DNA from: Gammaproteobacteria bacterium
GTDB lineage: Bacteria > Pseudomonadota > Gammaproteobacteria > Pseudomonadales > Azotimanducaceae
Length of the DNA stretch: 51,749 nucleotides
Assembly: GCA_026706385.1 (NCBI GenBank)
Contig: JAPOYV010000080.1
Span: 1-51,749, forward strand
Reading direction: 5' to 3'
The notes under the pieces are model-generated. The model was not told where the DNA came from and searched no databases. It was given only the letters and a program-made list of their open reading frames with translations. Positions 1-51,749 of the stretch are shown piece after piece (position 1 is the stretch's first letter; each line of letters begins with the position of its first letter). Both the position numbers and the translations under genes were made by a program.

Positions 1-5
1 GAAAG

Positions 6-49
6 TGTGCAGTTTTCAGTTGCCAGAAATGTGCAGTTTTCAGTTGCCA
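6..49. repeat. IS21-type terminal direct repeats
   Basis: Two identical 20-nt direct repeats (TGTGCAGTTTTCAGTTGCCA) lie at 6-25 and 30-49, separated by 4 nt (GAAA). Multiple short direct repeats at the tip are typical of IS21-family ends, where IstA binds. The window starts here, so the element they belong to cannot be followed outward. They could be the far end of the decayed element whose istA fragment lies at 735-990, or the edge of another copy to the left. IS family assignment is from recalled pattern, not a search. Confidence 0.5.
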
Positions 50-734
50 TTGACACCCTTTGGCTCCCGCCCTCTCACGTTCGACCCGAACCACCCGCCC
101 TCCGCTATCAATCGGTACTTCAACAGCAAGTCGATCGTCGTCTGAGTGGAAACGACACTCAAGTTTGCATCTTGAGCCGTCGCTCCATCAGCGAATAGCA
201 CTCGAAGGCCCGTGTTCAGGAAGTCGCGGGCACTCGCGGAGACCAAGTCTGTCGGGCGGGACCTTTTCGGTCGACCCATCACCATGACGCCTCGAATGTG
301 CGGGGCCACTACAAGATACCGCACCACGCCTATCGTCCCCAAGCCCGCATTCCCCTGCTATCCCCAAGATCGTCGCCGAGAGGAAGAGGTTGGGCGTGAA
401 GGGGGACACGTCCAGGCGCCGCTTCCCTCAACCGGCACGAAGGAGACGGCACCATGCAACCAGCCCACGCGTTCGCTCCCAACGACCACCTTCCTCACCT
501 GCCCGAGGGCACGCTTGGTGGCCATCACCGGCGGAGGGAGGTCCGCGACGCCGCCCTAATCTTAGGCCTCCTCGACCAGACGAAAGGCGAAGTACGACGT
601 CATGGTGCTGGTGCACGGCCGCGGCGCCAGCGTCGAGCGCGTCGTTGCGCGATGGGGCGGCGCGAAACGCGGTGCGAGCCGATTGCGCCGCCAGCGCACT
701 GTCTCGTCCGGCGCAGGTCGCCACGCGTCGACTA
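50..734. other. Degenerate stretch with no recognisable intact gene
   Basis: Between the terminal repeats and the istA fragment I see no gene I can name. The best open stretch is on the minus strand, 342 down to 40 (TTG start, 100 codons). Its last ~60 residues have a plausible protein-like composition and its final codons run into the repeat at 6-49, as if a host or IS gene had been cut by insertion. It could equally be chance. Minus-strand frames at 560-730 stay open but do not match conserved IstA motifs. The region is best read as IS-derived or insertion-scarred DNA. Confidence 0.35.
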
Positions 735-990
735 AGGACAGCTCGCGCCTGAGGTCCCTGGCGCACCACCTCGGCGTTGCCGCGGTGGCGGAAGAAGCGC
801 TCCTCGAGCCATTCATCCAGACCGGCGAGCTTCGAGGCCCGCCGCGAACCGCCGTACGCCACCCAGCCCGCAGCCGCGAGGCAGCGCTTCACCGTGTTCC
901 CGCTGCAGCCGAACGCCGCCGCGATCCGCTTCGCCCCCAGCCCAGCTCGTAGAGACCGAGCATGGCCTCCACCTCGTCCGGCCTCATCAT
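735..990 (-). pseudogene. istA: istA transposase fragment (IS21 family), frameshifted
   Basis: The minus strand encodes the N-terminal helix-turn-helix part of an IS21-type IstA transposase, starting at tandem ATG codons (990/987). The first frame gives MMRPDEVEAMLGLYELGWG. Loss of one G near 935 shifts to the frame reading KRCLAAAGWVAYGG and later RHRGNAEVVRQ. An extra G near 761 returns to the first frame, reading DLRREL. The catalytic DDE region is absent. The two compensating single-base lesions, plus the loss of the C-terminal half and of istB, show a dead gene. The family call rests on the characteristic leader repeats upstream and the HTH/RHRGN segment. Confidence 0.65.
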
Positions 991-1068
991 CCCTTGCCCC
1001 CGCGATCGCCTGACTGCGGCGTATCGTGACACGCCGTCATGCCCTCCGACTCCTTCTGTCGTTGCTTG

Positions 1069-1107
1069 AAGGGGTCCGCTTTGGTGTCGCCGGGGGGTCA
1101 GTTTCAC
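1069..1107. repeat. IS21-type left-end repeats upstream of istA
   Basis: Read on the plus strand, GGGGTCCGCTTT (1071-1082) is followed by GGGGGGTCAGTTTCAC (1092-1107), two related GGGGTC-N-GTTT/GCTTT motifs about 20 nt apart. Repeated motifs of this type are common at IS21-family left ends just upstream of istA, and here they sit ~80-120 bp upstream of the istA start. They look different from the repeats at 6-49, so two different IS21-like elements may be involved. Confidence 0.4.
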
Positions 1108-1227
1108 GCGTCGCCTAACACACATGGTGCGGGGCGGACCGCGATGGCAAGTGCCTGGGGGGATGTCCTTGTAAAGCTGGTCCGCCATCGCGCCCGGAGA
1201 CACGGGACGCCGATGTCGCTTCCGCAT
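1108..1227. other. Intergenic stretch with permuted inverted repeats
   Basis: No gene is seen. CGCGATGGC (1140-1148) is the exact reverse complement of GCCATCGCG (1184-1192), and GGCGGACC (1133-1140) is the exact reverse complement of GGTCCGCC (1179-1186). The two pairings are mutually exclusive because their right arms overlap, as if a repeat unit had been circularly permuted between the arms. Probably an IS or recombination scar; function unknown. Confidence 0.3.
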
Positions 1228-1479
1228 CTACATAGAGAGTCGGAACTCCTCGATCTTCTGCCCGATAACATCCTCCGGTTTTCCACCGGAGCCGGCGGCG
1301 AGCAGCATTGATTCGATGTCATCATCCTCGAGAAGCACGATCATCTTTCCGTATATTGTCCACTGTTCGGCGATCGTGTGACGGCACGCCGGGCTAGCGT
1401 CGCACCTCATCGCAATGATGCCGAACATACCCGTACCACGAGGCTTTAGGTAATTGGCGATTTGAAGTGCTTCCGTTTT
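1228..1479 (-). pseudogene. C-terminal remainder of the broken nuclease gene
   Basis: This is the same reading frame as the nuclease gene at 1480-2412, continuing directly after its TAG stop (1480-1482) for 83 codons to a stop at 1228. The text immediately after the stop (KTEALQIANYLKPRG, then MFGIIAMR) looks like the natural continuation of a PD-(D/E)XK core strand-helix-strand, so TAG interrupts a formerly longer protein of ~394 residues. Unless the stop is read through or is a sequencing error, this part is not translated: the first internal ATG (1426-1428) has no obvious ribosome binding site. Confidence 0.7.
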
Positions 1480-2412
1480 CTAGATCTTGTTCTTGTGGTT
1501 CTTGGCGTCGACGACGATGTAGTGCGCCTGATAGGTTTCGCGCAGGAACTTCCAGAATCCATCCACAGCATAGTTCGACAGAATGATGTCGCGCCGATTC
1601 GCTCCGAGCGTGTCGGATGACTCCCAAAAGTGACTCATCAACGGCGGTACGAACAGAAACTCAAACACATCAGCGACAACCCTCTGGTACTTGGCCCAGT
1701 CCTCCTTTCCTGGCTTACACGCCTTCATCCCCGCGATCAGGTCGTCCGATTCCCTGCGGCCGCCGGAATGTGCTACGAGCGAGTAGAGCAACCGGAAGCC
1801 TGAGGCCGGCTGCGCCGCGATCTCCTTGGCAAAAGCCGCAGCCACATGGTCCAGATCCCAGACTTCTATTTCGGCGGCTTCAAGCGCCGCCTCGCCGTCT
1901 TCGCCAACTCCTCCCGGAAACACGAGCGCTGCGATATCGAACGATCCGGCCTGGCGGTACCGTTCGATCTGTTCGATTGCGGCCCGTACCTGTGCACCTC
2001 CAACAGAGGACCAGGCCTTTGCTTCGATCAAAACACGTTCGCGTTTCCCGTTCTGTTGCCTAGTAGCCGTAAAGTCTGCCCGCAGGATGGTGCCTTCACT
2101 GCTCCGCAAAGGGCTCTCGGCGACGACATCGCCATAGTCATGGCTGCCTTCGAGGATGTTCGAAAGGAACCGCTCAAACTCAAGATCACTCGGCCGAAAG
2201 CTGTCCAAGAGATAGTGGCAGTTCGAGCACAGCAATGCGACGTTGTCGAGCCCGATGCTCCCCCCTTTGGCAATCGGAACGATGTGGGCGAGCTCCAGCC
2301 GCGCATTCTCGACCCCACACGACTGACACCGGTTTCCACGTTTATCCAACAACTCCTGCACGATCTCCGCGCGGGAGGTCCGGGGCTGGCGCTGATCCGA
2401 TGTCGGGCACAT
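1480..2412 (-). CDS. HNH / PD-(D/E)XK restriction-type endonuclease, truncated by in-frame TAG
   Basis: Predicted DNA endonuclease of 310 residues as it stands. An N-terminal HNH domain (residues ~15-70) has zinc cysteines C29, C32, C62, C65 and the H43/N57/H66 core (AHIVPIAKGG, then LDNVALLCSNCH). A first PD-(D/E)XK-like motif follows at D113 ... E130-A-K132 (VLIEAKAW). A second lies at D275 (RRDIIL) ... D302-A-K304 (VVDAKNH), and the TAG falls seven codons later, inside this second core. Such multi-nuclease proteins usually act in restriction or phage defence. No methyltransferase or other defence gene adjoins it. It neighbours IS21 remnants, consistent with accessory, decaying DNA. The ATG at 2412 is the first start; no strong Shine-Dalgarno is visible. 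Confidence 0.75.
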   Translation of the reverse strand: MCPTSDQRQPRTSRAEIVQELLDKRGNRCQSCGVENARLELAHIVPIAKGGSIGLDNVALLCSNCHYLLDSFRPSDLEFERFLSNILEGSHDYGDVVAESPLRSSEGTILRADFTATRQQNGKRERVLIEAKAWSSVGGAQVRAAIEQIERYRQAGSFDIAALVFPGGVGEDGEAALEAAEIEVWDLDHVAAAFAKEIAAQPASGFRLLYSLVAHSGGRRESDDLIAGMKACKPGKEDWAKYQRVVADVFEFLFVPPLMSHFWESSDTLGANRRDIILSNYAVDGFWKFLRETYQAHYIVVDAKNHKNKI

Positions 2413-2579
2413 GCTGTCTAGTCTGCCACGAGGCGAGGAACACTCGAAGGGGAATCTCCCCTAACGGAACGCGGGTAGGTCCCGGCCGCGGCGGCCGGTG
2501 AAGACTGACGGAGGTGCGCAACGACGGCGCCGACACCCTCTCGGACCCCTGGCGCGGCGCATGTCGGTCATGGAGGCAG

Positions 2580-2600
2580 CATGCCGCCTCCGGCGGCATG
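2580..2600. terminator. Perfect hairpin downstream of the UMF1 transporter
   Basis: A 9-bp perfect stem with a 3-nt loop (CATGCCGCC-TCC-GGCGGCATG) sits 15 bp beyond the minus-strand stop of the transporter gene. It is positioned as a transcription terminator or mRNA 3'-end stabiliser. No T-run follows on either strand, so intrinsic termination is uncertain. Confidence 0.4.
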
Positions 2601-2614
2601 ACGCGGCCAGTCGG

Positions 2615-3874
2615 TCAGGCGACTTTGGGCACGCGCACGAACGTGAGCAACACGAAACCAACGCCCAGAACCAGGACGACGGACAGAATGCCGAGCCGAG
2701 AGCTGCCGGTTAGAACGCCGGTGACCGCCACTAGCGCCGGGCCGATGATCGCCGCGAAGCGGCCGAGCATGTTGAAGAAGCCGAAGAACTCGCCACTCTG
2801 CGCCGGCGGCACGAATCGCGCGTACAGCGAACGCGAGACCGCCTGGACGCCGCCTTGCACCAGCCCCACGGTCGCAGCCAAGACGTAGAACTCGACCACC
2901 GAGTCCATGAAATAGGCGTAGACCGTCACGGCCACGTAGACGAACACCCCGACGTAGAGTGCCGGCTTGGGACCGAAGCGCCGCGCGGCGATGCCGAACG
3001 CCAAGGCGGCGGGGAAGCCGACGAACTGCGTGATGAGCAACGCGACGATCAGGCTCTCGGACGGAAAGCCGAGCGACAGCCCGTAGTCCACCGCCATGCG
3101 GATGATCGTGTGCACGCCGTCAATGTAGAAAAAGTAGGCGAGCAGGAACAGGCCGACCATCCGATTGCCGCGGAAGTCGCCGAGCGTCTTGCCGAGGGAG
3201 CGGAACGCCGTGCCGAGCACCGATGCAGCTTGCGCAACCCGTCCCGGCTCGGGCACGTAGCGGAAGAGCGGCAGTGAGAACAGCAGCCACCAAGCCGCGA
3301 CCGTCAAGAACGACAGCCGCACCGCTTCGGCGGCACTGGCCAAGCCAAACGTCGCCGGCGACAGCGTCATGGCGACGTTGAGCGCGAACAACAGGCCGCC
3401 GCCGATGTAGCCGAGCGAGAAGCCGAATGCCGAGACCTCGTCGACGCGCTCGGTGGGACTCACCGACACGATCAGGGCGTCGTAGAAGATGATCGAGCCC
3501 GAGAAGCCGACGGTCGCCAGCACGTAGACGATGGCGGCCGACGACCAGTCGCCTTCCGGAACGAACCAGAGCCCGGCCGCCATCGCGACGCCTAAGCCGG
3601 TGAAGGCGGCGAGGTATTTCTTGCGCGCCGCGCCGCTGTCCGCCAGCGCACCGAGCACCGGCGCCGCGATGAGAATGAAGGCGCTGCCGATCGAGTTGGC
3701 AAAGCCGAGCTGGGCCGTGCTGGTGACGGCGTCGCTGCCCGCACTCCAATACTGCTTGAAGAACACCGGGAAGAACCCCGCGATCACCGTGGTCGCGAAA
3801 ACGGAATTCGCCCAGTCGTAGAGCGCCCACGAAAGAATCGCGCGGTCGCGGAATAGCTCGCGTATCCTGCCCAC
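2615..3874 (-). CDS. MFS transporter, UMF1/Atg22-like family
   Basis: Inner-membrane permease of 419 residues with about twelve hydrophobic segments. The N-terminus (ILSWALYDWANSVFATTVIA) is the signature of the UMF1 branch of the major facilitator superfamily, related to the yeast vacuolar amino-acid effluxer Atg22. A second conserved feature is the YDALIVSV segment in the first half. Substrate unknown; bacterial members are usually annotated only as MFS transporters. GTG start at 3874; no strong Shine-Dalgarno, so a nearby alternative start is possible. It is transcribed divergently from the lipoprotein esterase, with a ~100-bp shared upstream region. Length is normal for the family. Confidence 0.85.
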   Translation of the reverse strand: MGRIRELFRDRAILSWALYDWANSVFATTVIAGFFPVFFKQYWSAGSDAVTSTAQLGFANSIGSAFILIAAPVLGALADSGAARKKYLAAFTGLGVAMAAGLWFVPEGDWSSAAIVYVLATVGFSGSIIFYDALIVSVSPTERVDEVSAFGFSLGYIGGGLLFALNVAMTLSPATFGLASAAEAVRLSFLTVAAWWLLFSLPLFRYVPEPGRVAQAASVLGTAFRSLGKTLGDFRGNRMVGLFLLAYFFYIDGVHTIIRMAVDYGLSLGFPSESLIVALLITQFVGFPAALAFGIAARRFGPKPALYVGVFVYVAVTVYAYFMDSVVEFYVLAATVGLVQGGVQAVSRSLYARFVPPAQSGEFFGFFNMLGRFAAIIGPALVAVTGVLTGSSRLGILSVVLVLGVGFVLLTFVRVPKVA

Positions 3875-3971
3875 TCGCTTAAGCCGCCCTCAAGACCTTC
3901 ATTGACCGTAGTTTAGCGATGTGTCGGCGACGCGACCGCTAGACCCAACAAGACCCGGAGGGGACTCAGCC

Positions 3972-5585
3972 ATGCAGATACGCACCACGTTAGCGCTCGC
4001 CGCGCTCGGACTAGTCACGTCCGGCTGCGGCACCGAGGTCGCCGAGCCACAGGGACCGGCAGCAGTCGGTGCCGAGGTGCCCGTCACGGGCGGCACCATT
4101 CGGGGCTTGATCGGCGCCGACGGCCTCAAGCAATACCACGGCGTTCCCTACGCGGCCCCGCCCGTCGGCGACAGGCGCTGGGCGCCGCCCGCTCCGGTGG
4201 AACCCTGGCAAGACGTGCGCGACGCAACCGCCCCCGGACCCGGCTGCGTGCAGCAGGGAGACCAGGGAGGCTTCTACGACGCGGCGACCGCTGTTGCGGC
4301 GATGGACGAAGACTGCCTCCTGCTCAATGTCTGGACGCGGGCGGAACATGTCGACGAGGCGGCTCCGGTGATGGTGTGGATTCACGGCGGGGGTCTCACC
4401 GTGGGCTCCGGCGACGCCTACCCCGGCGAACTGCTGACCTCGAAAGGCGTTGTGCTCGTGACGATCAACTACCGCCTCGGACCGTTCGGCTTCCTGGCGC
4501 TGCCGGAACTCGGCGCCGAGAGCGAGAGCGGCGCGTCCGGCAACCAGGGGATCCGCGACCAGATCGCAGCGCTCGAGTGGGTCCGGGACAACGTCGGCAA
4601 CTTCGGCGGCGACCCGGGCAACGTCACCATCTTCGGCGAGTCCGCCGGGTCGATGAGCGTGTCCTTCCTGCAGGCAAGCCCACTCGCGCGGGGCCTGTTC
4701 CATCGCGTGATCGGCCAAAGCGGCGGTGCCTTCGGCCCGATGACGGTCGCGGACGCCGCCGAAACGGCTGGCGCGGAGTTCGCGGCGGCGCTTGCCGGCG
4801 ACGCGTCGCTTTCGGCACTCAGAACGCTTCCTGCGGACCACGTCCTCGCCACCTTCTTGTCGAACCCTGCGTTTTCCCAAGCCCTCGGCATCGTCGATGG
4901 CGAGGTCATCCCGGACGAGTTGTCGGCGATCTTCGCGCGGGGCGAACAGGCTGACGTGCCGGTCATGATCGGCTCCAACGCGGACGAGGGAACCGCGCTC
5001 TTCTCCTACCTGGGACCGGCGTTCGGCGACGGCTTGGCCGGGTTCGAGGCCTATGTCGCCGCGACGCTCGGCGAAGTCGCCGACGATGTCCGCGCGCACT
5101 ATCCGGCGACCGACGACGCCCAGGCCATGGAGTCCTGGATGGACCTAATGGGCGATGCCATGTTCACCTGGCCGATGCGCGCTTGGGCCAGGGCCATGCA
5201 GACCGTTCCGAGCGAGACTTGGCTCTACTGGTTCACCAAGGAGCCGCCCATTGCGGAAAGCGATCGATACGGGGCCTTCCACGCCGCTGAGATCGGCTAC
5301 GTCTTCGGCAACGTCGATCTCTTCGGCGCGGTACCAGCCGACGCGGACCACGCACTCTCGGACCTGATGGCAACGGTCTGGACGCAGTTCGCCCGCACCG
5401 GCAATCCGAACGGCGAAGGGTTGCCCGAGTGGCCGGCGTACACGCCCGAAAGCGAGGCCTATATGGAGTTCGGTGCCGACACCGGTGCACGGAGCGGCGG
5501 CCTGCGAGCGGCCAAGATGGAACTCTTCGAGCGCGCCTGGGCGCTGCAGCGCGAGAGCGCGCGGCTGCAGGCGGAAACCGACTGA
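3972..5585 (+). CDS. Type B carboxylesterase, predicted lipoprotein
   Basis: Alpha/beta-hydrolase of the carboxylesterase/lipase type B family, 537 residues, hydrolysing ester bonds of unknown substrates. The start at 3972 is chosen because GGAGGGG lies just upstream and it begins a lipoprotein signal peptide (MQIRTTLALAAL...LVTSGC), predicting lipid anchoring at Cys19 and an envelope location. Family motifs: GVPYAAPPVGDRRW near residue 57, EDCLLLNVW, the oxyanion-hole segment WIHGGGL, and the nucleophile elbow FGESAGS with Ser224. It ends 3 bp from the convergent hipA stop. A second, Sec-secreted esterase of the same family lies at 40984-42549. Confidence 0.9.
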   Translation: MQIRTTLALAALGLVTSGCGTEVAEPQGPAAVGAEVPVTGGTIRGLIGADGLKQYHGVPYAAPPVGDRRWAPPAPVEPWQDVRDATAPGPGCVQQGDQGGFYDAATAVAAMDEDCLLLNVWTRAEHVDEAAPVMVWIHGGGLTVGSGDAYPGELLTSKGVVLVTINYRLGPFGFLALPELGAESESGASGNQGIRDQIAALEWVRDNVGNFGGDPGNVTIFGESAGSMSVSFLQASPLARGLFHRVIGQSGGAFGPMTVADAAETAGAEFAAALAGDASLSALRTLPADHVLATFLSNPAFSQALGIVDGEVIPDELSAIFARGEQADVPVMIGSNADEGTALFSYLGPAFGDGLAGFEAYVAATLGEVADDVRAHYPATDDAQAMESWMDLMGDAMFTWPMRAWARAMQTVPSETWLYWFTKEPPIAESDRYGAFHAAEIGYVFGNVDLFGAVPADADHALSDLMATVWTQFARTGNPNGEGLPEWPAYTPESEAYMEFGADTGARSGGLRAAKMELFERAWALQRESARLQAETD

Positions 5586-5588
5586 CGC

Positions 5589-6881
5589 CTAGCGCCCGAG
5601 CAGCGCTCGATTCGCCACGCGGACTTCATCCAGGCGACGTCCGACCAACCGGCGCGTCTCCGGCCGCACGTCCAATCCGGCCGCGACCGCCGGCCAGCGC
5701 TGGATGACGTCCACGACTTCCTCGATCATCTCGCGGGCGCGTCCCCAGCTTGCGTAATTGGCCTGCGCTGCCAACTGCTGCATGGCCGTGAGCGGCGGCG
5801 TCGCCCCGTGCCCGGCGAACGCGGTCGTGTGTTCGCCATACGGACTCGGGCTGAACGTCACGTCGTAACAGGGCGATGGTCGCCAACGCCCGTCGTCATC
5901 TTGCAGGAACGCCCAGTTGCGGGTGTGGTCGTCCTGGTTCAGGGCGAAAAGGTTGAACGCGGCCCGGACGAGCTGGCTCTGCCCAACCGCCGCGCTCTCG
6001 CAAAGGGCCTGGCTTGCCTTGATCAGATCCTCGTAGTCGATGGACGGCGCACGGAAGTCCGCGTCGAGCAAGCCGCACAGGCTCAGCATATGTAGGCGAC
6101 CGCCAACGGGCGTGCAGTCGAAGCGCTTCAGCGCCAGCGATGCGATGGCCGATGACCCCGCGCGCCCGCTAGTTGGGATCAGCCGCCATTCGGGCGTATC
6201 GATCCCGGCCTCTCGAGCCAGCTTGAGGTACGCCGCCTCGCACAAGCTCTCCTCGTGACCCAACGGCAGCGATGCGGAAGTGAACTTGACGAGCCAGGGC
6301 TCCAAGCCAGCGCCTGGCTGCGTGCTCATCCGGGAGTCGCCCCCCGCCGGCGTCAGGTAGACCACGGCCTTCGGGCGCGCGCCCCCCGAGCTGCCGGTCG
6401 CGGCGAGTTCCGGCGCGACCTCTGCGCCGTCGTCCTCGAACAGCGTTCGTGCTCGCTCGCCCAGTTCGATCAGGTCGACATCGGTTGCCGACTCGGGCGT
6501 GAAAGGCGAAAGCGGCGAAAACTGCAGTGCGCCCATGCCCCGGTTCCCGACATAGGACAGGCGGTCCATCGGGGTCAGCTCGCTCGGGAGCACTCCATGG
6601 CGCCGACAGACCCGGTCCATCAGCAGCCTGCCCCAGCCGTCGGGCAGGGAATCTGCGAAGACCCCATGCAGACCGTCGTGCGGTTCAGTCGGCGCCCGCT
6701 GTAGCGAGCCGTCGAACGGGAGCGTGAATGGCGATAGGCTCGGACAGAGTCGAAGGTAGTCCGCGTCGTATTGGAAGTACACGCCTTGGCGGTTCTGCGC
6801 CAACTCGCCGACCGGTCGGCGCTCGCCCGTGGCAAACACGCGGTGCACGTCGAGTCGGCGGACGGTTTCGAACGCAGTCAC
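5589..6881 (-). CDS. hipA: HipA-type toxin kinase
   Basis: Serine/threonine kinase toxin of the HipA family, 430 residues. In E. coli, HipA phosphorylates glutamyl-tRNA synthetase and induces persistence. The N-terminal subdomain (~1-110) includes the family motif FADSLPDGWGRLL. Kinase elements follow: a glycine-rich loop GSSGGARPK (163-171), the ATP-binding lysine in WLVKF (K199), the catalytic loop NQDDHTRN (315-322, D317/D318) and the metal-binding D340 in CYDVTFS. All key residues are intact, so the toxin looks functional. Its ATG overlaps the antitoxin stop by 4 bp (ATGA, 6878-6881), indicating translational coupling. Regulation is likely through the palindromic sites at 7185-7242. Confidence 0.9.
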   Translation of the reverse strand: MTAFETVRRLDVHRVFATGERRPVGELAQNRQGVYFQYDADYLRLCPSLSPFTLPFDGSLQRAPTEPHDGLHGVFADSLPDGWGRLLMDRVCRRHGVLPSELTPMDRLSYVGNRGMGALQFSPLSPFTPESATDVDLIELGERARTLFEDDGAEVAPELAATGSSGGARPKAVVYLTPAGGDSRMSTQPGAGLEPWLVKFTSASLPLGHEESLCEAAYLKLAREAGIDTPEWRLIPTSGRAGSSAIASLALKRFDCTPVGGRLHMLSLCGLLDADFRAPSIDYEDLIKASQALCESAAVGQSQLVRAAFNLFALNQDDHTRNWAFLQDDDGRWRPSPCYDVTFSPSPYGEHTTAFAGHGATPPLTAMQQLAAQANYASWGRAREMIEEVVDVIQRWPAVAAGLDVRPETRRLVGRRLDEVRVANRALLGR

Positions 6882-7171
6882 CGGTCGGCCCGATCGTCCG
6901 CCAACACCTCGTCGATGCTTTGCGGCAGCGACGGGGGTAGATCACACAGCGAAGCAACCCGTTCGAGGCGATCCACGCACTGCCAGATGAGCAGGAACTG
7001 GCGCAGCGAGATCTGTCCGGTCGTCTCGAATCGCTTGATTGTCGCGGCAGGGACTGTGCTCAGTCGCGCAAGCGCGGCTCTCGAGTACCCTCGAGCCTCG
7101 CGCCGATCGCGGGCGGCGGCGGCCAACGAAGTCTGTACGTCTCGCGCCGTGTGGAGAGGTAGACGGACCAA
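6878..7171 (-). CDS. hipB: HipB-type antitoxin, XRE-family HTH regulator
   Basis: DNA-binding antitoxin of 97 residues encoded directly upstream of hipA. The helix-turn-helix covers roughly residues 15-70 (RREARGYSRAALARLSTVPAATIKRF). The expected role is to bind HipA and repress the operon. No ATG exists in frame; the TTG at 7171 is chosen because AAGGA (minus strand) sits about 7 nt upstream. The palindromic operator at 7185-7200 lies only ~14 bp from this start, which suits autoregulation. Its stop codon overlaps the hipA start. Confidence 0.8.
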   Translation of the reverse strand: MVRLPLHTARDVQTSLAAAARDRREARGYSRAALARLSTVPAATIKRFETTGQISLRQFLLIWQCVDRLERVASLCDLPPSLPQSIDEVLADDRADR

Positions 7172-7184
7172 GGCATGTCCTTGT

Positions 7185-7242
7185 GGACAATATATTGTCC
7201 AACTCTACCAATATTCCATTTTTAGGGACAGTATCATGTCCC
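7185..7242. promoter_or_regulatory. Paired palindromic operators of hipBA
   Basis: A perfect 16-bp palindrome GGACAATATATTGTCC occupies 7185-7200. A second site GGACAGTATCATGTCC, matching at 13 of 16 positions, lies at 7226-7241 inside the longer inverted repeat GGGACA-N6-TGTCCC (7225-7242). Their starts are 41 bp apart, close to four helical turns, so two repressor dimers could bind on the same DNA face. The AT-rich spacer and sites probably contain the hipBA promoter, but I cannot assign -10 and -35 hexamers with confidence. HipB as the ligand is inferred from position. Confidence 0.7.
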
Positions 7243-7261
7243 TTGCCCCAAGGCGACAGCT

Positions 7262-8353
7262 TCAGTCGCCGACCGTGCCGACGTGGTCCTTCCGCAGCCG
7301 TTCCCAGTCGATCTCGTAACCAAGCCCGGGCCCCGTCGGCGCCTGGACGACGCCGCCCGACATGTCGATGTCCTCCACGAGCCCGTAGACGTTCGAGCCC
7401 GTGCACGGGAAGAATTCATAGAACTCGCAGTTCGGAACCGCCATCGTGACGTGCAGGTTGGCGACATTGTTCAGCGAATTGCCGCCGTGGTGGATCTCGC
7501 ACTTCATCTTGAAGCCCTCCGCCAGGTGGCAAAGGCGTACGAGCGGCGTGATCCCGCCCGTCACCGCGACGTCGCCGCGCAGGATGTCGGTGGCGTAGTT
7601 GGTGATCCACTGGGTCATGCCGTAGTAGCGTCCGGGAGCGAACTCGGTGGCCATGATCGGGATGTCGAGCTTCTCGTTGAGCTTGACGTAGCTGTAGAGA
7701 TCCTCCTCGGCGAGCGGGTCTTCGTACCAGTAGTAGTCGAGATCCTCGATCGCCCGCCCCACGCGGACCGAGTCCTCGTACTCGTATGCCCACATCGAGT
7801 CGAGCATGAGCTTCATGTCGTCGCCAACCGCCTCGCGGACGGCTTCGCAGATCGCGACGTCGGCCTTGGGGTCCGAGTGCGGGTGGATCTTGTGCGCCGT
7901 CCACCCGTCTTCCTTGAAGCGCAGCGCCTCCTCCTGGTACTCCTCCCTGGTCTCCCAGTAGGCGGTGCTGGAGTAGACCGGCACGGAGTCCTTGCAGGTG
8001 CCGAGCAGGCGGTGAATGGGCTGCCCGGCGATCTTGCCGTTGATGTCCCACAGGCAGATGTCGACGGCGCCGATCACGGACGTCGACACCGCCCGGGTCT
8101 GTCGCCAAAGGCCACGCCAGATCGCGCCGATGTCCTGGGGATCGCGGCCCATCACGCGCGGTTTGACGATGTCGATCAGCGGCTGGGCGTGATGGTTCGG
8201 GCCGGACAGGAAGGCGTTGCCGGAGATCCCCTCATCGGTCTCGACAGTGACGACACCGAGCTGGCGCGGCCCGCCGAACCGCATACCGGCGCCGACCCGC
8301 CACGGTTCCACCTGCCACTTGAAAACGTCCACCTTGACGTCGGTGATCTTCAT
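7262..8353 (-). CDS. Mandelate racemase/muconate lactonizing enzyme family protein
   Basis: Enolase-superfamily enzyme of 363 residues, probably a sugar-acid dehydratase or racemase. Visible elements: N-terminal capping domain; metal ligands D185 (LMLDS), E211 (WYEDP) and E237 (MATEF); and a D261/H288 pair (RGDVAVTGG; CEIHHGG) as the Asp-His catalytic dyad. The usual KxK motif at the end of the second barrel strand reads K155-I-H157, so the second lysine is replaced by histidine, as in some acid-sugar dehydratases. ATG start with GGGAG upstream. It stands alone between hipBA and DUF1643. Substrate cannot be deduced from sequence. Confidence 0.85.
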   Translation of the reverse strand: MKITDVKVDVFKWQVEPWRVGAGMRFGGPRQLGVVTVETDEGISGNAFLSGPNHHAQPLIDIVKPRVMGRDPQDIGAIWRGLWRQTRAVSTSVIGAVDICLWDINGKIAGQPIHRLLGTCKDSVPVYSSTAYWETREEYQEEALRFKEDGWTAHKIHPHSDPKADVAICEAVREAVGDDMKLMLDSMWAYEYEDSVRVGRAIEDLDYYWYEDPLAEEDLYSYVKLNEKLDIPIMATEFAPGRYYGMTQWITNYATDILRGDVAVTGGITPLVRLCHLAEGFKMKCEIHHGGNSLNNVANLHVTMAVPNCEFYEFFPCTGSNVYGLVEDIDMSGGVVQAPTGPGLGYEIDWERLRKDHVGTVGD

Positions 8354-8475
8354 CTGCGCTCCCCGTGGGTGATCTTCGTGGGATTCTGTCCGGCGGGAGA
8401 GGCCCTTTCAACCATCCGGGCCCGATTCCCATGCCGCCCGATTCGCGATGCCGCGCGGCAGGCAGGCGACCCCGC

Positions 8476-9027
8476 CTATGGTTCCCATGGCGACGGCGTC
8501 AGGTGGCGAGGCAGATAGAGCGGGTGTGTCGGACTGCCGAGTGCGGTCACAGCCAAGGCCGTCAGCGTGACGCCATTCGTGACCAGCATCTCCGTGACAG
8601 CTTGCGCCCGACCGCGGAAGGCACCCTGGTTACCCCACCCGCAGACGGGGTCCGAACCGGCAAGGGTCGCCGCTCGCAGGACCACGTCGTCGTTGCCAGG
8701 ACCGACGGGGTCCGGGGCGTAGCGTAAGCGCTTCGGATCGCTCGATCGCAGAGCGAACAGATTGACCACGACGAAGCCACCGCAGCCCCACGACTCGGCA
8801 TACCCGGCCAGCCTGAGCGTCGTCCGGTCATCGGAGTCGTGGTCGGCGGTCGCCGGGTTGAGGAGAATCCAGAGCGCCGACGGCTTCGACACGTCCCAGG
8901 TGCGACCCAAGGCAAACCGGTACACCCGCATCGCCCCTCCGTAGGCGGCCCAGGAGCGCTCCGGATCACCACACAGTTCCCAGCGAGCGGTGTCTACATC
9001 CGCCGGGGTCAGCAGTAGCGGATCCAT
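8476..9027 (-). CDS. DUF1643 domain protein
   Basis: Cytosolic protein of 183 residues with a DUF1643 domain of unknown function. Diagnostic segments are LWILLNPATADHDSDDRT, then GGFVVVNLFALRSSDPKRL, and CGWGNQGAF. The reading frame stays open far upstream to 9297, but that part overlaps ilvD and has shadow-like composition, so the ATG at 9027 is preferred; only 34 bp then separate it from the ilvD stop. It may be co-transcribed with ilvD, though a metabolic link is not evident. Confidence 0.8.
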   Translation of the reverse strand: MDPLLLTPADVDTARWELCGDPERSWAAYGGAMRVYRFALGRTWDVSKPSALWILLNPATADHDSDDRTTLRLAGYAESWGCGGFVVVNLFALRSSDPKRLRYAPDPVGPGNDDVVLRAATLAGSDPVCGWGNQGAFRGRAQAVTEMLVTNGVTLTALAVTALGSPTHPLYLPRHLTPSPWEP

Positions 9028-9061
9028 GAAGTTCCGAAGTCCGCAGCGCCCCACATCAGCG

Positions 9062-10738
9062 TCACAGATTCCTGTCCGTGACAGCCCCCTCGGACGCCGA
9101 CGACACGAGCTTCGCGTACTTGGCGAGCGTGCCCCGCTCCGCATACGGTGCCGGGCGTTGCCAGCGCTGCTTGCGCGCAGCCAATTCGTCCGCGTCGACC
9201 GCGAGGTTGATCTCGCGCCGCTCGGCATCGACGGTGATGGTGTCGCCGTCCTCGACCAGGCCGATGGGACCGCCCTCGAAGGCCTCGGGCGTGACATGGC
9301 CGATGACGAAGCCGTGCGAGCCGCCCGAGAACCGGCCGTCGGTGATCAACGCCACGTCCGACGACAGCCCCCGGCCGTTGATCGCGCTGGTGGGGCTCAG
9401 CATCTCGCGCATGCCCGGCCCACCTTTCGGTCCTTCGTAGCGAATCACCACCACGTCTCCTTTCTGCACGGAACCGTCCATGATCGCGGCCATACCCGCT
9501 TCCTCGCCGTGGAAAACGCGGGCCGTACCACTGAAGCGCAAGCCCTCGTGGCCGGTGATCTTGGCGACGGCGCCCTCGGGCGCGAGATTGCCGCGCAGGA
9601 TCACGAGGTGGCCGTCCGGCTTGATGGGATCGTCGAGCGGCCGAATGATGCGCTGGTCGGCGGGATACGGCGCGACGTCGGCCAAGTTCTCGGCCAAGGT
9701 CTTTCCGGTCACCGTCAAGCAGTCGCCGTGCAGCATGCCAGCGTCGAGCAGGGTCTTCATCAGCGGCTGGATGCCGCCGATCGCAATGAGTTCCGACATG
9801 GCGTAGTTGCCGGCGGGCCGCATGTCCGCGAGCACCGGCACCTTGGCGCCGATGCGCGTGAAGTCGTCTATGGTCAGCGGAATGCCTGCGGCGCTGGCGA
9901 TGGCGAGCAGGTGCAGCACGGCGTTGGTGGAGCCTTCCAGGGCCGTGACCACCGTGATCGCGTTCTCGAACGCCTCCAAGGAGAGGATGTCGGACGGCTT
10001 GATGCCCGCCTGAACCAAGCGTGAAACCGCCGCGCCCGCCTCGTAGGCGTCGCGACGCTTGTTCTCGCTGACAGCCTCCTGCGCGGATGAATTCGGCAGC
10101 GACAGGCCCATCGCCTCGATGGCCGACGCCATGGTGTTGGCCGTGTACATGCCCGCGCAGGATCCCGGGCCCGGAATCGCGGTCTGCTCGACGGCGAGCA
10201 GTTCGTCGTCGTCGATGGCGCCCGCCGCGCGGGCACCCACCGCTTCGAACACCGAGATGATGTCGCGGCGCTGCTCGCCGGTCTGGATCGTGCCGCCGTA
10301 GACGAAGACCGCCGGCCGGTCCATGCGGGCAATCGCCATGGCGCACGCCGGCATGTTCTTGTCGCAGCCGCCGATGGCTACGAAGCCGTCGAAGCCCTGA
10401 GCACCGATGACCGTTTCGATGGAGTCCGCGATCACCTCGCGAGACACCAGGGAGTAGCGCATCCCAGGTGTGCCCATGGAGATGCCGTCGGAAACGGTAA
10501 CCGTGTTGAACACCACGCTCTTGGCACCCGCCTCGTCGGCACCCATCGCGGCGGCGTCCGCGAGGTCGTTGATGTGCATGTTGCAGGGGGTGACCATCGA
10601 CCAGGTCGACGCGATCCCGACCTGCGCCTTCGCGAAGTCCTCGCGCTTGAAGCCCACGGGATACAGCATGGCCCGGCTCGGCGCCTGCTCCACGCCGTCG
10701 ACGACGATGGACGAGAACGGTCTTTTTGTGTCGGTCAT
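9062..10738 (-). CDS. ilvD: Dihydroxy-acid dehydratase
   Basis: Catalyses dehydration of 2,3-dihydroxy-isovalerate and 2,3-dihydroxy-3-methylvalerate to the 2-oxo acids, the third common step of branched-chain amino-acid synthesis, in the cytosol. The protein has 558 residues, the normal length. Iron-sulfur ligand candidates are Cys52 (VTPCNMH), Cys125 (GGCDKNMPAC) and Cys194 (PGSCAGMYTANTM), and the C-terminal family motif ITDGRFSGGSHG is intact. ATG with AGGAG six bases upstream. It is not accompanied by other ilv genes in the window. Sugar-acid dehydratases share the fold, but the motifs and length favour IlvD. Confidence 0.95.
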   Translation of the reverse strand: MTDTKRPFSSIVVDGVEQAPSRAMLYPVGFKREDFAKAQVGIASTWSMVTPCNMHINDLADAAAMGADEAGAKSVVFNTVTVSDGISMGTPGMRYSLVSREVIADSIETVIGAQGFDGFVAIGGCDKNMPACAMAIARMDRPAVFVYGGTIQTGEQRRDIISVFEAVGARAAGAIDDDELLAVEQTAIPGPGSCAGMYTANTMASAIEAMGLSLPNSSAQEAVSENKRRDAYEAGAAVSRLVQAGIKPSDILSLEAFENAITVVTALEGSTNAVLHLLAIASAAGIPLTIDDFTRIGAKVPVLADMRPAGNYAMSELIAIGGIQPLMKTLLDAGMLHGDCLTVTGKTLAENLADVAPYPADQRIIRPLDDPIKPDGHLVILRGNLAPEGAVAKITGHEGLRFSGTARVFHGEEAGMAAIMDGSVQKGDVVVIRYEGPKGGPGMREMLSPTSAINGRGLSSDVALITDGRFSGGSHGFVIGHVTPEAFEGGPIGLVEDGDTITVDAERREINLAVDADELAARKQRWQRPAPYAERGTLAKYAKLVSSASEGAVTDRNL

Positions 10739-10874
10739 GTCGACTCCTGACTGTCGGCGGGCCGTATCCTACCCGTTGGCCGCGGCAGGGGCATGAGTCC
10801 GCGACCCCTTTTGGCAGAACGCAAGCCCCGCTCCGTAGCTCGCAGATCTCCGGGATTCAGCAGCTAAGGGCCGT

Positions 10875-13505
10875 CTAGGGGTGCTCCCCGTAGTGGAACC
10901 TCAACCGCCAGCCGTTCAGCGTGCCCGTGTCGTCGTCCGCACCGTCGAACAAGGAAAGCGTCCAGTCGCCGTTGAGACCCTCGCCGTAGAACGCATTGCT
11001 GAGCAGGCGCCAGGTCAGCGGCGCGCCGGTACGATCTAGCGCCAACACGTCGTTGTAGACCGGGTTGACGACGCTGCGCGTTCCCGCAGGCGAGGTCAAT
11101 TCGATGCCCAGGTCGTGCGGAAACGGATGGTCGATACCCACCTCGAGGATCACGGCTTCGATGTTGGCGGTGGCCGACATCCCAGCTACGGTGAGCGACT
11201 GTTCGGCGCCGCCACCATCGTTGTCGGGAATCGCGACCGTGCCACCCGGTGCGTTGAACCACCCCGACCGCCGTGCCGGACCCAGCGAACCCGGCACGTA
11301 GCGACGAGCGAGCCGCCAGGCGGCGTTCGCGTGCACGCCGCCGAAGCCGTACCAGTTGTGGAACCGATACCCGGCGCCGTTCCTCACCCACCGATCCTGC
11401 ACAACGCGTGAGACGCCACCGAAGGTCGCCGTGACCGCACGCACCGACGGGTCCACCGACCGCGCGGTGTCCGCGAGGATGTGCTTCACGTCGCGCCAAG
11501 TCAGTTCCGGGTTGGCCTCCAGGAGGATCGCCACGACGCCCGCTACGTTGGGCGCGGCCGAAGACGTGCCGTTGAACAAGCTGGTGTAGTCACCGGACGG
11601 ATTCACGTCGTGCCGACCGGCGATGCGATCGCCGTACGTGACGCCGTAGCCCACATCCGAACCGGCCTGGTCCGTGGTCACCATCGCCGGCGAATAGACG
11701 CCGAACTCGCCCGCCGGCGCGCTGATCCAGAGGTTCGCCCCGGCGCTTGCATAGCTCGCGCGCCTGCCGTTGGCGTCGAGCCCGCCGACCGCGACCACGT
11801 AGGGCAGATTGTTGACCTCGTCGCCGTTGGCATTCGAGCAGCCGATCTGATCGTTCAGCGGATCATGGAGCGCGCCGCACTCGCCGAAGCCGTTCCCCGC
11901 AGCCTTCACGTAGACCGCACCGCGTTCCCCGCGCAAGCGGCGCACGCCGTAGGCGAACAAGGCCTCTTCCTCGGGTTCGGCGCTTGCTGGATAGCCAAGC
12001 GAGCCGAAGCTCATGTTGAAAACGTCCACATCGGACGAATCGGGCGCCATGAAACTCGCACCCATGGCGTCGAGGAAGACGCCCGTGTCGTAATCGAGGG
12101 CGTTCAGCATGTTGTAGCCGCGAAGCCGAGCTCCCGGAGCGACGCCACGGCCGCCGATTCCGTTGCGTGCCTCCGCCGCGATGAGGCCCGCGACGCTGGT
12201 GCCGTGATCGCCTGTCGGATGGACATTGAAAGGATCCGCCGTCTCGGCCGTCGGCCAGGCGGCCACCGCGTCGTCCGCCGCGGCCAACGGGGCGTTGAAG
12301 TTGTACGACGCGTCGGTCTCGATACTGGCTGCGAGATCCGGATGGCAGGTTTCCAGGCCGGTGTCGACGACGGCAACCTTCACACCGGCTCCGAACGGGC
12401 CGCGGGTCAGGATGACTCCCATGCGCAAGTCCTGGTTGCGCAACCCGCCGCTATCCGCGAAAGCCGTCTGGCCCGTGTTTCGCAAGTGCCACTGGTGCCG
12501 GTAAAGCGGATCCACGACGTTTGGCGATCCGCCCCGCCCGGGCTCCGTGCAGCGCTGGCGGATCGGATCCATCCCGTCGATCGTGAACCCGGCCCTGTCG
12601 CTGTTGGTGTAGCTGCGGCCGGCAAGCTCGGAACTCTGCACCGGCATCTCGGCGCGCAGGAAGTACGTGTCGGCAGCCAATGTACGCAGGCTCAACCGTA
12701 TGCGTACCGAGTAGCTTCCCTTCGGCTGCAATACCGGTACGCGACGCGACACGCGACGCAAAGCCGGCGTGAAGCCTGGGGTCGTCGCCAGGACCAGCGT
12801 CAGATTCCCGCTGGCGGTGGGGGCGGCACCCCAGTTCAAGACGTTGATTTCCGCTACGACGGCGTTCTCGTCCACGACCCGGATCCCGTCGAAAAACACC
12901 AGGAGATCCGACGCCAAGTCGGTCTTGTTCGTCGCCTTCGTAGTGGCGGCCTCAGGTCGCGGCCGCATCGGCCGTCTGACCGGCGCCTTGAACTGCACAA
13001 ACGCCTTGTCGGCGCCGGGCACGGCCTCGAGACGCCGCGCCGCCTGCGCAGGATCAATCGCGAGCGGCAGGCGAATCAAGGCGAAACCGAGATGCGGATA
13101 CGGCTTGCCGGAGATGGCACCGACTTCGCGGACGAGCGCCGGCAACTCGCCGTAGTCTTCCAACTCGACGAGAACGGTAGCGGTCAGCTCCCGGAACCGA
13201 CTCTCGTCGGGATCGAATGCGTAGCGGGTCGGTCGTCCTGCTGCTTCGGCATGGGCGATCGCCGTCCGGTTGGCGACCGTCGCCTTGTACGTGCGAATGC
13301 CGTCCTCGGTCGTGACTTCGAAGCTGACGCCGTCCGCGGAAGCGGCGCCGTCCGCGCGCGTTGGGAGGACGAGCACGCTCCCCGCAACGCTGGCCGCGCG
13401 CTGCAATTCGAAGATGGGCGTGTCGTCCGCGGCGCCGGTCGCCAAGACCGAGACGAGCGCGACCGCCGTCCCGGTGAGGACGGTGAGCAGTTTTCGAGAC
13501 TTCAT
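10875..13505 (-). CDS. Secreted subtilisin-like serine protease with P-domain
   Basis: S8 family peptidase of 876 residues with a Sec signal peptide (residues 1-25). A ~300-residue N-terminal region with propeptide- and CARDB-like beta segments precedes the catalytic domain. Triad: D381 (VAVVDTG), H434 (DHGTSVAG) and S648 (NGTSSAAP), with oxyanion N538 (KAAGNG). Several paired cysteines suit an exported protein. The C-terminus (~740-876; VGIDHPFPHDLGIELTSP, then GEGLNGDWTLSLFDG) is a proprotein-convertase P-domain, giving a kexin-like architecture. Its ATG overlaps the argA stop (ATGA, 13502-13505), so translation appears coupled to arginine biosynthesis genes. The reason for that linkage is unknown. 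Confidence 0.9.
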   Translation of the reverse strand: MKSRKLLTVLTGTAVALVSVLATGAADDTPIFELQRAASVAGSVLVLPTRADGAASADGVSFEVTTEDGIRTYKATVANRTAIAHAEAAGRPTRYAFDPDESRFRELTATVLVELEDYGELPALVREVGAISGKPYPHLGFALIRLPLAIDPAQAARRLEAVPGADKAFVQFKAPVRRPMRPRPEAATTKATNKTDLASDLLVFFDGIRVVDENAVVAEINVLNWGAAPTASGNLTLVLATTPGFTPALRRVSRRVPVLQPKGSYSVRIRLSLRTLAADTYFLRAEMPVQSSELAGRSYTNSDRAGFTIDGMDPIRQRCTEPGRGGSPNVVDPLYRHQWHLRNTGQTAFADSGGLRNQDLRMGVILTRGPFGAGVKVAVVDTGLETCHPDLAASIETDASYNFNAPLAAADDAVAAWPTAETADPFNVHPTGDHGTSVAGLIAAEARNGIGGRGVAPGARLRGYNMLNALDYDTGVFLDAMGASFMAPDSSDVDVFNMSFGSLGYPASAEPEEEALFAYGVRRLRGERGAVYVKAAGNGFGECGALHDPLNDQIGCSNANGDEVNNLPYVVAVGGLDANGRRASYASAGANLWISAPAGEFGVYSPAMVTTDQAGSDVGYGVTYGDRIAGRHDVNPSGDYTSLFNGTSSAAPNVAGVVAILLEANPELTWRDVKHILADTARSVDPSVRAVTATFGGVSRVVQDRWVRNGAGYRFHNWYGFGGVHANAAWRLARRYVPGSLGPARRSGWFNAPGGTVAIPDNDGGGAEQSLTVAGMSATANIEAVILEVGIDHPFPHDLGIELTSPAGTRSVVNPVYNDVLALDRTGAPLTWRLLSNAFYGEGLNGDWTLSLFDGADDDTGTLNGWRLRFHYGEHP

Positions 13506-14728
13506 TGGAGGTCCTTGAGGAGTACCTGGGAATTGCGGCGATAGTTGTAGAGACCTTGTCGGTTCGCCGGGAGTTCAACGACCGTCTTGATCGCGAACCC
13601 ATGCTCAACGAACCAATCCGCCGCAGTGGTCGTCAACGCGAACAGCCGGGCTACGCCCAGTTTCCGCGCCGCATCCTCGACTGCGACAAGCAGGCGCGAC
13701 CCTACCGCGTTGCCCCCCACGAGGCAGGCGAGCTCCGCATTGCCGTCACCGAGGTCGACCAAGGCGCAGCATCCTGTCAAGGCACCGTCGAGTTCCGCGA
13801 CGAAGAAGTCGGCGACATCCCGTTCGATGCGGTCCCGCGGGCGTCGCACCAGGACGCCGGAGTCCTCGAGCGGGCGGATCAGCTCGACGATGGCCCCCAC
13901 GTCTGCGGGTCTCGCACGCCGGATCACCCGGTAGTCGCCGTCGCCGACCTGCGTCCCTGCGCCCTCGGCCGTGAACAACTCCTTCAGCAGGACGCCGTCG
14001 TCGGAGAACCCCACGAGGTGGGCGCGTTCGACACCGTCTCGGCAGGCTTGCGCCATGGCGGAGAGGCGGCGGTCGGTCACGGGATCGAAGTCCCTCGCGT
14101 CGCGCATCTCCGTCAAGGCGCGCGTGGTCAGATCGCCACGTTCGTCGATCCGCGAGTCCGCGTGATAGACGATGAGCTTGTCGGCGTTCAGGTCCACCGC
14201 CACGCGAACGGCCAGCACCTCCGGCGCGATGAAATAGGTCGCGCCGGAAGCGCTGTATCCCACCGGCGGAAGCAATACCACGTTGTCCGCGTCCAGCAAC
14301 CTACGCACCACATCGACCTGTACGCGACGCGGCTTGCCCCCGCCGAGTTGGTCTACCCCGTCGACCACGCCGAGCGGTTGCGCCGTCACCAGGTTGCCGC
14401 TCACGACGCCGATGTGTCGATTCCGCAACGGGCTCTGCGGGATCCCGGTCGTGAACAGCGCCTCGAGGTTCGCCCGCACGACGTTCGCGCCTCGCTGCGC
14501 AGCCTGCAGCGCGTCAGCGTCCAGTGGCCCGTCGACCTCCGTCGTCGCTCCGTGGACAACCACCAATCGCACACCCAGGACGGTCAGTAGGGCAAGGTCA
14601 TGGACAATGTTGACGAGGTTGTCGCTGGTGAGCGCGTCCGCGCCGAGCATCACCACGAGAGTCCGCCCGCGGTGCGCGCGGATGTAGGGCGTGGAGGCAC
14701 GAAACCACTGGGCGTATGAGTCGCTCAC
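13502..14728 (-). CDS. argA: N-acetylglutamate synthase
   Basis: Amino-acid N-acetyltransferase committing glutamate to arginine synthesis. The 408-residue protein has an N-terminal amino-acid-kinase-like domain (LVVMLGADALT, then VRLVVVHGAT) and a C-terminal GNAT domain (AELACLVGGNAVGSRLL, then ARLFALTT). It is somewhat shorter than E. coli ArgA (443). The acetyl-CoA loop reads GGNAVGSRLL rather than the common RGxGxG type. GTG start at 14728, two bases after the argE stop, supports an argE-argA operon; this adjacency also occurs in other gammaproteobacteria. Likely feedback-inhibited by arginine as in the family. Confidence 0.9.
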   Translation of the reverse strand: MSDSYAQWFRASTPYIRAHRGRTLVVMLGADALTSDNLVNIVHDLALLTVLGVRLVVVHGATTEVDGPLDADALQAAQRGANVVRANLEALFTTGIPQSPLRNRHIGVVSGNLVTAQPLGVVDGVDQLGGGKPRRVQVDVVRRLLDADNVVLLPPVGYSASGATYFIAPEVLAVRVAVDLNADKLIVYHADSRIDERGDLTTRALTEMRDARDFDPVTDRRLSAMAQACRDGVERAHLVGFSDDGVLLKELFTAEGAGTQVGDGDYRVIRRARPADVGAIVELIRPLEDSGVLVRRPRDRIERDVADFFVAELDGALTGCCALVDLGDGNAELACLVGGNAVGSRLLVAVEDAARKLGVARLFALTTTAADWFVEHGFAIKTVVELPANRQGLYNYRRNSQVLLKDLQ

Positions 14729-14730
14729 AG

Positions 14731-15870
14731 CTAGCAGCAGTACTGCGTGATCAGCGTCGCCAGTGCATCTTCCATGGGCTGGATCTGCGCCGCATCGAGG
14801 TACTCGTCCGGTTGGTGCGCCTGATCGATGGAGCCTGCGCCGAACACCACGGTTTCCATCCCGAGCGCTTGGAAGAACGGTGCCTCGGTGCCAAACGCAA
14901 CCGTCCTCGCCCGTCTGCCGGAGAGCGCTTCGAGTGTCTTCACCAAAGGGCCGTCGGCCGGGGTTTCGTACGGTTGCACAGGTTGATTCAGCGCGGTGAT
15001 CGTCACTGGTGTGGCGGCGCAGGCTTCCCGCACGCGCCCACCCAGTTCGTCGAGCACGGCTGCGGTGTCCATGCCGGGCAGTACGCGCAGGTCGATCTTG
15101 AGTTCCGCGTGCCCGCAGATTCGGTTCGGGTTGTCGCCGGCGTGCAGGCAGCCGAGGTTCAGCGTGGGTACGCGGACCTCGAAGCTCGGATCCGAGTGTC
15201 GCTCCCCGAGTTCCCGCCGAAACGCGATCAACGTCCCCATCACGCGGTACATGGCGTCGAGCGCATTGTCGCCGAGCGACGGATTCGACGAGTGTCCCGA
15301 AGAGCCTTGGATGGCGATGGACGCGCTGGTGAAACCCTTGTGCGCGCGGATCGGCGTCATCCCCGTGGGCTCGCCGATGACCGCGGCCGCCGCCTTCGGC
15401 TCGCCCCGCGCTGCGAGGTATCGAGCCCCGGCGAACGTTGACTCCTCGTCGGCCGTGCCGATGATGGTGAGCGGCTTCTTGAACTTGCTATCGGCGTGGC
15501 GAGCCGCGGCCGCCAGCGCGAGCGGGAAGAAGCCCTTCATGTCGCACGTGCCCAGGCCGTAGAACCTCGCGTCGCGCTCGCTCACTGTGAACGGATCGGT
15601 TTGCCAGAGCGCCTCGTCGAACGGCACGGTGTCGGTGTGCCCGGAGAGCACCAGGCCATCGATGCCGCTGCCCCGCCGCGCGATCACGTTGCTCTTGCCG
15701 GGTTTGTTCGGGACGGGGACGACTTCGACCGCGAAGCCGAGGCCGTCGAGCCAATTCGCGAGGTGATCGACAACGGGCTGATTGCTCTGATCGATCGCCG
15801 GATCGATGCAACTCACCGAAGGCTCGCCAACGAGCGTCTTCAGCATCTCCAGGGTATCGGGCAACGACAT
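14731..15870 (-). CDS. argE: Acetylornithine deacetylase
   Basis: M20-family metallohydrolase releasing acetate from N2-acetylornithine to give ornithine. The protein has 379 residues, close to E. coli ArgE (383). Metal and catalytic residues are visible: H78 and D80 (SGHTDTVP), D110 (GTCDMKG) and E142/E143 (ADEEST), followed by IGEPTGM. The ATG at 15870 is preferred over codons 24 nt upstream because GGGAG lies about 8 nt before it. First gene of an argE-argA-protease operon on the minus strand. Confidence 0.92.
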   Translation of the reverse strand: MSLPDTLEMLKTLVGEPSVSCIDPAIDQSNQPVVDHLANWLDGLGFAVEVVPVPNKPGKSNVIARRGSGIDGLVLSGHTDTVPFDEALWQTDPFTVSERDARFYGLGTCDMKGFFPLALAAAARHADSKFKKPLTIIGTADEESTFAGARYLAARGEPKAAAAVIGEPTGMTPIRAHKGFTSASIAIQGSSGHSSNPSLGDNALDAMYRVMGTLIAFRRELGERHSDPSFEVRVPTLNLGCLHAGDNPNRICGHAELKIDLRVLPGMDTAAVLDELGGRVREACAATPVTITALNQPVQPYETPADGPLVKTLEALSGRRARTVAFGTEAPFFQALGMETVVFGAGSIDQAHQPDEYLDAAQIQPMEDALATLITQYCC

Positions 15871-15997
15871 GGCACAACTCCCGTGCAGGCGCAAGGCATT
15901 GTAAACGCCGCGCCGTCCTGTAACGGGTCAGGCGCGGCGAGCCACTCATTGGACACCGCGGGCGAACAGGCGTTCAAGCAACGCCTTGGGTCAGCAC

Positions 15998-16927
15998 CTA
16001 AGATTCGTCCGCCGCGGACTTGACCTTGGGAATGGCAAACGTCCCGCCCGGATGGGCTTGCAGCCACGGATCGTCGGCGCGGGTCAGCATCCGCAGGTAG
16101 TCCGGATCCCGGCTTCGCGCATAGGTTTCGGGCGCGACGTTGCCACGGTAGTCCTGTTGCGGAACGTAGTGCGGGCGACAATGCAGCCCATGGATGCTGA
16201 GCCGGAGTCCGGGCGTCTCCTTGCGAAATGCGCCGTGCCAGGTTGCACCGTGGAACACGACCAGCGAGCCCGCGGGCGCCTCGACGGGGACGGCCGCCTC
16301 CGCGGCCTCGGGAAGCCGTGGGGGCTCGCCGCGGCGATGACTCTCCGGCACGTAGCAGAACGCCCCGTCCTCGCGACGGTAGTCGGTCAGCAACCAGTTC
16401 ATGTTCGAGACGTGCGGTGTACGGACGGGCCACGGCGTGGGCGCACCCGTGTCCGCGTGCAACGGCGTCGTGAACAGGCCCTCGTGGCGGTCAGGCGTGC
16501 GGAACTTGACCCAGCCGTTGCTGGTGGACATGCGGTGCGTGTCCCCGAGCAGGTGGCGAAAGAAGGTCTTCTTGACCGGGTTGACGGCGATCTCCTCGAA
16601 GACACGCCCGGCCTCCGGTCCGTCCTCCTGGCCGATGTATATGAGGTGGGTGAGCAGGAACTGGCCGATCCGACCGACCGGATCTTCGAGTTCATCGAGG
16701 CAACCGACCGCGAGGTCGAACCGGGCGCCGGTCCGCTGCTCGGCCACCGCCAAGAGCGCCCTCCTGCCCCAATCGACGAAGTCCGGTCCGAATCCCGTGC
16801 GCTCGGGCGGGACGATGCACAGCCCCTGGTCATCGAGTTCGCGCACGTACTCGGCGAGCGATAGACGTTCGATCTCCGCTTCGAGCGGGGGGAGTTCCCG
16901 GGGCTTCTGCCGTCGGCGCGGAACCAT
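15998..16927 (-). CDS. Phytanoyl-CoA dioxygenase (PhyH)-like protein
   Basis: Predicted non-haem Fe(II)/2-oxoglutarate oxygenase of 309 residues. The iron facial triad is H157-x-D159 (LHADTG) and H231 (WHGAF), and R242 (LRLSIHG) is a candidate for 2-oxoglutarate binding. PhyH relatives hydroxylate lipids, amino acids or natural products, so the substrate is open. Single gene between argE and the divergent DUF945 gene. Only distantly similar, by eye, to the PhyH gene at 35393. ATG at 16927 taken as start. Confidence 0.8.
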   Translation of the reverse strand: MVPRRRQKPRELPPLEAEIERLSLAEYVRELDDQGLCIVPPERTGFGPDFVDWGRRALLAVAEQRTGARFDLAVGCLDELEDPVGRIGQFLLTHLIYIGQEDGPEAGRVFEEIAVNPVKKTFFRHLLGDTHRMSTSNGWVKFRTPDRHEGLFTTPLHADTGAPTPWPVRTPHVSNMNWLLTDYRREDGAFCYVPESHRRGEPPRLPEAAEAAVPVEAPAGSLVVFHGATWHGAFRKETPGLRLSIHGLHCRPHYVPQQDYRGNVAPETYARSRDPDYLRMLTRADDPWLQAHPGGTFAIPKVKSAADES

Positions 16928-17040
16928 GGCGTCTCCGTGAGGCCTGACAGCGCCAATCTAAACACAACCCGGCATGGGCGTCGGTCACCTCAGCCGGGGC
17001 CTGTTGCGCCCGCGCGACCACGAACGTACGTTGTAGATTC

Positions 17041-18396
17041 ATGGCAAGACGTATCGCGCTGGCGGCGGCGATCATTCTCGTCACGTCCGTCCTGGTCATC
17101 CCGCCCGTGCTCGGCGCTCGCGCCCGATCACTGCTCGAGCCGAGCCTGAACGCCGCCGGCGCCTCGCTTGCGCCAAGCGCTGCTCTGGCGATCTCGTTCG
17201 AAGATTGGGACGCCGGGTGGTTTGCCAGCACTTCAACCGCCACGTTGGAGGCTGTATTCCGAACCCCGCCCCCAATCGCTACGGTCTCACCCGAGATCGA
17301 CGAGACGTACCGGGCAACGTTGCCGGGCGTGGTCACGCTGCACCATGGCCCTGTCCCACTTGGCGGCCTGGCCGGCCTCGGTTGGGGAAGCGCGGAATTC
17401 GTCGTCGACGCGACCGCTATTCCCAAGTCGCAGGTATTCCATGCCGAAACCGGGATCCGCGAGGCCGTCCGATTGACTGCCTTGGTGGGCTTCCTCGGCA
17501 ATACGACGATCGGCCTTTCGCTTCGCCCGATCAGCACGACCGAGCCCAGCAGTGGCGCCGAAATGCGCTTCGCCGGGCTCGACGCAACCCTGAGCCTCGG
17601 GCAGGACGGTACCCGGACCGCGTCGACGGGCACGTTGTACGGATTGTCGGCGACCCTGCCCGACGGCACCGTCTTCGAGATCGGCGAGTCCTCGTGGGCC
17701 GGGCGTGGGCACAGGGACTCCGCCGCCGGTCTTTGGCTCGGCGACGGCTCGGCGACGTTGGCCAAGATCGTCGCATCGGGCGCTGGCGCGGCAAGCGCCT
17801 TCGAGCTCGATGACGCTCACATCGAGACGGATCTGGACATCGATGACGAAGTCGTCGTCGGGGTGAATCGAAGCACCGCCGTGGGCGTTCGTCTCCGGGA
17901 CATCCAACTCGACGACGTGGAAATCGGCATCACCATGACGACGCCGGTCGCCGCCATGGCGTCGCTGGGCGAGGATACGGATCGCTCCGGCAGCGACCGG
18001 TCGTTGCCGGCTGACCTCATAGCCGCGATGCTCAAGCAGCCCGCCGCTCTGCGCATAGACCCATTGGCGTTCGAATACCGCGAGATGCCTCTGAACGCGA
18101 CTCTCGATGTCGTATACGAGGGCGATCGACATGCCGGGCGACCGGCTGCACCCAACTTCGACCTTCTCACCAGAGTGACATCCGCGGAGTTGCATCTGTC
18201 GATTCACAAGAACCTGCTCGGGGCGATTGGAATCGATGCACTCGCGAAGCTGGTGCCAGCCATGGCCCGCCTGGATCTCGTGCGCGAGTCGGACGACGAG
18301 TACCTAGTCCATGCGACCTACCGGGACGGGGAACTGCTCTTCGACGGAAAACCGGTCGAACTGCCCCTACTCGTCGCCCTGATGGCCGGGTTTTAG
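17041..18396 (+). CDS. DUF945 / YdgA-like envelope protein
   Basis: A 451-residue protein with one N-terminal hydrophobic segment (residues 4-25), predicting export or inner-membrane anchoring. FEDWDAGWFASTSTATL matches the GWFxST signature of YdgA/DUF945 proteins, which are repetitive beta-rich periplasmic-facing proteins of poorly defined role in gammaproteobacteria. The C-terminal region (LLTRVTSAELHLSIHKNLL) also fits the family. Start ATG at 17041. The upstream 113 bp, shared with the divergent PhyH gene, shows no clear promoter hexamers. Confidence 0.75.
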   Translation: MARRIALAAAIILVTSVLVIPPVLGARARSLLEPSLNAAGASLAPSAALAISFEDWDAGWFASTSTATLEAVFRTPPPIATVSPEIDETYRATLPGVVTLHHGPVPLGGLAGLGWGSAEFVVDATAIPKSQVFHAETGIREAVRLTALVGFLGNTTIGLSLRPISTTEPSSGAEMRFAGLDATLSLGQDGTRTASTGTLYGLSATLPDGTVFEIGESSWAGRGHRDSAAGLWLGDGSATLAKIVASGAGAASAFELDDAHIETDLDIDDEVVVGVNRSTAVGVRLRDIQLDDVEIGITMTTPVAAMASLGEDTDRSGSDRSLPADLIAAMLKQPAALRIDPLAFEYREMPLNATLDVVYEGDRHAGRPAAPNFDLLTRVTSAELHLSIHKNLLGAIGIDALAKLVPAMARLDLVRESDDEYLVHATYRDGELLFDGKPVELPLLVALMAGF

Positions 18397-18475
18397 CGCG
18401 ACGCCAAAGACAAGCGCTTCTGCGTGGGGGATAATCCCCAACCTCAATGCGACGGGTGGGCAGCATTGGGCCGAG

Positions 18476-20269
18476 TTGGACGCGCCAGTCACTCTCCAGC
18501 CGAGGATCGCTGCGTGGTCCTCTTTCGATGACGAATTGAGCACGCTAAACAAAAGCATCCGGAACGAACCCGAAGAGCCTGGTTCCGCGCAGGCGACGCT
18601 GAGCGTGACCGTGCAGGGCGCCGTGGTCGCCGTGATCAATACCGTCGTGATGGTCACCATGATCGTCAGGGCTTCGGACGAAGGTCAGGCGTACCTCTCG
18701 TGGGCGATCTGTTCCGCGTTGCTCATCGGTGGCGCCGTAACAGCTCTGCAGGCGTCCCGAATCGGACGTTTCGGTGCAGGACATCTCCTGTTGTGCGGTG
18801 CCGGACCCCATTTCGTCGCCATCTCGGTCGTGGCCATCAATGCGGGCGGCTGGACTACGCTCGCCAGCCTCATTGTCGTCTCTTCCCTCGTCCAGTTTGC
18901 ATTTGCCGCCTGGCTTCCGTTTTTTCGGAGGATCATCACGCCCGTCGTTTGCGGCGCATCGCTCATGCTGATCTCCATTTCGGTGATTGCCGTCGCCGTG
19001 GACAGGTTGGCGAATGTGCCCGAAGGCACGCCATTGATTGCGAGTCCGCTCGTCGTAGCAGCGACCCTCGGCACCGCAGTTGTGGTTTCTCTGAAAGGCG
19101 CAGGCGTACTGCGACTTTGGGCGCCGCTTACGGGGATCCTGGCCGGCTGTGCCGTCGCCGCGTACTTCGACCTCTACGACCTTGAGTATCTGAAACAGGT
19201 ACCGTGGGTCCAGTTGCCGGATTTCGGCGCGTGGCCCGGCGTCGGTCTGGCTTTGGGAACGGAGTTCTGGACGCTTCTGCCGACTTTCGTACTCGTGACG
19301 CTTGTCGTCGCCGTGAAGATCGGCGGCGATGGTGTCGTGATTCAGCAGGTTTCGCTACGCCGACCACGAGCCATCGACTTCCGCGTAGTGCAAGGCACTG
19401 TCAACGCGAGTGGCGTAGGAGGGCTCTTGTCCGGCTTGGCTGGGACGCCACCCACCGTGCCCTATTCGCCGTCCAGCATTTCCTTGATCAATCTGACAGG
19501 CATTGCGTTTCGCGGCATCGGCTATTGGATCAGCGGTGTACTCATCCTGCTCGCGTTCTTCCCCAAGATCACGGGCTTGTTGCTCGCCGCCCCCAGCGCC
19601 GTCGTGGCTTCCCTGCTGCTGATGGTGATGGGAATGCTCCTCGTCGAAGGCATGCGCATGCTCTTCAGGGAAGGGCTCGATCAGCGCAACACGGTGATCG
19701 TTGCGACAACCCTCTCGGTCGGGCTCGGGGTGGAGAGCCTGGACCTCTTCGGCGTGCGGGCGGATGCGCTCTGGGTCTCAATCCTCGCAAACGGCACGAC
19801 CGCTGGCATCCTGGTGATGGTCGCCCTGACTACGCTCTTGGAATTGACCAGCCCACGCAGCAAGAAGCTCGAGGTGGAACTTGCGGCATCGTCCCTCGCC
19901 AGAATCGACGCCTTTCTGCAGAACTTCGCGAACGACATCGGATGGAACGAGGGGTCGGCCAATCGGCTCCGCGCATCCGGCGAGGAGTCCTTGCAGTGTC
20001 TTCTGTCCTCGGCAACCGAGGACGATGCCGCGGATACTCGACTCATCATTGTGGTCCGCTCACAGGACGATGCCGTGGAAGTGGACTTGCTGTCCGTCTT
20101 CGAAGAACAGAACATCGAAGATCGACTCGCCTACATGAGCGAGGAAGCCGAAGTCAACGATGACCGCGAACTGTCCTTCCGACTATTGCGCCACTACGCG
20201 TCGGCGGTTCACCATAGGAAGTACCACGGCGTCGACGTCGTGACCGTGCGAGTCGAAGCGACGGGATAA
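18476..20269 (+). CDS. NCS2-type permease fused to a degenerate HATPase-like domain
   Basis: 597-residue inner-membrane protein. Residues ~45-465 carry about 12-14 hydrophobic segments. The half around GLAGTPPTVPYSPSSISLINLTG and the following FFPKITGLLLAAPSAVV resembles the core of nucleobase:cation symporter-2 (SLC23, xanthine/uracil) permeases. Residues ~470-597 are soluble and look like an RsbW/SpoIIAB-type histidine-kinase-like ATPase. However, the N-box position reads EESLQ (Asn replaced by Gln) and no DxGxG box is seen, so ATP binding is doubtful. The TTG start at 18476 is uncertain; no ATG exists before residue 59. A hairpin follows the stop. Confidence 0.75.
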   Translation: MDAPVTLQPRIAAWSSFDDELSTLNKSIRNEPEEPGSAQATLSVTVQGAVVAVINTVVMVTMIVRASDEGQAYLSWAICSALLIGGAVTALQASRIGRFGAGHLLLCGAGPHFVAISVVAINAGGWTTLASLIVVSSLVQFAFAAWLPFFRRIITPVVCGASLMLISISVIAVAVDRLANVPEGTPLIASPLVVAATLGTAVVVSLKGAGVLRLWAPLTGILAGCAVAAYFDLYDLEYLKQVPWVQLPDFGAWPGVGLALGTEFWTLLPTFVLVTLVVAVKIGGDGVVIQQVSLRRPRAIDFRVVQGTVNASGVGGLLSGLAGTPPTVPYSPSSISLINLTGIAFRGIGYWISGVLILLAFFPKITGLLLAAPSAVVASLLLMVMGMLLVEGMRMLFREGLDQRNTVIVATTLSVGLGVESLDLFGVRADALWVSILANGTTAGILVMVALTTLLELTSPRSKKLEVELAASSLARIDAFLQNFANDIGWNEGSANRLRASGEESLQCLLSSATEDDAADTRLIIVVRSQDDAVEVDLLSVFEEQNIEDRLAYMSEEAEVNDDRELSFRLLRHYASAVHHRKYHGVDVVTVRVEATG

Positions 20270-20310
20270 GTCGAGGCAACGGCGGCCGTTCCGCCTTGAG
20301 TTGCCTCGAC
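20270..20310. terminator. Convergent-gene hairpin
   Basis: A 10-bp perfect stem (GTCGAGGCAA at 20270-20279 with TTGCCTCGAC at 20301-20310) encloses a second 5-bp stem (GGCGG at 20281-20285 with CCGCC at 20291-20295). It starts one base after the permease stop and ends 15 bp before the convergent DUF1330 stop, as expected for a bidirectional terminator. No T-run is present. Confidence 0.6.
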
Positions 20311-20325
20311 CGGCGGAAGCCCGGG

Positions 20326-20613
20326 TCAAACGCCCTCGACGAGTATCACGTTCGCGTTGGCCGACCGCTCCCGGATGCCTTTAAGCTCTGTGTACTCGGG
20401 CGAACTGAGCCACGCCCGTGCCGCTCCGACATCGTCGAATTCCACCACGACCAGGCGATCCGCGGACCAACTGCCTTCGATTACCTCGAGACTGCCACCG
20501 CGCACGAGGTACCGTCCGCCGTGGGCAGCAACGGTTGCGCCGATCCGCTCCCGAAAGTCCGAGAAAGTACCTTCATCCAATACTTCATCATTGACGATCA
20601 CGTATGCCGCCAT
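20326..20613 (-). CDS. DUF1330 family protein
   Basis: Small (95 residues) protein of the dimeric alpha/beta-barrel type, DUF1330. It shows the family pattern MAAYVIVNDEVLD, YLVRGG, and a VVEFDDVGAARAWLSSPEY segment. Function unknown; the fold is shared with EthD-like and monooxygenase-like proteins. A strong AGGAGGG lies 8 nt before the ATG. It starts 46 bp after the beta-RFAP-synthase-like gene on the same strand, so it may be the third gene of that cassette. Confidence 0.85.
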   Translation of the reverse strand: MAAYVIVNDEVLDEGTFSDFRERIGATVAAHGGRYLVRGGSLEVIEGSWSADRLVVVEFDDVGAARAWLSSPEYTELKGIRERSANANVILVEGV

Positions 20614-20659
20614 GTTGTTTCCCTCCTAGTTTTGGGTTGATCCAAGGCAAAACGTCCGT

Positions 20660-21676
20660 TCAGGCCACCGATGCCAGTTGCATCCCGGAATTGTTCGCCC
20701 GAGTGCAGACGATTCGTCCCGGAGTCGCGGCCTCGTTCCTCAGCTCGCTCCGCAGGTTTGCCGACACCTCGTCATCGGAGAACTTCGTCGCATCAAAGAA
20801 ACCAAAGATGGTCGCGCCCGTCGATGAGAGTCCGCATCCGTGGATTCCGTCAGTCGCGCAAAACGCCGCCCTCACGGACCGAAGCGGTTCGATGTCGGGC
20901 CGCGCCCAGTGTCGTCGCTTCCAGCCCACATCCTGAAGAGCGCTGACGGAAGAGCCGAAGGTCTCGAGATCAAGCTCCCGCAAAGCCGGCAAAAGGAGCA
21001 TGAGGATGATGTGGGACGTCGACTGCGCCTCATCCAGCGGGATCGGCGTGTTCGCGAGCATGAAATCAAGCTCGTCGGCGCCCGATAGACCTTGGTGACG
21101 GCTCGGAATGAAGAGTGCGACCCCCCAGGTGAGGGGGAAGTCGCTGCGCATGAGGAGCGGTGGTTGACCCGCCTGCGTCGCAAAGCGGGACGGGGCGAAC
21201 GACTTTTTCTGCATCCGCACGGAGTGACCGCCATCAAGCAGAAACCCCCCACAAGTGAACGCCCTGATTCCGATTCCCGACGTCCCTCCCCGGTTGGAGA
21301 TAGCTCCCAGCTCTGACGTCGGATGGTTCAACCCGAATCGTTGGTTCAGCGCATTTAAGATTGCGAGCCTGATCTGCGTCCCAGATCCCAATCCCTGGTG
21401 TGGCGGGATCATCTGGCGGATGTGGATTTCGATGCGCGGTTCCACCTGGAGAATCTCGCTGCCCGCCGCGATTTCAGCCAAGACGATCGCCCGCTCGCTA
21501 GGGGCACCTCCTCGAACCACCGTTCGCTCGTGCGGACCAAACTCCAGTGACAAGCATGGATCTTGGATCGAAAGGCCGAGACTGCCGTCGATACGGCCAA
21601 GCTCGCCGTTCATGTCGATCAGCGTGAAGTGCAGCCGCGAGGGAGTGCTAATCCGATGAGTCAAGGTCGAGCACAT
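20660..21676 (-). CDS. Beta-ribofuranosylaminobenzene 5'-phosphate synthase-like GHMP protein
   Basis: A 338-residue GHMP-superfamily protein resembling beta-RFAP synthase, which joins PRPP to p-aminobenzoate with loss of CO2 to start tetrahydromethanopterin synthesis. The N-terminus (TPSRLHFTLIDMNG) and the phosphate-binding loop PPHQGLGSGTQ (91-101) are characteristic, followed by GGTSGIGI. The ATG at 21676 is chosen (a start 30 nt upstream is possible); it overlaps the TrpB2 3' end by 29 bp, indicating coupling. No other methanopterin or C1-transfer genes occur in the window, so the true aromatic acceptor is unknown. Confidence 0.75.
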   Translation of the reverse strand: MCSTLTHRISTPSRLHFTLIDMNGELGRIDGSLGLSIQDPCLSLEFGPHERTVVRGGAPSERAIVLAEIAAGSEILQVEPRIEIHIRQMIPPHQGLGSGTQIRLAILNALNQRFGLNHPTSELGAISNRGGTSGIGIRAFTCGGFLLDGGHSVRMQKKSFAPSRFATQAGQPPLLMRSDFPLTWGVALFIPSRHQGLSGADELDFMLANTPIPLDEAQSTSHIILMLLLPALRELDLETFGSSVSALQDVGWKRRHWARPDIEPLRSVRAAFCATDGIHGCGLSSTGATIFGFFDATKFSDDEVSANLRSELRNEAATPGRIVCTRANNSGMQLASVA

Positions 21677-22994
21677 CGGAAAATCCCTGCAGATCGAGAT
21701 AGCCATGGCCCGACAGGCAGAACACGATCACCTGCTTCTGCCCAGTTCTCGACGCATCCTTCGCTGCATCGATGGCACCCAGGACGGCATGGGCGCTTTC
21801 CGGCGCTGCAAGAACGCCTTCGGTCTTCAGGAACAGGCGTCCCGCGTCGAAGACCTCGCTCTGGCCAAAGGTCCGGGTGCCGACCACGTCGTTCTTGACC
21901 AGTGCCGAGAGTACGGGCGTCTTGCCGTGATAGCGCAATCCGCCGGAGTGGACCGGCGGCGGCACGAATCGATGGCCGAGCGTGTACATGAGGATCCGCG
22001 GTGTCAGCTCGGAGAAGTCGGCCCAGTCGTATCGGTACTCGCCCCGGCTCAACGTTGGTATCGATTCCGGCTCTATGGCGCGGAACTCGATGGGGCTGCC
22101 GCCGACTTTCTCCGGGACGAACGGCGCTATGAACCCCGTGAAATTGCTGCCTCCCCCGACACAGCCGATCATCAGGCTCGGCGAGCGATCGATCTGTTCG
22201 AGTTGCAGCTTCGTCTCCAAGCCGATGATGGATTGATGGAGAACGGCGTAGTAGGACATGCAGCCCAACGCAAGCCGTCTGCCGCGATCCTCCTTGACGA
22301 ATTCGATGGCTTCGCTCATGCCGATACCGAGACTGCCGGAATTCTCAGGGTCGTCCTTGAGGATCTCCCGTCCCGTTTTCGTCAGCCGGCTCGGCGAGGA
22401 GTAGACGTCCGCGCCCGCCATGCCCATCAGGTAGCGACGATACGGCTTCTCCTCGTAGCTCTTTCGAATCATGAACACATCGCAACCGAGTCCGAGCGTT
22501 TCGCACGCCATCGCCAGCGCCGCTCCCCACTGCCCGGCGCCCGTATCTGTGACCATGCTATGGGTCTCAGAGTTTTCTTCGCGGGCGGCGTAGTAGGCCT
22601 GAACCAAGGCCGTGTTGAACTTGTGGCTTCCCGCAGGATTGAGATCTTCGCGCTTGTAGTAGATCTCGGCAGGGGTCCCCAGATGTCTCTCGAGTGAACG
22701 GGCCCTCACCAACGGGGATGGACGGTAACGACGGTAGACGTCCGCTATGAATTCCGGGATCTCGATCCACGGATCGGTCCGGTATCTGCCTTCCTGCAGC
22801 TCGATTCGAAGACATTCGAGCGGCCACAGCCAGTCGTAGTCTTCGATTTCGACGCGTCGGTCCTCGACCGGATGCAGTGGCCTCGGAACATCGAACGGGA
22901 GTTCGGCCACCATGTTGTACCAGTTCCGGGGAAGCTGCGACTCCGGAAGGTAGATCTTGTTTTCGCTCGCTGTCACACGGTCAATCCCGGGCAC
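21648..22994 (-). CDS. TrpB2-type tryptophan synthase beta-like PLP enzyme
   Basis: Fold-type II PLP enzyme, 448 residues, of the TrpB2 class (longer N-terminus than TrpB1, not dependent on TrpA). Visible: N-terminal WYNMVAELP and RPLHP segment, PLP lysine K125 in NPAGSHKFNTAL, glycine-rich phosphate loop GCVGGGSNF, and the insert SGGLRYHGKTPVLS typical of this class. It normally condenses indole and serine. Here there is no trpA, and it overlaps a beta-RFAP-synthase-like gene, so it may serve another pathway using serine and an aromatic nucleophile. GTG at 22994, or GTG 18 nt downstream, is the start; neither has a convincing Shine-Dalgarno. Confidence 0.85.
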   Translation of the reverse strand: MPGIDRVTASENKIYLPESQLPRNWYNMVAELPFDVPRPLHPVEDRRVEIEDYDWLWPLECLRIELQEGRYRTDPWIEIPEFIADVYRRYRPSPLVRARSLERHLGTPAEIYYKREDLNPAGSHKFNTALVQAYYAAREENSETHSMVTDTGAGQWGAALAMACETLGLGCDVFMIRKSYEEKPYRRYLMGMAGADVYSSPSRLTKTGREILKDDPENSGSLGIGMSEAIEFVKEDRGRRLALGCMSYYAVLHQSIIGLETKLQLEQIDRSPSLMIGCVGGGSNFTGFIAPFVPEKVGGSPIEFRAIEPESIPTLSRGEYRYDWADFSELTPRILMYTLGHRFVPPPVHSGGLRYHGKTPVLSALVKNDVVGTRTFGQSEVFDAGRLFLKTEGVLAAPESAHAVLGAIDAAKDASRTGQKQVIVFCLSGHGYLDLQGFSDVLDLDSSD

Positions 22995-23156
22995 GGTTTT
23001 ACATTCGGGAGGCGACAGTCGGCCAAAGGCGTCCCAAGGACGGGAACCCGTCCCGGCACCGGATCAAGAAGCCTCTGGCGATGGCCAACCCCTACCACGA
23101 GCATACCGAGGCATGGACGAAGCGTCCATCGCGGGTGCGAACGGCGCCTGGATGTT

Positions 23157-25013
<1,857 letters not shown>

Positions 25014-25017
25014 GGCA

Positions 25018-25890
25018 TTAGGCGGCGACGTCTCCCACCGCGTCGAAGTAGGCGTGCGCCGCGGCCAGGTGGTCGTCTACCGTGCGGTTGCCCGCGTTGT
25101 GGGTGGCGACGGCGATATGCGTGCAGTCGAGGTCCACCCAGCGCGATGCGTGGTTCTGCCAGCGTTCCGGCGTGCCGCCGCGAAACTGGGCCTGGGCCTG
25201 GATTCCGAAGCCGTCCCACGTAAGGCCAGCTGCTTCCCGGTGGGCGCGGATCTGGCGCAGTGCATTGGCCGAGCCTTCACCCGGACCGCCAAGCGGCACC
25301 CAGCCGTCGCCGATGAGCGCACAGCGCTTGAGCAGCGCCGGCGCGCCGCCACCGAACCAGATCGGCACGGGCCGGGTCGGTCGCGGGAGGATGCTCGCCT
25401 TGGTCACGGTGTGGAAGTCGCCCCCGTAGGTGAGGTTGTCCGACTCCCAGAGCTTCCGCATCACGTCGACCTGCTCTTCCTGGCGCTTCCCTCGCCGCGC
25501 GAACGGGACATCGAGGGCCTCGTACTCCACTTCGTTCCAGCCCGTGCCGATGCCGAGCCGGAACCGGTTGCCCGACAGGATCGCAAGCTCGGCCGCCTGT
25601 TTCGCCACCAGCGCGGCCTGGCGCTGCGGCAGGATCAGCACGGCGGTCGCGAACTCGATCGTATCCGTCACCGCCGCCATGAACGAGAACACCGTGAACG
25701 GTTCGTGGAAGGCCACGTCCTTGTCGTACGGGCCCGTCCAGCCGCCCGGCCTGTCCGGATCGGCACCGAGGACGTGGTCGTAGATGAGCATGTGGTCGGC
25801 ACCGAGAGCCTCGGCACCCTGGGCGTAGGCCTTGATCGCACCCGGATCCGTGCCGATTTCGTGGTGCGGAAAAACGACGCCGAGTTTCAT
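25018..25890 (-). CDS. LLM-class (luciferase-like) F420/flavin-dependent oxidoreductase
   Basis: A 290-residue TIM-barrel oxidoreductase of the luciferase-like monooxygenase superfamily. Typical segments are GVVFPHHEIGTDP at the N-terminus, LGADHMLIYDHVLG, the FATAVLILPQRQAALVAKQAA strand-helix, and GIGTGWNEVEYEAL. The sequence resembles TIGR03619-like probable F420-dependent members. Whether F420 or FMN is used cannot be told here. It precedes yheS by 4 bp, with no obvious shared function. Confidence 0.85.
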   Translation of the reverse strand: MKLGVVFPHHEIGTDPGAIKAYAQGAEALGADHMLIYDHVLGADPDRPGGWTGPYDKDVAFHEPFTVFSFMAAVTDTIEFATAVLILPQRQAALVAKQAAELAILSGNRFRLGIGTGWNEVEYEALDVPFARRGKRQEEQVDVMRKLWESDNLTYGGDFHTVTKASILPRPTRPVPIWFGGGAPALLKRCALIGDGWVPLGGPGEGSANALRQIRAHREAAGLTWDGFGIQAQAQFRGGTPERWQNHASRWVDLDCTHIAVATHNAGNRTVDDHLAAAHAYFDAVGDVAA

Positions 25891-25998
25891 CGGTGCTCCT
25901 AGGTCGGTCAGTGGGAAGCGGCGAGCCTAGTGCGGCGGGACCGCTGATGCAATTCGTCACATGCGCTGCGTCGCAGACGAGCGGTACTGCAGACAGCT

Positions 25999-26196
25999 TC
26001 ACCTGCTGCGTTCCGACTTGTAGCTGTAACAGCGGTCCCAATCCAACGTCCCGAACAGCTCAACCAGGCTCTTCCGTTCGCGCCGATCGACGAACTCCCG
26101 GAGCGCCTTGTTGACAGTTGCCCGCTCGGTCTTCTCCCCGCCGATCTCCAGCGCCCTTTTCAGCAATTCGGGATCGACAGCCAGATTCGTAGTCAT
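25999..26196 (-). CDS. vapB: Orphan VapB-type antitoxin
   Basis: A 65-residue protein typical of VapB antitoxins (VapB_antitoxin/DUF2191). The ribbon-helix-helix N-terminus is MTTNLAVDPELLKRALEIGG, followed by RATVNKALREFVDRRE and a toxin-binding tail LVELFGTLDWD. A VapC PIN toxin would be expected immediately downstream, but only 108 bp separate it from the LLM gene and they contain no PIN start motif. It is therefore an orphan, either a relic or an antidote to a distant toxin. A short palindrome GTAG-CGC-CTAC (26199-26209) just upstream of the ATG could be its operator. Confidence 0.75.
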   Translation of the reverse strand: MTTNLAVDPELLKRALEIGGEKTERATVNKALREFVDRRERKSLVELFGTLDWDRCYSYKSERSR

Positions 26197-26270
26197 CGGT
26201 AGCGCCTACGTGAACGACTGTCGCTTACAGACTGGTGCCAACCACAAGGGGTGTCAACCTGCCGTGTTGG

Positions 26271-29200
26271 TCACGGCCTCGAGGTCCGACCCCTACGTTC
26301 CCAACGGATCGCGTCCGCGACGACGGCGTTGCCGGAGGTCTTGTCCGAGACGGTGACGCGGACCGGGCCGGCACCTAGATCGAACGCATCGATCTCGTTC
26401 CACCCGGGCGTTGCGGCGGCCGCATCGAAGTCCACGGTCGCCACCGTGCCACCGCTCGAAATCTCGATACCGTGGACGCCTTGTTCGTCGTTGCTGCTCC
26501 TGAACTCGCTATACATGCCCACTTTCTGAAGATCCGGTACGTGGTAGGACAGGAGCCACCGGCCCGGCTCGGGCAACTCGGCATTGAAGTTCGCCCGGGC
26601 CATGCCCTGGCCCGCCGTGATGCGCGCAACGGTGCGCCGGTATCGTCCCCAAGCCGCGGGCAAGGCTTGCCGCGTCCAACCCGGTCGACGGTCCCGGCGA
26701 AAGACCGGCAAGCCCGCGTCAGTTTCGACCCCGTCGGCCACACCCGCCCCGCCGCCCAAGCGCGAGGCGTCATCGGCCGACTCCAGGCCAAAGCCGTCGT
26801 CCAAGTCGTCCACGACAATGCCATGGTCCTTGGGGGTCCAGTCGCTCGGTCGCACTGCAGCAAGAGCTTCGCGATCAACGACGCTCTCCGTGTCGACCGA
26901 GGCGACGGGCAGCCTCATTTCGGCCCGATTCCGTGACAGGTACGTGCGCACCCAGACCGCCTCCGGGGGCTGCGCCAAGACCTCCCCGATGCGCACCGCC
27001 GAGTTGCCGGCGATGGGAATCGGGTCGGAGTTCACCCACCGACCGGATCCCGGCTCGCTGGCATACGTTAGCCGGATCAAGCCCGGCGTCGGTTCGCTGT
27101 TGCGTACATCGAGCAGCACCTGGTAGCGCGGCTTGCCTTCGTCGGCATCGCGAATCCTGAACGCTTCGACGTCCGAGGCTCGAAAGCCCGGCATGGTCGT
27201 GGCGCCCAGCCAATCGCCCAGCAAGGCGTGGATGTCCATGTCCGCTTCCACACTGGTTCGGGCGAGATCGTCGGCGCTGAACCCGGTGGCCGCGAAACCC
27301 TCCCGCAACGCGACCAGCAACGCGGCGGCTTTCTCCAGACCGTAGCGATCCTGGATCGCACGGGCGGCCTGGTCGATGCGCAGCGCGAGGACATCCTGGG
27401 CGAGCGCCGCGTCGGCAAGCCCATCGAGATCCGCCAGTGCCGTACGTTCAGCGGCTTCCCACACGGTCGGCCGGCTCGCGGCCGCTCGAACTTGGGACGG
27501 ACTCCCGCCCCAAACGAGCGACAGCAACGGGTTGTCCGGCCGGGTCGACTCGTCGGTGAAACGATGTGCGGTGAACGGCGCATTCGAGTCCGTGCCGTAC
27601 AGGCGCCACACGATCCGCGCAGTCAGCACGCGGCACAACGCATCCAAAGCCGCCGAATTCGCGCCCGGCACACTGCGAACCGAGAACGCGTTTCGCGCCA
27701 AATTGCCGAGTTGGCCGCCTGCATCCTCGCGCGCGAACAGCCGCCACAACATGCCGTGCTTCCGGTCCGCAGATTCAGTCGCGAGACTCGGGCCGATCCC
27801 GAACGTCATGCGCCGGTCCATGTAGACCCGCTCGAAACGCGTCGGAAAACCGTATTCCGGCACAAGCGCCAACCCGGGCGGGAAGAGCGCCGTATCGAGC
27901 GCACGCCCACCGCCGTAAGCACGCAGTCGAGCCGGCACTTCGACCATGCTAAACCCCGCGAAGGGATACGACAGTCCGCTCTCCTCGGCCTCGTCGAGCA
28001 TCTCCTCGACACGCCCGATGATGCCGTTTTCGTCCTCCATCACCTCGACGAGGCCGTCGAGTTGGCCCGCGTGCTCGGGCGCGACGAGGATTTCGAGCAG
28101 TACGTTCGCGACCTCAACGGCGCGGCGCTCGAAGCGCGAAGCGAATAAGCCGACTTCGGGGACTTCCGCGCGCGGCTTGAACCGAAAGGCGCCGGGAGCG
28201 ACGGGCTCGCGGCGACCCGGGCCGGCAACCAGCCAGCCTTCGGGTACGTGGACGGTGAGATCGATGGCAAATGCGTCCGCCGCTCGATCGGCCAGGTTCG
28301 GGCCGGTCGTCGGGAGCCACGCCACGCCAGGCATCAGCGCGACGTAGGATCGGGAGAAGACGACGGCATCCGTACCGAGCAGGCTCAGCTTGTTGGCCGG
28401 GGGCAGGCGGCGCCAGTCCACGGCGCTGTCTAGGTAGGCGAAGCGGTTGTCCGGTATGCCGTTTGCGCGAAGCGCTAGCGACAGTTCGGTGTCTGGATCC
28501 ACCGGCTGGGGCAGGTCAACGGTGAGGATGCCGTCCTCGTGAGTGGCTCTCGCGGGTTCGCCTGCGATTTCGACCGAGCCCACCGTCAAACCGGGATTCA
28601 GGCTGAAGTGCAACTCGCCAAGCGTCGTCCCGGGTCGTGCTGCGATGCGCAGATCAAGATCCAAGGCCATGTTCTTGCCCGGCTCGACCCGCACCTCGCC
28701 ACCGACATGACGAAGGTCAGGGAACGGCAGTTCGCGAGCCCCTTCCTGCGCCGCGAGCCATCTTTCGCGGACCGAGAAGTCGTTAGCCGCGGCGACCAAG
28801 ATGCCGACGACAGCGGCAACGCCCAAGGCCGCGAACACGAACGCGGCCAACCCGCGTCGCAGCCGAGAGCCGCCGTCGTCCCGCGAATGCAGCGCCGCAG
28901 CCGCGAACAAGAGGGTAATCGCGAGCAGCACCAAGATCGCACGCTGTGCCAGTACGGCGGGCTCGGGGAACGTCGGGGCCACGTCGGAGGCGAAGGCCGC
29001 ATAGCTGGTGACCAAAGACACGACCGGCAACAGGAGCATCGGCACGTTGGCCACCGCGTAGACATGCACACCCACGAGCGCGAGTGCCACGAGGACGGTC
29101 AGGATGCGGCGCCGCAACACCGTCGCCAAGAACAGCACGAGCGCGGCAGCGAAGGCCAGTGCCGGAACCGCATCGATGGTCAACAGCGTCGCCAGCGAGG

Positions 29201-29681
29201 TCGGCTCGACGACAACGGCCAGCCACCACGCGACCGTCGTGGTCTCGTCGCCACCCGCTTCGTGGACCATGCGAGCGACGGTGCCACCCGCCTGGACCAG
29301 CACCGCGATGGCAACCAGGGCCAGCCAGCCGACCAGAACCGTCCCCGCGAGACGCCCGCTAAGCAACGCCAGGTTGGAGGTCGGCTTCGCATCTAGAACC
29401 TCGGCCACCCGTGCCCGCTCGTCCTGCTGCCGGGCGTCGAAAGCGAAGAACACCGTCGCGACCAGGAACAGCCACAGCCAAGCGTTGCCGACGGCCGATA
29501 GAACGAACCGCGGAGCGTAGGCGCCCGCCAACGGCGCCACCGAGCTCGTCGCCTGTGAGGTGAGTACCAACGTCGCGACGATCCCTGCCGCCGCCACAAC
29601 CACGAAGACGTAGGTCCGCACGCGTCGAACAGAGGAGCGCAACTCCGCGAGGCAGGCTGCGAAGAGATGCCCGGCGAACAT
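26271..29681 (-). CDS. ABC-2-type permease fused to M1-peptidase-like and golvesin-like domains
   Basis: 1136-residue membrane protein. Residues ~1-310 carry about eight hydrophobic segments of ABC-2 permease type, ending near ALGVAAVVGILVAA. Residues ~320-960 form a long extracytoplasmic region resembling the M1-aminopeptidase-like domain fused to some ABC-2 permeases, but no HEXXH zinc motif is present, so it is probably a pseudo-enzyme. The C-terminus (~1010-1130; GRWLLSYHVPD, then TPGWNEIDAFDLGAGPVRV and GNAVVADAIRWE) resembles golvesin/Xly-type carbohydrate-binding domains. No ATPase partner gene adjoins it. Role in export or envelope remodelling is inferred only. Confidence 0.65.
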   Translation of the reverse strand: MFAGHLFAACLAELRSSVRRVRTYVFVVVAAAGIVATLVLTSQATSSVAPLAGAYAPRFVLSAVGNAWLWLFLVATVFFAFDARQQDERARVAEVLDAKPTSNLALLSGRLAGTVLVGWLALVAIAVLVQAGGTVARMVHEAGGDETTTVAWWLAVVVEPTSLATLLTIDAVPALAFAAALVLFLATVLRRRILTVLVALALVGVHVYAVANVPMLLLPVVSLVTSYAAFASDVAPTFPEPAVLAQRAILVLLAITLLFAAAALHSRDDGGSRLRRGLAAFVFAALGVAAVVGILVAAANDFSVRERWLAAQEGARELPFPDLRHVGGEVRVEPGKNMALDLDLRIAARPGTTLGELHFSLNPGLTVGSVEIAGEPARATHEDGILTVDLPQPVDPDTELSLALRANGIPDNRFAYLDSAVDWRRLPPANKLSLLGTDAVVFSRSYVALMPGVAWLPTTGPNLADRAADAFAIDLTVHVPEGWLVAGPGRREPVAPGAFRFKPRAEVPEVGLFASRFERRAVEVANVLLEILVAPEHAGQLDGLVEVMEDENGIIGRVEEMLDEAEESGLSYPFAGFSMVEVPARLRAYGGGRALDTALFPPGLALVPEYGFPTRFERVYMDRRMTFGIGPSLATESADRKHGMLWRLFAREDAGGQLGNLARNAFSVRSVPGANSAALDALCRVLTARIVWRLYGTDSNAPFTAHRFTDESTRPDNPLLSLVWGGSPSQVRAAASRPTVWEAAERTALADLDGLADAALAQDVLALRIDQAARAIQDRYGLEKAAALLVALREGFAATGFSADDLARTSVEADMDIHALLGDWLGATTMPGFRASDVEAFRIRDADEGKPRYQVLLDVRNSEPTPGLIRLTYASEPGSGRWVNSDPIPIAGNSAVRIGEVLAQPPEAVWVRTYLSRNRAEMRLPVASVDTESVVDREALAAVRPSDWTPKDHGIVVDDLDDGFGLESADDASRLGGGAGVADGVETDAGLPVFRRDRRPGWTRQALPAAWGRYRRTVARITAGQGMARANFNAELPEPGRWLLSYHVPDLQKVGMYSEFRSSNDEQGVHGIEISSGGTVATVDFDAAAATPGWNEIDAFDLGAGPVRVTVSDKTSGNAVVADAIRWERRGRTSRP

Positions 29682-29808
29682 GGATGTGCGGCTCCGGTCT
29701 TGGACGCGGACGCGAAGGTTACGCTGCCAGCCTTGTCATTGCTCCCCGCGTTTCGCGCTCCGCTATGATTGGTGCTAGCACGCGCACTGCCAGCTTGAGT
29801 GCTGACCC

Positions 29809-30222
29809 ATGGCCGAATCAAGACGCTACCCCACGAGCCTCGGAAAGCGCTTCACGTATGTCCTGCTAAGCCAAGCCGGCGTGGTCGTTGCTACGGTTAG
29901 CTTCTGGCGGCTTGGCGTGTGGCCCATGGTGGTTCTGGGCGCAATCGTGCAGTGCCTGTCAGCGTGGATGCTGCTCGGCACGCGTTATGTCATCGGCGGC
30001 GGAGTTCTCGATGCACGCCTTGGACCACTTCGTATGCGAGTACGGTTGGGCGACATCACGGCGGTACATCGTCGTGCGGTGGATCGGGGCGTGACACTCG
30101 GGCTCGGCTCCGACTACATCGGCATCGAATACGGGGCCAACGCCCTCAACGTCTCGCCTCGTGATGCTGACGGCTTCATCGAGATCGTCCGTAACGCGAA
30201 GCCGGCCGCCGGCGCGGGTTGA
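29809..30222 (+). CDS. Small membrane protein with bacterial PH-like domain
   Basis: A 137-residue protein with two N-terminal transmembrane segments (~18-55) followed by a bacterial pleckstrin-homology-like domain (TRYVIGGGVLDARLGPLRMRVRLGDITAVHRR, split by eye as bPH_6-like). Function unknown. It is divergent from the permease fusion. A TATGAT -10-like hexamer lies at 29764-29769, 40 bp upstream, but without a well-spaced -35. Confidence 0.65.
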   Translation: MAESRRYPTSLGKRFTYVLLSQAGVVVATVSFWRLGVWPMVVLGAIVQCLSAWMLLGTRYVIGGGVLDARLGPLRMRVRLGDITAVHRRAVDRGVTLGLGSDYIGIEYGANALNVSPRDADGFIEIVRNAKPAAGAG

Positions 30223-30290
30223 ATTGTGTTTGCTGTCGCGCCAATTGCGTCAGCCGCCCTGTGACAATGCGCCAGCGTTCAGCGGGGAGT

Positions 30291-30707
30291 TCAGTCGGTA
30301 CCCTCGGGCAACGTCTTCACCGCCCGCAGTTGTCGCCGATCGCGCTTGCTCGGTCGGCGCTTAGGGATGGTCAAGCCCGCTCGTTCCATCCGTCGCTGCG
30401 CGCGGATCGACTCGCGGGCGTCGATCGACTCCGTCGTCTCGCTGTAGAGCGTCGCGGCGATCGTGGCGCTGCCGCGCCGTTCGGCGATACCGGTGACGAC
30501 CACCGTCTGCACGGCGTCGCCGCGCGTGATGGTCAGCGTGTCGCCCACGCCGACCTCTTTGGCCGCCTTCACGCGCGCGTCGTTCAGATGCACCTTGCCG
30601 CCGTCGATGGCGGTCTTCGCAAGGCTTCGCGACTTGTAGAAGCGGGCCGCCCATAGCCACTTGTCGAGGCGGACGCGGCGCTCTTCGTCGATCTGCCCGC
30701 TGCTCAA
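30291..30707 (-). CDS. hslR: Heat-shock protein 15 homologue (S4 RNA-binding protein)
   Basis: RNA-binding protein of 138 residues. The S4 domain begins at RLDKWLWAARFYKSRSLAKTA, the hallmark of Hsp15, which in E. coli rescues stalled 50S subunits carrying nascent chain-tRNA. The C-terminal basic tail (RRPSKRDRRQLRA) is typical. The start is the TTG at 30707, whose last two bases form part of the yrfG stop (TTGA), with GGGAG about 9 nt upstream; no in-frame ATG is suitably placed. The yrfG-hslR order is conserved in gammaproteobacteria. Confidence 0.88.
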   Translation of the reverse strand: MSSGQIDEERRVRLDKWLWAARFYKSRSLAKTAIDGGKVHLNDARVKAAKEVGVGDTLTITRGDAVQTVVVTGIAERRGSATIAATLYSETTESIDARESIRAQRRMERAGLTIPKRRPSKRDRRQLRAVKTLPEGTD

Positions 30708-31363
30708 GGCATGATCTCCCTGAACCGGGTGAACGAGGGGTACGGCAAGTCCGTACGTCGCTGGCCGCCCGAATCGGGCTGGGCGACGCACATCAGGTGG
30801 CCGACGCCCGCGTGGTCCGCTGCTTCCAGCGCCAGGATGTTGTCGTCGACGAGTAGCGTCCGAGCCGGCTCGTAACGGCCGTTGCCCATGCCGCTGGCCA
30901 GTCGTTGCCAGTAGCCGACGTCCTCCTTCGGCACGCCGATGTCGTGGGCGGATACGTAACCATCCACAGTGTCGAGGAGGCCGATGGCCTTGTGTTTCAC
31001 CGCAAGGCTCTTCGGGTGCGCATTGGTCGCCAGCACCACCGGGCGACCCGACCCCCGTACCGCGGACACGAACGCCGGTGCATCTTCCCGGTAGCGGATG
31101 AGCGGCATCAACTCCTCGTGGATCGCGTCGATGTCGAGCGCAGTCTCGCGTGCCCAGTAGTCGAGGTCGTAGAAGTCGAGCGTGGCCTTGGAGGCCAGCA
31201 TGTCGCGATAGAGGATTTCGACGGCCCGTTCCCGCCCAACACCTTCCCGTTCGCCGTAGCGGTCCGGCACGACCACGTTCCACAGGTGGTTGTCGAAGCG
31301 CAGGTCGATCAGCGTGCCGTCCATGTCGAGCAGTACGGTGTCGATCCGGGACCAGTCGATCAT
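30704..31363 (-). CDS. yrfG: HAD-family nucleotidase, YrfG-like
   Basis: HAD hydrolase of 219 residues. The nucleophile motif is DMDGTLID (residues ~13-20), motif II is VLATNAHP, and the acidic motif is LLVDDN. E. coli YrfG dephosphorylates GMP/IMP; the conserved FDNHLWNVVVPDRYG and DFYDLDYWARE segments support orthology. It lies divergently from cysQ, 17 bp apart, so promoters must lie within the flanking coding ends. It is coupled to hslR through a TTGA overlap. Confidence 0.88.
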   Translation of the reverse strand: MIDWSRIDTVLLDMDGTLIDLRFDNHLWNVVVPDRYGEREGVGRERAVEILYRDMLASKATLDFYDLDYWARETALDIDAIHEELMPLIRYREDAPAFVSAVRGSGRPVVLATNAHPKSLAVKHKAIGLLDTVDGYVSAHDIGVPKEDVGYWQRLASGMGNGRYEPARTLLVDDNILALEAADHAGVGHLMCVAQPDSGGQRRTDLPYPSFTRFREIMP

Positions 31364-31380
31364 CGCCCTATACTACCGGC

Positions 31381-32172
31381 ATGCAGGATGCCTTGATCCA
31401 CTTGGCTGCCGCCGCAGGCCGCGAGATCCTCGACGTCTACGAGACCCCCTTCGACGTGACGACGAAGGACGACGCAAGCCCGTTAACGGAGGCGGACCTG
31501 CGCGCACATCGCGTCATCGTCGACGGCCTTCACGAGTTGACGCCCGACGTGCCCGTGATTTCCGAGGAGGCAGAACCGCCACCATTCCAAGAGCGTCGAC
31601 ACTGGGAGCGCTATTGGCTGGTCGACCCGCTCGACGGCACCAAGGAGTTCGTGGGCCGCAACGGCGAATTCACGGTCAACATCGCGCTGATCGAAGCCGG
31701 CGAACCAGTGGTTGGCGTGGTCGGCGTTCCCGTGAGGGGGCACATCTACGTCGGCGACTGCCGTGCAAACAGCGCATTCCGTTTGAGCGAAGGGGGACGC
31801 GACCCGCTTCGAACGCGCACGATGAAACCCGGCCTCGTTACGGTTGTCGCTAGCCGTCGCCATGGCGGCGGCCGCCTCGCGGGGTACCTCGACACCTTGG
31901 CCAAGTCGTTCGAGATCGCCCGCCGCCCCGTCGGCAGCTCGCTCAAGTTCTGCCTCTTGGCCGAAGGCGAGGCGGATCTCTACCCGCGCCTGGGACCGAC
32001 GTCGGAGTGGGACATCGCGGCGGCCCACGCGGTATTGCAGGCTGCTGGCGGTACCGTGATGCTCACGGACGGCGCTCCGATGCGCTACAACGCCAAGGAG
32101 TCGTTCCTGAACCCGGATTTCGTGGCCGTTGGGGACCCCGGCTTCGCCTGGCGGGATCACCTGCCGAAATGA
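31381..32172 (+). CDS. cysQ: 3'(2'),5'-bisphosphate nucleotidase
   Basis: Inositol-monophosphatase-fold phosphatase of 263 residues that converts PAP/PAPS to AMP/APS, protecting cells from PAP build-up in sulfate assimilation and PAP-dependent inhibition of RNases. Metal-site motifs: SEEAEP, the DPLDGTKEF signature (WLVDPLDGTKEFV) and EWDIAAAHAVLQAAGG near the C-terminus. ATG at 31381. Its stop overlaps the start of the AlbA_2 gene (ATGA, 32169-32172). Lies head to head with yrfG, as in relatives where cysQ, nudE and yrfG cluster. Confidence 0.92.
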   Translation: MQDALIHLAAAAGREILDVYETPFDVTTKDDASPLTEADLRAHRVIVDGLHELTPDVPVISEEAEPPPFQERRHWERYWLVDPLDGTKEFVGRNGEFTVNIALIEAGEPVVGVVGVPVRGHIYVGDCRANSAFRLSEGGRDPLRTRTMKPGLVTVVASRRHGGGRLAGYLDTLAKSFEIARRPVGSSLKFCLLAEGEADLYPRLGPTSEWDIAAAHAVLQAAGGTVMLTDGAPMRYNAKESFLNPDFVAVGDPGFAWRDHLPK

Positions 32173-33404
32173 CAGACAACTATACAGATAGCCAACTTGA
32201 GAGCCTGCTTGCCGACTTGGAGTCCGACCTGGTCGAGCGAAAGGAGTCGCTCAACGGCGACGCCCCCCGGCGTGTACGAGAGGCGGTGTGCGCCTTCGCA
32301 AACGACTTGCCCGACCATCAACGGGCCGGCGTTGTTTTGGTCGGCGCCACAGACGCGGGCGCCCCCTCGGGTTTGGCGATTACGGACGAACTGCTGCTGC
32401 AGCTCGCCGACATCAAGATGGACGGCAATATCGTCCCGCCACCTTCGATGACCGTGGCCAAGCACACACTCGCCGGCACACCGGTCGCGGTCGTGACCGT
32501 ACAGCCGTCCGATGCGCCACCCGTGCGCTACCGGGGCCGCACATGGATTCGCGTAGGCCCCCGACGAGGGCTGGCCACCGCACAAGACGAGCGAATGCTG
32601 AGCGAGAAGCGTCGCCATCGCGATCGGCATTACGACGCCCACCCCGTTCCCACCGCTCGTCTTGACGACCTCCTGATCGGCCGTTTCGAGGACGAATACC
32701 TACCCGCGGCCGTCGATCCGGAGGCGCTGGCGGCGAACGACCGCACGCCGGAGGAGCGACTCGCAGCCGCCAAGATGATCGCCTCCGCCGACGATCCCAC
32801 ACCCACCGTGGCCGGCATCCTCGTCCTCGGGAGGCGCCCTCAGGATCACGTCCCAGGCGCCTATGCCCAGTTTCTGCGGATCGCAGGGACGGACTGGGGC
32901 GGAGACGTCCTCGACGAAGCCCGTTGCGAAGGCCCGGTCACGGATCTCGTGCGGCGGCTCGACGACAAGCTCATCGCGCACAACCGCACTGCCGTGGACT
33001 TCCTCTCCGAGCCCGTGGAGAAGCGGGCCTCGATCTACCCGGCGAACGCGCTACAGCAACTCGTTCGCAACGCCGTGATGCACCGCACCTACGAGGGGAC
33101 CAATGCCCCGGTCCAGGTCTATTGGTTCGACGACCGCGTGGAAATCGGCAGCCCGGGCGGCCCCTACGGCAGCGTCACCGTCGACAACTTCGCGGAACCG
33201 GGCGTGGTCGACTACCGGAACCCGGTTCTCGCCGAGGCCATGCGCGTACTCGGGCTGGTGCAGCGTTACGGCTTTGGCATTCCGGCAGCCCAGCAAGCCC
33301 TGCGCAACAACGGTCAAGAGGATCCGGAGTTCCACGTTGACCCACACCGGGTGCGTTGCACCATAAGGGCTCGACGATCCGTCGCCCAAACCCGCAGCAA
33401 CTGA
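32169..33404 (+). CDS. AlbA_2 (Schlafen-like) domain putative ATP-binding protein
   Basis: A 411-residue protein. The N-terminal AlbA_2/Schlafen-AlbA domain (~1-140) contains ESDLVERKESLNGD and the strand-glycine segment GVVLVGATDAGAPSGL. The C-terminal half resembles the ATP-binding region of RecG-like helicase-annotated AlbA_2 proteins (NALQQLVRNAVMHRTYEGT, then GSPGGPYGSVT), which is GHKL-ATPase-like rather than a helicase. Members are linked to DNA/RNA binding, regulation or defence. It overlaps cysQ by 4 bp, so it is co-translated with the PAP phosphatase. Confidence 0.8.
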   Translation: MTDNYTDSQLESLLADLESDLVERKESLNGDAPRRVREAVCAFANDLPDHQRAGVVLVGATDAGAPSGLAITDELLLQLADIKMDGNIVPPPSMTVAKHTLAGTPVAVVTVQPSDAPPVRYRGRTWIRVGPRRGLATAQDERMLSEKRRHRDRHYDAHPVPTARLDDLLIGRFEDEYLPAAVDPEALAANDRTPEERLAAAKMIASADDPTPTVAGILVLGRRPQDHVPGAYAQFLRIAGTDWGGDVLDEARCEGPVTDLVRRLDDKLIAHNRTAVDFLSEPVEKRASIYPANALQQLVRNAVMHRTYEGTNAPVQVYWFDDRVEIGSPGGPYGSVTVDNFAEPGVVDYRNPVLAEAMRVLGLVQRYGFGIPAAQQALRNNGQEDPEFHVDPHRVRCTIRARRSVAQTRSN

Positions 33405-33527
33405 CCCGCCAACCCAGCCAGAGCCGGCCGTCCCCCACGGGTCCACGCGCTCACGCATCACAACCTCCCGACACGTTCACTTCGCCGCTTGACCTATACT
33501 CGCGCACTTTCGCGAAAAGGAAACGTC

Positions 33528-33947
33528 ATGGCGGATTCGACCGGGTTGCGGCCCAGACCGTTGCCGCAGCCGACCCCCGAGACCCAGCATTTCTGGGACG
33601 GCACCAAGGTGGGCGAACTGCGCCTGCAACGCTGCATCGACTGCGGCACTGTCTACTTTCCGCCGAGGCCCGTGTGCCCGGGGAACAGTTCGAGTGACGT
33701 CGAGTGGTTCGTGGCGAGCGGCAACGGCTCGCTGTTGAGCTACGTGATCAACTACCGCCCGCATCCGTCCTTCGACGGCCCGTACGCCATCGCCCTTGTC
33801 AAGCTCGACGAAGGCCCCACGATGATGAGCAACATCGTCGACTGCCCACAGACGCCTGAGGCGCTCGTGCTCGACATGCCGCTCGAGGTGACCTTCGAAA
33901 ACCACGGCGACATCGCCATTCCACTGTTTCGTCCGAAGGGGAGCTAG
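33528..33947 (+). CDS. DUF35 zinc-ribbon/OB-fold protein
   Basis: A 139-residue partner protein of the DUF35 (acyl-CoA-associated OB-fold) family. Such proteins form complexes with thiolase-like enzymes, including retro-aldolases of steroid side-chain degradation. The rubredoxin-like zinc ribbon reads LQRCIDCG ... RPVCPGNSS: the fourth cysteine is replaced, so zinc binding may be weak. The OB-fold follows (LLSYVINYRPHPSF, then YAIALVKLDEGP). The ATG at 33528 is preferred because AAAGG lies about 8 nt upstream. TATACT at 33495-33500 is a possible -10. The thiolase gene follows after 3 bp. Confidence 0.85.
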   Translation: MADSTGLRPRPLPQPTPETQHFWDGTKVGELRLQRCIDCGTVYFPPRPVCPGNSSSDVEWFVASGNGSLLSYVINYRPHPSFDGPYAIALVKLDEGPTMMSNIVDCPQTPEALVLDMPLEVTFENHGDIAIPLFRPKGS

Positions 33948-33950
33948 ATC

Positions 33951-35084
33951 ATGACCGTAGCCATTGTCGGTGCCGCCGAGACCACGGAGCTCGGCAAGAT
34001 TCCCGACTTAAGCCAGATCCAGCTCCATGCCGATGCTGCCCTCAACACGCTCGCAGACGCGGGGTTGCAGGCTAAGGACATCGACGGGGTCGCGACGGCG
34101 GGCGAGTCGCCCATCGCCATCGCCCACTACCTCGGCATCGCGCCGCGCTGGGTGGACGGCAGTTCCGTCGGCGGCTGCTCGTTCATGCTGCACGTCCGTC
34201 ACGCGGCAGCCGCCATCGAGGCGGGTTACGCGGACACGATCCTGATCACCCACGGGGAGAGCGGACGCTCAGGCGTCGGCCGGGGCGGCGGAGGCGGCGG
34301 TCGTGCATCGCTGCCCGCGCAGTTCGAGGGACCGTACGGCGGGATGGGGCCGACCACGATGTTCACGATCGGCGTGCTGCGCTACATGAAGCAGTACGGG
34401 ATGACGCACGAGCAACTCGCAATGGTCGCCGTCGTGCAGCGGGAGTGGGCGGGCATGAACCCCCGGGCGTCGTTCCGGGATCCGATCACCGTCGAGGACG
34501 TGCTCAACTCGCGTATGATCGCCTACCCCTTCCACCTCTTCGAGTGCTGCCTCGTCACCGACGGCGGCGGCGCGCTGATCCTGACCAAGGCCGAACGCGC
34601 CAAGGACTTCCCGAACCGGCCGGTGTACATCCTCGGCAGCGGCGAGTCGGTGGAGTCCCCCATGGTCAGCCAGATGAAGGACCTGACCAGTTCCCAGGCG
34701 TTCCGCATCGCCGGCGGCGAAGCCCTGCGCTCGGCAGGCATCAGCCACGAAGACGTCGACCACCTGATGGTCTACGACGCCTTCGCCCACCTGCCGATCT
34801 GGGGGCTTGAAGACCTAGGTTTCTGCGAGCGTGGCGAGGCGGCAGGCTTCATCGAGGACGGCAATACGCGGCCCGGGGGCAAGCTGCCGCTCAACACCAA
34901 CGGCGGCGGCCTGTCCTACATGCACTCCGGCATGTACGGGATGTACGCGCTGCAGGAGAGCGTGCGCCAGATGCGCGGCACGGCGCCGGCCCAGGTGCCC
35001 GACGCGGAGATCTCCGTGTGCCTCGGCGTCGGTGGGATGTTCGCCGCCAGCGGGTGCATCGTGATGACCAACCAACAACCGTAA
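33951..35084 (+). CDS. Thiolase-superfamily protein (SCP2/Ltp2-like), DUF35 partner
   Basis: A 377-residue thiolase-fold enzyme with Cys76 (SSVGGCSF) at the nucleophile position. The C-terminal half carries LNTNGGGLSYMHSGMYG and CLGVGGMFAASG in place of the classical GGAxxxGHP and CxGGG motifs. Together with the upstream DUF35 gene this fits the aldolase or acyltransferase complexes that cleave side chains of sterols or aromatic acids. The acyl-CoA substrate is unknown, and no CoA ligase or dehydrogenase is adjacent. Confidence 0.82.
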   Translation: MTVAIVGAAETTELGKIPDLSQIQLHADAALNTLADAGLQAKDIDGVATAGESPIAIAHYLGIAPRWVDGSSVGGCSFMLHVRHAAAAIEAGYADTILITHGESGRSGVGRGGGGGGRASLPAQFEGPYGGMGPTTMFTIGVLRYMKQYGMTHEQLAMVAVVQREWAGMNPRASFRDPITVEDVLNSRMIAYPFHLFECCLVTDGGGALILTKAERAKDFPNRPVYILGSGESVESPMVSQMKDLTSSQAFRIAGGEALRSAGISHEDVDHLMVYDAFAHLPIWGLEDLGFCERGEAAGFIEDGNTRPGGKLPLNTNGGGLSYMHSGMYGMYALQESVRQMRGTAPAQVPDAEISVCLGVGGMFAASGCIVMTNQQP

Positions 35085-35392
35085 TCGGTTGATTTTTCTG
35101 GATCTTCGGCGGGTGGCCTCACTAGTCGGGGTGGGTGTTCAGTGAGATCGCCCTGCCGAGGAGAACTGCACATTGCACGGTCCGCACCGGCTCGCTAAAG
35201 CGGCTGTGCGAACGTCGCTGAAAGCGACTCAGCCCCGACTAGTGAGGCTTAGAAATATAGCAGAACGAAACGCCCGAACAGCCGAAAACCGGGGTTCCAG
35301 GGGGCCGATTTGACATTTACAAGCGACATCAAACGCTTAAAGGGTCGCGTTCCATACTTTCTTCATTTTCTCAAGCGGCTACCATCGTGGCG
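35085..35392. other. Intergenic region upstream of the PhyH-GH4 operon
   Basis: 308 bp without a gene. It contains the inverted-repeat element at 35116-35248 and then an AT-richer stretch before the PhyH start. TTGACA at 35310-35315 is a perfect -35 consensus, but no good -10 lies 16-18 bp downstream. CATACT near 35353 is a weaker -10 candidate. AAGCGGCT occurs both inside the element (~35198) and near the PhyH start (~35374). Promoter assignment is tentative. Confidence 0.3.
35116..35248. repeat. 133-bp element with perfect 16-bp terminal inverted repeats
   Basis: GCCTCACTAGTCGGGG (35116-35131) is repeated as its exact reverse complement at 35233-35248. Between the arms are nested smaller inverted repeats: GTCGCT-GAA-AGCGAC (35214-35228), CGCAC (35183-35187) with GTGCG (35206-35210), and TGCA-CAT-TGCA (35167-35177). 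The whole could fold as a long closing stem with three internal hairpins, i.e. a branched structured RNA, or be a non-autonomous mobile element (MITE-like). I see no clear target-site duplication and no second copy in the window. Confidence 0.6.
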
Positions 35393-36244
35393 ATGCCCTC
35401 GCACCTCCTAAACACCTTCGAACGCGACGGCTACATCGTGTTGCCGGCCGTGTTCGACGCCGACGAAGTCGCCGCCTTGCGCCGGGATGCGGACTTCATT
35501 CTCGAGCTCATCATCAACTCGTCGCTCGCCAACGCACGGCAGAGTCGCCGCCTCGATATCCGTCGCAAGACCGACGGTACGATGGTGGTGCGCAAGATCC
35601 AGCCGATCATCGATCTCGCCCTGCACCTCGCCGAAGCATCGAGCGACGACCGGCTCCTCAAGCCCATGGCGGTGCTAATGGACGACGAGCCCGTCCTCAT
35701 GGAAGAGAAGCTCAACTACAAACAGCCCGTCCCGGCGCTGAACGAGGTCGACTTCTTCCGCACGCCCGAGGACGACGACCGGTTTCCCGTGCACAACGAC
35801 TACGCGTACTACCGCTACAACGACTACCCGAAGGAGATCATCTCCTCGGCGCTCACCCTCGACGCCTGCAGCCCGGAGAACGGCACGATCAAGGTGTTCC
35901 CCAGGAGCCACAAGGAACACGTCGAGCATCTGCGCGTGCGCAACGGCCTCGAGGTGCCGCCCGGCACCGTCGACGTCGCCGACGCCGTGCCCATCGACGC
36001 GCCGGCAGGATCAGTCATGTTCTTCCATAGCTGCCTGATCCACACCTCGATGCCCAACGAATCCGGCGCGCCGCGACGGATGATGATCTACAGCCACTAC
36101 CCGAAGACTGCCAATATGGGCTACGACATCCGCAACGGCCCGAACCGCCTGCGCGAGTCGCCGTGGGAGTGGCGCTACCAGCGAATGAAGGCGAGCGGCA
36201 ATTACGTCGACGAGTTCCACGTGCAGCCAGGAGGTTCACCATGA
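35393..36244 (+). CDS. Phytanoyl-CoA dioxygenase (PhyH) family oxygenase
   Basis: Predicted Fe(II)/2-oxoglutarate oxygenase of 283 residues. N-terminus FERDGYIVLPAVFDADEV is typical of PhyH proteins. The iron triad is H134-x-D136 (FPVHNDYAYYRYND) and H217 (CLIHTSMPN), with an arginine at 228/229 (APRRMMIY) for 2-oxoglutarate. ATG at 35393 is used; a GTG lies 6 nt upstream. Its stop overlaps the GH4 start (ATGA), so it is the first gene of a coupled trio with a glycosidase and a ketopantoate-reductase-like enzyme. A sugar- or glycoside-related hydroxylation is inferred from that context. Confidence 0.85.
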   Translation: MPSHLLNTFERDGYIVLPAVFDADEVAALRRDADFILELIINSSLANARQSRRLDIRRKTDGTMVVRKIQPIIDLALHLAEASSDDRLLKPMAVLMDDEPVLMEEKLNYKQPVPALNEVDFFRTPEDDDRFPVHNDYAYYRYNDYPKEIISSALTLDACSPENGTIKVFPRSHKEHVEHLRVRNGLEVPPGTVDVADAVPIDAPAGSVMFFHSCLIHTSMPNESGAPRRMMIYSHYPKTANMGYDIRNGPNRLRESPWEWRYQRMKASGNYVDEFHVQPGGSP

Positions 36245-37728
36245 AGATCGCAATCGTCGGGGCGGGCAGTATCGGCTTCACGCGACGCCTGGTCCGCGAC
36301 ATCCTCTCCGTGGAGGAGCTTCAGGACACGGAGTTCGCGTTCCAGGACATCAGCGCCGCAAACTTAGGGTTGGTGGCGACGCTCTGCCGGCGCGACATCG
36401 AGGCCAACGGCGTCCCGGCGACCGTGTCGACCGGCACCGAACGCGAGCCAGCACTCGATGGCGCCGACTTCGTGATCAACACGGCGCGTGTCGGTGGACT
36501 GGAGGGTTTTAGAACCGACGTCGAAATCCCGCTGAAGTACGGCGTCGACCAATGCGTCGGCGACACGATCTGCGCTGGCGGGCTGATGTACGGCCAGCGC
36601 ACCGTCCCGATGATCCTCGAACTCGTCGACGAGATCGAACGCTACGCCGGCGCCGATCGGGTTCTCCTGAATTACGCCAACCCGATGGCGATGAACACCT
36701 GGGCCGCTCTCGACCACTCGCCCGTCCAGACGATCGGCCTATGCCACGGCGTCCAAGGCGGGCACCACCTGCTCGCACGGCTCTTTGAACGCCACGTGAA
36801 TGACGGTCGGACCGAGGACGATGCCCGCTTCCGCCGCGTCACCAAGGCCGACGTCGACATCGTTGCGGCGGGCATCAACCACCAGACCTGGTACCACAAG
36901 GTCCTCTTCGACGGCGTCGACTGGGCGAACGACCTCCTAGAACTGTTCGAAGCCGATCCGGTGATTCGTGAACGCGAGAAGGTGCGCATCGACATCATCC
37001 GCCGCTTCGGCTACTTCAGCACCGAGTCGAACGGGCACCTGTCCGAATACCTGCCCTGGTACCGCAAGCGCCCCGACGAGATCCGCGACTGGATCTCCAC
37101 GGACGCCTGGATCCTGGGCGAAACCGGGGGCTACCTCCGGGTCTGCACCGAGAACCGCAACTGGTTCGAGACCGACTTCCCCAAGTGGCGGGACGGACCG
37201 GCGTGGGACTACGCGCCGGAGAAGCGAAGCGATGAACACGGCTCCTACATCATCGAGTCGATGACAACGGGCCGCGTCTACCGCGGCCACTTCAATGTGC
37301 GCAACGACGGCATCGTGACGAACCTGGCCGGCGACGCCATCGTCGAGGTCCCCGGCTACGTCGATCGAAACGGCCTGTCGATCCCCGTCGTCGGCGATCT
37401 GCACCTCGGTTGCGCAGCGATCTGCAACAACTCCATCCAGGTCCAGCGCATGGCGACGCAAGCAGCCGCTACCGGCGATGTTGAACTGCTCAAACAAGCG
37501 ATCCTCCTCGATCCGCTGGTCGGCGCGGTCTGCAATCCGCCGGAGGTCTGGCAGATGGTCGACGAGATGCTCGTCGCGCAGGCCGAGTGGCTGCCCCAGT
37601 ACGCTGAGGAGATCGACGCAGCGCGGCAACGGCTCGCCAGCCAGCCGTCGCTGGGCCGCGGCGACACGGTTGGGGCCGTGCGGCTCAAGACGCGCTCCGT
37701 CGAAGAACTGCAGGCGGCTGCGGACTGA
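36241..37728 (+). CDS. Glycoside hydrolase family 4 (MelA-like)
   Basis: NAD- and metal-dependent glycosidase of 495 residues. The Rossmann start is MKIAIVGAGSIGF. Mn ligands C168 (LCHGVQGG) and H214 (AGINHQTW) are in place, with NYANPMAMNT at 144-153 matching GH4. GH4 enzymes cleave glycosides by a redox-elimination mechanism via a 3-keto intermediate. The CHG-V-Q variant resembles alpha-galactosidase/alpha-glucuronidase branches more than 6-phospho-glycosidases. AGGAGG lies 6 nt before the ATG. Overlaps PhyH by 4 bp and the next gene by 1 bp (TGATG). Confidence 0.9.
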   Translation: MKIAIVGAGSIGFTRRLVRDILSVEELQDTEFAFQDISAANLGLVATLCRRDIEANGVPATVSTGTEREPALDGADFVINTARVGGLEGFRTDVEIPLKYGVDQCVGDTICAGGLMYGQRTVPMILELVDEIERYAGADRVLLNYANPMAMNTWAALDHSPVQTIGLCHGVQGGHHLLARLFERHVNDGRTEDDARFRRVTKADVDIVAAGINHQTWYHKVLFDGVDWANDLLELFEADPVIREREKVRIDIIRRFGYFSTESNGHLSEYLPWYRKRPDEIRDWISTDAWILGETGGYLRVCTENRNWFETDFPKWRDGPAWDYAPEKRSDEHGSYIIESMTTGRVYRGHFNVRNDGIVTNLAGDAIVEVPGYVDRNGLSIPVVGDLHLGCAAICNNSIQVQRMATQAAATGDVELLKQAILLDPLVGAVCNPPEVWQMVDEMLVAQAEWLPQYAEEIDAARQRLASQPSLGRGDTVGAVRLKTRSVEELQAAAD

Positions 37729-38705
37729 TGCGCTACGTGATCTACGGTGCCGGCGGAATCGGCGGAACGATCGGCGCGCGCCTCCACCAGGCCGGCTACG
37801 ACGTGTGCCTGATCGCGCGCGGGGACCACTTCCGTGCGATCCAGCGCGACGGGCTGCACTTCGTCTCGCCGACCCAGGATGTGTTTCTCGACATCCCTTG
37901 CGCCGACCATCCGAACGACGCCGACATCGCGCCGGGCGATGCGGTGATCCTGTGCATGAAGGGCCAGCACACCGAGGGGGCCTTGCGCGACCTTTACAGC
38001 GCGACCGGTGGCCAAGCCCACGTGATCTGCTGCCAGAACGGCGTCGAGAACGAACGCTTGGCGTTGCGCCGCTTTCGGCACACCTACGGCATGGTGGTCT
38101 GGCTTCCCGCCGAACACCTCGAACCAGGCGTCGTCGTCAACTTCGCCGAGAACACGGCCGGCGGACTCGACGCGGGCTGCTATCCGAGCGGCGTGGACGA
38201 GTACATCACCGAGGTGACGGCCGCGCTCACGAAAGCTGGGTTCAGTGCGGAGCCGGATGCGGACATCATGCGGCACAAGTACGAGAAGCTCTTGGCGAAC
38301 TTAAGCAACGCCGTGAACGCCGCCACCGGCGAAGGGTCGCGCGAGATCGCTCGCGTGCTCCGTGAAGAGGCGCTCGCCTGCTACGCCGCGGCCGGAATCC
38401 GTTGCGCGACCGTCGAGGAGACGCGTGCCCGTCGCGGCACGATCAACGGCGCGCCGGTCCCCGGCCACGACCGCCATGGCGGCTCGTCCCTGCAGAGCAT
38501 GATGCGCGGCACGGGCGACATCGAGACGGATTTCCTCAACGGCGAAATCGTCCTCCTCGGTCGGCAATACGGCATCGACGTCCGGGCCAACGAGATCGTC
38601 CAAGAGATCGGCAATCGGCTGGTGCGCGAGAGCCTCCAACCCGGCGCAATGACGATCGCGGAGATCGAGGAGTTGGTGCTTCCACAGCCAGGCGTCAGTT
38701 CCTAG
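37728..38705 (+). CDS. Ketopantoate reductase (ApbA/PanE) family oxidoreductase
   Basis: NADP-dependent 2-oxo-acid reductase family member, 325 residues. N-terminal GxGxxG motif YGAGGIGG (6-13), CQNGVENE, and the catalytic-region lysine in HKYEKLLANLSNAV. True PanE makes pantoate, but this copy is coupled (TGATG) to a GH4 glycosidase and PhyH oxygenase. A catabolic role on an oxo-acid derived from sugar is therefore more likely than coenzyme A synthesis. Confidence 0.85.
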   Translation: MRYVIYGAGGIGGTIGARLHQAGYDVCLIARGDHFRAIQRDGLHFVSPTQDVFLDIPCADHPNDADIAPGDAVILCMKGQHTEGALRDLYSATGGQAHVICCQNGVENERLALRRFRHTYGMVVWLPAEHLEPGVVVNFAENTAGGLDAGCYPSGVDEYITEVTAALTKAGFSAEPDADIMRHKYEKLLANLSNAVNAATGEGSREIARVLREEALACYAAAGIRCATVEETRARRGTINGAPVPGHDRHGGSSLQSMMRGTGDIETDFLNGEIVLLGRQYGIDVRANEIVQEIGNRLVRESLQPGAMTIAEIEELVLPQPGVSS

Positions 38706-38790
38706 AGCTCCGGCCTATGCGGAGCGCGTTGGCCCGATGGGGCGTAAGCTCCGACAGTGTGGACCGCTCGGCGCAAACGGAGGCCAAGCC

Positions 38791-39774
38791 ATGATCCTCG
38801 ACGAAAAGCTCGCCAACGGCGACGTCATCGTGCTCGACGGTGCCATCGGCTCCGAGATCGACCGTCTCGGTGGGAAGATGCATCCGGTGGCGTGGTGCGG
38901 CGTGGCCAATGTGACCGATCCCGACATCGTGCGCCAGGTCCACGAGGCCTACCTGGAGGCCGGTGCCGACGTGATCACCGCCAACACGTTCTCCAACTGT
39001 CGGCACGTGCTCGCGGCCGCTGGCTACGGCGACCAGGCGGTGGCCATCACCCGCCGTGCGGTCGAGCTTGCCCAAGAAGCGCGAGACCGGGTCGCACCTG
39101 ATCGGGAGGTCGCGATCGCCGGGTCGCTGTCGAACCACGTCGCCTGGATACCCGACACCGTCGCGGCCGATCCCCAGTACCTGCCGACGCCCGAACAGGA
39201 AGCGGCGAACTACCGGGAGTTGGCGGATACGCTTGCCGAGGCCGGCTGCGACCTGCTGCTAATGGAGATGATGCTGGAGACCGAGCACTCCGTCCGGCTC
39301 ATGGAGGCCGCCGTAGCCACTGGCTTGCCCGTCTGGACAGGGATGAGCACGAGTCGGGGACCGGACGGCAAGATGGTCGGTTGGCACCAGGGGGAGGAAG
39401 ACCCCCACCTACTCCCGGACGACTACCAGCAAGGCCAGACCCTGCCGCTCGAGACGATCATCGACACGCTGGCCGCGTATGAGCCGCAGGTCCTCGGGAT
39501 CATGCACAGTTCGGTCAAGTCGATGGCACCGGGGCTCGATGTCCTCTTCGAACGCTGGCGCGGCCCGGTCATGGCCTACCCCGAAGCGAACGGCTACGAC
39601 GCCGTTACTCGTGGCCCCCTGCCGGTCGGCCCGGACGATTTCGCGGCGTATTGCCGCGGTTGGGTCGAGAGCGGCGTGCAGATCATCGGCGGTTGCTGCG
39701 GAACCACCATCCATCACATCCGGGCCATGGTGGAGGCGTTGCCGGAGCGATCCGGCGTAGGTCCGTCAGCGTGA
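38791..39774 (+). CDS. Homocysteine S-methyltransferase family protein with altered zinc site
   Basis: A 327-residue (beta/alpha)8 protein of the homocysteine methyltransferase (Pfam S-methyl_trans) family. N-terminal DGAIGSEIDRLG and TANTFSNCRHVL are typical, and the paired C-terminal zinc cysteines C302-C303 (GGCCGTT) are present. The third zinc ligand, normally Cys in a GxNC motif, reads GIMHS (H239), so metal binding or substrate may differ. ATG at 38791 with GGAGG upstream. It follows the KPR gene by 85 bp on the same strand and could belong to the same transcription unit. Confidence 0.82.
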   Translation: MILDEKLANGDVIVLDGAIGSEIDRLGGKMHPVAWCGVANVTDPDIVRQVHEAYLEAGADVITANTFSNCRHVLAAAGYGDQAVAITRRAVELAQEARDRVAPDREVAIAGSLSNHVAWIPDTVAADPQYLPTPEQEAANYRELADTLAEAGCDLLLMEMMLETEHSVRLMEAAVATGLPVWTGMSTSRGPDGKMVGWHQGEEDPHLLPDDYQQGQTLPLETIIDTLAAYEPQVLGIMHSSVKSMAPGLDVLFERWRGPVMAYPEANGYDAVTRGPLPVGPDDFAAYCRGWVESGVQIIGGCCGTTIHHIRAMVEALPERSGVGPSA

Positions 39775-39776
39775 CC

Positions 39777-40118
39777 CTACGGCTGCTCCGGGAGTTCCAA
39801 GATAGGACTACACCGGGCGGCGATCGCAGTCTTGACCTCGTGCACCCGACGCCTGGCAACCCAGTCGCGCGAACTGTTGATCCATGACCTCCCGCGCGTC
39901 GGAAGCGCGTTGAGCACAATCCGCAACTGTTCGCACGACAGATCTTCAAGGTCGACTGTCATGTAGGAAACGGTCGGGTTTTTTGCCGGCGTGGGCAACT
40001 CGACGCGCACGTGCCGTTTGCTACGCGTGTCGGGGACGATGAGGATGCAGGATGTGAGCAGGATGGCCATGCCGATTGCCATTCCCGTCAGGACTGCGTG
40101 GCCTCGTCGCCTTTGCAT
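39777..40118 (-). CDS. Small predicted lipoprotein, unknown function
   Basis: A 113-residue protein I do not recognise. The N-terminus MQRRRGHAVLTGMAIGMAILLTSC has a basic region, a hydrophobic core and a lipobox (LTSC), predicting a membrane-anchored lipoprotein. The remainder has no known domain. A TTG 21 nt upstream is an alternative start. Its stop is 2 bp from the convergent homocysteine-methyltransferase-like gene stop. Confidence 0.55.
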   Translation of the reverse strand: MQRRRGHAVLTGMAIGMAILLTSCILIVPDTRSKRHVRVELPTPAKNPTVSYMTVDLEDLSCEQLRIVLNALPTRGRSWINSSRDWVARRRVHEVKTAIAARCSPILELPEQP

Positions 40119-40157
40119 CGAGCCCAGCCTTTGCGTCAAACCGCGCTGGAACCGACC

Positions 40158-40916
40158 CTACAGGATTCCTGGGACCAGCGCCGCCCGTTCGCGGGGAAAG
40201 TCGTCGAAGTTGTCGCGATACCAGGCTCGCCGCCACAATGCCCGCGGGACTAGGTTGGCCACTGTCCAGAGGGCAAAGGCGAGCCCCGGCAGCGACCAGG
40301 TCAGCAAGGCGAAGCCGACCCACTCGATGATCTCCCCCGTGAGGTTCGGACAACACGCAAGTCGGAAGGGTCCGCCGGTCGGGACCACCCGGTCTTGCCC
40401 GCTGACCTTGCGCAGGTACCTGAGCCGGTAGTCCGCCCAGACGTTCAGCCCCGCTCCGAACGCGAAAAGGACAAGGCCAACGACGAACCGCGGGTCCGAC
40501 AGCCATTGTGCGGGATAGTCCGCGGCGTAGCCCAGGAACCAGCCCAGCAACGCGCCGTTGACGAGGTTGAAGCCGATCGATGCGCCGCACATCGCCACGG
40601 AAACGCTCACTCCGCGCTTCGGCACCAGCCAGCACCAGACGAGACCGCGGTGGCCGTAGTGGGCAAGCCATAGGCCGAGGACGACGTTGCCCACCAGGTG
40701 CTGGTTGTCGCTCGCTAGGTAGATTGCCGGAAAGGTCACCAAGGCGGGGAGTTCGAGCACGAACCACCCCCATCGCGCGTTCACACGGGCGCCGACGCCG
40801 CTTCGCCCGAGCCGCCCAACGGGATCCCATCCGGCGAGTCCCAGGGCTAGGGTCGGCAGGGCCCCGGCAGCCCAGATGGCGGCGGCAATGGTCAACCACG
40901 TTGACGACTGGCTCAC
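40158..40916 (-). CDS. Steroid 5-alpha-reductase C-terminal-like integral membrane protein
   Basis: A 252-residue membrane protein with about six hydrophobic segments. The C-terminal block DYRLRYLRKVSGQDRVVPTGGPFRLACCPNLTGEI, broken here into its features, matches the steroid 5-alpha-reductase/isoprenylcysteine methyltransferase-like family: the VPTGGPFR motif and GEIIEWVGFALL. It may reduce an enone lipid or steroid with NADPH. The start is probably the GTG at 40916, since earlier starts would run into the divergent esterase gene. Shares a ~67-bp intergenic region with that esterase. Confidence 0.75.
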   Translation of the reverse strand: MSQSSTWLTIAAAIWAAGALPTLALGLAGWDPVGRLGRSGVGARVNARWGWFVLELPALVTFPAIYLASDNQHLVGNVVLGLWLAHYGHRGLVWCWLVPKRGVSVSVAMCGASIGFNLVNGALLGWFLGYAADYPAQWLSDPRFVVGLVLFAFGAGLNVWADYRLRYLRKVSGQDRVVPTGGPFRLACCPNLTGEIIEWVGFALLTWSLPGLAFALWTVANLVPRALWRRAWYRDNFDDFPRERAALVPGIL

Positions 40917-40983
40917 GGCGTTCGGTTCGCCTGATTCCGGCGGTCTCCGATATGCTACGCCGACCTCCAAGACGGTTCTCGCC

Positions 40984-42549
40984 ATGCCCTCAACCATCGC
41001 ACGACGCCTCGCGGCGCTGACCTCGGTCCTGCTGGCGCCTCTCGCACTCGCGGCGCAGATCGAACTCGACACGGGCCTGATCGAGGGCACAACGGCCGAC
41101 AAGGCCGCCAGCGTCCACGTCTTTCGGGGCATTCCCTATGCCGCCCCGCCCGTGGGCGATGCGCGCTGGAAATCGCCCATGACTGCGGCGGCGTGGGAAG
41201 GCGTCCGGCCAGCCACCGAGTTCGGCAACATCTGCCCGCAAGGGCCCGGCCTTGCCCAGATGACCGGCGAGGCCTTGCCGACGCTTTCCGAGGATTGCCT
41301 CTACCTCAACGTCTGGACGACGACCGCCGGCACCGACGCCAATCAGCCGGTCATGGTCTGGATACACGGCGGCGGGCTGTCGCTCGGCTGGAGCCACCAG
41401 GCCCTCTACGACGGCGTCAATCTCGCCAAGCGCGGGGTCGTCCTGGTTTCGATCAACTACCGGCTCGGGGCCCTCGGCTTCCTCGCCCATCCGCTGCTCT
41501 CGGCGGAGAGCGGCACCTCCGGCAACTACGGGCTGCTCGACCAGATCGCCGCCCTCGAGTGGGTGCAACGCAACATCGCGGCGTTCGGAGGCGATCCAGG
41601 CAACGTCACGATCTTCGGCGAATCGGCCGGTGGGACCAGCGTGCAGGCGTTGCTCGCCTCGCCGCATTCGAAGGGCCTATTCCACCGCGCCATCGTGCAG
41701 AGCGCATGGCTCACGGACACCAACTACGCCGCGCTCAACGAAGGTTCGCCGGCCGGCCCGAGCGCCGAGGAGCGCGGGGCGAACTGGGGGAATGCACAAT
41801 TCCCCGAAGCTGACTCGCTCGAGGCTCTGCGCGCCGTGGACATGGCCACGATCAACACCGCTCAGCAGGCCGGTTTCGGGGTCCATGTGACCATCGACGG
41901 CGACTTCATGCCCGCGCACGTCCTAACCGTTTTCGCGACGGGTAAACAGATGGACGTCCCGGTCATGGCGGGCACCAACACCGACGAGGGCACGATGTTC
42001 GTCGGCGCATTGCCGTTCGACACCGTGGCCGACTACGAGGCCGCGACGAAGGCCGGGCTTGGCGAACATGCGGCGACCGTCCTGGCGCTGTACCCGGCGA
42101 CCGACGCCGCTTCGTTGTTCCAGGCCAAGAACCAGTTCATCACCGACACCTGGTTCGTGTGGGGCACGCGCAACATGCTCGCCGGCATGGCCAACGTGGC
42201 GTCGCCGGCATGGCAGTACCACTTCAGCCGACGCTCGATCGCCAATCCCATGATGGGGGCTGCCCACGCCGCCGAGATCGCCTACGCCTTCAGCAACCTG
42301 ACCGGCCCTGCGGCCGGCAACGGCACCGACCAGGGGCTCTCAGATGCGATGGTCCGCTATTGGGTGCAGTTCGCCGCCACGGGAGACCCCAACGTCGACG
42401 GTTTGCCGGCATGGCCAGCCTACGATGCGGAATCGGACCAGCACCTGGAACTCGGCGACGAGATCAAGGCCGGCAGCGGTCACCGGAAGGTGGCCGTGGA
42501 CAAGCTGAACGCGATCTGGGCGGCGCGCGCGGGAATCGCCTCCCCGTAA
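40984..42549 (+). CDS. Type B carboxylesterase, Sec-secreted
   Basis: A 521-residue alpha/beta-hydrolase of the same family as the esterase at 3972. A Sec signal peptide (MPSTIARRLAALTSVLLAPLALAA) with a probable SPase I site replaces the lipobox seen in that paralogue. Motifs: GIPYAAPPVGDARW, EDCLYLNVW, WIHGGGLS oxyanion loop, and FGESAGG with Ser214. The start at 40984 is chosen to begin with the signal peptide. It ends 7 bp from the convergent eIF-2B-like gene. Confidence 0.9.
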   Translation: MPSTIARRLAALTSVLLAPLALAAQIELDTGLIEGTTADKAASVHVFRGIPYAAPPVGDARWKSPMTAAAWEGVRPATEFGNICPQGPGLAQMTGEALPTLSEDCLYLNVWTTTAGTDANQPVMVWIHGGGLSLGWSHQALYDGVNLAKRGVVLVSINYRLGALGFLAHPLLSAESGTSGNYGLLDQIAALEWVQRNIAAFGGDPGNVTIFGESAGGTSVQALLASPHSKGLFHRAIVQSAWLTDTNYAALNEGSPAGPSAEERGANWGNAQFPEADSLEALRAVDMATINTAQQAGFGVHVTIDGDFMPAHVLTVFATGKQMDVPVMAGTNTDEGTMFVGALPFDTVADYEAATKAGLGEHAATVLALYPATDAASLFQAKNQFITDTWFVWGTRNMLAGMANVASPAWQYHFSRRSIANPMMGAAHAAEIAYAFSNLTGPAAGNGTDQGLSDAMVRYWVQFAATGDPNVDGLPAWPAYDAESDQHLELGDEIKAGSGHRKVAVDKLNAIWAARAGIASP

Positions 42550-42556
42550 GCGGCGG

Positions 42557-43357
42557 CTAACCGCCAACTGGACGGAAGGAGACGCCCGGCGTGGTGTCGC
42601 AGAGAAACGCGGTCACCAACGCTTTGGGCACGGCCTCGAACGGCCCACCGACCACCAAGGGTTGCGGTGGCGGGATCCACTTGTAGCTCTCCGCGACGAC
42701 GAAGAACGGCGTTGCCGCCCTTTGCGCGGCTTCACCCAGGACGCGCGTGCCGACCTTGTTGACGAAGGCTTCCGCACCGATGGCGTCGGCGCCCACGACC
42801 ACCGCCGCCGCACGAGTCGCCGCCGCTGGACCTTCGTCGTCCTCTAGGCAGCGAGCGCCCATCTCGGCGGCGAAGCGGCGACCCTCCCCGCCCGGCTCCG
42901 ACGCCGTCACCAGCAACCGGATGGGCAAGTCGGCGACCGTGGCACGTACCGTCGACGAGGCGCTGTGGGTGAGAATCTCGCTGTTGGCGGGGATGTTGGC
43001 GAGGCGGCGTCGCGCATGGCCGACCGTCTCAACCAGGGCGCGATCCGCGCGGGCCAGAACCCCGTCGCAATGCGCCAGCGCCGCGGCACGGAAGTCCGCG
43101 TCCGGCCACGTGAACGAGTCCTGCCAACAGCGAACCAAGTTGCCCACCGCCGCCATGTCGGCCCGCGCCTGCCCAAGCAGGTCCGCGCAATCCGCCGTCG
43201 CCGCACGCAGCCCACCGGTTGGCGCACGAGCAACGTAGTCGCGCAACAAGGCGATCGCTTGGCGGGCGAGAACCGCGGCACCGTCCGTCGTATTACCCCG
43301 GAGGACACCAGCCAGCGACGCCGGATCGGGGGATGGCATCGGCCGCGATGCTACCAT
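42557..43357 (-). CDS. eIF-2B/ MtnA-like (initiation factor 2B related) protein
   Basis: A 266-residue protein of the eIF-2B alpha/beta/delta superfamily, which includes methylthioribose-1-phosphate and ribose-1,5-bisphosphate isomerases. Recognisable: ILTHSASSTV, VVVGADAIG and FVNKVGTRVLGEAA, then TPFFVVAESYKW. It is shorter than MtnA (~350), lacking part of the N-terminal helical region. Enzymatic role (sugar-phosphate isomerase) is more likely than a translation role in bacteria. ATG at 43357, only 11 bp from the divergent start of the DCC/LMF gene. Confidence 0.8.
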   Translation of the reverse strand: MVASRPMPSPDPASLAGVLRGNTTDGAAVLARQAIALLRDYVARAPTGGLRAATADCADLLGQARADMAAVGNLVRCWQDSFTWPDADFRAAALAHCDGVLARADRALVETVGHARRRLANIPANSEILTHSASSTVRATVADLPIRLLVTASEPGGEGRRFAAEMGARCLEDDEGPAAATRAAAVVVGADAIGAEAFVNKVGTRVLGEAAQRAATPFFVVAESYKWIPPPQPLVVGGPFEAVPKALVTAFLCDTTPGVSFRPVGG

Positions 43358-43368
43358 CCGGGCGCAAG

Positions 43369-45138
43369 ATGACTCCGCGGCTGGTGTACGACGGCGAATG
43401 CGGTTTCTGCCGCTATACCGTCGACTATGCGCACGCCATCACCGGCGATGACGTGGAGTACGTCCCCTATCAGGACGTTGCGGACCAATACCCGGATCAC
43501 GGTGCCGAGGACTTCGCCGCCTCCATCTGGCTGTTCGCACCGGGCTCCGCCGCGTCGGGCGCCGACGCCGCCTTCCGGACGCTGGCGATCGGGGGCCGCA
43601 AAACCTGGCTCCGAGCTTACCGGCGTGTGCCGGGATTCGCGGTCATCGCGGAGTTCCTGTACCGGTGTGTGTCGCGACATCGCGTTCTCTGTCTGCGGAT
43701 CGCCCGGTGGCTTTTCGGCCGCGAACTCAAACCCGCTCGCTTCGAATTGACGGCCGAGGTCGTCTACCGGGGCGTCATGGCCATGGCGCTCGTGGCGTTC
43801 GCCTCGCTCTGGCTGCAGGCCGAGGCGCTGATCGGCGACAACGGCGTGCTCCCGGCCCGGGAGTACCTCGACGCCGTTTACGCCACCTTCGGCGCTGGCG
43901 GGTACTGGCGCGTGCCAACGGTCCTGTGGTTCGGCATCTCGCCCCACTGGGTGCTCGGAGCCGGCGCCCTGTGCGCGACGGTCGGCCTTGTCGGCAGGTT
44001 CAAGACCACGGCGGCCCTCGGCGCCTACGCTGCGTACCTGTCTCTTCTCGGGGTCGGTCAGACCTTCACCGGCTACCAGTGGGACACGTTTCTCGTGGAA
44101 TGCCTCTTCGCCATCGCGATCCTCGCCCGCTCGCCGGTGGCCGGCATCTGGGTGTTGCGGCTGCTGGCTTTCCGGTTCATGTTCCTGTCAGGCGCCGTGA
44201 AGCTGCTCTCCGGCGATCCCGTGTGGGCCGACCTGTCGGCACTCGAGTACCACTTCGAGACCCAGCCGCTGCCGAACGCACTCGCCTGGTTCGCCCACCA
44301 GTTGCCGGCACCTGCGCTCAAGTTCGCCGTGGCCGCCACCTTCACCATCGAACTGGTGCTGCCCTTCCTCATCTTCGCGCCGCGCAAGATGCGCGCGGTC
44401 GCGGCACTCGCCTTCGTCTTTCTCGAGGTGCTGATCTTCGCGACGGGCAACTACAACTTCTTCAACTTGCTGACCATCGTGGTGTGCATCGCACTGCTGG
44501 ACGATCGCTTCCTGCGCCGCGATGGCTCCGCACCCCGGCCGCACTTCAGCGCGCAACGGCTGGGGGCGCGCTGGCTGGCTGGCGCGGTGATCGCGCTCGG
44601 CGTATGCCAAACGGCGACCGCGTTCGTGCACTTCCCGAATCCAGCGCGCTGGGTTGATCCGTTGCGCGTGGTGAACCGCTACGGCCTGTTCGCGGTGATG
44701 ACGACCGAACGCCGCGAGTTGGTGATCGAGGGGTCGATGGACGGCGACACCTGGCTCGAGTACGAGTTCCCGTTCAAGCCCGGCGACGTCGACCGCATTC
44801 CGGGTTGGGCGACACCGCACCAGCCCCGGCTGGACTGGCAGATGTGGTTCGCCGCACTCACGGTGCCGCAACGGGCGCCCTGGATACACGACCTGGTCTT
44901 CAGGCTCTTCGAGGCGGAACCCGCGGTACTCAGGTGGATCGAGTCGCCGTTCGGAGACGATCCGCCGAAGTACATCCGGATCATCTCCTACCGCTACCGC
45001 TTCACCGGAGCGGATGCATCGAGGGACCACGTGGACGTAGGCCGATGGTGGACGCGCTCCAACCCCAGAATATGGCTCGGACCGATCGCGCGCCGTGTGC
45101 CGACGGTGACCCACGAGCCGCTGGTACTCGATCAGTAA
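43369..45138 (+). CDS. DCC thiol-disulfide oxidoreductase / lipase maturation factor fusion
   Basis: A 589-residue fusion. Residues ~1-120 are a DCC (DUF393) thioredoxin-like domain with the redox motif C11-GF-C14 (LVYDGECGFCRYTVD). Residues ~130-589 match the lipase maturation factor family, with about eight or more hydrophobic segments and the conserved LMF pattern FRFMFLSGAVKLLSGDPVWADLSALEYHF (only the key Phe/Ser/Gly and W residues noted). LMF1 in vertebrates assists ER lipase folding; bacterial roles are unknown. The fusion suggests redox-assisted folding of exported esterases, two of which are in this window. No clear Shine-Dalgarno. Confidence 0.85.
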   Translation: MTPRLVYDGECGFCRYTVDYAHAITGDDVEYVPYQDVADQYPDHGAEDFAASIWLFAPGSAASGADAAFRTLAIGGRKTWLRAYRRVPGFAVIAEFLYRCVSRHRVLCLRIARWLFGRELKPARFELTAEVVYRGVMAMALVAFASLWLQAEALIGDNGVLPAREYLDAVYATFGAGGYWRVPTVLWFGISPHWVLGAGALCATVGLVGRFKTTAALGAYAAYLSLLGVGQTFTGYQWDTFLVECLFAIAILARSPVAGIWVLRLLAFRFMFLSGAVKLLSGDPVWADLSALEYHFETQPLPNALAWFAHQLPAPALKFAVAATFTIELVLPFLIFAPRKMRAVAALAFVFLEVLIFATGNYNFFNLLTIVVCIALLDDRFLRRDGSAPRPHFSAQRLGARWLAGAVIALGVCQTATAFVHFPNPARWVDPLRVVNRYGLFAVMTTERRELVIEGSMDGDTWLEYEFPFKPGDVDRIPGWATPHQPRLDWQMWFAALTVPQRAPWIHDLVFRLFEAEPAVLRWIESPFGDDPPKYIRIISYRYRFTGADASRDHVDVGRWWTRSNPRIWLGPIARRVPTVTHEPLVLDQ

Positions 45139-45202
45139 CGACGGCGGAGCCGCACGGTGGGCACTGTGCTATGGTCAGACGCCCCGGTCCTAGGCGACTC
45201 GT

Positions 45203-46471
45203 ATGGCGCGAAATCCAAGGGCACTACGACGACGTGAATTCTTGCGCCTCGCCACCGGAACAGCGTCGTGTCTGCTCGCTCCGCCGTCGCTGCTCGCAGC
45301 TTTTGCCGCCGAAGACGAAGCGGAACCTAGGTCGAAGGCGTTGCGGTATGCGCTCTGGCATCGCCTGGCAGAGCAACAACAGTCCAGCTTGCCGCCGTCG
45401 AGATTGCCGGACATCGGTCCCCTCCAAGCGTCCGACGCGAACGGCATTCAGCTTCCCGAGGGGTTTTCGTCCCGCTTGATCGCCACGGCCGGCGCGAGGC
45501 CGGTCGCGGGCAGCACCTACCGTTGGCATGGCTCTCCGGACGATGGCGACACGTTCGAGCATCCGGATGGCGGATGGATCTACGTCAGCAACAGCGAGCT
45601 GGACGGTGGTGCCGGAGGCGTCGGCGCTTTGCGCTTCGATGCCGCGGGCGAGCTTGTCGATGCCTACTCGATCATGACCGGTGGCCGGCGCAACTGTGCT
45701 GGCGGCCGCACGCCGTGGGGCACTTGGCTGTCTTGCGAGGAAGTCTCGAACGGCCTGGTGTGGGAGTGCGACCCCATGGGGGAAGAGGCTGCCCGAAGCT
45801 ATCCGTCGTTGGGCCGCTTCAACCACGAGGCCGCGGTGGCTGATCCCTTGACCGGCGTGGTGTACCTCACGGAGGACCGAAGCGACGGGCGCTTCTACCG
45901 CTTCACGCCGGACGAGGTGGACAGCGACGGGCGGTCCAACCTCGATTCAGGCACCTTGGAAGTCGCAAGGACGGACGCCGACGACAACGTGTCATGGGTC
46001 CGCCTCTCCGATCCTGCAGGAAGCAGCATATCCACGCGCCGTCAAGTTCCCAGCAGCACGGCGTTCAACCGCGGCGAGGGCATGGTCTACTACGACGGCA
46101 CCGTCTACTTCACGACCACCGGCGACCACCGTGTGTACGGTTACCGGATCGCCGAGCAGACCATGGAGATCATCTACGATCGCGCCACCACGGCGCGACG
46201 CATCCTCGGCAGCCCGGACAACATCGATGTGAGCCACGACGGGCACCTGCTCGTCGCCGAGGACGGGGATAATTTGGAACTCGTGGTCATCACCACCGAC
46301 GGCGACGTGCTGCCCCTGCTCCGGCTCATTGGGCACACGGCCTCGGAAATCACCGGGCCCGCCTTCAGCCCCGACATGACCCGCCTGTACTTCAGTTCCC
46401 AGCGCGGCCGGTCGGGCGCGCTAAGCGACGGGCTGACCTACGAGGTCACGGGGCCCTTCCTAGAAAGCTAG
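45203..46471 (+). CDS. PhoX-like (DUF839) protein, Tat-exported
   Basis: A 422-residue beta-propeller protein of the PhoX/DUF839 family. The twin-arginine signal peptide begins RRREFLRLATGTASCLLAPP, predicting folded export to the periplasm. Family blocks: YVSNSELDGG, GGRTPWGTWLSCEE, GRFNHEAAVADPLTGVVYL followed by TEDRSDGRFYRF, and AEDGDNLEL. PhoX enzymes are Ca/Fe-dependent alkaline phosphatases; phosphate-related regulation is not visible here (no Pho box seen by eye). ATG at 45203. Confidence 0.85.
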   Translation: MARNPRALRRREFLRLATGTASCLLAPPSLLAAFAAEDEAEPRSKALRYALWHRLAEQQQSSLPPSRLPDIGPLQASDANGIQLPEGFSSRLIATAGARPVAGSTYRWHGSPDDGDTFEHPDGGWIYVSNSELDGGAGGVGALRFDAAGELVDAYSIMTGGRRNCAGGRTPWGTWLSCEEVSNGLVWECDPMGEEAARSYPSLGRFNHEAAVADPLTGVVYLTEDRSDGRFYRFTPDEVDSDGRSNLDSGTLEVARTDADDNVSWVRLSDPAGSSISTRRQVPSSTAFNRGEGMVYYDGTVYFTTTGDHRVYGYRIAEQTMEIIYDRATTARRILGSPDNIDVSHDGHLLVAEDGDNLELVVITTDGDVLPLLRLIGHTASEITGPAFSPDMTRLYFSSQRGRSGALSDGLTYEVTGPFLES

Positions 46472-46529
46472 TCCACCCCTGGCCAAACCCAAACGCGGAT
46501 GCGACGTCCGCGCACCGCTGTGGGGTCTG

Positions 46530-48233
46530 CTATCCCCGGATGAACTCCCGGATCACCGTCCCCGGCCGGTCGCCCGTGTACTGGCCGTATTCGATCACGA
46601 CCTTGCCGGCGACCATCGTGGCGTCGTAGCCCCTGCTCTTGACCACGAGTCGGCCCCCGTTGTGCGGGAAGTCGCGGACGTACTCGGGATGGCAGGAGCG
46701 CAGTTCGGCGTAGTCGATGACGTTGATGTCGGCATGCCAGCCTTCGCGGATCTCGCCGCGTTCCTTCAAGCCCAGCACTTGCGCGGACTTGCCGGAGATG
46801 CGGTGCACCGCCTCTTCCAGCGAGTAGACTCCGCGATCGCGCGTGAGTTCGCTCAAGAGGAACGTCGGCGAGTCGGCGTCGGTGAACTGGCCGACATGGG
46901 CGCCGGCATCGCCGAGCATGGGCACGACGTGGGGCAGGCGCATGTAGTTCCATTGGTTCTCGAGTGCGCCGCCGAACGCCCAGAGGTTCCACAATTCGCG
47001 GCCCTCCGAGGCGATCAGGCGCTCGACGTAGACGTCAACCGGATCCTTGCCGGCATCGTCCGCCAGCTTCTGCAGGTTCCTCTCGTTGCCGAGGTCGTAG
47101 TCCGGGTATTCGTCCGTGCCGAACGGGTGCAGGATGCGCGCCACCTGGCCGAAGCCGCCGGCTTCCTTGGCTTCGCTGACGAGCGTCTCGCGCGTGGCCG
47201 GATCCTTGAGCGCCGCCACGCGTTCCTCGATGGTCGGCAGCTTCATCATCTCGCGCCATGCCGGGGTGCGCAGGAAGGCCTGCTGGGCGAGGCCGAAGAA
47301 CGAACCGCTCGGGCGCGTATGGCAGATTCCCGTGACCCGCTTGCCGTCCTCGTTGTTGCGCTCGAAGAACTCGGCCCAGCGCGAGACGCCACCGTCGCCG
47401 TCCGGGCCCGTGCCGCCTGAGAACAGCACCTGGCAGCCGATCTCGGCGCCGGTCTCGAACATCTGCCGTTCGATGTCGTAGCGCGTGCGCATGTCCGGCG
47501 CGACCTGGAACATGCCGCCGCGACCGCCGGCTTCCACCACCGCTTCCTGGATGGCGCGAGTCTCGCGCGGATCGGCCCAGGTACCGGGGGTGAGGCGGCC
47601 GTCCGGCACGCGGTGGCCGAGGAAGCGGGACGTCGAGAACCCCGCCGCGCCGCCTTCGACGGATTCCTTCACCAACTCCACGATGCGCTTCAGTTCGCGG
47701 TCGTCCGCCTGCACGCCCTCGTCGCAGCTCTTGTCGCCCATGGCCTCGAAGCGAATCGCCGAGTGGCCGCACATGCCGACCACGTTCAGGGCGGGTTTCA
47801 GGGACTGCACGGAGTCGAGGTACTCGCCGAACGTGGTCCAGTTCCACGGCAGACCGTCCATGATGGCGTTGGCCGCGATGTCCTCGACCGCCTCCATGAG
47901 TTCGGCCAGGTAGCGGCGGTTCTGCTCGCCGCAAGGCGCGAAGGTCACGCCGCAGTTGCCGATCAGCGCCGTCGTGACACCGTGGTAGGAACTCGGACGC
48001 ATCTCCGGATCCCAGCCGATCTGGGCGTCGAGGTGCGTATGCAGATCGACGAAACCCGGAGTGACGATCTTGCCTGTCGCATCGATGGTCCGGGCGGCTT
48101 CGGCACCGGCGAGATCGCCGACGCGGCTGATGCGGCCATCGTCGACGGCGACGTCGGCCCGTTTCGGGGCGGTACCCGAACCGTCGACGACGGTGCCGCC
48201 GGAAATCAACAGGTCGTGGGACGGGGTTGGCAT
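46530..48233 (-). CDS. N-acyl-D-amino-acid deacylase-like amidohydrolase
   Basis: A 567-residue amidohydrolase-superfamily enzyme. Metal motif H65-T-H67 ([10 protein letters not shown]) and the D-aminoacylase-type zinc cysteine C94 ([11 protein letters not shown]) are present, with further conserved blocks CGHSAIR and HTRPSGSF. Likely hydrolyses N-acyl-D-amino acids or a related amide; dihydroorotase-like alternatives lack the [10 protein letters not shown] segment. ATG at 48233 preferred because GAAGGAAG lies 6 nt upstream. Convergent with the PhoX-like gene. Confidence 0.85.
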
Positions 48234-48295
48234 GAGCTTCCTTCCTTCGTAGGCGTGCCTCACAATCGGGCGACCTTACACCACCTGAGTCCGGC

Positions 48296-49711
48296 ATGAC
48301 CACTGCGCCGCCAATGCCGCAATACAAAGACCAGGGCGGCCTCGAGACTATGGACCCCTCGGGGCTGCAGCGCTGGGCGATCTCGATGTTCCTGCGGCGC
48401 TTGGCGAGCGGCGAGCGTGTGCGGAAGAAACGTGCCAAGGCCGAACGCCGCCGCCGCAAGGCCGGCCGGGGGCACGTGATCGAGTACTTCCACCAGGTGG
48501 ACGACGGCTACAGCCATCTCGCCGTCCAGCTTCTGCGTGCCCTCCTCGACAACTACGACGTGCAGATCGTCTGCCACCTCGTGTCAGGCCCACACGGCAA
48601 AAGCGCCCCCGAACCGGAGCTGCTGCTCGCCCTTTCCCGCTACGACGCCGCCCAGATCGCACCGCACTTCGGATTGAGCTTCCCGGCCGAAGCCGGGGTC
48701 CCTGGCTCAAAACGATCACGCAGCAAGGGTGAAGCCCTCTTGCTCGGCCTAGCACAACGCATCCTAGCCGGGCTCGACAACGCGGACTTCCCCGACGTGG
48801 CACCGCTCGTTGGCGAGGCCTTGTGGGCCGCCTCGCCCGATGCCATGGCGGGATTGGCGCGGCGTCATCCGCCGGTTGATCCTGCCGAAGCCGAGCAGCG
48901 GATCGCGGCGGGTGATGCGCAGCGCTCGCGGCTCGGTCACTACTCCGGCGCGATGTTCTACTACGGCGGCGAGTGGTACTGGGGCGTGGACCGTATGTAC
49001 CACCTCGAACACCGGCTATGCGAACTGGGGATCCGGCGTGTGGACCGCGACGGACTTGCACCGCGACCCTCCGTCGAGGCCGGACCGCGCCGGGACGACG
49101 GTTCGCTAACCCTCGAGATCTACCCATCGGCCCGCAGTCCGTACACAGCGGCGGTATTCGATGCCGCGGTGGGGCTCGCACGGGACACCGGTGTGAATCT
49201 CCGCGTGCGGCCTGTCCTGCCCATGGTAATGCGCGGCCTGTCAGTGCCGCGTCAGAAAGGCATGTACATCTTCAGCGACTCGAGCCGCGAGGCGCACGCT
49301 CTCGCGCCCGACAAGCCCTGGGGCAAGGTCTACGACCCGATCGGCAAACCCGTCCGCCGATGCTATTCGCTCTACCCGTGGGCCGAGTCGCAAGGCCGCG
49401 GCGCCGAGTTGCTGAGCGCCTTCATGCACGCGGCGTTTCGCGACGGCGTCAACACCGGAAGCGACAAGGGCATGCGGCGGGTCGTCGAGGCGGCCGGGCT
49501 TTCGTGGCCTGACGCCGAGCAAATCGTCGACAACGCCGACTGGGAGGACGAGATCGAGCGCAACCGAGCGGCCATGTACGAGGTCGGCCTTTGGGGCGTG
49601 CCGAGTTTCCACCTGATCGGCAAAGACGGCGAGACATTGCTCGCGGTGTGGGGCCAGGACCGGCTTTGGCTTGTGAGCCGCGCGATCCAGAAGGCGCTCA
49701 GCGTCGCGTGA
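48296..49711 (+). CDS. Tandem DsbA/HCCA-isomerase-like (thioredoxin-fold) protein
   Basis: A 471-residue cytosolic protein with two thioredoxin-fold modules of the 2-hydroxychromene-2-carboxylate isomerase/DsbA kind. The first (~58-250) starts at VIEYFHQVDDGYSHLAVQLL; the second (~268-471) starts at SLTLEIYPSARSPYTAAVFDAA and ends EVGLWGVPSFHLIGKDGE, the typical cis-Pro region. No CxxC motif is seen at the first strand of either half, so it is glutathione-transferase-like rather than a disulfide oxidase. The N-terminal 50 residues are basic; ATG at 48350 is an alternative start. The FG-GAP protein gene starts 7 bp after its stop. Confidence 0.8.
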   Translation: MTTAPPMPQYKDQGGLETMDPSGLQRWAISMFLRRLASGERVRKKRAKAERRRRKAGRGHVIEYFHQVDDGYSHLAVQLLRALLDNYDVQIVCHLVSGPHGKSAPEPELLLALSRYDAAQIAPHFGLSFPAEAGVPGSKRSRSKGEALLLGLAQRILAGLDNADFPDVAPLVGEALWAASPDAMAGLARRHPPVDPAEAEQRIAAGDAQRSRLGHYSGAMFYYGGEWYWGVDRMYHLEHRLCELGIRRVDRDGLAPRPSVEAGPRRDDGSLTLEIYPSARSPYTAAVFDAAVGLARDTGVNLRVRPVLPMVMRGLSVPRQKGMYIFSDSSREAHALAPDKPWGKVYDPIGKPVRRCYSLYPWAESQGRGAELLSAFMHAAFRDGVNTGSDKGMRRVVEAAGLSWPDAEQIVDNADWEDEIERNRAAMYEVGLWGVPSFHLIGKDGETLLAVWGQDRLWLVSRAIQKALSVA

Positions 49712-49718
49712 GTAGGCG

Positions 49719-51749
49719 ATGCGAATGGCGAGAGGCAAGTCCCACACGCGCATGGTGGCATTGCTCAGTGGTGCGTTGCTCTCCTATTGCAGCGTCGCGG
49801 ACGATCCCGCCACCGTCGAGAGCGAGTTCCTGAAGATCGCCCAGGAACTCCGCGATGGCGACTACCAGCTCGCCGACATCCACCTTGAGAGCCTTGAGCG
49901 CACTCTCGCTCGCCCGGGCTTGACCCTTGTGGAGCAACTCAACACGCGCCTGTCCCTGTCTCATCAGCAGATGATCCGCGGTGAAGCGGAGGAAGCTGCC
50001 GGCCAGATCGAGTTGATTCGCGACCTCGTCCAACGTGCGATCGACAGCGGCGCCGCGTGGGAGGAGCAGCGCGACTTCCTCTTCAAGCGGCGCGGCATCG
50101 CCTACATGCATCTCGCCGAGCAAGTTCGGTGCGGCGTCGAACGAGGCACCGGGAATTGCACTGTCGCGCCGGCGTGGAGCCGCCCCGAGCACCATGCGCA
50201 GTTCTACGAAGTGGCCCTGGGCAGTTTCCTCGAGTACTTGCAGCACTACCCGCAGGACATGTCCGCCCGCTGGCTCGCCAACGTCAGCGCGCATGCGCTC
50301 GGCCGCCACCCAGATGCCGTACCGGGGCCATTGCGGATCGACCTGTTCGCGCAGAGCAAGCAGCCCTACGTGCCGCGCTTCGACGATGTGGCGCCCCGAC
50401 TCGGGATCGACGCCTACGATCAGGCCGGCGGCGTGATGGTCGAGGACTTCGACGGCGACGGCTGGCTCGACATCGTGACCTCCACCATGGATACCTTCGG
50501 ATCCATGCGGCTTTTCCGGAGAGTAGGCGCACGACGGTTCGAGGAGCGCACTGCAGGATCGGGCCTTCAGCACCAACTCGGCGTACTCAACATCGTCGGT
50601 GCGGACTACGACAACGACGGCGACGTCGACATCTACGCCTTGCGGGGTGCGTGGATGGAACGCTACGGCCGAATTCGCAACTCGCTGCTGCGCAACGACG
50701 GCAACGGACGCTTCGTGGACGTGACCCGCAGCGCTGGCGTGGAAGAGCACTTGCCCACCCAAGCGGCGGTGTGGGGTGACTTCGACAACGACGGACACCT
50801 CGATCTCTACGTTGGCAACGAGTCGACCACGGCGCTGGCGGCACGCTCAAGCCTCTACAGCAACCGAGGCGACGGCACGTTCGCCGAGGTCGCGCAAGTC
50901 GCCGGTGTCACCAACGACCGCTTCGCCAAGGCCGTCGCGGCTGGTGACTATGACAACGACGGCGACCTTGACCTCTACGTCTCGAACCGCGGCGTCAACC
51001 GGCTGTACCGCAACAACGGCGACGGCACGTTCCAGGACGTCGCGACACGCGCCCGAGTCACCGGACCCCATTTCAGTTTCGTGTCCTGGTTTTTCGACTA
51101 CGACAACGATGGCTGGCTCGATCTCTTCGTCAACGGCTACGACGGCACGGTGCACGATGTTGCCCGCGACACGCTGGGTCTCGCCCATGAGGGAACAACC
51201 CCCGCTCTGTACCGCAACAATGGCGACGGGACGTTCACCGACGTTGCGCCGCAGATGGATCTAGCGCATGTCTACCTGGCCATGGGCGCGAACTTCGGGG
51301 ATTTCGACGGCGATGGTTTCCTCGACGTCTATCTGGGTACCGGCAAGCCGAGCTACGAAACCGCGGTTCCCAACGCAATGCTCCGCAACCTTGGTGGGCG
51401 GAAGTTCGAGAACGTCAGTGTCGACGGCGGATTCGACCGGTTCGAGAAGGGCCACGGAATCGCCTTCAACGACATTGACCACGACGGCGACACAGACGTC
51501 TACCACCAGTTGGGCGGCATGTTCCCCGGCGACCGTTCAGGCAATGCCCTACTGGTGAACCCGGGATTGCGAGGCCGATTCCTCAAGCTCGTGCTCAACG
51601 GTACGCAAAGCAACCGCCTCGGGCTTGGCGTTCGCATCCGAGTTGACGTCGACACGCCGAGCGGTGAACGCGCCATTCACCGCGCGGCTGGCATCGTCAG
51701 CGGCTTCGGGGGTTCGTCCGTCGCCCGCCAGGAGATCGGCCTCGGCGAC
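49719..51749 (+). CDS. FG-GAP/VCBS repeat protein with ASPIC/UnbV domain (runs off window)
   Basis: 677 residues visible; the frame is still open at the window end. An N-terminal hydrophobic segment (MVALLSGALLSYC) suggests export. Residues ~40-220 are helical (TPR-like), followed by at least seven calcium-binding repeats of the D-x-D/N-x-DG type (DFDGDGWLDIV, DYDNDGDVDIY, DFDNDGHLDLY, DYDNDGDLDLY, DYDNDGWLDLF, DFDGDGFLDVY, DIDHDGDTDVY), as in FG-GAP/CRTAC1 beta-propellers. The C-terminus (RLGLGVRIRV...VSGFGGSS) is the start of an ASPIC/UnbV domain, cut by the window edge. ATG at 49719 or 49725, 7 bp after the thioredoxin-fold gene. Confidence 0.82.
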   Translation, partial: MRMARGKSHTRMVALLSGALLSYCSVADDPATVESEFLKIAQELRDGDYQLADIHLESLERTLARPGLTLVEQLNTRLSLSHQQMIRGEAEEAAGQIELIRDLVQRAIDSGAAWEEQRDFLFKRRGIAYMHLAEQVRCGVERGTGNCTVAPAWSRPEHHAQFYEVALGSFLEYLQHYPQDMSARWLANVSAHALGRHPDAVPGPLRIDLFAQSKQPYVPRFDDVAPRLGIDAYDQAGGVMVEDFDGDGWLDIVTSTMDTFGSMRLFRRVGARRFEERTAGSGLQHQLGVLNIVGADYDNDGDVDIYALRGAWMERYGRIRNSLLRNDGNGRFVDVTRSAGVEEHLPTQAAVWGDFDNDGHLDLYVGNESTTALAARSSLYSNRGDGTFAEVAQVAGVTNDRFAKAVAAGDYDNDGDLDLYVSNRGVNRLYRNNGDGTFQDVATRARVTGPHFSFVSWFFDYDNDGWLDLFVNGYDGTVHDVARDTLGLAHEGTTPALYRNNGDGTFTDVAPQMDLAHVYLAMGANFGDFDGDGFLDVYLGTGKPSYETAVPNAMLRNLGGRKFENVSVDGGFDRFEKGHGIAFNDIDHDGDTDVYHQLGGMFPGDRSGNALLVNPGLRGRFLKLVLNGTQSNRLGLGVRIRVDVDTPSGERAIHRAAGIVSGFGGSSVARQEIGLGD

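Follow-up and report, generated by a model that had tools for sequence, protein, structure and literature searches.

The window analysed here, a stretch of 51,749 nucleotides (positions 1-51,749 of contig JAPOYV010000080.1) from the Gammaproteobacteria bacterium assembly GCA_026706385.1, carries a single minus-strand cassette of three genes encoding a TrpB2-type PLP enzyme, a GHMP-fold protein and a DUF1330 protein, with all three reading frames open at the coordinates listed below. A convergent gene for an NCS2-type permease adjoins the cassette and had been overlooked in an earlier sequence-only reading of this DNA.

21648..22994, minus strand: TrpB2-type PLP enzyme, 448 amino acids from a GTG at 22994
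20660..21676, minus strand: beta-RFAP-synthase/ForT-like GHMP-fold protein, probable C-ribosyltransferase, 338 amino acids from an ATG 29 bp inside trpB2
20326..20613, minus strand: DUF1330 protein, 95 amino acids, an AGGAGG-like ribosome site preceding its ATG
18476..20269, plus strand: NCS2-type (xanthine/uracil family) permease, convergent with the cassette
15998-16927: PhyH, a window gene near the cassette

The 29-bp overlap between trpB2 and the GHMP gene (ATG at 21676), described in the sequence-only reading, aligns in all 12 of the other Pseudomonadota loci fetched, 11 of them from Gammaproteobacteria and one from a bin titled Rhodospirillales (L022) whose proteins cluster with those of Gammaproteobacteria, making mis-binning possible. 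In L024 and L025 a TAG at codon 3 of the overlap start implies a TTG start for the GHMP gene. The GHMP frame of the window is open up to 21706, from which the residue numbering used here (e.g., His266) is counted, and an alternative TrpB2 start, the GTG at 22976, gives a better match to a relative (L009). Between the window and L018, dN/dS was approximately 0.05 for TrpB2, 0.16 for the GHMP gene and 0.01 for DUF1330, compared with 0.09 for the flanking ABC-F gene and 0.05 for the flanking luciferase-like gene, and with the cassette values within the range of these flanking genes the module genes look maintained. A wider operon including the upstream ABC-F and luciferase-like genes was rejected, their orthologues adjoining the module only in L018 in a comparison in which some loci are short upstream and the 26% ABC match of L022 is a different protein. 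No connection was found between the PhyH of the window and the PhyH of modules L029-L031, and no Rfam family reached the gathering threshold in the window.

Profile searches upheld the identities previously given to the three cassette proteins. The TrpB2-type enzyme scored 563.9 bits against NF009057 (cut-off 366), placing it in the TrpB2 family, and 506.6 bits against TIGR01415, just below the cut-off of 518.85, with the proposed PLP lysine K125 conserved in 13/13 module proteins. The GHMP protein, assigned to the beta-RFAP-synthase type, scored 230.2 bits against TIGR00144 (cut-off 113.5), while against the beta-RFAP synthase equivalog NF040726 it reached 267.8 bits (286.2 for L030), under the cut-off of 328. 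The DUF1330 protein matched PF07045 with 100.3 bits and shares 60-99% identity with its counterparts from 20 other modules; the nearest of its two solved relatives, both without an assigned function, is 2FIU. The permease belongs to the NCS2 family by Pfam PF00860 (128.1 bits, cut-off 27), but lies far under the NCBIfam cut-offs for pbuX (xanthine; 148.5 of 414.15 bits) and ncs2 (138.3 of 291.8 bits).

TrpB2, GHMP and DUF1330 genes occur in the same order in 12/12 of the other Pseudomonadota loci, with the permease in ten of these, and an adjacency unique to the present contig is thus rejected. Co-occurrence across genomes, which the sequence-only reading had proposed as a check, gave the same answer, the GHMP gene and the distinct TrpB2 being found in the same 12 of 206 family genomes; a permease orthologue accompanies them in 10 of these 12 carriers and is absent in G411 and G413. 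The TrpB2 and GHMP pair is not the unit, however. None of eight Gemmatimonadota carriers has a TrpB2 above cut-off, while permease, DUF1330 and GHMP genes are together in seven, the eighth being interrupted by a contig end, so that the core of the module is the permease, DUF1330 and GHMP protein, the permease relative in these seven being 51-54% identical. The divergence of the GHMP and TrpB2 proteins is correlated (r 0.74, 0/5000 permutations), a correlation that shared descent alone could produce. The flanks of the module differ between groups of relatives and the candidate accessory genes vary by lineage, with others in Gemmatimonadota, including a TrpD-like protein. The carriers are only distantly related to one another and seem to come from samples of marine sponges, and their spread is a lower bound as the genome scan used two short peptide patterns and recovered only 3/8 of the Gemmatimonadota carriers met later. 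In the open-licence PMC literature no comparable module was found, nor any paper combining ribofuranosylaminobenzene with tryptophan synthase.

Trees built for both proteins recovered the module as a clade with support of 100/100, comprising 13 rows for TrpB2 and 21 for the GHMP protein, which lies outside the methanopterin clade in a 57-row unrooted tree (partial rows L045 and L055 were dropped from this tree and from the residue counts having been kept in the first comparison, and partial L058 was dropped throughout). A branch with support 97/81 splits off the H4MPT clade and leaves the module on the side that contains ForT together with a ForT-like protein of Mesorhizobium, the stem of the module clade being long (1.31). 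Beyond the module itself, the genome scan gave archaeal proteins with 32-44% identity as the closest matches. An AlphaFold2 model of the GHMP protein (pLDDT 90.9) had as its top fold matches the three entries for ForT (6YQQ, 8AOZ and 8AP0; TM 0.82-0.86), with the next, a kinase, at 0.63, and ForT itself is 28-30% identical. The subfamily cut-off, the GHMP fold and the PRPP residues together place the protein among the TIGR00144 C-ribosyltransferases.

In extracts of the published work on ForT, the formycin C-glycoside synthase, PRPP is contacted by R19, H99, T106, R135 and S139, with R19, T106 and R135 essential for PRPP binding (PMC8183095), while the alanine variant of E211 was the only one confidently inactive (PMC9832568). 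The equivalents of these residues, including the catalytic Glu E211, are kept in 21/21 module proteins, and those of T138, S174, K263 and T295 are kept too, whereas the place of G134, at which proline cut PRPP binding, is variable, and the contacts S142 and V294 are replaced by Gly and Ser as in methanopterin enzymes. As such the PRPP residues are consistent with C-ribosyl transfer from PRPP but have no bearing on the acceptor. On the acceptor side, the place of ForT Q266 is His (His266) in 21/21 module proteins and Glu in 21/23 archaeal ones, that of T295 (Thr296 in window numbering) is Thr in 21/21 and Phe in 23/23 archaeal proteins, and the module and archaeal residues are stable to the alignment, while those of bacterial H4MPT enzymes at the Q266 place are alignment-dependent (Gln in most vs Ala in 4/4). 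The place of S21, which binds the acceptor carboxylate in ForT, is also His in 21/21 module proteins, as in methanopterin enzymes, such that both acceptor residues typical of ForT, Ser21 and Gln266, are replaced. In the enzyme of M. thermautotrophicus, Asp19 and Arg26 are tied to pABA (PMC6787355), and since the module keeps both, pABA or a near analogue may still be the acceptor; the pABA-specific reading of Arg26 is weakened as extracts on ForT place an equivalent arginine approximately 18 Å from PRPP (PMC8183095).

The sequence-only reading had seen no methanopterin gene at this locus. In keeping with this, Azospirillum mch, mtdB, fae and two further H4MPT-cluster proteins had no match in the 21 module loci, these being the five informative queries of a set of eight, as the three for fhc gave no match even in the controls. 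A full H4MPT gene set, which would have overturned that reading, was sought in part, with MCH found in 0/16 carriers tested (three of the eight Gemmatimonadota carriers among them) and Fae absent from the genome of the window (0/1), results that do not refute it. By comparison, all four of the other bacterial GHMP copies examined lie within H4MPT clusters. Membership of the methanopterin pathway was rejected on gene content, the tree and the NF040726 cut-off.

The module TrpB2 resembles known TrpB2 and TrpB-like PLP enzymes (NF009057, TIGR01415; 6HUL, 6HTE and 4QYS) in its full length, PLP lysine, glycine loop and C-terminal SGHG motif, but differs in its KREDLN and MSYYAV stretches, in its distinct clade and in carrying Asp150 in 13/13 module proteins where tryptophan synthase has the catalytic Glu before TGAGQ. 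The same position is Glu in 68 and Gly in two of the 70 others aligned, to which the window protein is at most 47% identical; the alignment drew on 29 of the 31 family genomes with ordinary TrpB2 (two partial ones lacking the locus), on 29 from the class besides the window, being those given loci among 66 matching genomes, and, for plasmids, on 11 of the 13 best TrpB2-like matches (H74 and H76 left out). According to extracts of one study, the catalytic Glu activates indole in tryptophan synthase, and a plant protein with Ala in its place made no tyrosine from phenol (PMC12727527). Since Asp keeps the carboxylate and the plant protein made no tyrosine, Asp150 alone predicts no activity, the change being compatible with a non-indole nucleophile. 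The same residue is altered in tryptophan synthases engineered for phenols (E105G and relatives), there to Gly, Ala or Ser rather than Asp in the extracts available (PMC12727527, PMC12909874).

From gene content, conservation, co-occurrence and residues we infer, with about an even chance of being right, that the module uses PRPP to C-ribosylate an aromatic acid with decarboxylation, leading to a non-methanopterin product, to which the TrpB2 of Pseudomonadota adds an alanyl group. The transferase would join PRPP to a carboxylic acid, either aromatic or heteroaromatic, releasing CO2 and PPi and forming the C-C bond of a C-nucleotide, with the acceptor probably bound unlike p-aminobenzoate in archaeal methanopterin synthesis given the two acceptor-side residues changed throughout. 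The permease would move either the precursor of the ring or the end product, and lineage-specific enzymes would tailor the ring compound, with DUF1330, a small protein, perhaps acting as a carrier or in tailoring. In Pseudomonadota the dedicated TrpB2 would attach an alanyl group to this ring, either ahead of ribosylation or following it, with serine as the donor or possibly O-phosphoserine, which is suggested by the title of a cited reference. A pathway shared by TrpB2 and the GHMP protein is suggested by their co-occurrence in 12 of 206 genomes, the kept overlap, the correlated divergence, the changing flanks and the recurrent permease. Its extension to a new biosynthesis of C-ribosyl amino acids with an aryl or heteroaryl ring, in which C-ribosyltransferase and retuned TrpB2 load ribose-5-phosphate and alanyl onto one ring within a module spanning phyla and served by other candidate tailoring enzymes in Gemmatimonadota, is rather unlikely. 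One concrete form, purely as speculation, would be an anthranilate-type acid C-ribosylated at the carboxyl carbon, with the ortho-amino group closing on the sugar to give a 2-substituted indole whose free C3 is alkylated by TrpB2.

In the literature covered, enzymes that join PRPP and an aromatic acid into a C-nucleotide have two known settings, methanopterin and the formycin/pyrazofurin antibiotics. If the proposed C-ribosylation is true, the module would be a further lineage outside both, with two fixed acceptor-side changes and constant partners pointing to a new metabolite, apparently of sponge-associated bacteria, and would supply a new C-glycosylation catalyst, its partner TrpB2 being a natural test of an altered catalytic glutamate in tryptophan synthase.

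Among other explanations, a salvage or detoxification role, in which the permease imports a nucleobase-like ring as the acceptor for C-ribosylation and no natural product is exported, is possible but improbable. A constant partner from a permease family named for nucleobases, and a module in which no ring-building gene is recognised, would suit it, but the distance of the permease from the xanthine and NCS2 cut-offs gives its substrate assignment no support and the orthologue is missing in two of the 12 carriers. A C-nucleoside antibiotic pathway of the formycin/pyrazofurin kind, comprising a ForT-type enzyme, tailoring genes and a permease for export or self-protection, seems rather unlikely. 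ForT shares Thr295 with the module and falls on its side of the unrooted tree, with lineage-dependent accessory genes resembling those of tailored natural products; yet the low identity, the long stem and the His at the S21 place separate the two, and no formycin-type neighbours were seen, with no PurC- or PurH-like gene among the neighbours scanned, in contrast to L142.

It is similarly doubtful that TrpB2 works in general metabolism, as a tryptophan synthase or a serine/threonine deaminase, and merely shares a transcript with an unrelated C-ribosyl and permease trio. Its absence from the eight Gemmatimonadota carriers is in keeping with this, and TrpB2 may serve a different step or pathway, with the catalytic lysine and glycine loop kept. 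No trpA stands beside TrpB2, as had been noted. Against this explanation, a different contig of the genome carries trpF, trpB and trpA side by side; within the 206 genomes the module type never occurs apart from the GHMP gene, the next-best TrpB2 in 369 class genomes scores 432 bits vs 1015, and the separate clade, conserved overlap and invariant Glu-to-Asp change also speak against it. An ordinary beta-RFAP synthase joining pABA and PRPP into a methanopterin precursor beside accidental neighbours is very improbable, for although the module protein passes the TIGR00144 cut-off, shares with that enzyme its fold family, the PPHQGLGSGTQ phosphate loop, Asp19, Arg26 and the main residues for PRPP, and has archaeal proteins as its nearest outside matches, it misses the equivalog cut-off, lies outside that clade, has His266 for Glu and Thr296 for Phe/Trp throughout, and is accompanied by TrpB2, DUF1330 and the NCS2 permease in carriers without mch (16/16 tested) rather than by the H4MPT genes found beside the four other bacterial copies examined.

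The C-terminal domain of the permease resembles RsbW/SpoIIAB in a low-confidence model (pLDDT 68.1), a likeness that is only a lead.

The module lies in the window as follows.

18476-20269, plus strand: NCS2-type permease, converging on the three-gene cassette
20326-20613, minus strand: DUF1330 protein
20660-21676, minus strand: GHMP-fold protein, from an ATG inside trpB2 (reading frame open to 21706)
21648-22994, minus strand: TrpB2

A pattern scan of a collection with one genome per species (84,980 species) returned 41 relatives of the GHMP protein, 26 archaeal at 32-44% identity and 15 at 65-87%, the latter on MAG contigs titled Gammaproteobacteria (11), Rhodospirillales (1) and Gemmatimonadota/Gemmatimonadetes (3). 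Judging from the isolate codes of these 15 (COS, RHO, IRC, SB), the source may be sponge metagenomes, for instance those from Coscinoderma, Rhopaloeides and Ircinia in PMC8163846 (part of the text); the link from code to host is our inference. The cassette is not peculiar to this contig, with TrpB2, GHMP and DUF1330 genes in identical order in 12/12 other non-Gemmatimonadota loci and the permease following, as in the window, in 10/12; the L022 permease is co-directional rather than convergent, the L024 contig stops shortly past DUF1330 and no permease adjoins the module in L025. The 29-bp trpB2/GHMP overlap reported by the sequence-only reading likewise aligns in all 12, with a TAG at GHMP codon 3 in L024 and L025 implying a TTG start there. 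Flanks are common within groups of near relatives (window and L018; L020, L021, L023 and L032; L024 and L025) and differ from one group to another. Between the window and L018, dN/dS was approximately 0.05 for TrpB2, 0.16 for GHMP, 0.01 for DUF1330 and 0.08 for the permease; two genes in the flanks gave 0.09 and 0.05.

Within the window's family the GHMP profile matched 14/206 genomes, 12 with full-length proteins (603-709 bits), the other two being G424 (117 bits), which the tree places in another lineage, and G521, which is marginal; in the window's genus the protein occurs in 7/16 genomes. The TrpB2 family NF009057 (E <= 1e-60) matched 43/206 genomes once each, scoring 561-577 bits in the same 12 genomes that hold the full-length GHMP protein and 659-741 bits in 29 of the 31 others, with two partial matches (446.5 and 257 bits) resembling the 29 in bits per position. 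Eleven of these 12 carriers are apparently genomes of the Gammaproteobacteria loci returned by the pattern scan, such that the two counts are not independent. A permease orthologue (at least 78% identity, nearly full length) is present in 10/12 carriers, the runner-up among the matches listed being 44% identical. Over 13 modules TrpB2 and GHMP distances were correlated (r 0.74; 0 of 5000 permutations), which shared descent alone could produce. The GHMP protein and TrpB2 probably serve one pathway. A lone partial module-type permease on a 5.9-kb contig of G571 (L141 4161-5510), with no other module gene, is perhaps a module remnant.

In the Gemmatimonadota group the GHMP profile matched 13/64 genomes, eight strongly (484-563 bits), the weaker matches being of other kinds or partial (G608, 230 bits; G607, 107 bits) or marginal (three). 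Permease, DUF1330 and GHMP genes occur together, in two gene orders, in 7/8 strong carriers, while the contig of the eighth begins just ahead of the GHMP gene. TrpB2 was above cut-off in 0/8 (best 110-111 bits in three, 164-178 in five). Extra neighbours within contig reach are a class III aminotransferase, PhyH and SDR in L029-L031, with none evident among five flanking proteins in L160. In one lineage (L161, L162, L164) TrpD-like and sulfatase-like proteins, named on L161 only, lie upstream of the permease with a 4-bp sulfatase/permease overlap in each; at L161 11956-14670 these genes, the former related to anthranilate phosphoribosyltransferase, stand in line with the trio. With no TrpB2 above cut-off and varied extra neighbours in the Gemmatimonadota modules, the core of the module is the trio of permease, DUF1330 and GHMP genes; TrpB2 counts among several additions that differ by lineage.

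The closest solved structure to the GHMP protein is ForT, both by sequence (6e-40) and by predicted fold (TM 0.82-0.86 to three ForT entries, 0.63 to the next structure). Among the ForT contacts to PRPP reported in PMC8183095 (in part), R19, H99, T106, R135 and S139 are retained in 21/21 module proteins and S104 in 20/21, while S142 is replaced by Gly and V294 by Ser, as in the aligned methanopterin enzymes, and the place of G134 is variable (Thr in 16/21). T138, S174, E211 and K263, taken from part of PMC9832568, are retained in 21/21. Differences lie at Q266, the residue that in ForT holds the retained carboxylate, and which is His in 21/21 module proteins but Glu in 21/23 archaeal enzymes, the residue in bacterial H4MPT enzymes varying between two alignments. 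At T295, beside V294, module proteins have Thr (21/21), in contrast to Phe in archaeal (23/23) and Trp in bacterial H4MPT enzymes (4/4). The two residues linked to pABA in the Methanothermobacter thermautotrophicus enzyme, Asp19 and Arg26 (PMC6787355, in part), have retained equivalents in 21/21. The GHMP protein is therefore predicted to be a PRPP-dependent C-ribosyltransferase, with a probability of roughly 0.75, a figure that, like the gradings of the one-pathway and TrpB2-substrate claims, is a judgement rather than a computed value. In our reading of these residues, PRPP-dependent C-ribosylation would be retained with a changed acceptor, pABA-like acids remaining candidates. The enzyme type is already known; its use in this module would be new. 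Separately, a Mesorhizobium plasmid (L142 5980-11859) encodes a protein that groups with ForT (100/99); genes nearby carry the annotations 8-oxo-dGTP diphosphatase, SAICAR synthase and PurH, and the region resembles a rhizobial C-nucleoside cluster.

The GHMP protein exceeds the TIGR00144 family cut-off (230.2 against 113.5 bits), but with 267.8 bits it stays below the 328 required by NF040726, the equivalog model for beta-RFAP synthase. The absence of a methanopterin gene set, noted earlier for this stretch, extended to the searches made here, with MCH in 0/16 carriers (a set that includes three of the eight Gemmatimonadota carriers) and Fae in 0/1, the window's own genome. Five Azospirillum queries (mch, mtdB, fae and two other proteins of the cluster, one a ligase) had no match in the 21 module loci (window, L018-L032, L160-L164). 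Of three bacterial control clusters, all were matched by mch, mtdB and the ligase, and two by fae and the fifth query; three fhc queries matched nowhere, controls included. Bacterial H4MPT copies of the enzyme lie among H4MPT genes in 4/4 inspected. A tree of 57 rows unites the 21 module proteins in a single clade (100/100) on a stem of length 1.31, parted by a 97/81 branch from 31 rows with the archaeal and H4MPT-cluster enzymes, its exact neighbour being unsure because of long branches. The eight Gemmatimonadota rows group at 99/94 and the 13 Pseudomonadota rows only at 50/42, and therefore the tree does not fix the direction of transfer between phyla. Another RFAPS-like lineage (L146 4170-8582, L211 519-3760, L210 5331-7700; 100/99) adjoins a Ham1 plus P-loop fusion in L146 and L211, the former additionally with a D12 DNA adenine methylase, and a separate P-loop kinase-like protein in L210; its product may be a C-nucleotide that is activated further.

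Module TrpB2 proteins form a separate clade (13 rows, 100/100), that of the window being at most 47% identical to 70 others aligned; in a class-wide search, which matched 66 of 369 genomes at E <= 1e-90, the runner-up scored 432 bits against 1015. The place of the catalytic Glu, which activates indole in tryptophan synthase (PMC12727527, in part), is Asp in 13/13, while the 70 others have Glu (68) or Gly (2). Replacement of this Glu by Gly, Ala or Ser is reported to let bacterial enzymes accept phenols (PMC12727527, in part; E105G also PMC12909874, in part), and a plant protein with Ala did not use them (PMC12727527). As had been remarked, no trpA accompanies TrpB2; trpA sits with trpF and trpB1 on another contig of the same genome, and so tryptophan synthesis need not depend on the module enzyme. 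Action of TrpB2 on the ribosylated ring or a ring precursor is a tentative prediction, and a rather doubtful one. The two Gly were assigned, by tree place and the count of two, to Streptomyces plasmid TrpB-like proteins (L171 3004-4395, L179 184-1563), which adjoin carrier-protein genes and could be naturally occurring equivalents of the engineered E105G variant.

The permease is a PF00860 member far below the NCBIfam xanthine and NCS2 cut-offs, and the model of its last 148 residues, of low confidence (pLDDT 68.1), resembles RsbW/SpoIIAB. The DUF1330 protein is 60-99% identical to those of 20 other modules, and its solved relatives (2FIU, 3LO3) are listed without function.

Elsewhere in the window, an ABC-F protein (23157-25013, minus strand) scores 406.6 bits with the general model NF000355, above its cut-off of 380, and scores highest to PRK10636, below the cut-off of that model. 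A protein with amino-acid-kinase and acetyltransferase domains (13502-14728, minus strand) adjoins an M20 peptidase (14731-15894), the pair being arginine-pathway-like.
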